A stretch of 38,723 bases of DNA. Source: Parapedobacter soli (GTDB taxonomy: Bacteria; Bacteroidota; Bacteroidia; Sphingobacteriales; Sphingobacteriaceae). The notes beneath the pieces are model-generated. The model had not been told where the DNA came from. It searched no databases and was given only the letters and a program-made list of their open reading frames with translations. The stretch spans positions 35,106 through 73,828 of the forward strand of contig NZ_JAMXAY010000023.1 of the NCBI RefSeq assembly GCF_025460835.1. Reading direction: 5' to 3'. Below, one piece after another: positions 1 to 38,723 of this stretch. The translations under genes were made by a program, and so were the position numbers. The stretch's first letter is position 1. Each line of letters starts with the position of its first letter.

Positions 1-40
1 CCTTTATGGTCTTCCGCCCGCGGGCGGAAGACCATAAAGG
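1..40. repeat. Perfect 40-base palindrome at the window edge
   Basis: Bases 1-20 are the exact reverse complement of 21-40, with no loop. The centre is GC-rich (CCCG/CGGG) and the ends are CCTTTA/TAAAGG. Because it starts at base 1, it may extend further left. On the minus strand its first arm contains the last six bases of a TACCTTTA box, the same layout as the 44-base palindrome upstream of susC. It could be an operator for a leftward gene outside the window, or the terminator hairpin of the 719-to-70 genes that end 30 bases away. A contig break at a hairpin is a third possibility. Confidence 0.85.
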
Positions 41-42
41 TA
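35..42 (-). promoter_or_regulatory. Possible leftward -7 box (TACCTTTA)
   Basis: Minus-strand TACCTTTA matches seven of eight positions of the Bacteroidota -7 consensus TAnnTTTG. It is identical to the boxes predicted upstream of susC and of the VOC gene. No good TTG lies 19-20 bases upstream, so support is weak. If real, transcription would start inside the 1-40 palindrome and run out of the window. Confidence 0.25.
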
Positions 43-69
43 GGCCTGACACAGTTAGTTTAACACTCC

Positions 70-255
70 CTACCCGTCTCTCGATTCCCTGTAGTATAGT
101 TCTATAGCTCCAATTGGCAAATCCAAACTTAGGTCTGTTTCTATGTCTTTTTTGTCAAGAAACATCCCGTCCGAAAATTCGTATGTCACGTCATCTTTCT
201 GACCAACGTAGCCAACACCGTGTTTTGTGGTGAATCGGTTTATTTTCATTTCCAT
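70..255 (-). CDS. Small hypothetical protein (61 aa)
   Basis: No family is recognised. The protein is soluble-looking, rich in acidic residues and aromatics, with no signal peptide or membrane segment; the C-terminus contains IELYYRESRDG. The frame stays open upstream to 315, but that would run into the end of the lipoprotein gene (stop at 282-284). The ATG at 255 (MEMKINRF) or the one at 249 is preferred, placing the start 27-33 bases after the lipoprotein stop, an operon-like spacing. It is probably transcribed together with the lipoprotein gene. Function unknown. Confidence 0.5.
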   Translation of the reverse strand: MEMKINRFTTKHGVGYVGQKDDVTYEFSDGMFLDKKDIETDLSLDLPIGAIELYYRESRDG

Positions 256-281
256 TATACCGTGGGGTTTAGCGTTGTCTG

Positions 282-719
282 TCAGTCTATTCTTTTGAAA
301 TGGTCTTCGTACCAATAATATTCTCCGTGGTCATCTTGTGTTATTGCGTGATCTAATACTAGGTCAGTAGAGGTGAGGGTCAAAATATCCCGTGTACTTG
401 TTTCTCCCTCGAAAACAAACGTGATGGTTTTCCCGTTTTCGGACACTTTGTATGATCCGGTACCTTGTAAGTCTCCGTCAGCATAAGAACTTGCGCTGCC
501 AGAAGTATTAAATTCGATAATATACACTCCGTCTGGATGGAATGTGTCCTTGGTCTCCGGCATTTTTTGCCCGTTGCTGACTTCCCATTCCACGGAGTGG
601 GTCATTTCCCATTTTCCGACTATGGGGTTCTGGTCTTTGTCCTTGTTGCAGGAAACAAAAGCGGTAAGCACCGCCATAAACGCAATGATGGCGATTGTCT
701 TTGATAATTTTGAAAACAT
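282..719 (-). CDS. Lipocalin-like lipoprotein
   Basis: A 145-residue protein with a lipoprotein signal: hydrophobic segment at residues 9-22, then a lipobox ending FVSC with Cys24. The mature start CNKDKD is acidic/lysine-rich, as in Bacteroidota lipoproteins sent to the outer membrane. The body (KWEMTHSVEW..., GSYKVSENGKTITFVFEG..., DILTLTSTDLVLDH) has the alternating strand pattern of Bacteroidota lipocalin-like lipoproteins, starting with a GKW motif (residues 35-37). Ligand unknown. The gene sits directly downstream of a terminator-like hairpin at 771-834, so it may be attenuated, or simply follow an independent RNA. It probably shares a transcript with the 70-255 gene. Confidence 0.7.
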   Translation of the reverse strand: MFSKLSKTIAIIAFMAVLTAFVSCNKDKDQNPIVGKWEMTHSVEWEVSNGQKMPETKDTFHPDGVYIIEFNTSGSASSYADGDLQGTGSYKVSENGKTITFVFEGETSTRDILTLTSTDLVLDHAITQDDHGEYYWYEDHFKRID

Positions 720-761
720 TTTTGATTTATTCGGTTGCCTTAGCCCCTGTTAGGCGGTTAT

Positions 762-834
762 AAAAAAACAGCGTGGGGCCTCATCGGCTACCACGCTCAC
801 CACAAGCGCACATACGTAATGAGGACACCCACGC
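762..834 (-). terminator. Intrinsic terminator with long hairpin (minus strand)
   Basis: On the minus strand 834-819 (GCGTGGG, TGT, CCTCAT) pairs with 784-771 (ATGAGG, C, CCCACGC). This gives thirteen base pairs around a small internal loop and a 34-base apical loop. It is followed at once by TGTTTTTTT (770-762). That is a convincing rho-independent terminator, although the apical loop is unusually long and can pair elsewhere. Confidence 0.7.
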
Positions 835-920
835 ATGGCGTGAGCATAACCCATACTCGTATGTGTCTGGTTTTCGAGGTGGTGATTCGGTAACCGTAAC
901 GAGTTCGCTATTTATATTAA
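763..920 (-). ncRNA. Candidate structured RNA, about 160 nt
   Basis: This 240-base gap holds no convincing gene but dense complementarity. In minus-strand RNA order the segments 885-879 and 803-797 (TCACCAC/GTGGTGA), 865-858 and 816-809 (CACATACG/CGTATGTG), and 845-840 and 800-795 (GCTCAC/GTGAGC) are perfect complements. The terminator stem 834-819 with 784-771 crosses the first two, so the RNA is either pseudoknotted or switches between two folds. A TACATTTG box at 933-926 would start transcription near 920. I do not recognise a known family (it does not look like tmRNA, SRP RNA or a TPP or cobalamin riboswitch). It could be a free-standing small RNA or the regulated leader of the lipoprotein gene. 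Confidence 0.5.
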
Positions 921-925
921 CTTCC

Positions 926-933
926 CAAATGTA
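926..933 (-). promoter_or_regulatory. -7 box TACATTTG for the candidate RNA
   Basis: Minus-strand TACATTTG is an exact TAnnTTTG match. The nearest upstream TTG (961-959) is 25 bases away, longer than the usual 19-20, so the -33 element is uncertain. The box points into the structured region and lies in the divergent gap in front of the plus-strand gene at 967. Confidence 0.4.
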
Positions 934-966
934 TATATATCAATTCACTAAAAAAAGACAAAAATC

Positions 967-1209
967 ATGGAAAATTCACACCACATCCCATTAGGTAAAA
1001 ATCCCACAAAGACGAGGGAACAGATACGGAACAGTAACCTGTCGTATCCCTATGGCAGAAGCGGAAAAGGTCATAACCTCAACAAAGAACAGGTGGCCAC
1101 ATTAGAGGGCATAAAACCCTTATTAAACGGGCTTACTTATAGAGAAGCCGCCGACATTGTTGACGTTCTTAAAGAACAGCTAACAGATATGACCATTGTT
1201 TCTATTTAA
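967..1209 (+). CDS. Small hypothetical protein (80 aa)
   Basis: An 80-residue soluble protein. The N-terminal half is basic and polar (SYPYGRSGKGHNL), and the C-terminal half is predicted helical with a leucine/isoleucine pattern (TLEGIKPLLNGLTYREAADIV). ATG at 967 follows an A-rich stretch typical of Bacteroidota translation starts. The 3' end overlaps the convergent gene at 1202-1411 by eight bases. No family is recognised; the helical C-terminus could be a small DNA- or protein-binding module, but nothing in the sequence proves this. Confidence 0.5.
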   Translation: MENSHHIPLGKNPTKTREQIRNSNLSYPYGRSGKGHNLNKEQVATLEGIKPLLNGLTYREAADIVDVLKEQLTDMTIVSI

Positions 1210-1411
1210 TGAGCATATCTTTAATTTCATCAATAGGCTCATTGAATGCATATTGCACTACGTAAGGTGGATTAGAAGGGACTTCAACCATAATAGAAGT
1301 ATATCCGTAATCGTTCACATCGACTTTCACGATATATCTTTTGTTTATTATTCTAAGATGACCGTCCGAATCCACTAGGGAAACTAAATATTTTTCGTCT
1401 TCCATAATCAT
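1202..1411 (-). CDS. Small hypothetical protein (69 aa)
   Basis: A 69-residue acidic soluble protein with a predicted beta-rich pattern (KYLVSLVD..., RYIVKVDV..., SIMVEVPS) and a short C-terminal helix (EPIDEIKDML). No signal peptide or membrane segment. ATG codons at 1411 and 1405 (MIMEDEK or MEDEK) are both possible. It is convergent with the 967-1209 gene, overlapping by eight bases. Function unknown. Confidence 0.5.
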   Translation of the reverse strand: MIMEDEKYLVSLVDSDGHLRIINKRYIVKVDVNDYGYTSIMVEVPSNPPYVVQYAFNEPIDEIKDMLIK

Positions 1412-1453
1412 TTATCTTTGGTTACTCCAAATATATACAAAGACATCGAGGAT

Positions 1454-1487
1454 GCAAATAAAAATCCCCGCCAAGGAAAGGTGGGGA
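1454..1487 (-). terminator. Intrinsic terminator facing leftward, no obvious gene upstream
   Basis: The stem 1487-1480/1472-1465 (TCCCCACC with GGCGGGGA, one G-T pair) has a seven-base loop. On the minus strand it is followed by TTTTTATTT. No minus-strand gene ends here from the right, so it may shield the 1411-to-1202 gene from antisense transcription out of the symporter region. Confidence 0.55.
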
Positions 1488-1521
1488 TAGTATATAATTA
1501 CCAAAATTTAAATAAAACAAT

Positions 1522-1570
1522 CACTAGCTTTTACCGGATACTAGTGTTTCGGATTATAATTCTAACTTTG
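1522..1570 (+). promoter_or_regulatory. Putative symporter promoter with inverted repeat
   Basis: TAACTTTG at 1563-1570 matches TAnnTTTG exactly and would start a leader of roughly 55 bases. No TTG lies at the expected -33 position. An inverted repeat CACTAG (1522-1527) / CTAGTG (1541-1546) covers the -33 region and could be a protein-binding site. The rest of the 1412-1629 gap holds only the leftward terminator. Confidence 0.4.
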
Positions 1571-1629
1571 CGACACTGTTTACGAATTCACATCGATGAT
1601 ATTTACCTGAAATCGATATTTTAACCAGT

Positions 1630-2934
1630 ATGAAGCTACACACGAAGATTTTCATTGGAATGGTACTCGGCATCGTGGCCGGATTGATTGTCAAGAACCT
1701 CGGGTTACAACAAGAAACACTCGACACCATTGTAGACTGGGTTGAGCCTGTGGGAAGGATATTCATGAACCTTATTTTCATGATGGTAATCCCCCTCATC
1801 CTATCGGCACTGATCTTGGGGATCGCTGAAATCGGTGATGTGAAAAAGCTCGGACGCATGGGGGTCAGGCTCCTCATATATACCATCATCGTAAGTTTCA
1901 TAGCCGTATTGATAGGCATTACGATGGTGAATGTGATCAATCCCGGCAAGACCATCTCCCCCGAGACACGCGAATACCTCGTCAACGAATTCGGGGCCGA
2001 GGCTGCCAAGGCGAACGCACAGGCGGAGGCCAACAAGGCTGATGAGCGCAACGTGGGTGATGTGATTGCACAGATCATACCGCGCAATCCATTTGATGAA
2101 ATGGCAAATGCATATAACTCCAGCCATACCGGCGGCGGGCTCCTTTCCGTGATGTTCTTCGCACTGATTTTCGGGATTGCCATGGCCGCTGTAGGTGAAG
2201 AAAAAACCGCTACGCTGAAAAGCTTCCTGGAAGGCATGTATGAGGTAGTCATCAAAGTGATCGGCTATGCCATGGCACTTGCACCCTATGGCGTGGCTGC
2301 CTTGCTGTTCAACATGGTGGTGAACGTAGGCGCCGATTTCCTGGTGTCCCTGCTATGGTACGTACTCGTCGTACTCGGTGCACTGGCAATCCATCAGTTC
2401 GTGGTGTATTCCATCATCCTGAAATATTTCGCCAAGCGCGATCCGGTCCAATTCATGAAAGATATGGGGGAAGTGACGCTGACTGCCTTTTCCACGAGTT
2501 CGAGCAATGCCACCCTGCCCACGGCCATACGGGTAAGTATCGAGAAACTGAAAATCCCCAAGCCGATCGCTCATTTTGTACTCACCATCGGCAGTACCGG
2601 CAACCAAAACGGTACCGCCCTGTTTGAGGGAATAACCGTATTGTTCCTGGCTCAAGTCTTCAATGTAGACCTGAGCATAGGATCGCAGATCACCGTAGTA
2701 TTGCTGTGCATCCTGGCGGGGGTAGGTACAGCCGGGGTACCCGGCGGGTCGTTACCCGTCATCGTCACCATCCTCATCTCCATCGGCGTACCCGGTGAGG
2801 CCATCGCCCTTATCTACGGGGTCGACCGCATCCTGGACATGTCGCGCACCACGCTCAATGTAAACGGCGATATTACCGCAGCAGCCTATATCCAGTATAC
2901 CGAAGAAAAAGCAGGGCATATCGTCGAAGAATAA
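1630..2934 (+). CDS. Dicarboxylate/amino acid:cation symporter (SDF family)
   Basis: A 434-residue inner-membrane transporter of the GltP/DctA (DAACS) family, which imports acidic amino acids or C4-dicarboxylates with Na+ or H+. Visible marks are the serine-rich hairpin STSSSNATLP (288-297), the unwound TM7 segment NQNGT (325-329), the second hairpin GVGTAGVPGGSLP (365-377) and the TM8 motif DRILDMSRTTLNVNGD (399-414). Asp403 and Arg406 match the substrate-binding Asp394 and Arg397 of archaeal GltPh, which favours glutamate/aspartate over succinate. The NMDGT motif is changed to NQNGT, so cation coupling may differ. A polar insertion at about 107-150 lengthens one loop. The gene appears monocistronic; the MarR operon behind it has its own promoter. 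Confidence 0.92.
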   Translation: MKLHTKIFIGMVLGIVAGLIVKNLGLQQETLDTIVDWVEPVGRIFMNLIFMMVIPLILSALILGIAEIGDVKKLGRMGVRLLIYTIIVSFIAVLIGITMVNVINPGKTISPETREYLVNEFGAEAAKANAQAEANKADERNVGDVIAQIIPRNPFDEMANAYNSSHTGGGLLSVMFFALIFGIAMAAVGEEKTATLKSFLEGMYEVVIKVIGYAMALAPYGVAALLFNMVVNVGADFLVSLLWYVLVVLGALAIHQFVVYSIILKYFAKRDPVQFMKDMGEVTLTAFSTSSSNATLPTAIRVSIEKLKIPKPIAHFVLTIGSTGNQNGTALFEGITVLFLAQVFNVDLSIGSQITVVLLCILAGVGTAGVPGGSLPVIVTILISIGVPGEAIALIYGVDRILDMSRTTLNVNGDITAAAYIQYTEEKAGHIVEE

Positions 2935-2972
2935 CATAACCTTAAAATATCCGATAATCTTTATTGAATGGT

Positions 2973-2988
2973 ATCCGCTTGCGGATAT
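2973..2988. promoter_or_regulatory. Palindromic operator, probably for the MarR regulator
   Basis: TATCCGC, TT, GCGGATA is a perfect 16-base inverted repeat. It overlaps the TTG (2979-2981) of the predicted promoter of the MarR operon, so a bound dimer would block RNA polymerase. An extra half-site ATATCCG lies at 2947-2953. MarR proteins usually repress their own operon through such sites; the match to this regulator is inferred from position. Confidence 0.6.
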
Positions 2989-3009
2989 CATCGATTACCA
3001 CTATATTTG
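2979..3009 (+). promoter_or_regulatory. Promoter of the MarR-reductase-ferredoxin operon
   Basis: TTG at 2979-2981, a 20-base spacer and TATATTTG at 3002-3009 match the Bacteroidota housekeeping promoter fully. The predicted transcript start near 3014-3016 lies after the ATG at 2964 and before the ATG at 3027, which decides the regulator's start codon. Confidence 0.7.
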
Positions 3010-3026
3010 TCACACTAATTATTGTT

Positions 3027-3464
3027 ATGCAAACAGAACATTACAATGCCTATTCATTCCTGCTGGAGCGCACCGCGCGCCGGGTAAAGCAGTATGCACA
3101 ATATCAATTCAACTGCGGTGAGTTTGGCATTACGGTAGATCAATGGTCGATATTAAAAAAACTCCGCCAACACACCGATTTATCACAAAAAGAACTGGCG
3201 GAGCATTGCGGTAAGGATCAGCCAACGCTTACCCGGATCGTCGACTTGCTGGTTCGGAAAAACCTGGTTGAACGCCGGGCGAACCCGGCAGACAGGCGGA
3301 GTTTTGTAGTTCACCTCACACTGCAGGGGAAACAGAAAATCGACACGCTTGCCGGGAATATTAGTGAAATACGTATGCAGGCCTGGAAAAATCTTGACCA
3401 GACAGATTTCGAGCACCTGAAGCGTATATTGAATACGATATATGATAATTTAGAGATAAAATAA
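3027..3464 (+). CDS. MarR-family transcriptional regulator
   Basis: A 145-residue protein when started at ATG 3027, where the promoter places it; the frame is open back to 2964 but those codons lie upstream of the predicted transcript start. The winged helix-turn-helix spans about residues 53-100: DLSQKELAEHCGKDQPTLTR as the helix pair, then LVERRANPADRRSF as the wing with the typical DRR. Flanking helices (1-30, 105-145) form the dimer interface. MarR proteins often sense phenolic compounds or oxidants; cysteines at 30 and 61 are present, but redox sensing is only a guess. First gene of an operon with a flavin reductase and a ferredoxin, three bases before the reductase ATG. Confidence 0.88.
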   Translation: MQTEHYNAYSFLLERTARRVKQYAQYQFNCGEFGITVDQWSILKKLRQHTDLSQKELAEHCGKDQPTLTRIVDLLVRKNLVERRANPADRRSFVVHLTLQGKQKIDTLAGNISEIRMQAWKNLDQTDFEHLKRILNTIYDNLEIK

Positions 3465-3467
3465 AAA

Positions 3468-4481
3468 ATGAACGTACATCATAAAACAGACATCTGCATC
3501 ATCGGGGCCGGGCCCGTGGGTTTGTTTGCAGTATTTGAAGCCGGCCTGCTCAAAATGCGCTGCCACCTCATCGATGCCCTTCCCCAGGTGGGCGGCCAGC
3601 TTTCTGAGATCTATCCGCACAAGCCCATTTATGATATTCCGGGATTTCCGGCTATTAACGCGCAGGAACTGGTAGACAACCTGATGAAGCAGATCGAGCC
3701 GTTCAGTCCCTCATTCACACTGGGCGAGCGGGTGGAATCACTGGAGCGCCAGCCGGACGGCTCTTACCACGTCACAGGCAATGAAGGCACCGTGATACAC
3801 GCACAGGTGGTCGTCATCGCGGGGGGCCTCGGCTCGTTTGAGCCCCGCAAGCCTGAAATTCCGGGCCTCACCGGTTTCGAGGGCCGCGGCGTATCCTATA
3901 TGGTAAAGAACCCCGAAACCTACCGCGACAAGCGTGTCGTTGTAGCAGGCGGGGGCGACTCGGCGCTGGACTGGACGATCTTTCTTAGTGACATCGCCGC
4001 CGCAGTCACATTGGTACACCGCAGCGATAGCTTCCGTGGAGCTCCAGACTCGGCAGAAAAGGTGTTTTCACTGGCCGAACGTGGAAAAATCAACCTGCTG
4101 CTGCAGAGCAACCTCAACACCGTACATGGGAATGGCACCTTAAGCCACGTTGGCATCCTCGGCAAAGACAAGAAGGAAACCCTATTGGAAGCCGATGCGC
4201 TCATCCCGCTGTTTGGATTGAGCCCCAAGCTAGGGCCAATCGCTGATTGGGGACTAAGCATCGACAGATCGGCAATTGCCGTAGATACCACTGATTATTC
4301 CACGGGTGTGGAGCGTGTCTATGCCATTGGCGATATCAATACTTATCCGGGTAAACTCAAACTCATACTCTGCGGCTTCCATGAGGCTGCATTGATGGCC
4401 CAAAGTGCCTTCAAATACGTCTATCCGGCAGAAAAACTCAGTTTTAAATACACTACGGTAAACGGTGTCAACGCATTCTAA
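3468..4481 (+). CDS. Ferredoxin--NADP reductase, thioredoxin-reductase-like type
   Basis: A 337-residue two-dinucleotide-domain flavoprotein. The FAD-binding GAGPVG is at 13-18, the NAD(P)-binding GGGDSA at 161-166, followed by VHRSDSFRG (183-191), whose basic residues suit the NADPH 2'-phosphate. A GD motif (YAIGDINTYPG) near residue 280 closes the FAD site. The thioredoxin-reductase CxxC is absent. This fits the Bacillus YumC-type ferredoxin-NADP+ oxidoreductase, which passes electrons from NADPH to ferredoxin. The stop codon overlaps the ferredoxin ATG by one base (TAATG), so the two proteins are translationally coupled and very likely partners. Confidence 0.9.
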   Translation: MNVHHKTDICIIGAGPVGLFAVFEAGLLKMRCHLIDALPQVGGQLSEIYPHKPIYDIPGFPAINAQELVDNLMKQIEPFSPSFTLGERVESLERQPDGSYHVTGNEGTVIHAQVVVIAGGLGSFEPRKPEIPGLTGFEGRGVSYMVKNPETYRDKRVVVAGGGDSALDWTIFLSDIAAAVTLVHRSDSFRGAPDSAEKVFSLAERGKINLLLQSNLNTVHGNGTLSHVGILGKDKKETLLEADALIPLFGLSPKLGPIADWGLSIDRSAIAVDTTDYSTGVERVYAIGDINTYPGKLKLILCGFHEAALMAQSAFKYVYPAEKLSFKYTTVNGVNAF

Positions 4482-4810
4482 TGGACAACATGATGACAGA
4501 TATCATCCATATCACGGTAGAAGACCAATCAGGCGGAATAAGGCAATTGGAAATTCCAGACGGCATCAACCTCAGTCTGATGGAAGTACTCAAAGCTTCT
4601 GATTACGACATCCTGGCCACCTGCGGTGGCATGGCGCTTTGCGCTACCTGCCGTATCCAGGTGGTCGAGGGCATGGATGCGCTTGAGCCGCAATCTGACG
4701 CTGAACTTGATATGCTCGATACCTTACCCGATGCAGATGACCAAAGCAGGCTCGCCTGCCAAATCCGGCTGGATCCGGCATTGGATGGACTGAAGATACG
4801 TGTTTTTTAG
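4481..4810 (+). CDS. [2Fe-2S] ferredoxin, adrenodoxin type
   Basis: A 109-residue beta-grasp ferredoxin. Cluster ligands are Cys48, Cys54, Cys57 and Cys93 in the C-x5-C-x2-C ... C spacing of adrenodoxin/putidaredoxin proteins (TCGGMALCATC, then RLACQI). The acidic stretch LDMLDTLPDADDQ (76-88) is the usual docking surface for partner proteins. It receives electrons from the reductase encoded just upstream. Such ferredoxins often feed P450s or Rieske oxygenases, but no such enzyme is in this operon; the closest oxygenase is the PhyH protein at 6058, which would not need it. ATG at 4481 overlaps the reductase stop; ATGs at 4490 and 4493 are alternatives. Confidence 0.92.
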   Translation: MDNMMTDIIHITVEDQSGGIRQLEIPDGINLSLMEVLKASDYDILATCGGMALCATCRIQVVEGMDALEPQSDAELDMLDTLPDADDQSRLACQIRLDPALDGLKIRVF

Positions 4811-4829
4811 CCGTAAAAGCCAGTGGTGA

Positions 4830-5567
4830 CTAGAAATAGCGCTCAAAAGAAAGTCCATAAGTAAACAGTAGGTTTTCACTGCCCGTACGGTTCACACGGT
4901 TGTAGGTGAGCGCTGCTTTGATGGCCAGTCCTCTGAATAAAGCGAAGGAAACATCGTTATTAAGACGTATATTGAAGTCTGAGCCATCGGTGAGCGATGG
5001 CTGGTAAAAATTATTGCCCTGCATCACCACCAGCGAATGGATGACAAACCGGTACGCCAGTCGGAAAGAATTGCGTACCGTTTGGTAATGGATGGGCAAT
5101 TCATCTTCCAGGATACTGCTGGCATCAAACAGAAATCCGTCGCTAAGATTAAGGTAGGCCGACTCGGTATCGAAAAAACTATATGCCACCCCAGCACCGG
5201 CTAGCAATTGGTTCTTGATTTTCAGTGAAAAACTGGTATTGTAATTGGCAAGGCCCCAGTAAAAGAACTTCCTATCGGGCCGATAAAAATTGGCATCAAA
5301 AGTAGTGGAAAAGTCATTGTTGGTTTTGGCGCCATTCTGCTCACCGAAAAGCCAGGTATTATTCCAGTTAAGACTTACCCGCTCTTTCCGGATAGAAAAC
5401 CCCAGCCCGTTATTAAACAGATAAGCGCTTTTGTCATTTGCCCGGTTGATTGAATTGGTCGAAGAAAGCTTTATGAAATAATGTGTGCTATCATTCCACT
5501 GCGCTTGGACATCAGCCATCGCCGGTAAAAGCAACAAGAGGATATAGACAGCTCGCTTAACCATCAA
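4830..5567 (-). CDS. DUF481 family outer-membrane protein
   Basis: A 245-residue protein with a Sec signal peptide (cleavage after about residue 23, VQAQ). The rest is a run of amphipathic beta strands ending in FERYF with a terminal aromatic, the signature of an outer-membrane barrel. The pattern (SLNWNNTWLFGEQNG, FYWGLANYNTSFS, LLAGAGVAYSFFDT, SFRLAYRF, LSFERYF) fits DUF481, a family that includes E. coli YdiY, described as salt-induced. Physiological role unknown. It is convergent with the ferredoxin gene, 19 bases apart, with no terminator hairpin between them, and divergent from the 5680 gene. Confidence 0.75.
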   Translation of the reverse strand: MMVKRAVYILLLLLPAMADVQAQWNDSTHYFIKLSSTNSINRANDKSAYLFNNGLGFSIRKERVSLNWNNTWLFGEQNGAKTNNDFSTTFDANFYRPDRKFFYWGLANYNTSFSLKIKNQLLAGAGVAYSFFDTESAYLNLSDGFLFDASSILEDELPIHYQTVRNSFRLAYRFVIHSLVVMQGNNFYQPSLTDGSDFNIRLNNDVSFALFRGLAIKAALTYNRVNRTGSENLLFTYGLSFERYF

Positions 5568-5679
5568 TGGAATTCAATTTGTTTTTCGACATTATCTAGA
5601 CGGGCAAACTTCGCGAATATCTATTGCTTTTAAAACCTTTTTCGCTTTTTATTGTTTGTAATGGGTAAAAGCGGATGTT

Positions 5680-5976
5680 ATGGATAAGTTGAAGAAATTC
5701 GAATTGATGGAGAAGATTGTCCGGGAACTGGACGACCTTAAGCGGAGCCAGCAGGCTGTACTGGAAAAAATCGGCAAAGTAGAAGTTGATAACATCGAAT
5801 TGGGCGACAGCCGCCTCGAAAAGATTCTCCCCGATATCTACCAGCGTACTGCCGAGAATATGGATGCAATCACTGAACTGCTGGAAGCCTTCTCAGGGAA
5901 AACCGATGAGTTTGCCGACAAAAACAAAGTGGACGAATTGCGCCAACAGCAAGAAATGGATAACAGCCAAAATTAA
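5680..5976 (+). CDS. Small coiled-coil hypothetical protein (98 aa)
   Basis: A highly charged, almost fully helical 98-residue protein (MDKLKKFELMEKIVREL..., SRLEKILPDIYQRTAENM) with heptad-like leucine/isoleucine spacing at residues 1-35 and 43-75. No signal peptide or membrane span. A TATTGTTTG stretch 22 bases before the ATG resembles a -7 box with one extra base. The next gene, a PhyH oxygenase, starts 81 bases downstream. No family recognised; it probably oligomerises through coiled coils. Confidence 0.6.
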   Translation: MDKLKKFELMEKIVRELDDLKRSQQAVLEKIGKVEVDNIELGDSRLEKILPDIYQRTAENMDAITELLEAFSGKTDEFADKNKVDELRQQQEMDNSQN

Positions 5977-6057
5977 AATAATCCATAATTCGATTAATTT
6001 ATTCATTTTTTCGTCGGTTCCCATTGCCGTTCTTTGTTTGTATAAACTAATGCAATC

Positions 6058-6882
6058 ATGGAAACTAAAATGGATACCCTACCCGATTTGGATCGTTTAT
6101 ACGACATCAGCGACGACCAAGTGCGGGAGTTCGAAAGAAATGGCCACACGCAAACCTTAAACCTGCTCAGCACTGACGAAGTTTCGGCATACCGCCGGAT
6201 TATCAGTGCTGCAGCTGATAAATTCAACGAAGAAAAGCGCAAAATAGCAGAGCGCGATACATACGGCAAAGCTTTTCTGCAGATCATGAACCTTTGGCGT
6301 GTAGACGAAGCGGTCAAAAAATTCGTGTTGGCTAAACGTTTTGCGCATATCGCAGCGCGGCTGCTTGGCGTAAGCAATGTACGGTTGTACCACGACCAAG
6401 CGTTATTCAAAGAGCCGGGCGGCGGACCTACCCCTTGGCACCAAGACCAGAATTACTGGCCCCTGGATACGGACCGCACGATTACCATGTGGATGCCGCT
6501 GGTAGACATTCCAAGTGCCGAAATGGGGATGCTCACCTTCGCCTCCGGATCACACCACGATGGCAGCGTCTTTGATTTCGTGATTTCTGACGAATCGGAG
6601 GATGCATTTGAACAATATGTCCGCAAACAGCGCTTCCCGCTGGCACGGCCCGCCGCACTCAACGCCGGTGATGCCACCTGGCACAACGGATTTACCATAC
6701 ACAATGCTCCCGGCAATAATTCCGACCGCATGCGTGAAGTGATGACCATCATTTACTATGCCGATGGCACCGAGATAAGCACGCCGAAGCACAAATTCCA
6801 GGAAAATGACCTTAAAACATGGCTCGGCAGTAAAACCCCGGGGTCGCTGGCAGATTCGGAGTTAAACCCCTTATTGCTTTAA
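6058..6882 (+). CDS. Phytanoyl-CoA dioxygenase (PhyH) family protein
   Basis: A 274-residue Fe(II)/2-oxoglutarate-dependent oxygenase of the double-stranded beta-helix type. Iron ligands are visible as H128-Q-D130 (TPWHQDQNYWPLD) and the distal His215 in FTIHNAPGNNSDR; an arginine nearby (224 or 226) should bind 2-oxoglutarate. Length and motif spacing fit bacterial PhyH proteins, which hydroxylate diverse small molecules. The substrate cannot be told from sequence. No signal peptide, so cytoplasmic. It lies 81 bases after the coiled-coil gene and 32 bases before the GH13 lipoprotein gene, so these three plus-strand genes may be co-transcribed. Confidence 0.85.
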   Translation: METKMDTLPDLDRLYDISDDQVREFERNGHTQTLNLLSTDEVSAYRRIISAAADKFNEEKRKIAERDTYGKAFLQIMNLWRVDEAVKKFVLAKRFAHIAARLLGVSNVRLYHDQALFKEPGGGPTPWHQDQNYWPLDTDRTITMWMPLVDIPSAEMGMLTFASGSHHDGSVFDFVISDESEDAFEQYVRKQRFPLARPAALNAGDATWHNGFTIHNAPGNNSDRMREVMTIIYYADGTEISTPKHKFQENDLKTWLGSKTPGSLADSELNPLLL

Positions 6883-6914
6883 CCTCTTTTACTGAATAAA
6901 CTCGCCACCACACA

Positions 6915-8531
6915 ATGGTCGCCATGAGATACCGGCTCTTTTTGCCTGCCGCAATCACTTTCACGATACTGCTGAGTATAATGGGTTGCCGAAATAACCC
7001 AAACAGGAATACAGCACCTGCCGATGAAGTGATATACCACGTTTTCCAGCGCAGCTTTTACGATAGCAATGGCGATACCCACGGGGATCTCGCCGGGCTC
7101 ACCGAAAAGCTCGACTACCTACAGGAGCTGGGCGTCACCGCCATCCTACTCACTCCGCTGTATGAGTCGGTCTATTACCACAACTATTTTTCATCCGATT
7201 TCGAAAAGATCGATGCACGATACGGGACCCAGGCCGAATACCTTACACTCGTTGAAGAGGTCCATCGCCGGGGGATGAAAATCTACATGGATATGGAGAC
7301 GCAATACGTGACGGAAGACCACCTATGGTGGCGCGACTCATACGGTAATCCGGCATCGCCATACAGTGGATATATCCTGTATAACGACAGTGCGCAGACG
7401 CAGCCCGAATCCATAGTCTTCAACCTGACAGAGCTGCTGGGCTACGATGGCACCATCCGTAAAATAACCACCGTAAACCTCAACCATCCTGAGGTGCTGG
7501 AGTACAACTACAAACTATTCAGCCACTGGATGGACCCTAACGGCGATGGCCGATTCGATGACGGCGTAGACGGCTTCCGCCTCGACCACATGATGGACGA
7601 CCTGGATAACAAAGGAATTTTACCCGATCTATTCCATACGTTCTGGGTGCCGCTTATCGGCCGTTTGAAAGCTCTTAATCCCGATGTACAATTCATGGCC
7701 GAGCAAGCCGATTGGGGATCATATGGGTTCGATTACCTGGAGCGGGGCTGCGTGGACCGTGTGTTTGCTTTCCGTGTGCAACAAGCGGTACGGACGCTTG
7801 ATAAAAACCGCATAGAAGCGTTCGCAGACACGACGTTCGGCAACACGCCCACTGGAAAGAAGCAGATTATGTTTATCGAAAACCACGATATCCCCCGCTT
7901 TGCTACCGTTGTGGAGCAGCACCCGGGCAAGTTACGCGTAGGCGCATCCATCAACTTACTGATCGGTGGCATTCCATCCATTTACTACGGACAAGAAATC
8001 GGGATGCTGGGCCATGCACAGTTCGGGCAGTACGGAGACGTGGTTACCGACGCCAATGAAATCCCTTCGCGCGAAGCATTCGAATGGTATGCTTCCGCAC
8101 AGGGCGAAGGGATGGCCTATTGGTACAAAGACACCGGGCCGTGGTGGGATGAATCCAACATCAGTCCCAACGACGGGATATCATTGGAAGAACAACAGGC
8201 CGACGGTGAATCACTCTGGAATCATTACCGCTCATTGATCGCCCTGCGCTCCAACCACGATGCGTTGGTCAACGGCCACTACCGTACCGTACCAAACACG
8301 ACCGAAAACGTTCTCTCTTTCGTGAGGGAAAGCCCCGAAGAACGGATCCTGGTAGTCATCAATCTTGGCGACACCACCGAAAGCTTAACGTTTGCCGGAA
8401 GCCGTGAATGGGACGTAGCCGGGAGTGGCCACCTCCAACAAATCTGGGGTACATCTGCGCCCCAAAGGGAAGTGGGAAACACGCTTGACGACATCCCCCC
8501 TTACAGCACACAACTGTATTTGTTACCATAG
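6915..8531 (+). CDS. GH13 alpha-amylase family lipoprotein
   Basis: A 538-residue glycoside hydrolase with a lipoprotein signal (SIMGC, Cys25) and a (beta/alpha)8 GH13 domain. Region II GFRLDH has the nucleophile Asp224, region III MAEQAD the acid/base Glu263 and region IV IENHD Asp325. Region I is unusual: DMETQY (126-131) where most members have DxxxNH, so Asn and His are replaced by Gln and Tyr. The mature start CRNNPNR lacks the acidic surface-export signal seen in the SusD and SusE proteins here, which suggests a periplasm-facing anchor. It is convergent with the AraC gene of the maltodextrin locus and probably hydrolyses alpha-glucans there. ATG at 6924 is an alternative start. Confidence 0.85.
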   Translation: MVAMRYRLFLPAAITFTILLSIMGCRNNPNRNTAPADEVIYHVFQRSFYDSNGDTHGDLAGLTEKLDYLQELGVTAILLTPLYESVYYHNYFSSDFEKIDARYGTQAEYLTLVEEVHRRGMKIYMDMETQYVTEDHLWWRDSYGNPASPYSGYILYNDSAQTQPESIVFNLTELLGYDGTIRKITTVNLNHPEVLEYNYKLFSHWMDPNGDGRFDDGVDGFRLDHMMDDLDNKGILPDLFHTFWVPLIGRLKALNPDVQFMAEQADWGSYGFDYLERGCVDRVFAFRVQQAVRTLDKNRIEAFADTTFGNTPTGKKQIMFIENHDIPRFATVVEQHPGKLRVGASINLLIGGIPSIYYGQEIGMLGHAQFGQYGDVVTDANEIPSREAFEWYASAQGEGMAYWYKDTGPWWDESNISPNDGISLEEQQADGESLWNHYRSLIALRSNHDALVNGHYRTVPNTTENVLSFVRESPEERILVVINLGDTTESLTFAGSREWDVAGSGHLQQIWGTSAPQREVGNTLDDIPPYSTQLYLLP

Positions 8532-8557
8532 AATTACGACGGCGTGTTGCCATCGGG

Positions 8558-9418
8558 CTACGACCCGAACTGGCGACGGTAGCGGAGCGGACTCAGGGTG
8601 GTGCGCCGCTTGAACGTACGGTGAAAGAAAGACACATCGGTAAATCCGCTTTCGAAAGCGATATCAGACACCGGCTTATCCGTTTGGACAAGCTGCTGGG
8701 TGGCGTAATTAATCCGATAGTCCATCACCATATCCATAAACGTCTTCCGGGTAACCTTTTTGAAATATTTACAGAATGCCTGCGGTGTCATGTGTGCAAG
8801 TGATGCGGCTTCGCTTAACGAAACTTTATCCCTGAAATGCTCTACCAGATATGCAAGTACCGGCCCCATCCGCTGGTGGTCCACCAATGTACTGACGGCC
8901 ATGGCACCATCGTCGCTTAGCGTGGTACCCGTGTGGTCCTCTGCCAGCTGTTGGAGTATATCCAATAATCCGATAAATCCATAGATACCCTTCTTCGCTG
9001 CCAAGCCCCGCAGCATCCCCCCTACCTGCATCGAAATCTCCTTTCCAAAGCACACACCCACTGTAGTCTGTGCCAACAAGTTATGGATGTCGGCTAGTTC
9101 CTCCTTTCCGGACAACGTACTTCCGAGCATATCTGCGGGAAACTGGATAACCACCGCCTCCGCATCAAATAGCTCACCGACAGGCTCGTCGAGCTTCCAG
9201 CAATGCGGCACATTCGGAGCAATCAGCACCAGATCACCGGGGTCAAAACGTTCCATGTGGGTACCTACATACCGTTTCCCCACCCCGCTGACGATATAAG
9301 TCAACTCAAACTCGGGATGGAAATGGTAGGGTGCCTCAAACGCTTCCGCCCCGAAATTACGGAGGAGGAAAACATGATCGTCACGAGACTGTACATATTC
9401 AGGAGAAGCTTTGAGCAT
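8558..9418 (-). CDS. AraC-family transcriptional regulator with cupin domain
   Basis: A 286-residue regulator. The N-terminal cupin (about 25-100) contains YHFHPEFELTYI and PGDLVLIAPNVPH, the usual ligand-binding fold. The C-terminal double helix-turn-helix (about 190-286) contains LSEAASLAHMTPQAFCKYFKK and the family signature DIAFESGFTDVSFFHRTFKR. Such proteins usually activate sugar-use genes. It is the last gene of the minus-strand maltodextrin cluster, 42 bases after the MFS permease stop, so it may be in the same transcript and form a feedback loop. The locus thus carries two regulators of different families. The inducer is unknown. Confidence 0.9.
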   Translation of the reverse strand: MLKASPEYVQSRDDHVFLLRNFGAEAFEAPYHFHPEFELTYIVSGVGKRYVGTHMERFDPGDLVLIAPNVPHCWKLDEPVGELFDAEAVVIQFPADMLGSTLSGKEELADIHNLLAQTTVGVCFGKEISMQVGGMLRGLAAKKGIYGFIGLLDILQQLAEDHTGTTLSDDGAMAVSTLVDHQRMGPVLAYLVEHFRDKVSLSEAASLAHMTPQAFCKYFKKVTRKTFMDMVMDYRINYATQQLVQTDKPVSDIAFESGFTDVSFFHRTFKRRTTLSPLRYRRQFGS

Positions 9419-9460
9419 ATATTTCGAAGATACACAATCTTAGCCTTCGTGGCACGGTCG

Positions 9461-10804
9461 TCAGTCCTGTTCCACACGCAACACGCATACCGCTGCCAGC
9501 AACATGAGCACACCCGCCATCACGAGCGAGTATATGGCATGCCCACCGAATGCATATTTAACGATGTAGCCGCCGAAAAAGCCGTTGATAATCTGCGGGA
9601 AGGTGATGAAAAAATTAAAGATACCCATATAGACCCCCATCTTGTGGGTGGGTAAACTCTTGGAAAGGATAGCATAGGGCATCGCCAGGATGCTTCCCCA
9701 AGCGATGCCGATACCCACCATCGGTATGATGAGGTAGTCGGGATCGCCGATAAAGAACATGGAGATCAGCGAAAGCCCGCCTGCGGCAAGGGATATCGCA
9801 TGGCAACCACGCTGGCCTGTCCGCTTAGCGATAACCGGCAGCAGCAACGCATAGATGGCGGCCACACCATTGTATATCCCGAAGAGGAAGCTGACCCAAT
9901 TGGCTGCATCTGCGTATTGGACGGAAGCGGTATCATCCGGACGTACACCATACACATGCTCCGCGATGGCAGGCGTGGTAAACACCCACATCGAAAACAG
10001 TGCAAACCACGAGAAAAACTGCACCACACCCAGCTGCTTCATCGCCTTAGGCATGCGCCGGAAGTCTGTCAGGATAACGGCAAGGCCCCTGCGCGCGGAA
10101 GCGAGCTCGTCTTCCCCTGGAGGTGTACCTATGCCGAAGCGTTCGACCTCTGCCGGGGAATACTCCCGTGTGGTGAACACGGTCCATAGGATAGTCAGCA
10201 CCAGTACGGCGGCCCCCACATAAAAGGAATAGATCACATTGTCCGGCACATGGCCTGGGGCGGCCGTCTTGGATATCCCCATATATTCAGCAAAAATATA
10301 AGGAAGCCAGGAGCCAATCACTGCCCCCACGCCGATTAAGAAGGACTGCACCGAAAACCCGACACTCCGCTGTTCGCCGGGCAACTTATCTGCCACAAGA
10401 GCCCGGAAAGGCTCCATAGCCACGTTGAATGACGCATCCATGATCATCAACATGCCTGCCCCTATCCAGATTGCGGGCATCACGGTAGTCAATACTGCCG
10501 CATTGGGCATCAGCACCAATGCCACGGCCGAGAGCAGCGCCCCCACAAGGAAAAAGGGACGCCGACGTCCCAGTCTAGTCCAAGTGCGGTCACTGTAATG
10601 CCCCACAATGGGCTGGATAATCATACCCGTCAGTGGCGCAGCCAGCCAGAAGAGCGACAGGTGCTCCACATCGGCACCAAAAGTTTGCAATATCCGCGAC
10701 GCGTTGCCGCTCTGTAACGCAAAACCGAACTGGATTCCGAGGAATCCCAAACTCATGTTAACAATCTGGCCTAAGCTTAATCGTGGTTTCTCCGTAAAAT
10801 TCAT
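9461..10804 (-). CDS. MFS sugar permease (maltose/SLC45-like)
   Basis: A 447-residue inner-membrane carrier with about twelve hydrophobic segments. The loop between TM2 and TM3 reads GHYSDRTWTRLGRRRPFF, the RxGRRRPF mark of the sucrose/maltose (SUT/SLC45-like) MFS branch. ATG at 10804 (MNFTEKPR) is preferred over a TTG seven codons upstream. Placed right after maltose phosphorylase, it most likely brings maltose or short maltodextrins into the cytoplasm by proton symport; substrate inferred from context. A 157-base gap in front contains a nine-base inverted repeat, so the gene may have its own control. Confidence 0.88.
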   Translation of the reverse strand: MNFTEKPRLSLGQIVNMSLGFLGIQFGFALQSGNASRILQTFGADVEHLSLFWLAAPLTGMIIQPIVGHYSDRTWTRLGRRRPFFLVGALLSAVALVLMPNAAVLTTVMPAIWIGAGMLMIMDASFNVAMEPFRALVADKLPGEQRSVGFSVQSFLIGVGAVIGSWLPYIFAEYMGISKTAAPGHVPDNVIYSFYVGAAVLVLTILWTVFTTREYSPAEVERFGIGTPPGEDELASARRGLAVILTDFRRMPKAMKQLGVVQFFSWFALFSMWVFTTPAIAEHVYGVRPDDTASVQYADAANWVSFLFGIYNGVAAIYALLLPVIAKRTGQRGCHAISLAAGGLSLISMFFIGDPDYLIIPMVGIGIAWGSILAMPYAILSKSLPTHKMGVYMGIFNFFITFPQIINGFFGGYIVKYAFGGHAIYSLVMAGVLMLLAAVCVLRVEQD

Positions 10805-10854
10805 ATTTGGCGAATTGGTTAACAATCTTAAATGCTATTTTATTCCGCACCTCC

Positions 10855-10930
10855 CAACGATTGCCGGGCGCACTCAATTAACAGCACGCAATATGCATAA
10901 ATCTACCCTATTTTTCAGCCCCAATCGTTG
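10855..10930. repeat. Inverted repeat upstream of the MFS gene
   Basis: CAACGATTG (10855-10863) and its exact complement CAATCGTTG (10922-10930) are 58 bases apart in the gap between the phosphorylase stop and the MFS start. Either two protein-binding half-sites or a long-range RNA stem is possible. A TAGATTTA stretch (minus strand) between the arms weakly resembles a -7 box. Confidence 0.4.
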
Positions 10931-10960
10931 CACATGAATTGCTCGGTGGGCTATTCTCTT

Positions 10961-13282
10961 TTACCGAACGTGTTCATACTTCGGAACAGCCGTTGTACTA
11001 CCGGGGCCCACCTCATGGTCCCGGCCAAGAACATGTACCGTAGCCGCTTGTTCGCCGGTGTTGCTGAAGTTGACCCGTGTGGGTGTAACGTGAACGGTAA
11101 GCAATGCCCCCCTGAACTTGATCTTAAAAGTATATGCCTGCCACTGCTTGGGTAGCATGGGGCTGAAATAGAGGCGGCCATCCCTTACCCGCATGCCTGC
11201 AAAGCCTTCCACGATGCTCATCCATGTGCCAGCCATCGAAGTGATGTGGAGCCCATCTTCCGTGTCGTTGTTGTAGTCATCGAGGTCAAGCCTTGCGGTG
11301 CGGAGGTAAAACTGGTAAGCGCGTGCTTCGTCACCCAATTTAGCAGCCAATATAGCGTGCACACAAGGTGAGAGTGAACTTTCATGTACTGTAAGCGGCT
11401 CATAAAAATCATAGTTCCGGCGGATTGTTTCGATATCGAAACGGTCTTCGAGCAAGTAGAGCCCCTGCAGCACATCCGCCTGTTTGATATAGCAGGAGCG
11501 CAGGATGCGGTCCCAGCTCCAGTGCTGGTTTAGGGGGCGTTGGTCTGCGGGTATAGCGGCCGCCGGCACCAACTCTTTATCCAAGAACCCATCCTGCTGT
11601 AAAAAAATGCCGCGTGCCTCGTCGACCGGGTAATACAGCTTATCGATAATCGCTGCCCAGAGGCCGGTTTCGCTGGCTTGCAGTGCCGTCTTTGCCACGA
11701 TGGCCGCATATTGCCCGGTGGCCGACTGCTGCACTTCACTTAGTGCATCGAGCGTATAGGACAAGCACCAACTGGCTATCGTATTGGTGTACCAATTGTT
11801 GTTGACATTGTTTTCATACTCGTTAGGGCCGGTGACACCCAGCATCACATACCGTTTGCGCGCCTCACTCCAATTCACCCGCTGCGCCCAGAAACGGGCG
11901 ATGCCGATAAGTACTTCCAAACCATATTCGGCCAAATAGGCGGTATCGCCCGTATAGCGGATGTAATTGTATATCGCAAACGCGATAGCACCATTGCGGT
12001 GGATTTCCTCAAACGTGATCTCCCATTCGTTATGGCATTCCTCACCATCCATTGTCACCATCGGGTAGAGCGCTGCCCCGCCGCTAAACCCCAATTTCTC
12101 CGCATTCGCTATCGCTTTCGGCAAATGTTTATAGCGATATACCAATAGGTTCCTTGCCACTTGGCGTGGCGCCGTAGCCAAGTAGAACGGTAGGCAGTAA
12201 GCCTCGGTATCCCAGTAGGTGGAACCGCCGTACTTCTCTCCGGTAAATCCTTTCGGACCGATATTAAGACGGTCGTCCTCTCCTGTATAGGTTTGGTTCA
12301 ATTGGAAAATATTGAACCGTATCGCTTGCTGCGCGGCAATATCACCCTCGATACGGATATCGCTTTCCGCCCATTTCAGTGCCCATGCGTCGGCCTGCTC
12401 GGCCAATAGGCGATCGAAGCCTTTGACCACGACATGCCCCAGCAGTTGCTCCGCACGGTTTACTAGCTCCGATTTAGGATGGTTCTCCGAAGAAAGATTC
12501 ACCGCATACTTACGTATTTCAACTGTTTGGCCTGCTGAAGCAGCAACGGACACCGACTTTGCGACATAATCGTCGCGCTCTATCGTCATTTCCTGCTGCG
12601 ATAGCCTGGCACCTCCATAAAATACTTCGTACGCCATACCCGTCGCCACCCAGAAATCGGTCTTCTTGGTACGCATGGTGAGCGTCGCACGGCGTGCACC
12701 GATGTGTTTGGACACAGGCTCCCAAAACAACTCACCGTAGTTTGAGTCGGCGTTCCGCACGCCGCCGTCTACGTAGGGCCTAAGCTGAATTTTGCCCGAA
12801 AAGTTCTTGGCCGTAATCCGGTAACGTACCGCTCCGCACTCATTATCAACTAAACTGCAAAACCGGACGGCTTCCACTTCCACCTCTTTCCCGTCCGAAA
12901 ACCGGGCCCCGAATCGCCGTGACAGGTACCCCTCTTGCATGTGGAGCACGCGCTGGAAATGGATAACCTCCACCGTATTCAAGTCCAGCGGCACACCATC
13001 GACGTCAATATCGATCCCTATCCAGTTTGCGGCATTCAATACCTTGGCGAAATATTCGGGGTACCCATTTTTCCACCACCCTACGCGGGTTTTATCCGGA
13101 TAATAAACGCCCGCGATATAGGAGCCTTGCAGGCTCTCGCCTGAATAGTGCTCCTCGAAATTAGCACGTTGGCCCATACGGCCGTTCCCGATACTGAAAA
13201 TACTTTCCGATATCTTATTCAAAGCCGGGTCGAATCCAGTTTCAATAATATTCCACTCATCGTGGACGATGTAATTCTTCAT
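10961..13282 (-). CDS. GH65 maltose phosphorylase
   Basis: A 773-residue cytoplasmic enzyme that splits maltose with phosphate into glucose and beta-glucose 1-phosphate. The N-terminal beta-sandwich begins WNIIETGFDP and IGNGRMGQR. The central (alpha/alpha)6 barrel has GGSTYWDTEAYCLPFYL (353-369) and TGPNEYENNVNNNWYTN with the catalytic Glu488. Length is that of the maltose phosphorylase/trehalose phosphorylase/kojibiose phosphorylase group. The neighbouring beta-phosphoglucomutase uses its product, and the GH13 and Sus genes supply maltodextrin, which supports maltose over trehalose. No signal peptide. It lies 46 bases after the mutase gene in the same operon. Confidence 0.93.
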   Translation of the reverse strand: MKNYIVHDEWNIIETGFDPALNKISESIFSIGNGRMGQRANFEEHYSGESLQGSYIAGVYYPDKTRVGWWKNGYPEYFAKVLNAANWIGIDIDVDGVPLDLNTVEVIHFQRVLHMQEGYLSRRFGARFSDGKEVEVEAVRFCSLVDNECGAVRYRITAKNFSGKIQLRPYVDGGVRNADSNYGELFWEPVSKHIGARRATLTMRTKKTDFWVATGMAYEVFYGGARLSQQEMTIERDDYVAKSVSVAASAGQTVEIRKYAVNLSSENHPKSELVNRAEQLLGHVVVKGFDRLLAEQADAWALKWAESDIRIEGDIAAQQAIRFNIFQLNQTYTGEDDRLNIGPKGFTGEKYGGSTYWDTEAYCLPFYLATAPRQVARNLLVYRYKHLPKAIANAEKLGFSGGAALYPMVTMDGEECHNEWEITFEEIHRNGAIAFAIYNYIRYTGDTAYLAEYGLEVLIGIARFWAQRVNWSEARKRYVMLGVTGPNEYENNVNNNWYTNTIASWCLSYTLDALSEVQQSATGQYAAIVAKTALQASETGLWAAIIDKLYYPVDEARGIFLQQDGFLDKELVPAAAIPADQRPLNQHWSWDRILRSCYIKQADVLQGLYLLEDRFDIETIRRNYDFYEPLTVHESSLSPCVHAILAAKLGDEARAYQFYLRTARLDLDDYNNDTEDGLHITSMAGTWMSIVEGFAGMRVRDGRLYFSPMLPKQWQAYTFKIKFRGALLTVHVTPTRVNFSNTGEQAATVHVLGRDHEVGPGSTTAVPKYEHVR

Positions 13283-13328
13283 ATAATAAATAGTCGGTAG
13301 TTGCTGTACATCTCGATATGATGCACGT

Positions 13329-13997
13329 TCAAATCCCTAAATCAGCCAAGCCCATTACCACCATGTCCGCTTCTCCGAGTTCGGCCGGGTCACCGACACC
13401 AACCACCTGCATCCCAGCGGCAAGCGCAGCGGCGACACCTGCGTGTGCATCTTCGAAAACCAGGCATGCCCCCGGCGGTACGTCCAGCGCATCCGCCGCT
13501 TTGATAAACACTTCGGGATCGGGCTTGGATCGGGTAACAGCATTGCCATCAATCACGGCATCGAAGCAATCGGAGATTCCAGTGCGCTCCAAAACCAAAC
13601 GTGCGTTCTTACTGGCCGAGCCCAGGGCAACGCGGATCCCTTTGTTACGCGCCTCACTTAGCAACCGGTATGCACCGGGCAAGAGATCCCAGTGGGTCAT
13701 CCCTCCCACCAGCGCCAGATACCATTCGTTTTTCCGCGTAGCGAGCTGCTCCTTTTCCGCATCAGACAGCTGTAGGTTACCCCAGCCGAGGAGGTAATCC
13801 AGCGATTGGCGGCGGCTCACCCCTTTCAGCTTTTCATTTTGCTGCCAAGTAAAATCGAAGCCCAGCGAGTTAGCCAAACGTTTCCACGCCTGGTAATGGA
13901 ATATAGCGGTATCTACCAAAACGCCATCCAGATCAAAAATGAATGCTTTTTTCGTGTAAAGCAGCCGGTTAGCATCGCGGTGATTTTCGGATAACAT
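13329..13997 (-). CDS. pgmB: Beta-phosphoglucomutase
   Basis: A 222-residue HAD-superfamily phosphomutase that turns beta-glucose 1-phosphate into glucose 6-phosphate. Motif I FDLDGVLVDT has the nucleophile Asp22 and acid/base Asp24. Motif II is LGSASKNA (about 125-132), motif III includes SKPDPEVF with Lys158, and motif IV FEDAHAG has Glu182-Asp183 for Mg2+. The cap (HYQAWKRLANSLGF, LKGVSRRQSL) matches beta-phosphoglucomutase. It sits between the phosphorylase and the SusA-like gene (5 bases after the latter's stop), linking maltose phosphorolysis to glycolysis. The N-terminus is about 15 residues longer than usual. Confidence 0.93.
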   Translation of the reverse strand: MLSENHRDANRLLYTKKAFIFDLDGVLVDTAIFHYQAWKRLANSLGFDFTWQQNEKLKGVSRRQSLDYLLGWGNLQLSDAEKEQLATRKNEWYLALVGGMTHWDLLPGAYRLLSEARNKGIRVALGSASKNARLVLERTGISDCFDAVIDGNAVTRSKPDPEVFIKAADALDVPPGACLVFEDAHAGVAAALAAGMQVVGVGDPAELGEADMVVMGLADLGI

Positions 13998-14002
13998 GTT
14001 GA

Positions 14003-15850
14003 TTATTTTAAAACCTCAAAAACAGCTGTTGTTTTAGCCGCCAGTCGTATGGGAGCCTTGACATCGACGACCTCTCCGGTAATGATATCTTTGAGCCGGG
14101 TTGCGGTTTGTATACGCTCCGTAAACCGGCCGGTCGATACCGTTCTACTTTCTTCTGCGGTATTCATCACCACCATCACAGTTTTGTCGCCGTTATACCT
14201 GAAATACACATATATCGCGTCTTCCGGCACATATTGCATCAATTTGCCCGTTTGAAGTACCGGATTATCGCGGCGGTATGTGGCGAGCTTCTTTACGTAT
14301 CCGAATAGATCATTTTCCACCACCGAACGGCCCGATGGCGTAAACTTATCCACCGTATCGGTCGGCCACCCACCGGGAAAATCTTCACGAACCAGTCCAT
14401 CGGGGTTTGCGAAGTTTTTCATCCCGATTTCAGCACCGTAATAAAGCTGGGGGATACCGCGCGTTGTAAACAGCCACGCCAATCCCGACTTGTATTTCGC
14501 GATATCCTCTCCCACCTCCGATAGGAAACGGCTCTTATCATGGTTATCCAAAAAGACAACGTTCCGGTAGGCGTCTTCGTAGACAAAATCATTAGCCAGT
14601 ATGCTGTAAAGGCGGTTCACACCGTCTGTCCATCCAAACGCGCCATTGAGCGCTTCAATAATCGCAAAATGGGTCTGGAAATCGGTCACACCCGGCATGT
14701 GGCTGTCGTAATCCTGATTGATTGTACTTCCCTGTGTATAAACGGCCTGGTTTGGCACCCCATGCACCCATGTTTCACCAAAAAAGGTGAGGTCGGGGTA
14801 TTCGGCTTTCACCTGTTGGGCCCAATCGGCCATATAAGCAAGGTCGTTATAGGCATACGTGTCTAACCTGAAGCCATCCACGCCGGCATATTCCACCCAC
14901 CAGATATGGCTCTGCGTGATGTAGTTGCGCACGAAGGGATTATCATGGTTCATATCAGGCATTGTCGGCACAAACCACCCATCGCTCATCCGCCTCTTAT
15001 CGGCTTCCGCCGCATAAGGATCAAACAGTACCTGGTCTTTGTAGGTCGTATTCGTGTATTCCGGCCAATGGTGCAGCCAATCGGATGATGGTGGATCGAT
15101 CACGGTCCAGTGCCTCAGCCCCACGTGGTTGTGCACCAAATCTTTTACCAGCTTCATTCCACGGCTGTGGAGTTCGTCGGCCAATTTCCGGTATAGCGCA
15201 TTGGTGCCCAACCTTGGGTCGATCTGATAGTATTCTGTTGCCGCATAGCCATGGTAAGAGGCCTGTTCCATGTCGTTGGTGAGCACCGGATTGAGCCATA
15301 CCGTGGTAACACCGAGGTCTTGCAAATAATCCAACCTATTGATAACACCTTGTAAGTCACCTCCATGCCGGTAATACATTGAGTCTCTATTGAGGGTAAT
15401 CTCGCGCATCCCAGCCACGACGTCGTTTGCCGTATCACCATTGGCGAAGCGGTCAGGCATAATCAGGTAAATCAGATCCTCACTGGTAACCCCCTGTGCC
15501 TTGGGCCGATTACGCTCCCGTTCTTTCAGCTCGTATGCGTAGGTGAAGGGTTGCTCGCCGGCTTTGGAAAACCGGATGTCCACTTGGCCGGCCTTAGCGG
15601 CGGGACCAATGTGGATATCCAGAAAAATATAGTTTGGGTTTTCTACCCGATGGCTCCGCAGCAGGGTTACCCCAGGGTAGTTTACTGCCGGCTCCCACAT
15701 GGTTATACCATGACCATAGACAACCAATTGAACCTCAGGATGCGCCATGCCCACCCACCAATTGAGCGGTTCCACGCGTTCGATTTGCGTGGCCTGTCCC
15801 AAGGCACTGGAGCCCCACAACAGTAAGATAAAAACAAGATAGCGTTTCAT
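14003..15850 (-). CDS. susA: SusA-like GH13 neopullulanase/cyclomaltodextrinase
   Basis: A 615-residue enzyme with a Sec signal peptide (LLLWGSSALGQA, cleavage near 19), so periplasmic. The order is an N-terminal cyclomaltodextrinase-type beta domain (about 22-115, VEPLNWWVGM), a GH13 barrel (about 125-530) and a C-terminal beta domain. All GH13 regions are intact: DLVHNH (237-242), GFRLD with nucleophile Asp330, FGET with acid/base Glu359, and LDNHD with Asp438. This matches Bacteroides SusA, which trims imported maltodextrins to maltose/glucose. Its stop is five bases before the mutase ATG, and its ATG is nine bases after the SusE stop; clearly one operon. Confidence 0.93.
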   Translation of the reverse strand: MKRYLVFILLLWGSSALGQATQIERVEPLNWWVGMAHPEVQLVVYGHGITMWEPAVNYPGVTLLRSHRVENPNYIFLDIHIGPAAKAGQVDIRFSKAGEQPFTYAYELKERERNRPKAQGVTSEDLIYLIMPDRFANGDTANDVVAGMREITLNRDSMYYRHGGDLQGVINRLDYLQDLGVTTVWLNPVLTNDMEQASYHGYAATEYYQIDPRLGTNALYRKLADELHSRGMKLVKDLVHNHVGLRHWTVIDPPSSDWLHHWPEYTNTTYKDQVLFDPYAAEADKRRMSDGWFVPTMPDMNHDNPFVRNYITQSHIWWVEYAGVDGFRLDTYAYNDLAYMADWAQQVKAEYPDLTFFGETWVHGVPNQAVYTQGSTINQDYDSHMPGVTDFQTHFAIIEALNGAFGWTDGVNRLYSILANDFVYEDAYRNVVFLDNHDKSRFLSEVGEDIAKYKSGLAWLFTTRGIPQLYYGAEIGMKNFANPDGLVREDFPGGWPTDTVDKFTPSGRSVVENDLFGYVKKLATYRRDNPVLQTGKLMQYVPEDAIYVYFRYNGDKTVMVVMNTAEESRTVSTGRFTERIQTATRLKDIITGEVVDVKAPIRLAAKTTAVFEVLK

Positions 15851-15859
15851 GCTATGGTG

Positions 15860-16882
15860 TTAATTTTTGACAATCTCGTAAGTCAACGCCGTCGGGTTCA
15901 TCACGATGGTGTAATCGCCCGCCTCGGAGATGGACAGGTCGGCCCCTCCTAAAGAGAGCGTGCCGTCAGCACCACCCAGATTCGTTCCCCAGTCGTGGTT
16001 TCGCCGAAACTTAAACGCACCGGGTTGCAAGGCCAGTGTGATGCTCCAATTACCGGCGCCGTCGTTCACGAATTTCATATCGCGGTCGGCATCCCAATTT
16101 GTTCCGGGGATGGCATTACCGATCAGCGACCAAACCGGCGAAGCCTCCATGGCCCAGGTATTGGTATTCAAGTTAACGGTAATTAGCATCATACCGCCGC
16201 CGGCCGGGGCTTTCATATTGGGTCCGTTTGATTCGAGCACACCGTCGCCCGCATCGCCGTAATTGAGATCCCACGATTTCGCCGGCGTGATCTTAAACTC
16301 CAGTTCATTTTCTGGGAATACCACAACACCGGTGTACACGCCGTTACCCGTTACGGAAACCAAGCTGTCGGCCGTAGCCGGATTCCAGCCCTGGTATCCA
16401 CCCGGCACATAAACCCACGATGTCAATGGAATCGGTTTCGAATTAACAGTAACCACATTGCTATAAACCGCTATATTGGATGAGATTGCCGATTTCAACC
16501 GGATTTCAACATCCGAATTTTCCTCCAGCGGCAGATTAAGTGACAGCAACAGGTTATTGAAATCCAACCCAGTATAGGCTATGGTTGTTGTCCCGTTTTC
16601 CAGCACAATCTCCCGCGGTGAGGCGAAATCCGCGCCCTTGGCCGCGAACTGCAACGAATAGACAATTCCGGCATTATACCCGAAATCGGAACCGGTGTAT
16701 GTAAACGAAATCACCTCGTCTTCCAAGGTTTCCCTTGTTAGCGACACGGAGGTCGCCGTACCGGATAGTGTGCCCGACGTACCTTCCCCGGCAATTGTTT
16801 TCACCTCATCTTTCTCACATCCCGTGAGCACCAGAAAACCTATACACAGTACAGACAGTAATTTATATACGTGCTTTTTCAT
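15860..16882 (-). CDS. SusE/SusF-family starch-binding outer-membrane lipoprotein
   Basis: A 340-residue lipoprotein: signal with lipobox VLTGC (Cys22) and an acidic mature start CEKDEV that fits surface export. The N-terminal SusE-type domain (about 35-150) is followed by two repeated starch-binding-like modules. Each starts with a tryptophan-rich strand (WVYVPGGYQGWNP, VWSLIGNAIPGTNWD) and ends in a similar strand (MLITVNLNTNTWAMEA, YTIVMNPTALTYEIV). It holds maltooligosaccharides at the cell surface next to SusCD. SusD ends 87 bases upstream and SusA begins nine bases downstream in the operon. Confidence 0.9.
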   Translation of the reverse strand: MKKHVYKLLSVLCIGFLVLTGCEKDEVKTIAGEGTSGTLSGTATSVSLTRETLEDEVISFTYTGSDFGYNAGIVYSLQFAAKGADFASPREIVLENGTTTIAYTGLDFNNLLLSLNLPLEENSDVEIRLKSAISSNIAVYSNVVTVNSKPIPLTSWVYVPGGYQGWNPATADSLVSVTGNGVYTGVVVFPENELEFKITPAKSWDLNYGDAGDGVLESNGPNMKAPAGGGMMLITVNLNTNTWAMEASPVWSLIGNAIPGTNWDADRDMKFVNDGAGNWSITLALQPGAFKFRRNHDWGTNLGGADGTLSLGGADLSISEAGDYTIVMNPTALTYEIVKN

Positions 16883-16969
16883 CTGTTTATTTTTTGTTTT
16901 ACAGTTGTCAGATGGAACCTTTGATGATCAACATAATCATGTCGGGTTCATATCTATAGTTCTTAACGA

Positions 16970-18550
16970 TCAATAACCAGTATTTTGATCAAGGTTCGTA
17001 TTCGCAATCACGTCGGACGTTGGCAGCGGCAGCAGGTTTCTGAATTCCTCGATGGACCGTCCATCTTTCACTCCGCCTTTCCACGGCCAGATGTAGCTTC
17101 CGCCAGTAAGTTTGCCGAAGCGGATCAAATCGGTGCGCCGATAACCCTCGAAATACAATTCCCGGGCGCGCTCATCCAAAATATCATCCAAGGTAAGGGT
17201 GGTCACATTGCCGCTTGCGTTTCCGTATGCCCGGGTGCGCAGTTGGTTGAAATAGTCCAGCGCCTGTGCGTTGGAACCCCCTGAGCCACCCCGCAAAACA
17301 GCTTCGGCATACATCAGGTACACATCGGCCAGACGGAACAACGGAAAATCCAACGAACTGAATGTACCTCCCTGGGATGCGCCAGCCTCGCCCGTCGATT
17401 TCACATTTTTGAATTTCGTGATACGCAGGCCGTCCGTAAACTCACCCAGTTCATCGTTTTCCAGCTTATCACCGAAAAACAGTGCGCGTTTGTCTGTTTC
17501 CCCACTGTAATCACCAAAAATCAGTGGCAACGCTTTGGTCGTCCGGTTTCCGCCCCAACCCCCGGTTGGTATACCGAAACTGGCAGGGACCATATCGCCA
17601 TTGATCGTCGAGTTGATCAGGAATGTCGTCCCACCGTAATTCTTGGTCTGCACACCGTCGTAATTAATGGTTAAGATAATCTCGTCTTTACTCGTTTGGT
17701 AGTTATCTTCCAAAAATAAGTAGGCATAGTTACCGGCCAGCGCATAGCCGCCATTAATCACTTTATTGGCGTAGGTGATGGCCTCGGTGTATTTGGGAGT
17801 CCCGATATATACCTCTGCATTGAGATACAAGCGCGCCAGCAACGTCCACACAGCACCTTGGTCGGCCCGTCCATATTCATTTTGCTTCGGCTGCATCATT
17901 TTCGACTCGATGTCTAAAAGCTCCTGCTCAATATAATCAAACAGATCGGCCCGCTGAATTTGCTGCGGCGCAACCTTTCCGATGATGTCTTCTTCGGTTA
18001 TGAAGGGTGGATTGCCAAACAGATCGAGTAGCACCCAGTATTGGTAAGCCCGCAAAAAGCGCGCTTCCGCCCGGTAGTTTTCTATTTCAGCGGTATTGGA
18101 TATCCCCCGTGCCGAAAGTTTTTCGGATGTACTTTCCCGCAGGAATTCGTTTGCCACCGTAATCGTATACAACGACCGGGTGTAAAGGCCTTTTACCATG
18201 ATATTGTCCGGTTCGGGCATACCATACACCATCTCCGGCACTCCGGGGTCGTTCCAGCCGCAGAGTGCCTCATCCGATGTGAGTTGCTGTATATTCCAGT
18301 ACAGGCGCAGGAAGTCGGATTGCCCCGCATCAATACCTGCCAAATCGCTGCTGCCCTCTCCACCGCCACCGGTCATCGCCAAGCTCCCGTACACTTTCAA
18401 AAAGGCTTCTTTATACCCTTCGGCAGAACCATACACCTGATCTGCCGTAATATCATTCTTGGGGGTCAGATTCAACGTATCCTCGCTGCACGACGTCACC
18501 GTGGCCGCTAACAGGATACCCCCTACTATATTGCTGATTATTCGTTTCAT
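16970..18550 (-). CDS. SusD/RagB-family nutrient-binding lipoprotein
   Basis: A 526-residue outer-membrane lipoprotein with lipobox TVTSC (Cys21) and acidic mature start CSEDTL. Typical SusD marks are the N-terminal LNLTPKNDIT, a TPR-like helical core (ARFLRAYQYWVLLDLFGNPP near 165-185, and ADVYLMYAEAVLRGG), and the C-terminal family segment DILDERARELYFEGYRRTDLIRFG. It forms the lid of the SusC channel and binds the glycan. It follows susC by 19 bases. Substrate assigned as alpha-glucan from neighbouring GH13/GH65 genes rather than from its own sequence. Confidence 0.95.
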   Translation of the reverse strand: MKRIISNIVGGILLAATVTSCSEDTLNLTPKNDITADQVYGSAEGYKEAFLKVYGSLAMTGGGGEGSSDLAGIDAGQSDFLRLYWNIQQLTSDEALCGWNDPGVPEMVYGMPEPDNIMVKGLYTRSLYTITVANEFLRESTSEKLSARGISNTAEIENYRAEARFLRAYQYWVLLDLFGNPPFITEEDIIGKVAPQQIQRADLFDYIEQELLDIESKMMQPKQNEYGRADQGAVWTLLARLYLNAEVYIGTPKYTEAITYANKVINGGYALAGNYAYLFLEDNYQTSKDEIILTINYDGVQTKNYGGTTFLINSTINGDMVPASFGIPTGGWGGNRTTKALPLIFGDYSGETDKRALFFGDKLENDELGEFTDGLRITKFKNVKSTGEAGASQGGTFSSLDFPLFRLADVYLMYAEAVLRGGSGGSNAQALDYFNQLRTRAYGNASGNVTTLTLDDILDERARELYFEGYRRTDLIRFGKLTGGSYIWPWKGGVKDGRSIEEFRNLLPLPTSDVIANTNLDQNTGY

Positions 18551-18569
18551 TGCTTCTGTTATTTAAGAA

Positions 18570-21536
18570 TTAAAACCCAAAGTTGAGGCCCAGGGAATAA
18601 ATCCTCGGCCGTGGATACAGGGTATAGTCTATACCGTCGAATATCTCCGGATCGATGCCTTTGTATTTGGAAATCACGAACACATTCTGGCAGTTGGCAT
18701 TGAGCGTCATGGTTACCGTACCCTCGCTGTTCAGGCTGCCCACGTCATAGGTCAGACCCAGGTTGTCCATTTTCAGGAACGAAGCGTTATTCATATAATA
18801 ATCGCTGAAATATTGGTTGTTGCTGAAGCCCGTTGCATATACATCGGTGGTAGCATTGTTGATGAAGCCCGAAGGGTTCAAGATGTTGCGGGCAACGCCG
18901 AAGTTTGAAGAGATATTATCGTACATGTAATTGTTAAAATTTGCCCGCAGCACCGTGGTCAATGTCAGCCGCTTGTAGTTAATCGACGTACTGAAGCCCA
19001 TAAAATATTCCGGGGCAGGGTCTTTGTAATAATACTGGTCGGCAGAGTTGACCACACCGTCGCCGTTCAAATCTTCGTAAACACCTTCCAACGGTGTTCC
19101 GGAGGCGTCATACACCTGTTTGCGCACATAAAACTGATAAGGGGCCAGTCCCACAGTATGGTATTGCAATACATTTCCCGTACCGCCTGTGATACCCCTG
19201 GCGGCCAACTGGTAGCCGGGGTTCTCATTCAACGTCAGGTTGGTCACCTTACCCTCGTTTACCGTGATATTGAAGCCGAATTCCCAATTGAGATTCTCCG
19301 AGCGGATGGCTTGCACGTTGATGCTACCTTCGATACCCCTGTTCTCCATGTTACCGACGTTGGTCAGCAGCTGGTTGCTATAGTTTGTTCCCACGGGGAT
19401 TTCGACGGTGGCGAGCAGGTCCTTGGTCTTTTTGCGGTACACGTCAATGGCACCGAAGATACGTCCACCCCAAAAGCCGTAATCCAAACCGATATTGGTT
19501 GTCGCCGTCGATTCCCAACGCAGGCTTTCATCGTAAGCAATAGGCGAATACATATGGTAAAACTGGTTACCCACCTGGTATTGGCTTTCATTTACGCTGT
19601 AATAGTAACTGGGTATGTAGCCATAATTGGTAATGCCGTCTTTATTGCCCGTTTCGCCATAGCTCACGCGCACCTTCAGATCCGATATGGCGTCGTTGTC
19701 GCGCAGGAAATTCTCCCCTTTGATGCGCCAGGTCAATGCCGCAGACGGAAAAATACCCCACCGTCCGTCCGGGTTAAATTTCGACGATCCATCGGCACGT
19801 ACCGTTCCCGACAGGATATAACGGTCAGCAATTGCGTAAATCAACCTTCCATAGTACGAAAGCAAGCGGTTTTGCTGTACGTCGTCGGGGAAGTTCGGTG
19901 TCGACAGCTCATCGCCGAAGGCATTGTAGCTAGCGAAGTTGATGTTCGTTACCTTATTGTCGTAATAACCATAGCCGGCCGTTAGATTAATGTTGCTTCG
20001 GATGCTTTCGATATCTTTGACGTAGTTCAGGTATGCTTCGATAAATGTGTTGTTCTGGTTTCCTTTATAACGCTGGAAAAAGCCGTTGTTGGCCGCATTG
20101 GACGCCGCGAACTCGGGGATGAATGTAGCTCCCCAACCCCGGGAAACATCATAGCCCACATTCACATTGGCGTGTAGGTCCGGAAGGAAGTGAAATGCAT
20201 AATCCAGTTGCAGGTTACCGAAACTGCGGTTCGACCAACCCCTGTTATCATAATTTTCCAACAGGGAGACCGGGTTCCTGGGCGACAGCGAATTGGGTAC
20301 ATCTCCCTCCATCCACTCGAAGTAGCCGCCAAACGGGCTGGATGCATCATAAACAGGCTGCGTAGGGTCGAATATAATCGCCGAACCAATCGCTCCGGTA
20401 TTGGCATAATCGTTATTGGTCAACGTCCCTTTCACATTCAGGTCTAATTTCAGGTGCCTGTCGAAGAACTTCGGCGACAGGTTGATGCCCGCCGTACCCC
20501 TTCTCATGTAATCTGTTTTCAAAACACCGGTCTGCTCAAGGTATCCGAGGGAGACCCGATAAGGCATATTTCCCACCCCGCCAGCGAACGCGAGGTTATT
20601 ATCGGATGTAAACGCTTGCTGGTAGATCAGGTCCTGCCAATCCGTATTGGCCGTGCCGAGCAGCTCTTTCTGGGAGCTTGTGCCTTTTTCATTCACAAAC
20701 GCCCTGACCTGGCCTGCAGTGAGTACATCCACCCTATTGGCGATGGTAGAAAGGGAATTTACTGACGACAAGGTTAAGCGCGGGCGCCCGATCGTCCCGC
20801 CTTTGGTCGTGATCAAAATAACTCCGTTGGATGCCCGCGATCCGTAAATGGCCGTAGCATTGGCATCCTTGAGGATGGTCATGGTCTCGATATCACTCGG
20901 ATTGATCAGCGACAACGGGTTAGGTGCACCCGTTATGCCGTCGCCGCTCAGCGGATTTCCGTCGACAACTATCAATGGATTGTTGCTGGCCGATAATGAC
21001 GCCCCACCACGGATGCGGATGGTACTGCCCGCACCGGGAGAACCGCCGTTGGAGGTAATGGTTACCCCGGCCACTTTTCCCTGGATCAGTTGATCGGGTG
21101 ACGTAATGGTTCCTTTTTGAAAGTCTTTGGACTGCACGTTGGCGACCGAACCGGTGAGGTGTTTCCGCTCCACGGTTCCGTAACCGATAACGACAACCTC
21201 TTCTAAACTTTCTGCCGATGCCACCATGGTGATTGCCGTATTTACTACCTGGCCCGAAACCGCTACCGCACGCTGTGCCGTTTCATAGCCGATGAAAGTG
21301 GCAACCAATGTGTAAGTACCATCGGGCACGTTGGTAAATGAGAATTCACCGGTGCCCGAAGTGCTTGCTGTCCGGCCGAGTTCTTGTATCGACACGGAAG
21401 CCCCTTCCAGGGGAACCAGCTGCTGATCGGTGACACGGCCGCTTATTGCGCCGCTTTGCGCATAGGCACCCAACACCGACACCATCAGCAGCCCTGAAAG
21501 CATCAATAATCGCTTAATGGAATAATTGTTCATCAT
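18570..21536 (-). CDS. SusC/RagA-family TonB-dependent outer-membrane transporter
   Basis: A 988-residue TonB-linked receptor. Signal peptide 1-27 (AYAQ). CarboxypepD_reg-like domain about 28-105 (ISGRVTDQQLVPLEGASVSI). SusC signature LEEVVVIGYGTVERKHLTGS (111-130), plug domain (IRGGASLSASNNPLIVVDG..., SNGVILITTKGG), then a long beta barrel ending YSLGLNFGF with the terminal aromatic. It imports maltodextrins across the outer membrane with its SusD partner. First structural gene of the operon. The predicted promoter and a 44-base palindromic operator lie about 350 bases upstream, leaving a long leader that contains a coding relic. Confidence 0.95.
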   Translation of the reverse strand: MMNNYSIKRLLMLSGLLMVSVLGAYAQSGAISGRVTDQQLVPLEGASVSIQELGRTASTSGTGEFSFTNVPDGTYTLVATFIGYETAQRAVAVSGQVVNTAITMVASAESLEEVVVIGYGTVERKHLTGSVANVQSKDFQKGTITSPDQLIQGKVAGVTITSNGGSPGAGSTIRIRGGASLSASNNPLIVVDGNPLSGDGITGAPNPLSLINPSDIETMTILKDANATAIYGSRASNGVILITTKGGTIGRPRLTLSSVNSLSTIANRVDVLTAGQVRAFVNEKGTSSQKELLGTANTDWQDLIYQQAFTSDNNLAFAGGVGNMPYRVSLGYLEQTGVLKTDYMRRGTAGINLSPKFFDRHLKLDLNVKGTLTNNDYANTGAIGSAIIFDPTQPVYDASSPFGGYFEWMEGDVPNSLSPRNPVSLLENYDNRGWSNRSFGNLQLDYAFHFLPDLHANVNVGYDVSRGWGATFIPEFAASNAANNGFFQRYKGNQNNTFIEAYLNYVKDIESIRSNINLTAGYGYYDNKVTNINFASYNAFGDELSTPNFPDDVQQNRLLSYYGRLIYAIADRYILSGTVRADGSSKFNPDGRWGIFPSAALTWRIKGENFLRDNDAISDLKVRVSYGETGNKDGITNYGYIPSYYYSVNESQYQVGNQFYHMYSPIAYDESLRWESTATTNIGLDYGFWGGRIFGAIDVYRKKTKDLLATVEIPVGTNYSNQLLTNVGNMENRGIEGSINVQAIRSENLNWEFGFNITVNEGKVTNLTLNENPGYQLAARGITGGTGNVLQYHTVGLAPYQFYVRKQVYDASGTPLEGVYEDLNGDGVVNSADQYYYKDPAPEYFMGFSTSINYKRLTLTTVLRANFNNYMYDNISSNFGVARNILNPSGFINNATTDVYATGFSNNQYFSDYYMNNASFLKMDNLGLTYDVGSLNSEGTVTMTLNANCQNVFVISKYKGIDPEIFDGIDYTLYPRPRIYSLGLNFGF

Positions 21537-21563
21537 GTTGTGTAAGGTTTAATCTGTATTCGT

Positions 21564-21695
21564 TTATTCATTTAACTTAGTTTTACTGTACAAGTGGTAT
21601 TCGCCGGGCTGTATCTTGTTGCCGTAGCCGACAGCCAGCATCTCGGTTGTTCCGGCCGGGTTATCGTGCCCAGTATCTGCAGGAAGTTTCGGCAT
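21564..21695 (-). pseudogene. 43-codon ORF / possible relic of a GH13 C-terminus in the susC leader
   Basis: The leader of susC contains an open frame of 43 codons, ATG at 21695 and TAA at 21566-21564, 27 bases before the susC ATG. The translation reads like the end of an alpha-amylase C-terminal beta domain, especially IQPGEYHLYS (28-37). In the same frame upstream to about 21833 the sequence remains protein-like (for example AVDAYKNYFN) but is broken by two stops. This suggests decay of a longer gene, perhaps an amylase once placed before susC. A functional short leader peptide is the alternative. A second overlapping frame at 21572-21817 looks less natural. Confidence 0.35.
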
Positions 21696-21857
21696 TGCAG
21701 GGCTTTACACATCAGTCGTTCCCCACGGTCGCCAGCAAAATGCATCAAGCTAACGCACCCTGTCAACAGTGTAAGACCGACCCGTGTTAAAATAATTCTT
21801 GTAAGCGTCAACTGCATAAAATCGGTTATCTAACTGGCCTCAATGCTAAGGTTTTAT

Positions 21858-21901
21858 CCTTTACATTGTTTTCGGGAACGTTCCCGAAAACAATGTAAAG
21901 G
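21858..21901. promoter_or_regulatory. 44-base perfect palindrome, likely LacI-family operator
   Basis: The two 22-base arms meet at 21879/21880 and are exact complements. The core GGGAACGTTCCC has the central CpG typical of LacI/GalR operators. The right edge overlaps the -7 box of the susC promoter, and the predicted transcript start lies inside the palindrome. Repression by the LacI protein encoded at 21977-22987 is the natural reading. LacI sites usually span about 16-20 bases, so the length is exceptional. Confidence 0.75.
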
Positions 21902-21925
21902 TAGGTATATTTTTGAAAGTGCCAA
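21896..21925 (-). promoter_or_regulatory. Predicted sus operon promoter
   Basis: Minus strand TTG (21925-21923), a 19-base spacer and TACCTTTA (21903-21896) fit the Bacteroidota promoter apart from the last base. It starts a leader of roughly 350 bases before susC. The -7 box shares six bases with the palindromic operator. Confidence 0.55.
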
Positions 21926-21976
21926 AAAAAAGTGGTTTTTTTTACGTCTGCCGAAGACAAAAAGCAGCGGATACGC

Positions 21977-22987
21977 CTAGGTTACGCTCGACTCACGCTC
22001 GATCAGGATAGACTCTAAAGTGATATGTTCATCGGGGGTCGATTTCAATCCCTTTGCCAGCGCATCGAACAAAACGGTGGCCGCCGTCGCACCCATATCG
22101 AATGCAGGCTGGGTCACCGTACTCAGTCCAGGGTTGAGCAAATCGGCTATCTCCAAACTCGAAAACCCGATTACTTTCAGGTCTGCAGGTATGGCGATGC
22201 CCTCTTGATGGCAAAACCGATAGGCTGCAATGGCCAAGCGTTCCACCGATGCGAATATGCCATCGGGCCGGAGGTTATAATATGCGCTTCTGAGCCGGTG
22301 TTCTATTTCCTGCCTATCGTTGGTACACTCCACCACCAACGCATCGTCCGGCTGCTGGCCGGCATCGCGCACGGCATCCAGGTAGCCCTGCAAACGTATC
22401 TTTCCGATAGACACGTGTTTGTTTACCACGAGATAAGCTACCCGGGTACAGCCGTTATCGATAAGGTGTCTTGTCGCCGCATAGCTACTTGCATAATCGT
22501 TGGCCGTCACGCGTGTGGCCTGCACATCATCGTAATAACGGTCGAAAAACACAAATGGGATATTTCGTTTTGCTAGAACGCCAAGATAACCGTGCTGGTA
22601 CTCCTCGCCCGATACGGACATCAGCACCCCTTCCACCCTGCCGTTGCCGATATCTGCAACAAAGGCAGCCTCCCGCTCGTAGTCGTCGTCGGTCACGTAG
22701 ATCAATGTATGGTACCCGTTTGAGCGGGCCACCTTCTCTATCCCATGGATAGCCTGTGAGAAAAAGTTATTCGCAAACTCAGGCACAATGATGGCGATGG
22801 TCCTGCTTTTCCGGTCGCGGAGATTGCTCGCGTAGAGATTGGGTTGATAACCCATGGCTGCGGCTGCCTCCAGGATACGCTGCTTGGTTTTCGCACTGAT
22901 ATCGCTATTGCCCCGAAAAGCCCGGGATACGGTCGACGTGGATAACCCCAACCGCTCAGCAAGCATTTTTATATTTACGGTATCCAT
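21977..22987 (-). CDS. LacI-family transcriptional regulator
   Basis: A 336-residue regulator. The N-terminal LacI helix-turn-helix and hinge (about 5-58) contain MLAERLGLSTSTVSRAFRG, then MGYQPNLYASNL. The periplasmic-binding-protein-like sensor follows (SRTIAIIVPEFANNFFSQAI at 61-80, GVLMSVSG, DGIFASVE, IGFSSLEIADLLNPGLSTV). It should bind the palindrome 76 bases downstream of its stop and control the sus operon, with maltose or a maltose derivative as a likely inducer. Transcribed in the same direction as susC but with its own upstream region; a terminator at 23064-23098 separates it from the gene before it. Confidence 0.93.
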   Translation of the reverse strand: MDTVNIKMLAERLGLSTSTVSRAFRGNSDISAKTKQRILEAAAAMGYQPNLYASNLRDRKSRTIAIIVPEFANNFFSQAIHGIEKVARSNGYHTLIYVTDDDYEREAAFVADIGNGRVEGVLMSVSGEEYQHGYLGVLAKRNIPFVFFDRYYDDVQATRVTANDYASSYAATRHLIDNGCTRVAYLVVNKHVSIGKIRLQGYLDAVRDAGQQPDDALVVECTNDRQEIEHRLRSAYYNLRPDGIFASVERLAIAAYRFCHQEGIAIPADLKVIGFSSLEIADLLNPGLSTVTQPAFDMGATAATVLFDALAKGLKSTPDEHITLESILIERESSVT

Positions 22988-23063
22988 AGCCTATTTATCA
23001 TTACAGTAACCAACAACGTACAATTATACGTATAGCCGTACCCATTATTGCATATATTCAAAT

Positions 23064-23101
23064 AAAAAGTCCCGATCGACTAACAACCAGGACTTTTTTT
23101 T
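23064..23101 (-). terminator. Terminator between the 24227-23283 gene and lacI
   Basis: AAAAAGTCC (23064-23072) pairs perfectly with GGACTTTTT (23090-23098) around a 17-base loop, and both sides carry T tracts. In the minus direction it would end the secreted-protein transcript. The rest of the 22988-23282 gap shows nothing else clear beyond a TATACGTATA palindrome at 23025-23034. Confidence 0.65.
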
Positions 23102-23282
23102 AAGTTTATAATTAGTTGGTTCTGCGCAATAAAAATATGGAAATTAAGTTGACATAGTCAAATAATTTAACGAAAATATCATATCAATCCGCACCATCAA
23201 CCATAACCCCCTGTTAGTCAAACCCCCACTCCCTTGTTTTCTGTGTATTCTGCTTTCCATTAATGTAACTTTTCGCGGTGTC

Positions 23283-24227
23283 CTATCTACCACTTGCCTT
23301 TTCTTGTGTGTTACAACGCCGGTAAAAGTACAAAACAGCTTTCAAGCCAAGCACCGCTTCTCCCAGTGTATAGTATCCGTGGCCATCTCGCGCAAAAGCA
23401 ATTGCCTCTCCTTGGGGTTCCGGTAGATACGGCTGCCGCATTGCCGGGCGGCGGAACATCCTACCGATAGATTCGCCCGGACGCCGTTGCCAGTAAAATA
23501 CGTCGACCAGGTTCTTGACAAGGACTTCCAAACCATCGGTACTGATGGCTGCCGACGTGATAAACGTATGGGGCAGTGTCGCAACTTTACGGAGCATCAA
23601 TGTGTCGCCCGGCACACTAGGCAACGGCGTGGTGTACACTCCTACCTCCAAGTCGCGCTTGCTGATAATATATAATAGCTCATCGATGGGATCGAAGAAT
23701 AGCGACTCGGCATCACGTGGGCCGTCTTCATACTGCAGCACCACCGTGGTAATCCGGTCGTTGGGCACGGTATCTACCTTTGGCGCCCCGAAGGGGTCTG
23801 CCGGCTCTTTCAATATATGTAGCAGCACGTTCGGCCGGTTACCGCGATTGTCGCCGATGTCGCCTATCAATAAATAATGGGAGCCTTCACGCTCCATCAT
23901 CCCGATATCTTCCCAATCGTACGCGGTAATGCCCTGCAAGTAATAAGTTGCTTTGTGGCGTGCCGACCCATCGATAAGGAAAATCCGGGCTTGGTCGCCG
24001 CTATCATTATGGGTCCAGAAGTGCCCTTTGTGCCCCGCCGCCACCAGTCCGGAAGCTTCGTTGATCTCGGGATTTTTTACCTGTCCACGGGCTTGCCCCA
24101 TGCTAAACACCGCCGTATCATCTTGTCCTACGGCACATTCGGCGATAACACAGCTGATTACCAAAACAGATAGTTGCCTAGCTAACCACATCGTGCCAAA
24201 GTACGAATTAATTCGGTGCAAAAACAT
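23283..24227 (-). CDS. Secreted propeller-like protein of unknown function
   Basis: A 314-residue exported protein; the signal segment WLARQLSVLVISCVIAECAVGQ ends near residue 35. ATG at 24191, which would start right at this segment, is an equally good start. The mature part has repeated strand-turn units and motifs seen in bacterial propeller-like secreted proteins: NEASGLVAAGHKGHFWTHND (55-74), YDWEDIGMM, LLIGDIGDNRG, GPRDAESLFFDP and QGEAIAFARDGHGYYTLGE. The acidic Asp/Glu clusters could bind metal or a sugar ligand, but no enzyme activity can be assigned. Divergent from the rhodanese gene. Confidence 0.7.
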   Translation of the reverse strand: MFLHRINSYFGTMWLARQLSVLVISCVIAECAVGQDDTAVFSMGQARGQVKNPEINEASGLVAAGHKGHFWTHNDSGDQARIFLIDGSARHKATYYLQGITAYDWEDIGMMEREGSHYLLIGDIGDNRGNRPNVLLHILKEPADPFGAPKVDTVPNDRITTVVLQYEDGPRDAESLFFDPIDELLYIISKRDLEVGVYTTPLPSVPGDTLMLRKVATLPHTFITSAAISTDGLEVLVKNLVDVFYWQRRPGESIGRMFRRPAMRQPYLPEPQGEAIAFARDGHGYYTLGEAVLGLKAVLYFYRRCNTQEKASGR

Positions 24228-24233
24228 TTTCCC

Positions 24234-24241
24234 TATCTTTG
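24234..24241 (+). promoter_or_regulatory. -7 box TATCTTTG for the rhodanese gene
   Basis: An exact TAnnTTTG match 67 bases before the ATG at 24308. No TTG at the expected -33 position. Just downstream a small hairpin TTGCA-CGAT-TGCAA would sit at the start of the transcript. Confidence 0.4.
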
Positions 24242-24307
24242 CACGATTGCAAGTGCACTACCTATGGACATACACCCGTTCCACGTTGAAGAAATAAGAC
24301 AAGTCTG

Positions 24308-24808
24308 ATGTGGCCCATTGTAACCTTATTATATCTGGCGTTCGCTCCCACCGTACAGGACTCTACCGGCAACCCCGAGTTTACGGAGCGGCTTAACAAT
24401 GTCTACCGGCACAGCATCCCTGTTGTTACCGTGGATGAGCTCCCCGCTATGATGAAACGTGGCGCCGTTGTACTCGACACCCGCGAGCGGGGCGAATTCG
24501 ACATCAGCCACATCCGGCGGGCGCGGCATGTAGGCTATATTTGGTTTGACATGCGGGAGGTTTATGATATCCAGAAGACAGACACCGTAGTGGTATACTG
24601 CGCCATCGGGAACCGCAGCGAACGCATCGGCGAAAAACTACGGAAAGCGGGCTATCGGAATGTATTCAACCTCTTCGGCGGGATATATGAGTGGGTGAAC
24701 CAGCGCAACCCCGTGTATAACACGAACAACGTGCAAACTACCGAAATACACGTGTACGACAAGCACTGGGCGCAGTGGCTCGAACGCGGCACACGTGTAG
24801 ACGACTGA
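24308..24808 (+). CDS. Exported rhodanese-domain protein
   Basis: A 166-residue protein with a short hydrophobic N-terminus (MWPIVTLLYLAFAPT), probably a signal peptide or anchor. One rhodanese domain spans about 38-135: VVLDTRERGEFDISHI, then the active loop YCAIGNRSERI with catalytic Cys98, then NVFNLFGGIYEWVN. The persulfide-forming Cys is intact, so sulfurtransferase or thiol relay activity in the periplasm is plausible. The C-terminal 30 residues are an extension with no known motif. Convergent with thioredoxin reductase, only eight bases apart. Confidence 0.85.
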   Translation: MWPIVTLLYLAFAPTVQDSTGNPEFTERLNNVYRHSIPVVTVDELPAMMKRGAVVLDTRERGEFDISHIRRARHVGYIWFDMREVYDIQKTDTVVVYCAIGNRSERIGEKLRKAGYRNVFNLFGGIYEWVNQRNPVYNTNNVQTTEIHVYDKHWAQWLERGTRVDD

Positions 24809-24816
24809 TAACCTGC

Positions 24817-25770
24817 TTAGGCTACAGAAAACTCTTTGGCCGCCAAGTAACGCTCCGCTTCGAGGGCAGCCATGCACCCGGTACCGGCAGCTGTAACGGC
24901 TTGCCTGTACACATGGTCCTGCACATCACCGCACGCAAACACCCCTTCGATGTTCGTACGGGTACTATCGGGCTGTGTGACCAGGTATCCGTTGGCATCC
25001 ATATCCAGTTTCCCTTGGAACAGTTCCGTATTGGGTTTATGGCCAATTGCAACAAAGAAACCGGTAATCGGGATAGTCCGTTCCTCCAGCGTTTGGTTAT
25101 TGTAGACCAATATACCCGTCACGCCCTGGCCATCGCCCAAGATTTCTTTCGCTTCGGTGTGGTAGTGTATCTCAATATTGGGGGTATTCAGCACCCGGTG
25201 CTGCATGGCTTTTGATGCACGGAATTCGTCGCGCCGTACCAACATGTGCACCTTGCTGGCCAGCTTCGCCAGGTACGTTGCTTCTTCGGCGGCGGTATCC
25301 CCCGCCCCTACGATGGCAACATCTTGCCCCTTAAAGAAGAAGCCGTCGCACACGGCACATGCCGACACACCGAACCCGTTGTATTTTTGCTCGCTTTCCA
25401 GTCCCAGCCACTTCGCGGTAGCGCCGGTAGCAATGATGACCGTATCGGCAGTGAGTGTCTTTTCACCGTCTACCACCACTTTATGCACGCTTCCGGAGAA
25501 GTCGACCTCGGTAATATAGCCGAAACGGACATCTGTACCGAAACGCTCGGCCTGTTTACGGAAATCCTCCATCATCTGCGGCCCCAATATGCCATCTACA
25601 TAACCGGGAAAGTTTTCCACGTCGGTAGTTTGCGTAAGCTGTCCGCCCGGCACGATACCGGTATACACAACGGGCTTCAGATCAGCACGGGCAGCATAAA
25701 TAGCAGCAGTATATCCGGCTGGTCCTGAGCCGATGATCAGACATTTTACGTGTTCGATTTCTTGTGACAT
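24817..25770 (-). CDS. trxB: Thioredoxin reductase
   Basis: A 317-residue NADPH-dependent flavoenzyme that reduces thioredoxin. FAD-binding GSGPAG at 14-19, the redox-active CAVC (138-141) in GVSACAVCDG, NADPH-binding GAGDTAAEEA (about 155-164), and a C-terminal FACGDVQDHVYRQAVTAAG. The length and order are those of low-molecular-weight bacterial TrxB. Unlike the flavoprotein at 3468 it keeps the CxxC. A clear promoter precedes it, so it is an independent transcript. No thioredoxin gene is in the window. Confidence 0.96.
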   Translation of the reverse strand: MSQEIEHVKCLIIGSGPAGYTAAIYAARADLKPVVYTGIVPGGQLTQTTDVENFPGYVDGILGPQMMEDFRKQAERFGTDVRFGYITEVDFSGSVHKVVVDGEKTLTADTVIIATGATAKWLGLESEQKYNGFGVSACAVCDGFFFKGQDVAIVGAGDTAAEEATYLAKLASKVHMLVRRDEFRASKAMQHRVLNTPNIEIHYHTEAKEILGDGQGVTGILVYNNQTLEERTIPITGFFVAIGHKPNTELFQGKLDMDANGYLVTQPDSTRTNIEGVFACGDVQDHVYRQAVTAAGTGCMAALEAERYLAAKEFSVA

Positions 25771-25790
25771 AATGAAAAGTAAGTAGGCTA

Positions 25791-25821
25791 CAAAAATACG
25801 GGTTTACCAACCTTTTATCAA
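25791..25821 (-). promoter_or_regulatory. trxB promoter
   Basis: Minus strand TTG (25821-25819), a 20-base spacer and TATTTTTG (25798-25791) match the Bacteroidota consensus fully, 21 bases before the trxB ATG. Confidence 0.7.
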
Positions 25822-25861
25822 TGCCTGTTTGTCAAGCATGGGTAAGGAATAGTGCTGCGCA

Positions 25862-26839
25862 TTATTTCCCAAACTTGGCCTGCAAGCCCTTCAGCATATC
25901 GTCTGTAATAGGGCCGGCCTTCTTTTTGGGACGGTCCTCACGTTGGGGCTTGCCGGGATTCCGCTGTGGGGTGTTCGCCTGCTGGCTCCCTGTTTTTTCC
26001 GCTTTGGCGGGCGATTGTGCGCGTTGTTCTTTCTGCTTTGCACGGAAACGCTGCCATATCCGCTCAAGGCATTGTTTGGTGTACAGGGGAAAGTCGCCCT
26101 GCATCATCCACGCGTAGTAGCTGGGTTCTTTGTCAAATACCGACTCAACTGTCCGCCCTTTATGTTTTCCAAAGTTGAACACTTCCTCTCCCTGCTCGTT
26201 GAATACCATCCTGCCGGCAAAATCCACCGGGCGGTTCAGGTTGGTGAAACGGTGCAGGGCCTCCACATCATTCACCACGGGAACCGATTTATTCCCCGCC
26301 TTATCTTCCCACTCCGTGTCGCGGTAGCGGTCCAGTTGCGATCGCAGCACATCATACGTCGCACGTACATCGTCCTCGGCACTGTGGGCATTCTCCAGGT
26401 CTTTATCGCAGTAAAAACGGTATGCAGCCTTTAAGGTACGCTGCTCCATCTGGTGGAAGATGTTCTGAACATCGACAAAAAAGCGGTCGGTCAGCGAAAA
26501 ATCAACCCCTGCCCTCAGAAACTCCTCCATGAGCATCGGGATATCAAACTTATTCGAGTTATACCCGGCCAAGTCCGCGTCACCGATAAACTCAGCGATT
26601 TCAGGCGCCACCGCTTTGAAGGTGGGTGCCCCCTCCACATCCTTGTCGTATATCCCATGGATCACAGACGACTCAATAGGTATGGGCATCTCGGGGTTTA
26701 TTTTCAGCGTTTTTACCGCTTCACTGCCGTCTGGCGATACTTTCAGGATGGAAATCTCGACAATGCGGTCGGCAGACACATTCACACCGGTGGTCTCCAA
26801 GTCAAAAAATGCCAATGGGCGTTTCAATTTAAGGTTCAT
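25862..26839 (-). CDS. DnaQ-family 3'-5' exonuclease
   Basis: A 325-residue DEDDh exonuclease, related to the DNA polymerase III epsilon subunit. ExoI FFDLETTG has Asp13 and Glu15; ExoII is in LAGYNSNKFDIPML; ExoIII HSAEDDVRATYDVL has the catalytic His and Asp. After the nuclease domain (about 1-175) comes a region with FNFGKHKGRTVESVF and PSYYAWMMQGDF, an arrangement shared by many Bacteroidota homologues, and then a charged, proline-rich tail (about 265-310) with a short terminal helix. Likely cytoplasmic proofreading or repair nuclease. It lies upstream of trxB but is separated by the trxB promoter. Confidence 0.9.
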   Translation of the reverse strand: MNLKLKRPLAFFDLETTGVNVSADRIVEISILKVSPDGSEAVKTLKINPEMPIPIESSVIHGIYDKDVEGAPTFKAVAPEIAEFIGDADLAGYNSNKFDIPMLMEEFLRAGVDFSLTDRFFVDVQNIFHQMEQRTLKAAYRFYCDKDLENAHSAEDDVRATYDVLRSQLDRYRDTEWEDKAGNKSVPVVNDVEALHRFTNLNRPVDFAGRMVFNEQGEEVFNFGKHKGRTVESVFDKEPSYYAWMMQGDFPLYTKQCLERIWQRFRAKQKEQRAQSPAKAEKTGSQQANTPQRNPGKPQREDRPKKKAGPITDDMLKGLQAKFGK

Positions 26840-26902
26840 TCGGAACTAATTTTTCGGAAATAATACGTTGCAGGATGTTTCAGGTACTATATAATATAGT
26901 GA

Positions 26903-27034
26903 TCAACTAAAAATAACAATTCCCAACAGAATACCTGCTACCATAATCAGGTAAAGCAATACCTCGCTTCCGGCAAAGTGTTTGTACCTTGTCCAAAAAC
27001 TATAATCTTCCTTTTCCGGCTGTTTGGCTTCCAT
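26903..27034 (-). CDS. 43-residue single-span membrane protein
   Basis: ATG at 27034 and TGA at 26905-26903. The translation has a charged N-terminus (MEAKQPEKEDYSFW), an amphipathic linker with TRYKHFAGSE, and one strongly hydrophobic segment (LLYLIMVAGILLGIVIF, 26-42) that ends the protein. The orderly composition and an exact TACCTTTG box eight bases before the ATG argue that it is a real gene. It lies between the serine hydrolase and the exonuclease, same strand. I have no family name for it; a role in a membrane complex is possible but unproven. Confidence 0.6.
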   Translation of the reverse strand: MEAKQPEKEDYSFWTRYKHFAGSEVLLYLIMVAGILLGIVIFS

Positions 27035-27041
27035 TGCGCCG

Positions 27042-27049
27042 CAAAGGTA
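27042..27049 (-). promoter_or_regulatory. -7 box TACCTTTG for the 43-residue protein
   Basis: An exact TAnnTTTG match on the minus strand, ending eight bases from the ATG at 27034. The transcript would be leaderless or nearly so. No TTG is seen at -33. Confidence 0.4.
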
Positions 27050-27086
27050 AGGATAATTTTCACATCACGCACGTTATCTTTCGCCT

Positions 27087-28376
27087 TCAATCATCGATAG
27101 ATGCCCCTACCAACTGCCTGAATTTCCACCCGGTCTGGTCATCCACTGGGCCTTGTGTCTGTTTCATCAGGATACCGACAACGCCCTCACCCGGATCGGC
27201 AAAATACTGCGTATTGAAATAACCGCCCCACACGAAGGTACCCTTGCCTCCCAGGCCGCCCTTGGCCACGCCACGCTCCGTCAGCATCCCGAAAGCCAGG
27301 CCGTAGTCCTCTTCGTCGCCACCGAACAGGTTGCCGCTTTGGTTTGACATTATCGTGGCTATCGTTGTCCGGCTCAATATACGTACGCCGTTGAGCTCAC
27401 CGCCATTGAGGTACATCTGCAAAAAGGTGGCGTAGTCTTTGGCCGTGCTACTCAGTCCGGCCCCACCCCCAAAGAACGTGCGCGCACCCTTGATCGGGTA
27501 ATCGGGGTCGTAAAACGTATGGGGGAACGCTTTCCACTGGCCATTGTCTTTGTACTGTATGTCTACCAAACGGCCGGCTTTATCATCCGGCAGGTAGAAC
27601 CAGGTATCGTCCATACCGAGCGGATCGAAAAGCCGTTCGCGCAGAAACCGGTCGAACGGCATGCCCGATATGATTTCAACAAAATACCCCAGCACATCCA
27701 ACCCTAGACTATAGGTATACCGTTCGCCGGGATCGTGGTGCAGGGGCAGTGTGGCCAACTGCTTCACCAAGTCGCTGATCCGCACCTCATCCGTGGCAAA
27801 GACCTCTTTCGTGCCCACCTTCTCATAAAGCATCCTCATCCGCTCATCGCCGTCTATTACGCCGTATCCTATTCCGGAAGTATGGGTGAGCAGGTGCCTG
27901 ATGGTGATTTCCTTGTTGGCCGGCCGGGTGGTATAGGTAGTATCGGCATACCTGAACGATTGCAATACCTGCGGATTCCTAAACTCCGGTATGTACTTGG
28001 ATATTGGATCGTCCAATTGGAATTTCCCTTCCTCCCACAGCATCATCACTGCCGTTGCCGTGATGGCCTTGGTCTGCGATGCAATACGGAAGATATCATC
28101 GGTCTGTTGCTTACGCCCGGTTTCAGCATCGGCACTACCATAAGCCTTGTGGTATACGATTTTTCCATGGCGTGCCACCAATGCAACCACGCCCGGTATC
28201 TTGCCATCAGCCACCGCTTGCTGAAGCATCGCATCGACCCGGGCAAGGCGCTCGGCCGAAATCCCCACACTACTTGGCGAGCCGTTGGCAAGGGGCGGCG
28301 ACTTATGGGCGGAGGGCGTCTGGCCGTGGAGCGACAATGCGGTTGCGATGCACAAGAGTAAGGATAGAATTTTCAT
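27087..28376 (-). CDS. Serine hydrolase, class C beta-lactamase-like fold
   Basis: A 429-residue exported protein (signal to about residue 19, SLHGQ) of the penicillin-binding-protein/AmpC/esterase fold (PF00144). The nucleophile is in SQTK (Ser100, Lys103) and the second motif is YSL (Tyr222) in place of the classical YxN. HLLTHTSGIGYG (161-172) is typical of this family, and GGKGTFVWGGYF near the C-terminus occupies the third-motif position. More likely an esterase or D-amino-peptidase than a beta-lactamase. Twelve bases downstream of the DUF1080 gene, so one operon. Confidence 0.88.
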   Translation of the reverse strand: MKILSLLLCIATALSLHGQTPSAHKSPPLANGSPSSVGISAERLARVDAMLQQAVADGKIPGVVALVARHGKIVYHKAYGSADAETGRKQQTDDIFRIASQTKAITATAVMMLWEEGKFQLDDPISKYIPEFRNPQVLQSFRYADTTYTTRPANKEITIRHLLTHTSGIGYGVIDGDERMRMLYEKVGTKEVFATDEVRISDLVKQLATLPLHHDPGERYTYSLGLDVLGYFVEIISGMPFDRFLRERLFDPLGMDDTWFYLPDDKAGRLVDIQYKDNGQWKAFPHTFYDPDYPIKGARTFFGGGAGLSSTAKDYATFLQMYLNGGELNGVRILSRTTIATIMSNQSGNLFGGDEEDYGLAFGMLTERGVAKGGLGGKGTFVWGGYFNTQYFADPGEGVVGILMKQTQGPVDDQTGWKFRQLVGASIDD

Positions 28377-28388
28377 CTCACAGGAAGT

Positions 28389-28988
28389 TTAGAGTTCCTT
28401 AATCAGTAAATCTTTCCACCGCACCTTGATGCCGCCACCATCGTGTATCTGCAGAGCAATGAATCCTGTCGCTGCACCTATCTTCGCGTCAGAGAGCTGC
28501 ACCATCTTCTTGCCGTTCAGCCACGTGGTCACCTTGTCGCCCTTGGCCCGTATTTTCATGGTATTCCACTCATCCGCTTTCAATATCTTTTCTTTTTCCG
28601 GGTCGGGTTTGATCAGCCAACCGCGGCCATACGATTCATATATCCCACCGGTGGAATGGCCCGGCGGCGCCACCTCTACCTGCCAGCCTTCTATTTTTAC
28701 CCCTTCGATATCCGAGCGGATAAATACCCCGCTGTTTCCGTTCGCCTCCAATTTGAAGGACACCCGCAGCTCGAAATCCCCATAAGTTCCATCGGTCGAC
28801 AGATAACCGTATTCTTTGTCCGGTCCGCTTTCACAGACCAGCTCACCATTTTCCACATACCATTTCTCGGTACCGTGGATGGTCCAGCCCGAGAGGTCTT
28901 TGCCGTTGAACAATGGCTTAAACTGAGCAAACGATGCGCTCGCGAAAAGCACCAAAATCACCGCTAAGTGGCATTTTCTATACATCAT
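28389..28988 (-). CDS. DUF1080 protein (3-keto-disaccharide hydrolase domain)
   Basis: A 199-residue secreted protein with a signal peptide (cleavage near SFAQ, residue 22) and one DUF1080 jelly-roll domain: FKPLFNGKDLSGW (23-35), SFKLEANGNSGVFIRS, GWQVEV, EWNTMKIRAKGDKVTTWLNG, and GFIALQIHDGGGIKVRWKDLLIKEL at the end. Family members include 3-keto-disaccharide hydrolases acting on oxidised glycosides. The first gene of a two-gene operon with the serine hydrolase. An epimerase-like Tat substrate encoded at 31099 is often met in similar neighbourhoods. ATG at 28988 or 28985. Confidence 0.88.
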   Translation of the reverse strand: MMYRKCHLAVILVLFASASFAQFKPLFNGKDLSGWTIHGTEKWYVENGELVCESGPDKEYGYLSTDGTYGDFELRVSFKLEANGNSGVFIRSDIEGVKIEGWQVEVAPPGHSTGGIYESYGRGWLIKPDPEKEKILKADEWNTMKIRAKGDKVTTWLNGKKMVQLSDAKIGAATGFIALQIHDGGGIKVRWKDLLIKEL

Positions 28989-29110
28989 GATAAATATTTA
29001 AGGTTTATTATACGCCTATACTTCTTAACAACGCTACCGACCACAGCCGGCAATGTGCGCTAAAGATAATCACCATTATGCAAATCGGCGCATCGGGCCA
29101 TAAATTTTTT

Positions 29111-29118
29111 TATCTTTG
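29111..29118 (+). promoter_or_regulatory. -7 box TATCTTTG of the P-type ATPase gene
   Basis: An exact TAnnTTTG match three bases before the ATG at 29122. The transcript would begin at or just after the ATG, so either translation is leaderless or a later codon is used. A short inverted repeat ATGC...GCAT lies upstream at 29078-29093. Confidence 0.4.
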
Positions 29119-29121
29119 ACT

Positions 29122-31062
29122 ATGGTCGAAGGGAATACGGTGTCTTGCTGCGACGTGGCACATCCGCAAAGCGGAGCGCACAGCCGCGCCACCGACCGAT
29201 CTGTTTTCGGGCTCTTTATTCCCGCGATTATAAGTTTCCTCCTGCTGCTGTTGGGGCTTGCCTTTGACCAGGATTGGCTCCCTCGCCCGACATTCTTTAC
29301 CGGCTGGTTGCGTGTGGCGTGGTACGGCATAGCCTATCTTCCGGTAGGCGGTCCGGTTATCCGGCAGATGTTCCAGGCCTTTGCCAAACACGACGTTTTC
29401 TCGGAATTTACGCTGATGACCATCGCTACCCTCGGTGCCTTTTTTATCGGCGAATACCCCGAAGGAGTTGCCGTGATGCTCTTCTATTCGGTGGGCGAAA
29501 ACCTGCAGGGGTTGGCCGTACGGCGGGCCAAGGGAAATATCAAAGCCCTGCTTGACCAACGCCCCGACAAGGTCACCGTCCTGGAGGCAGACACCCCCCG
29601 TACCATACCGGCACAACAGGCAACCATCGGGATGACCATCCGGCTCAAGCCCGGCGAAAAGCTTGCGTTGGATGGTGAACTGCTTTCCGATCGGGCGTCG
29701 TTCAACACCGCGGCACTGACCGGCGAGAGCGTACCCGTAACGAAAGGCGAAGGCGATACGGTATTAGCCGGCATGATCAACCTCAACACGGTAGCCGAGG
29801 TGCGCATTACCACAGCCTATACGGATAGCAAGCTCAGCCGCATCATCGCACTGGTACAAGATTCCACTGCCCAGAAAGCACCTACCGAATTGTTTATCCG
29901 GAAAATTGCCAAAATCTATACGCCCATCGTTGTGCTGCTGGCCGTGCTCATCACCGTGGCACCCGCATTGGTCGTTACCGACTACGTGTTTAGCGATTGG
30001 CTGTACCGCGCACTTGTATTCCTAGTCATCTCCTGCCCCTGCGCGCTGGTCATTTCTATCCCACTCGGCTATTTCGGTGGCATAGGGGCGGCAAGCCATC
30101 ATGGCATCCTGCTCAAGGGCAGCAACTTCCTCGATACGCTGGCACATATCCGCCATGTAGTGATGGACAAGACGGGTACACTCACCGAAGGCGTATTCCA
30201 GGTACAAGATGCCGTTATCGTGGGGCCGTACGACCCGCAAACCACCCTCCAGCGGATCAGCGCACTGGCAAGCCACAGTACACACCCTGCCGCAATGGCT
30301 ATCCATGCCTACATCGGCACGACCGGACCAACACCGCCCTTGGAGCAAGTAACGGAAACCGCCGGACTAGGTATGGCCGCCACTATTGAGGGCAAGCAAC
30401 TGCTAGTAGGCAGTTTCAAGCTGCTCGACCGATTCGGGATAACGTACAGCCTGGATGCGACACCCACCGGCACGCTGGTCGCCGCGGCCTATGGTGGCCA
30501 ATTTGTGGGGTACTTTGACGTTGCCGATGAAATCAAGGCCGATGCGGAAGACACGATCAGGCAGCTGAAAGCACTTGGTATTACCCCTACCATGCTCAGC
30601 GGCGACCGGACTGCGATCGTACAGGCGGTGACTGCCCAATTAGATATCGCGAGCGCGTATGGCGACCTCCTTCCCGAAGATAAAGCGAAGAAGATCGTCG
30701 AAATGAAAGCCGCAGGTCACCGCGTGGCGTTCGTGGGCGATGGCGTAAACGATGCCCCTGTCATTGCCCTGAGCGATGTCGGGATTGCCATGGGCGGCCT
30801 GGGTAGCGATGCGGCTATCGAAACAGCCGATGTGGTGATCCAGGACGACCACCCCTCCAAAATTCCGGTGGCCATCCGCATCGGCCGTGCCACACGCCGC
30901 ATCGTTTGGCAGAATATAACCATGGCCTTCGCCGTGAAAGCCATTGTGCTTATCCTCGGTGCCGGCGGACTAGCTAACATGTGGGAAGCCGTTTTTGCCG
31001 ACGTGGGCGTGGCCCTGCTGGCCATAGGCAATGCCATTCGAATCCAAAAGATGCGGTTTTAA
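29122..31062 (+). CDS. P1B-type heavy-metal ATPase (Zn/Cd/Pb type)
   Basis: A 646-residue inner-membrane metal exporter. It has TGES in the actuator domain (200-203), the intramembrane CPC metal site (305-307), the phosphorylation motif DKTGT (Asp349), an HP pair in SHSTHPAA and GDGVNDAP near the C-terminus. The last membrane helices carry a lysine (MAFAVKAI) and an aspartate (VFADVGVALL) as in ZntA/CadA, indicating divalent Zn, Cd or Pb. No N-terminal HMA domain is present; only a short Cys/His tail (SCCDVAHPQSGAH). ATG 29122 is chosen because the TTG at 29116 lies in the predicted -7 box. Monocistronic; no metal regulator is adjacent. Confidence 0.93.
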   Translation: MVEGNTVSCCDVAHPQSGAHSRATDRSVFGLFIPAIISFLLLLLGLAFDQDWLPRPTFFTGWLRVAWYGIAYLPVGGPVIRQMFQAFAKHDVFSEFTLMTIATLGAFFIGEYPEGVAVMLFYSVGENLQGLAVRRAKGNIKALLDQRPDKVTVLEADTPRTIPAQQATIGMTIRLKPGEKLALDGELLSDRASFNTAALTGESVPVTKGEGDTVLAGMINLNTVAEVRITTAYTDSKLSRIIALVQDSTAQKAPTELFIRKIAKIYTPIVVLLAVLITVAPALVVTDYVFSDWLYRALVFLVISCPCALVISIPLGYFGGIGAASHHGILLKGSNFLDTLAHIRHVVMDKTGTLTEGVFQVQDAVIVGPYDPQTTLQRISALASHSTHPAAMAIHAYIGTTGPTPPLEQVTETAGLGMAATIEGKQLLVGSFKLLDRFGITYSLDATPTGTLVAAAYGGQFVGYFDVADEIKADAEDTIRQLKALGITPTMLSGDRTAIVQAVTAQLDIASAYGDLLPEDKAKKIVEMKAAGHRVAFVGDGVNDAPVIALSDVGIAMGGLGSDAAIETADVVIQDDHPSKIPVAIRIGRATRRIVWQNITMAFAVKAIVLILGAGGLANMWEAVFADVGVALLAIGNAIRIQKMRF

Positions 31063-31072
31063 CTAATTTTTA

Positions 31073-31080
31073 TAAATTTG
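31073..31080 (+). promoter_or_regulatory. -7 box TAAATTTG of the epimerase-like gene
   Basis: An exact TAnnTTTG match placing the transcript start near 31086, so that ATG 31099, not an upstream TTG at 31078, is the start. No TTG at -33. Confidence 0.45.
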
Positions 31081-31098
31081 TTGCTTACCAACACCATT

Positions 31099-31980
31099 AT
31101 GAAACACCCTATAAACAGAAAACAGTTTCTCCAAGCCCTTTCGCTTGTAGCGGGTTCGGCGCTTGTTCCCGCGGCTACCTGGGCGACTATTCGCAACAGG
31201 CCGACCACCAAAATGAAACTTGGATTGGTCACTTATCTATGGGGTAAGGACTGGGATGTGCCCACACTAATCGCCAACTGCATGGCCACAGGCTTGGAGG
31301 GCATAGAACTCCGCGTGGACCACGCGCACGGTGTTTCACCCGAAATGAGCAAACATCAGCGGCGGTTGGTCCGTGACCAGTTTGCAGGTAGCGCCGTCGA
31401 ATGCGTAGGTATGGGTACGAACCAGCAATACGATTTCCCCGACCAGCAAAAACTCCGGGAATCCATTGCGCGCACCAAAGAATTCATCCGGTTGAGCGCT
31501 GATATCGGTGGCACAGGTGTAAAGGTCAAACCTAACGCATTCCACGAAGGCGTGCCGCACGAAAAAACTATGGCGCAAATTGGCGCATCATTGAATGAGC
31601 TTGCTGCCTATGCTGCCGATTTCGGGCAGCAACTCCGCCTGGAAGTACATGGCCATGAAACCCAAAACCTACCGAACATCAAAACCATCATGGACCATGC
31701 CGACCACCCCAACGCCACCATCTGCTGGAACTGCAACCCGCAGGATCTCGACGGGCAGGGCTTCCAATATAATTTCGATTTGGTGAAAGACCGTTTTGGA
31801 GATACCGTGCACGTGCGCGAACTTGACCGGACGGATTACCCCTACCCTGCACTGCTTCAGAACCTTGGCCAGATGGAATACGACGGCTGGATATTACTGG
31901 AATGCCACACCGATCCGGCCGACAAAGTACAGTCCATGCGGGAGCAGCGTACGGTTTTCGACCGGATGACATCGGCGTAG
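31099..31980 (+). CDS. Exported sugar-phosphate isomerase/epimerase-like TIM-barrel protein
   Basis: A 293-residue protein. The N-terminus MKHPINRKQFLQALSLVAGS resembles a Tat signal (R-K-x-F-L) with cleavage near ATWA. The rest is an AP-endonuclease-2/xylose-isomerase-like barrel (PF01261): LGLVTYLWGKDWDVPTLI, GLEGIELRVDHAHG, VECVGMGT, LRLEVHGHE (metal-ligand Glu and His), TICWNCNP, VHVRELDR and GWILLECH. Such secreted proteins are common beside DUF1080 and glycoside oxidoreductase genes and may act on keto-sugars. The precise reaction is not known from sequence. Confidence 0.82.
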   Translation: MKHPINRKQFLQALSLVAGSALVPAATWATIRNRPTTKMKLGLVTYLWGKDWDVPTLIANCMATGLEGIELRVDHAHGVSPEMSKHQRRLVRDQFAGSAVECVGMGTNQQYDFPDQQKLRESIARTKEFIRLSADIGGTGVKVKPNAFHEGVPHEKTMAQIGASLNELAAYAADFGQQLRLEVHGHETQNLPNIKTIMDHADHPNATICWNCNPQDLDGQGFQYNFDLVKDRFGDTVHVRELDRTDYPYPALLQNLGQMEYDGWILLECHTDPADKVQSMREQRTVFDRMTSA

Positions 31981-31988
31981 CAGCGGGG

Positions 31989-33866
31989 TTATTCGTCCCC
32001 CGCCGCAAAATCGTTGCTTTTCGCCAGCAGCTTGGCACTCTCCGCCAACCGGATAAACTCCGCACGGTAACCCTCATTATCTGCACCTTTCGCACCCCGG
32101 GCCCGCGCAATCAACCCGTCGTAGCTCGCCTGCTGTTTATAATCCGAGTTGCGCAGCAGCATACCCAATTCGGCTACGGCACTGGCAAACCGGAAGTCGC
32201 CCGAGGCGTTGGACAGTTCCAGTGGGCGATCGGCTACCACGACCTGCTGCAAACGGCTCTCCTGGTCATCGGGGTCCTTATAACGGAATTTCACCGTAGC
32301 TACCTCTTTTCTGTTACCCACAAAGGAACGTTCCTTCACCGGCTGGTATTTCAGCGGATCCACATCGCCGGGGTAGCTGCTGTTCACCCCTACGGGTACG
32401 ATTTCATACAGCGCAGTCACGGTATGGCCCACACCCATGTCGCCGCCCAGCTTTTCATCGTTGTTGAAATCTTCTTTTTCCAGCAGTCGGTTCTCATACC
32501 CCAACAACCTGTAAGCTTGCACCTTGGCTGGATTGAACTCCACCTGTACTTTCACATCCTTGGCTACGGTAAACAGTGTGCCACCAAACTCGGTGACCAT
32601 CGCCTTGCGGGCTTCAGTGATGTTGTCGATATAAGCGTAATTGCCATGCCCCTTATTAGCCAGCAGCTCCATCTTGCTATCCTTGAGGTTACCCATGCCG
32701 AAGCCCAGCACCGACAGGCTTACGCCGCTCTGCCGTTCTCTGGCAATGAGCTGCTCCATATCACCGTCGCTGGAGGCACCTACGTTGAAATCACCATCCG
32801 AAGCCAGGATAATACGGTTATTACCCCCTTTGACGAAATGCTGGCGTGCCGTTCGGTAAGCCAGTTGAAGACCGGCCCCTCCGGCTGTCGATCCACCCGC
32901 GCTCAACGCGTCAATCGCATCCTTTATTTTGATTTTCTGGTCGCCAGGCGTACTTTCCAGGGCTACCCCGGCCGCACCGGCATAGGTCACAATGGCTACA
33001 CGGTCGTTGCTGCGCAGTTGGTCGACCAATAGCTTCATAGACGCCTGTGCCAGCGGCAGTCGGTTTGGTCCCATCATCGAGCCCGATACGTCGATCAGGA
33101 ACACCAGGTTGGAGGCCGGCAGTTTATCGGTGGGTACCGACTCGGCTTTTAGCCCGATGCGCAACAAGTGGTGTTTCGGGTTCCATGGCGCCGTCGCCAG
33201 TTCGGTGTGGATCGCGACCGGCTCGCCCGTTGACGGCCCTTTCAAGTCATATTGGAAATAATTGACCATTTCCTCAATCCGTACCGCATCTACCGGCGGA
33301 AGTTGCCCATTATTGATAAAACGGCGGAAATTGCTGTATGACGCGGCATCCACATCGATGGCGAAGGTAGAAAGTGCCTCCTCCAGCGGGTTGTGGAATT
33401 TGTTTTCCGTAAATCCTTTGTAAGACTCCGTATTTATGGGCCGGGGCATATACACCTGCGGGGCAAACGCCATCCGATGCACACCACCAGCCCTGATGGC
33501 CACTACACTCCCTTCCATCTCGGCCGCTACCTGCTTACCGTGCCCTACGACGACCACCGCGTCGAGCGACTGTTTTGCAGGAATGAGGTGCACATCGATC
33601 ACGTTGTTCTCTCCTACCTTAATCCGTTTACTTTCGTAGCCGATGTATTCGAAAAGCAGGTACTTCCCCTTTTCAGCCTGGATGGAATAATGCCCGTTGG
33701 CATCCGACCGGGCAGCAACCTGTGTACCTGCTAACGTAATCGCAACCCCGCCCAAGGTGGCGTTCGTCTGCTGGTCATAAACCGTTCCACTAATGGTGAT
33801 CGGCTTTTCTGTACGGTACCCACCCAGGGATAACGACAGGATCATTGCTAAGCATATTGACTTCAT
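31989..33866 (-). CDS. Exported VWA-domain protein with SusC-like N-terminal extension
   Basis: A 625-residue protein from ATG 33866 (MKSICLAMIL signal peptide); the frame is open to 33962 but that part looks non-coding. The order is a CarboxypepD_reg-like domain (about 22-95), a SusC-type segment LDAVVVVGHGKQ (101-112), a von Willebrand-factor N-terminal domain (about 145-245, NPLEEALSTFAIDVDAASYSNF), a VWA domain with an intact MIDAS motif DVSGS (259-263), and a C-terminal DUF3520-type domain. This is the YfbK-like family. Likely periplasmic or outer-membrane associated protein binding. Divergent from an ECF sigma factor, 77 bases apart, so the two may be linked. Confidence 0.9.
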   Translation of the reverse strand: MKSICLAMILSLSLGGYRTEKPITISGTVYDQQTNATLGGVAITLAGTQVAARSDANGHYSIQAEKGKYLLFEYIGYESKRIKVGENNVIDVHLIPAKQSLDAVVVVGHGKQVAAEMEGSVVAIRAGGVHRMAFAPQVYMPRPINTESYKGFTENKFHNPLEEALSTFAIDVDAASYSNFRRFINNGQLPPVDAVRIEEMVNYFQYDLKGPSTGEPVAIHTELATAPWNPKHHLLRIGLKAESVPTDKLPASNLVFLIDVSGSMMGPNRLPLAQASMKLLVDQLRSNDRVAIVTYAGAAGVALESTPGDQKIKIKDAIDALSAGGSTAGGAGLQLAYRTARQHFVKGGNNRIILASDGDFNVGASSDGDMEQLIARERQSGVSLSVLGFGMGNLKDSKMELLANKGHGNYAYIDNITEARKAMVTEFGGTLFTVAKDVKVQVEFNPAKVQAYRLLGYENRLLEKEDFNNDEKLGGDMGVGHTVTALYEIVPVGVNSSYPGDVDPLKYQPVKERSFVGNRKEVATVKFRYKDPDDQESRLQQVVVADRPLELSNASGDFRFASAVAELGMLLRNSDYKQQASYDGLIARARGAKGADNEGYRAEFIRLAESAKLLAKSNDFAAGDE

Positions 33867-33943
33867 AATCTCAAATTTTGCCGAAGGATGCGCGGGTGTA
33901 CCGATTTCCATAAACCAGAAAAAAAAATTACTTTCACCCACCG

Positions 33944-34519
33944 ATGAGTGGATTTGGCACACCGAAAAAAGACGTCGATGACGACGCGCTCCTCCGGCAC
34001 TATCGCGACACCGGTGATATGGCCGTACTAGGTGAGCTCTATCAGGCGCACGCCGAGATGGTATATTACGTGTGTCTGCGCTACCTCAAGGACAGCGAAC
34101 GCAGCAAGGATGCGGTGATGCAGATTTTTGAAGAACTTATCCATAAAGTTAATAAACAGGAGATCCAGCGCTTCAGCAGCTGGCTTTACGTGCTTAGCCG
34201 CAACCATTGCCTTATGCAGTTGCGTGTAGCGAAAAACCGGCATCATGTTTCCATCGATGAATTTGTGGAATTTCCCCTCGCTATGCATCCGGATGGCGAT
34301 GGAGCGGAAAAAGAAAAGCAGCTTACAGCGCTCGAACGCTGCATGGAGCGGCTGCCCGAAAAACAAAAACGTAGTGTTGACTTGTTTTTCCTCAATGAGA
34401 AGTGCTATAAAGAAATTGCAGAATTGACGGGATACAGCTTGAAAGAGGTGAAAAGCTACATCCAGAATGGTAAACGGAATTTAAGGTTGTGCATGGAGGC
34501 GAGCGATGGAAAAGGGTAA
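33944..34519 (+). CDS. ECF-type RNA polymerase sigma factor
   Basis: A 191-residue sigma-70 family protein. Region 2 about 25-95 (MAVLGELYQAHAEMVYYVCLR, DAVMQIFEEL, FSSWLYVLSRNHC) and region 4 about 125-185 (LERCMERLPEKQKRSVDLFF, CYKEIAELTGYSLKEVKSYI, GKRNLR). Region 3 is absent, as in ECF factors. Its gene overlaps the next ORF by 14 bases, a layout seen with cognate anti-sigma genes. Its targets may include the divergent VWA gene; no conserved autoregulatory promoter could be recognised in the 77-base gap. Confidence 0.92.
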   Translation: MSGFGTPKKDVDDDALLRHYRDTGDMAVLGELYQAHAEMVYYVCLRYLKDSERSKDAVMQIFEELIHKVNKQEIQRFSSWLYVLSRNHCLMQLRVAKNRHHVSIDEFVEFPLAMHPDGDGAEKEKQLTALERCMERLPEKQKRSVDLFFLNEKCYKEIAELTGYSLKEVKSYIQNGKRNLRLCMEASDGKG

Positions 34520-35444
34520 AGTAGATATTGAATTCATCAGGCGGTACATACGCGGTGAGCTTACGCCGCGCGAAATGTACGTCTTGGAACGGCAAGCACA
34601 GGCCGACCCCATGCTGATGGATATTATCCTCGGCATGGAGCAGGAAACGCTGGACGTACACGACGATCACCTTGCCGATATCCGCAAGCGCATCGCCGAG
34701 TGTACCGGCCAGCGGCAGACAGCCACACGCCGCCTCGCCCCCTTGCAACGCTGGGCCGTAGCCGCGTCCATACTGGCCGTGCTTACGGTAGGCGCATGGT
34801 GGTTCACCCGCGAGGATGCCATAATAGAACAGCACGAAGCCACGGTGGCTGCCACTTCGGAGCAAACACCAGAAATGCCGGAAGCCGAGGCTAAACCGTT
34901 GCCCGAGCCGGAAGCCCCCGCCACCAAGGAACGGGTAGCTGATACAGCCCCACGTACGGTCCGCATCGCAGCAGCGGACGTGGCAGCGGCCAACCAAGCA
35001 GAAAAGAAAGAAGAACGGCTGGCGATGGTTACGCCCAAAGCCGACACCGGCACGGGGCTACTGGATTCAACAATCGTGGTTGGCTATGGTACGCAGCAAA
35101 GATCTGCCCCAACTGGAGTAGCGGCCCGCCTGGTTGCCGCAGAAATGGACACCGCGGTGGCGGCTAGCGCGCGGGCTGCTGAAAACCCGAATAAGCCCTC
35201 ACCCAAAGAAGGCTGGGATGCTTATCGGCAATACCTGAGGAATGCTGTGAAGCTAGCACCGGGTCAAGGCGTTGTCGACTTGGCATTCACTGTGGATGAT
35301 GAGGGGCGTCCCACTGATATTGCCGTCATTGAGACCACCAACGAGAAACTCAACACCTTTGCCATCCTTATCGTACGCGATGGACCACGTTGGCTCCGCG
35401 GCAATGCTACCCAGCGCGATGTTACACTGCGGATCACGTTTTAG
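34506..35444 (+). CDS. Membrane protein with TonB-C-like domain, probable sigma-factor partner
   Basis: A 312-residue single-span protein. The N-terminal cytoplasmic part (1-80) is charged and helical (DIEFIRRYIRGELTPREMYVLE), as in anti-sigma factors. One transmembrane helix lies at about 83-100 (WAVAASILAVLTVGAWWF). A Pro/Glu/Ala-rich periplasmic linker (about 115-180) follows, then LLDSTIVVGYGTQQRSAPTG (185-204), which copies the SusC signature, and a TonB-C-like C-terminus (about 232-312, YLRNAVKLAPGQGVVDLAFT). It overlaps the sigma gene by 14 bases, so translation is coupled. Anti-sigma function is inferred from position and topology; an energy-transducer role is the alternative. Confidence 0.75.
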   Translation: MEKGKVDIEFIRRYIRGELTPREMYVLERQAQADPMLMDIILGMEQETLDVHDDHLADIRKRIAECTGQRQTATRRLAPLQRWAVAASILAVLTVGAWWFTREDAIIEQHEATVAATSEQTPEMPEAEAKPLPEPEAPATKERVADTAPRTVRIAAADVAAANQAEKKEERLAMVTPKADTGTGLLDSTIVVGYGTQQRSAPTGVAARLVAAEMDTAVAASARAAENPNKPSPKEGWDAYRQYLRNAVKLAPGQGVVDLAFTVDDEGRPTDIAVIETTNEKLNTFAILIVRDGPRWLRGNATQRDVTLRITF

Positions 35445-35512
35445 GGAAACAGGGAACAAAAGCGGTCACGCGATGACAATATATTGCTTACCACCGATGG
35501 AATAGGTGGATG

Positions 35513-36403
35513 TCATGTCTTATTATCAGCTGCCAGCAAAAACACCGTTGCAATGATGAGTAGCGCACCGAGCCAGTCGACAGCCTGGAACGGCACCCCC
35601 AGCCACAACACGGCGATTAGCGTAGCCGACAGCGGCTCTGCCGACGTGAGCAAGCTCGCTTGCTGCCCCCCGATCAACTGCACAGCCCGAAGGTACATAT
35701 AAAAAGGAATCAACGTTCCGAAGATGACGACAAACAGTACATTCACGTAAGTGTAAGCATCCCATACGCCGTCTGCCTGCCAGGGGGGCTTTACAAATGA
35801 GATGGCCACGCCACCGATAAAGAGCCCCCAGCCGATTACGCTCACCGCGCTGTATTTTCGGAGCAGCTTGCCGGGCATCAGCGTATACAGTGCCAAGCTC
35901 ACGGCTGAAGCCATACCCAGAGCAAACGCCAGCGGCGATATCGTCAGGGAGTCGAGGCGGCCATGCGTGACCAACAGGAATGCACCTACAACGGCAAATA
36001 AAATTGCCAGGTAGCCGAACAGATTGAGCCGTTTGCCATACCTTACGGCCAGATAGATAGCAATCATCACGGGTGCCGAAAATTGCAGGATGGTGGCAGT
36101 TGCCGCATTGGAATGTTTTATCGCGGCGAAATACGTGTACTGCACGGTCAGCATCCCGGCGATACCGAACACCAGCAGCTGCCGGCGATCGCGTTTTTCG
36201 CGCCAGATGGCCCATACATTACTGTCTTTTTTCAAGACACCCAGAAGGATAAGCAGCGATCCGGCGCACAGCATCCGCACGGCCATCAGCCACTCTACCC
36301 CCACAGCACGCTGTTGGAATAGAAACTGGCCGGCAGTACCGGATACCCCCCACAACGTGGCGGCAAGCAGCGCCATGGCCACCCCTCTTGTGTGCGAATC
36401 CAT
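35513..36403 (-). CDS. EamA/DMT-family transporter
   Basis: A 296-residue inner-membrane protein with about ten hydrophobic helices in two EamA repeats (about 8-140 and 150-290): ALLAATLWGVSGTAGQFLF at the start, YFAAIKHSNAATATILQFSAPV in the middle, and ASLLTSAEPLSATLIAVLWLG near the end, the last being a typical EamA segment. Likely exporter or importer of metabolites; substrate unknown. ATG 36403 shares one base with the stop of the DUF6157 gene (TGATG), giving translational coupling; a GTG one codon upstream is less likely. Confidence 0.9.
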   Translation of the reverse strand: MDSHTRGVAMALLAATLWGVSGTAGQFLFQQRAVGVEWLMAVRMLCAGSLLILLGVLKKDSNVWAIWREKRDRRQLLVFGIAGMLTVQYTYFAAIKHSNAATATILQFSAPVMIAIYLAVRYGKRLNLFGYLAILFAVVGAFLLVTHGRLDSLTISPLAFALGMASAVSLALYTLMPGKLLRKYSAVSVIGWGLFIGGVAISFVKPPWQADGVWDAYTYVNVLFVVIFGTLIPFYMYLRAVQLIGGQQASLLTSAEPLSATLIAVLWLGVPFQAVDWLGALLIIATVFLLAADNKT

Positions 36404-36813
36404 CACCTACTCGACCGCATGGCCTTCACTTTCTTGACTTTAGGGTCGGCTGAGATTTTTTGATAAGCCTCCGTTTCCATACCGTAAAGTGCTACCTTGC
36501 CTTCGCCATCGCAATGGATGCCAAACCCATAGGTTTTGGTAAGCGGCGATGCGCGTAAGCAGGCCTGCCCCTTCGAAAAAAACTGCGCCCTGGCTTGTCC
36601 GTATTCCGCTTCAATTAACCCGTTTCGATCGGCATATACCTGAAACAACACATCGTCAGACGTGTACTGGTAGGGATGGTTTGCAATGAGGTCATATTGC
36701 ATTTCGGCAACGGTCGGTTTGGCCTTGCTTGGCGGTTGGGTTCCCGCCGCCGTTTTCGTATCTTCGGCAACCTCGATAAAGGTATTGTAATAGTTTGTGG
36801 TGTGTGTTTTCAT
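36403..36813 (-). CDS. DUF6157 family protein
   Basis: A 136-residue soluble protein from ATG 36813 (MKTHTTNYYNTFIEVAED). The open frame extends to 36906 but that part overlaps the VOC gene and looks like its antiframe. Conserved-looking segments: HPYQYTSDDVLFQVYADRNG, KGQACLRASPLTKTYGFGIH and VALYGMETEAYQ. I recognise this as a widespread Bacteroidota family of unknown function. It starts one base after the VOC stop and overlaps the EamA start, so the three form an operon. Confidence 0.75.
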   Translation of the reverse strand: MKTHTTNYYNTFIEVAEDTKTAAGTQPPSKAKPTVAEMQYDLIANHPYQYTSDDVLFQVYADRNGLIEAEYGQARAQFFSKGQACLRASPLTKTYGFGIHCDGEGKVALYGMETEAYQKISADPKVKKVKAMRSSR

Positions 36814-36814
36814 A

Positions 36815-37168
36815 TCAAATCGGTTGCCCAAAGGTAAGCAGATTATTATCGGGATCGAGCATCGAAAATTCCCATTGGCCCCACGGTTTCCTTTCCAATG
36901 GGCCATTTGGATGTATTAAATTGTTGGCCGCATATGATTTATACAACTTGTCGATATCGTCTGTGCGGATGTACACTTGGCCGTAATTCTCCTTGGGGTC
37001 GAGGTCTTTAAACTCAAAAAAGTGGATCTCAATATCCTCTTTTTCAACCATCAGGTAGCCTTCGAAGTCGGCACTTCCGAACTCCCGGAAACCTAATTTG
37101 TTGATGTAGAAATTCCTCGTTGCGGCTTTATCACGCATCAGCAATTTCGGATTTATCGCTTTTAGCAT
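36815..37168 (-). CDS. VOC-fold protein (glyoxalase/bleomycin-resistance type)
   Basis: A 117-residue protein with two beta-alpha-beta-beta-beta VOC motifs: LLMRDKAATRNFYINKLGFREFG (about 9-31) and DDIDKLYKSYAANN...WGQWEFSMLDPDNNLLTFGQ at the end. The order and length match the bleomycin-resistance-protein (BRP) branch, which binds ligands as a dimer; a catalytic metal set is not obvious (HFFEF supplies one His). First gene of the VOC-DUF6157-EamA operon, with a good promoter directly upstream. Confidence 0.85.
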   Translation of the reverse strand: MLKAINPKLLMRDKAATRNFYINKLGFREFGSADFEGYLMVEKEDIEIHFFEFKDLDPKENYGQVYIRTDDIDKLYKSYAANNLIHPNGPLERKPWGQWEFSMLDPDNNLLTFGQPI

Positions 37169-37178
37169 CGTTTTTTTA

Positions 37179-37209
37179 TAAAGGTAGTTAATTATCGATA
37201 CTACTTCAA
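37179..37209 (-). promoter_or_regulatory. Promoter of the VOC-DUF6157-EamA operon
   Basis: Minus strand TTG (37209-37207, inside the last codons of the DUF1801 gene), a 20-base spacer and TACCTTTA (37186-37179), ten bases before the VOC ATG. The same TACCTTTA box occurs at the sus promoter. Confidence 0.6.
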
Positions 37210-37593
37210 ACGCTCCAATTTCCCTTTCCGTTTCACGAGGTTTTTATAATCCCATTGAATGTTCGCTGCCTTGTCGATCCAGCGTTTGATGTCGTCAGCA
37301 TCGATTTCGTCAACTGTAGCATAAAGTATGGATGCATCCATAAACTTTCCGGTGCCCGGCTTCAATTTTGCTTCATCGAAACCCATCCCACTCCAAAACA
37401 TCAGGCGGATACCAGCTTTCAGTTTGACATATCCGACAATAGGGTTGCCTTCGAGGAACCAAACGGGGTGCGCGTGCCAGATTTTACTCTCCGCGCCGAC
37501 AAGGTTTTCATCGATCAGCGCCGCCAAGGTGTTGCAGATTTCACTTTCTCCATCCGCCTGCGACTGGTTATATTTCAGGATACCGTTGTTCAT
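37201..37593 (-). CDS. DUF1801 / YdhG-like protein
   Basis: A 130-residue soluble protein fitting the DUF1801 (YdhG/CyaY-like alpha-beta) family: SEICNTLAALIDENL, the core AESKIWHAHPVWFLEGNPIVGYV (35-57, KIWHAHPVW typical), LMFWSGMGFDE and FMDASILYATVDEID. Function of the family is not established. A TACTTTTG box lies 32 bases upstream; the VOC gene follows with its own promoter. Confidence 0.85.
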   Translation of the reverse strand: MNNGILKYNQSQADGESEICNTLAALIDENLVGAESKIWHAHPVWFLEGNPIVGYVKLKAGIRLMFWSGMGFDEAKLKPGTGKFMDASILYATVDEIDADDIKRWIDKAANIQWDYKNLVKRKGKLERLK

Positions 37594-37625
37594 CGTGCTT
37601 GTTGCGTTTATCTATGCGTTATGAA

Positions 37626-37633
37626 CAAAAGTA
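37626..37633 (-). promoter_or_regulatory. -7 box TACTTTTG of the DUF1801 gene
   Basis: An exact TAnnTTTG match on the minus strand, 32 bases before the ATG at 37593. The -33 position reads TCG rather than TTG. Confidence 0.45.
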
Positions 37634-37663
37634 ACATACTTATACCGAAATCCGATGTTGACT

Positions 37664-38227
37664 TCATTTTTCAATGTCAATATCATATTTAGCGAGTAGC
37701 CCCGCTATACCCGAAACCGAAAACTTAGCTTTTTTAATCCGGTTGGTTTCCGGATCGATGGTATAATTATATGACGTACGGAAATCGGCCTTTTCGAGTA
37801 TGGTACGATCAAAAACGGCATTCATCAGGTTACAGTTATCGAAGACGGCATTGGTCAGGTCTGCTTCCGCAAAATCGGTCTCCTGCAATTGTGAATCGTT
37901 GAAAACGGTCTTTTTGATTTTCGTTTTGTAAAACGACGAATGGTTCAGCTGGCATCCGTCGAAGGAAAAAGAAAGACCGAAGGGGTTGCAGCTATCAAAC
38001 CGGAGGCCCAGCATTTTGCAGTCTTTGAACTGAACATCGCAGAGGGCTGTTCCGTTGAGCTTTGCCAGGCTGAAGTTGCACCCATTAAATGTGCAATCTG
38101 CGAATTTAAACGCCGAGAGGTCGCGCTCTGAAAAATCACACCCGTTGAAAATGCAATTATCGTACTCGCCGGTTCGAAGGGAGGCGCTTCGGTCAAATGT
38201 CTGGTCCTCCATTATTATTTCTTGCAT
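37664..38227 (-). CDS. Qnr-like pentapeptide-repeat protein
   Basis: A 187-residue protein built almost fully of A(D/N)LXX-type pentapeptides forming a right-handed beta helix (YDNCIFNGCDFSERDLSAF, TDFAEADLTNAVFDNCNLMN, AVFDRTILEKADF). A loop near residues 78-90 (FDSCNPFGLSFSF) breaks the regular repeat, as the projecting loops do in Qnr/McbG proteins. The length equals that of McbG. The C-terminus IKKAKFSVSGIAGLLAKYDI is a helical cap. Members of this class can protect DNA gyrase from inhibitors; whether this one does is unknown. ATG 38227 or 38212. Confidence 0.85.
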   Translation of the reverse strand: MQEIIMEDQTFDRSASLRTGEYDNCIFNGCDFSERDLSAFKFADCTFNGCNFSLAKLNGTALCDVQFKDCKMLGLRFDSCNPFGLSFSFDGCQLNHSSFYKTKIKKTVFNDSQLQETDFAEADLTNAVFDNCNLMNAVFDRTILEKADFRTSYNYTIDPETNRIKKAKFSVSGIAGLLAKYDIDIEK

Positions 38228-38415
38228 CTGCCTACTTTATATCGATGTCATTTTATTCCCCCAAAAGCGCCAAAGCACATGTTTTTATGCAGTATCTCTA
38301 CTGCGCGAAAGCTAACTTTCTTTTGCGCAAGAATGGAGTAAACCACAGAATTTTGTTACCCAAATGTGCTATGCTATATTTTTTGGGTTCATACTCGATC
38401 GCGTTGTTAAAACAG
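38228..38415. other. AT-rich gap with a weak long-range inverted repeat
   Basis: No gene is seen. CCCAAAA (38260-38266) with AGCACAT (38274-38280) is mirrored by ATGTGCT (38364-38370) with TTTTGGG (38381-38387), enclosing about 80 bases. It could be the edge of a small inserted element, but no transposase, target duplication or second copy is visible. Confidence 0.25.
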
Positions 38416-38610
38416 TTATAGGGCGAATAGTCGTGCCTCAATCACAAGTTGTTTCGCACTTTCTATGGCCTTATCTGATAGATCTACGCCGGTCACTTCT
38501 GCTCCCAACCTGTTTAACGAAATCGTATCCTGTCCAAAATGGCATTGCAAGTGTAAGATCGTTTTCCCTTTTACACGGCTTATTGTTATATAGTCCGATT
38601 CCGCACTCAT
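38416..38610 (-). pseudogene. Fragment of a class I SAM-dependent methyltransferase
   Basis: Only 64 codons remain. GKTILHLQCHFGQDTISLNR (15-34) and LGAEVTGVDLSD (35-46) are motif I and the acidic loop that bind S-adenosylmethionine in this family, which is normally about 250 residues. The usual 40 or so N-terminal residues are missing (an in-frame stop lies just upstream of the ATG at 38610) and the frame ends after IEARLFAL, before motifs II-III. No continuation is found in the other frames. It is therefore a truncated, probably non-functional remnant in AT-rich DNA. Confidence 0.7.
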
Positions 38611-38723
38611 TTTCTGACGATTTCAATCACATACAATGATACCAATTATATTTTATTTTTAGATAAATCGGACACTATGGGCAGGGATTTCGCTTTTAAG
38701 AATTTTGGGGATTGGATTTGCAG

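Follow-up and report, generated by a model that had tools for sequence, protein, structure and literature searches.

A candidate cis-acting leader RNA family of Bacteroidota in which several helices compete for one arm

The described systems closest to the RNA reported here are the transcription-attenuating riboswitches and protein-bound leaders, with which it shares its place as a 5′ leader, alternative pairings of one arm, a U tract before the gene and strong covariation. Most metabolite riboswitches precede genes of common function. The present family differs from such leaders in the lack of a common gene function, in its rod of about 150 nt, in an extra conserved pairing across the U tract and in having no Rfam match. 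Its rod shape, similar length and own promoter and end recall 6S RNA and 6S-Flavo (RF01685), but it is unlike 6S-Flavo in lacking an Rfam match, in occurring as several copies per genome before different genes and in its conserved downstream pairing. By function, 6S RNA binds the RNA polymerase holoenzyme and serves as template for a product RNA. The put and EAR antitermination RNAs are structured RNAs near the 5′ end of accessory or phage gene transcripts; going by their description, the present family shares this placement and is set apart by ending in a U tract with competing pairings. To our knowledge, few cis-regulatory RNAs have been described in Bacteroidota. Among the structured RNAs of this phylum are the motifs Pedo-repair, Bacteroidales-1, Flavo-1 and Bacteroid-trp, which were described in 2010 (PMC2864571). 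In Flavobacterium, leaders and sRNAs that lack an Rfam match are reported, the sRNAs being strongly folded (PMC9723704), and one of these RNAs, known here by description, could be a member of the family.

The window, a stretch of 38,723 nt from Parapedobacter soli (contig NZ_JAMXAY010000023.1, positions 35,106 to 73,828 of the forward strand), contains a minus-strand segment flanked by an 80-aa ORF of the plus strand (967-1209) and by a lipoprotein gene (282-719). For this gap, an earlier note had proposed a new structured RNA with crossing helices and its own terminator. The features of the segment are as follows.

926..933, minus strand: promoter -7-like box TACATTTG, from the sequence.
762..911, minus strand: the part of the structured leader RNA that the model matches (R1, all of its positions 1-155).
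906..911, minus strand: P1a 5′ strand AUAGCG, partner 773-768 (MFE fold; helix 1 of A3, 95.0% of cells paired).
899..903, minus strand: P1b 5′ strand CUCGU, partner 784-780 (MFE fold; A1 columns 9-13).
888..896, minus strand: P2 5′ strand, partner 793-785 (MFE fold; A3 helix 4, two-sided change in 8/8 pairs).
879..885, minus strand: P3 5′ strand UCACCAC, partner 803-797 (A3 helix 5, 8/8 pairs two-sided, 99.5% of cells paired).
858..865, minus strand: P4 5′ strand CACAUACG, partner 816-809 (A3 helix 6, 9/10 pairs two-sided).
838..844, minus strand: apical hairpin 5′ arm CUCACGC, partner 834-828 (MFE fold).
819..834, minus strand: apical 3′ arm, which doubles as 5′ arm in the crossing, terminator-like stem (own-versus-others duplex test; close-relative contrasts).
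794..808, minus strand: P5, CGC 808-806 with GCG 796-794, around the P3 3′ strand (A3 helix 7).
771..784, minus strand: 3′ arm AUGAGGCCCCACGC, common to P1, the crossing stem and helix c (duplex tests and contrasts).
768..773, minus strand: P1a 3′ strand CGCUGU, partner 911-906 (same basis as the P1a 5′ strand).
762..768, minus strand: U7 tract, from the sequence.
742..747, minus strand: helix c 3′ strand GGGGCU, partner GGCCCC 780-775 across the U tract (permutation and contrasts).
282..719, minus strand: downstream gene, encoding a 145-aa lipocalin-like lipoprotein (PF13648 Lipocalin_4, E 1.8e-7).

Both boundaries proposed in the earlier note were found. The box at 933-926, which we take to resemble the Bacteroidota TAnnTTTG -7 consensus, stands at one end, and U7 at 768-762 bounds the RNA at the other; a U-rich end is present in relatives of the window RNA too. 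The lipoprotein ATG lies 42 nt past the end of the RNA match and the U7 tract. Positions 1-40 of the window, after the lipoprotein gene, form a perfect 40-nt palindrome, and the contig has a run of unread bases just upstream with the palindrome sequence flanking both sides, a possible sign of a long hairpin at which the assembly broke off.

In agreement with the earlier note, which had recognised no known family, the Rfam 15 scan of the window gave 0 matches at the gathering score, 6S-Flavo included. The sole result of the permissive Rfam search of 700-1000 was a microRNA match of 15.5 bits on the plus strand, and ARAGORN found no tRNA and no tmRNA in the window. At the gathering score, 39 member loci (19 + 20) yielded tRNAs only, while the permissive search of five member loci yielded two sub-cut-off matches, both outside the RNA. 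Neither the window nor the scanned member loci matched RF01715, RF01693, RF01705 or RF01692, as numbered in a table of PMC2864571. In the open full text covered, which included PMC11109978 and PMC8632094, nothing was recognised as the window RNA.

Among 399 genomes of the window's family, DNA similarity turned up matches, some of them short and weak, in 16 (5 of 25 genera), and 11 full-length members, the window included, aligned along the entire RNA. From these 11 sequences the covariance model R1 was built, which scored the window RNA, itself one of the 11, at 130.9 bits; the R2 model gave 123.8 bits. R1 located members in at least 54 of the 399 genomes, and named records placed members in the Sphingobacteriaceae genus Mucilaginibacter, M. 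polytrichastri among them. The weaker matches of R1 (30-54 bits) retained the same rod, the apical ACGC..GCGUGGG and the 3′ CCCACGCU-U run, and several of them led directly into an ORF of 75-76 aa. R2 matched at least 66 of the 395 genomes searched in the window's class, spread over at least 44 of 197 genera, with up to five matches per genome, and at least 14 of 296 genomes sampled across the phylum, a single one of which falls outside the class; all genomes searched were within Bacteroidota, some of the weak matches (30-45 bits) may be false, and prevalence is a lower bound because the whole-genome model searches took no more than 10 candidates per genome, under strict filters. The window's own genome has a second copy (C109:49300-49462, 65.6 bits) with an 80-aa ORF after it. 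Alignments A2, A3 and A4 comprised 116 distinct sequences, from which 101 non-redundant members were drawn; several model-search matches, including most near-identical class-2 copies, lie outside this set. Judged by sequence comparison, the structured RNA family is real, new and widespread, and it is absent from Rfam 15.

The class-1 pattern matched nine records among named genomes, six of them members by model score; L055, L057 and L063 were rejected on that score. One locus carried tandem copies of the RNA, at 2675-2831 and 2959-3118 of L109, 284 nt apart. A genome of the same genus (G005) contained the 5′ half only (80% over 86 nt; model 11.9 bits, E 0.57), which was excluded from every count. 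This half element, at 1501-1587 of L002, lies near a tRNA-Leu-like sequence and a phage integrase gene and is perhaps a remnant of excision or insertion.

The window RNA was predicted to fold as a long rod with an MFE of -61.9 kcal/mol (z -3.72), and 1 of 200 shuffles was equally good. RNAalifold on A1, the sequence-only alignment of 11 members, recovered the rod with 36 pairs, 17 of which had at least one two-sided change. In A3, which holds 28 wider members, standard pairs filled 94.9% of cells versus 62.8% after shuffling, two-sided changes occurred in 36 of 39 pairs, and the covariation score was 0.843 against 0.210, or 0.07-0.13 with partners slid; these values lean towards the model structure, A3 and A4 having been aligned by the model. 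A1 and the duplex tests are independent of the model alignment, the duplex windows still being placed by model match ends. The covariance in homologous loci proposed as a check of the RNA was strong, in a family of 101 non-redundant members. P5 was paired in 95.2% of A3 cells, with 2 of its 3 pairs changing on both sides, and took the forms GGU/ACC, GGC/GCC, GGA/UCC, GGG/CCC and CGC/GCG across members. The paired columns held 136 G-U pairs versus 11 A-C mismatches, an excess which indicates that the minus strand of the element is the folding strand.

The four helices first proposed, all as perfect complements, fared differently. Helices 885-879/803-797 (UCACCAC/GUGGUGA) and 865-858/816-809 (CACAUACG/CGUAUGUG) were exact and correspond to P3 and P4 of the family, which covary in relatives. 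Helix 845-840/800-795 (GCUCAC/GUGAGC) was also exact in the window but had no family-level support, with 35 of 60 cells paired among 10 relatives in A1 versus 71 of 80 for P4, and it was regarded as chance. By the same count, P3 reached 47 of 70 and the terminator 7-mer 46 of 70, figures that shifts in the A1 alignment depress in both cases. For 834-819/784-771, the pairing was supported by the family but the complement was not perfect: 16 nt face 14, forming 7 bp (834-828/777-771) and 6 bp (824-819/784-779) with an internal mismatch between them.

The crossing of helices was real, since the 5′ arm of the terminator-like stem falls within the rod loop, and two kinds of comparison supported the proposal that the RNA is pseudoknotted or bistable. 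In the alignment-free duplex test, the crossing stem had a mean energy of -22.4 kcal/mol with each member's own 3′ arm versus -18.7 kcal/mol with the arms of other members (sd 0.24, n=101); for the 48 members without the consensus arm, the values were -21.9 versus -17.5 kcal/mol. The pairing between the apical region and the 3′ arm had a median of 17 bp. For helix c, the own leader after the U tract gave -11.8 kcal/mol versus -9.7 kcal/mol for permuted partners (sd 0.25, n=100). Close relatives, taken as 50 disjoint pairs, served to contrast own with swapped pairings: own beat swapped by 36 to 9 for the crossing stem (P 6.6e-5) and by 36 to 12 for helix c (P 7e-4), against 22 to 28, 20 to 28 and 26 to 20 for three control pairings and 48 to 1 for the positive control P2/P3.

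In calculations restricted to nested folds, the enforced crossing stem was weaker than the rod by a median of 14 kcal/mol, and the enforced crossing fold came within 3 kcal/mol of the rod in 1 of 101 members. With the terminator-like stem weaker by this amount, a switch would require either a pseudoknot or a choice made kinetically as transcription proceeds. The computed energies favour the rod over the terminator, which leaves the switching step a proposal; the rod may instead be a default that never yields, or both rod and crossing stem may be present together in a genuine pseudoknot. At about 45-55 nt, the terminator-like stem has a loop of a size unusual in intrinsic terminators. A structural 5′ leader without a switch, serving newly acquired genes as a processive antitermination or mRNA-stabilising element, would suit so stable a rod, as well as the module's own promoter-like box, its functionally unrelated downstream genes and its presence on a plasmid, an IMG/VR contig and a phage-recorded contig. 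We consider this reading unlikely, as it leaves unexplained the compensation that keeps the crossing stem and helix c, both of which use the 3′ arm.

The upstream promoter box is a trait of the family. The 60 nt before the RNA contained TANNTTTG in 45 of 101 members, where shuffles gave 3.2 (sd 1.7); widening the span to 100 nt raised the figure to 71 of 101, and the boxes clustered near -22 and -60. Among the 99 members with enough downstream sequence, 66 had a same-strand ATG ORF of at least 60 codons starting within 60 nt downstream, 47 of these starts falling in the 29-60 nt range and the other 19 between -3 and 28 nt. A same-strand ORF started within 220 nt in 88 of the 99, and the opposite strand had 11 ORF starts in a span of that length, which places the RNA as a 5′ leader upstream of a gene and on its strand. 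No downstream ORF was found in 6 of 101 members, in at least one of them for lack of sequence. Locus L012 kept the RNA and had no gene, and its P2 and P3 contained broken pairs (A1). If the RNA were an independent small RNA acting in trans, the downstream gene would be reached through leakage alone. The own promoter-like box and U tract would fit such an sRNA, as would the strongly folded Flavobacterium sRNAs without an Rfam match, known by description from PMC9723704, whereas helix c and the preferred distance of ORF starts are cis features and the broken pairs of the gene-less L012 also speak against it; we regard a trans-acting sRNA as quite improbable.

The protein scan covered 89 of the 95 downstream ORFs, six short or doubtful ones being excluded, and assigned 57 Pfam families, none present in more than four proteins; among these 89 proteins, it revealed no common function and suggested no ligand. 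Matches to the defence library were mostly methyltransferases, in up to five proteins (e.g., L072 and L091). By a crude measure, hydrophobic N-termini were found in 54 of 92 downstream proteins versus 53 of 159 other ORFs of the loci, and in 14 of 16 in the window's subfamily. In a subfamily (L042, L044, L045, L050, L054, L092), the RNA stood directly before an ORF of 75-80 aa; the L044 ORF matched the RNA polymerase alpha C-terminal domain above the Pfam cut-off, and the other short ORFs of this subfamily were below the cut-off. In the subtype of L072, L077, L091, L103, L113 and L141, the U tract was followed by GUGGC..CACAAAAA, so the U tract itself could pair with the downstream A tract. 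Several genes of this subtype were methyltransferases or restriction-like. The best Pfam match of L077 was below the cut-off, and its assignment as a restriction-modification gene was dropped, as was a guessed RteC-like identity for the gene beside the class-2 copies, for which no support was found.

The window copy lies within a stretch of about 6.4 kb between a SecDF gene and an SDF symporter gene, which are about 0.5 kb apart at most in six of seven relatives compared; in the seventh (L173), other genes lie between them. The same stretch carries IS1595-type and Mutator-type transposase genes. A plasmid of Rhizosphaericola (40.2 bits), a contig from IMG/VR (48.9 bits) and a fecal contig recorded as phage (61.8 bits) also carried members. 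On this last contig (L157, 2447-5041), the RNA is followed by genes for an unknown protein and an AAA ATPase (AAA_15), and the latter may be a defence gene. By DNA similarity, the window sequence had no match in the phage and plasmid collections, and of four exact-pattern scans of viral contigs, three came back empty and one matched a single contig.

Integron attC sites carry the recombination core GTTRRRY at the cassette end and occur in cassette arrays. A recombination site or mobile cassette end of this kind, folding as single-stranded DNA, would accord with the exchangeable downstream genes and with the island, plasmid and phage-labelled settings. It appears very improbable given the conserved promoter-like box and U tract, the strand-specific G-U pairs, the single copies instead of arrays in most loci (L109 having the one tandem pair) and the lack of a recombination core recognisable by eye.

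The reading we favour, with a probability of roughly 0.57, is that the RNA leads accessory genes and acts on them in cis, in the manner of an attenuator or riboswitch, cis control being favoured because of the position and the conserved downstream pairing. Comparison of the members reveals the helices, the competition for one arm and the position between promoter-like box and gene. Transcription would start from the promoter at 933-926, cross the RNA of about 150 nt and reach the U7 tract and the lipoprotein gene, and the RNA would adopt the rod, built of P1-P4 and topped by the apical hairpin. From there, the apical 3′ arm could exchange its local hairpin partner for the 3′ arm beside the U tract, producing the terminator-like stem, and transcription would presumably terminate at the U tract; if transcription continued, the same 3′ arm would pair with the leader past the U tract in helix c. 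These folds would exclude one another in the cell, and the choice between them, set by a selecting signal that may be a small molecule, a protein or the speed of transcription, would determine the output of the downstream gene. The lack of a common downstream function, the stability of the rod, the unusual loop and the gene-less L012 count against a leader switch.

A wider proposal, which we put forward tentatively and hold to be somewhat doubtful, is that of an orphan class of regulatory RNA, widespread in Bacteroidota and travelling with accessory genes. It would be a portable promoter and switch that obeys one shared signal through a three-way competition for one arm, reused before restriction-modification enzymes, lipoproteins, and secreted and membrane proteins.

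If the favoured reading is true, a large regulatory RNA family is missing from Rfam 15, and the three partners competing for one arm offer clear mutants to build. Because the downstream genes share no pathway, the question arises of whether a shared signal or a general need of acquired Bacteroidota genes is served. The relatives of the window RNA probably help decide how much of each accessory gene is made.
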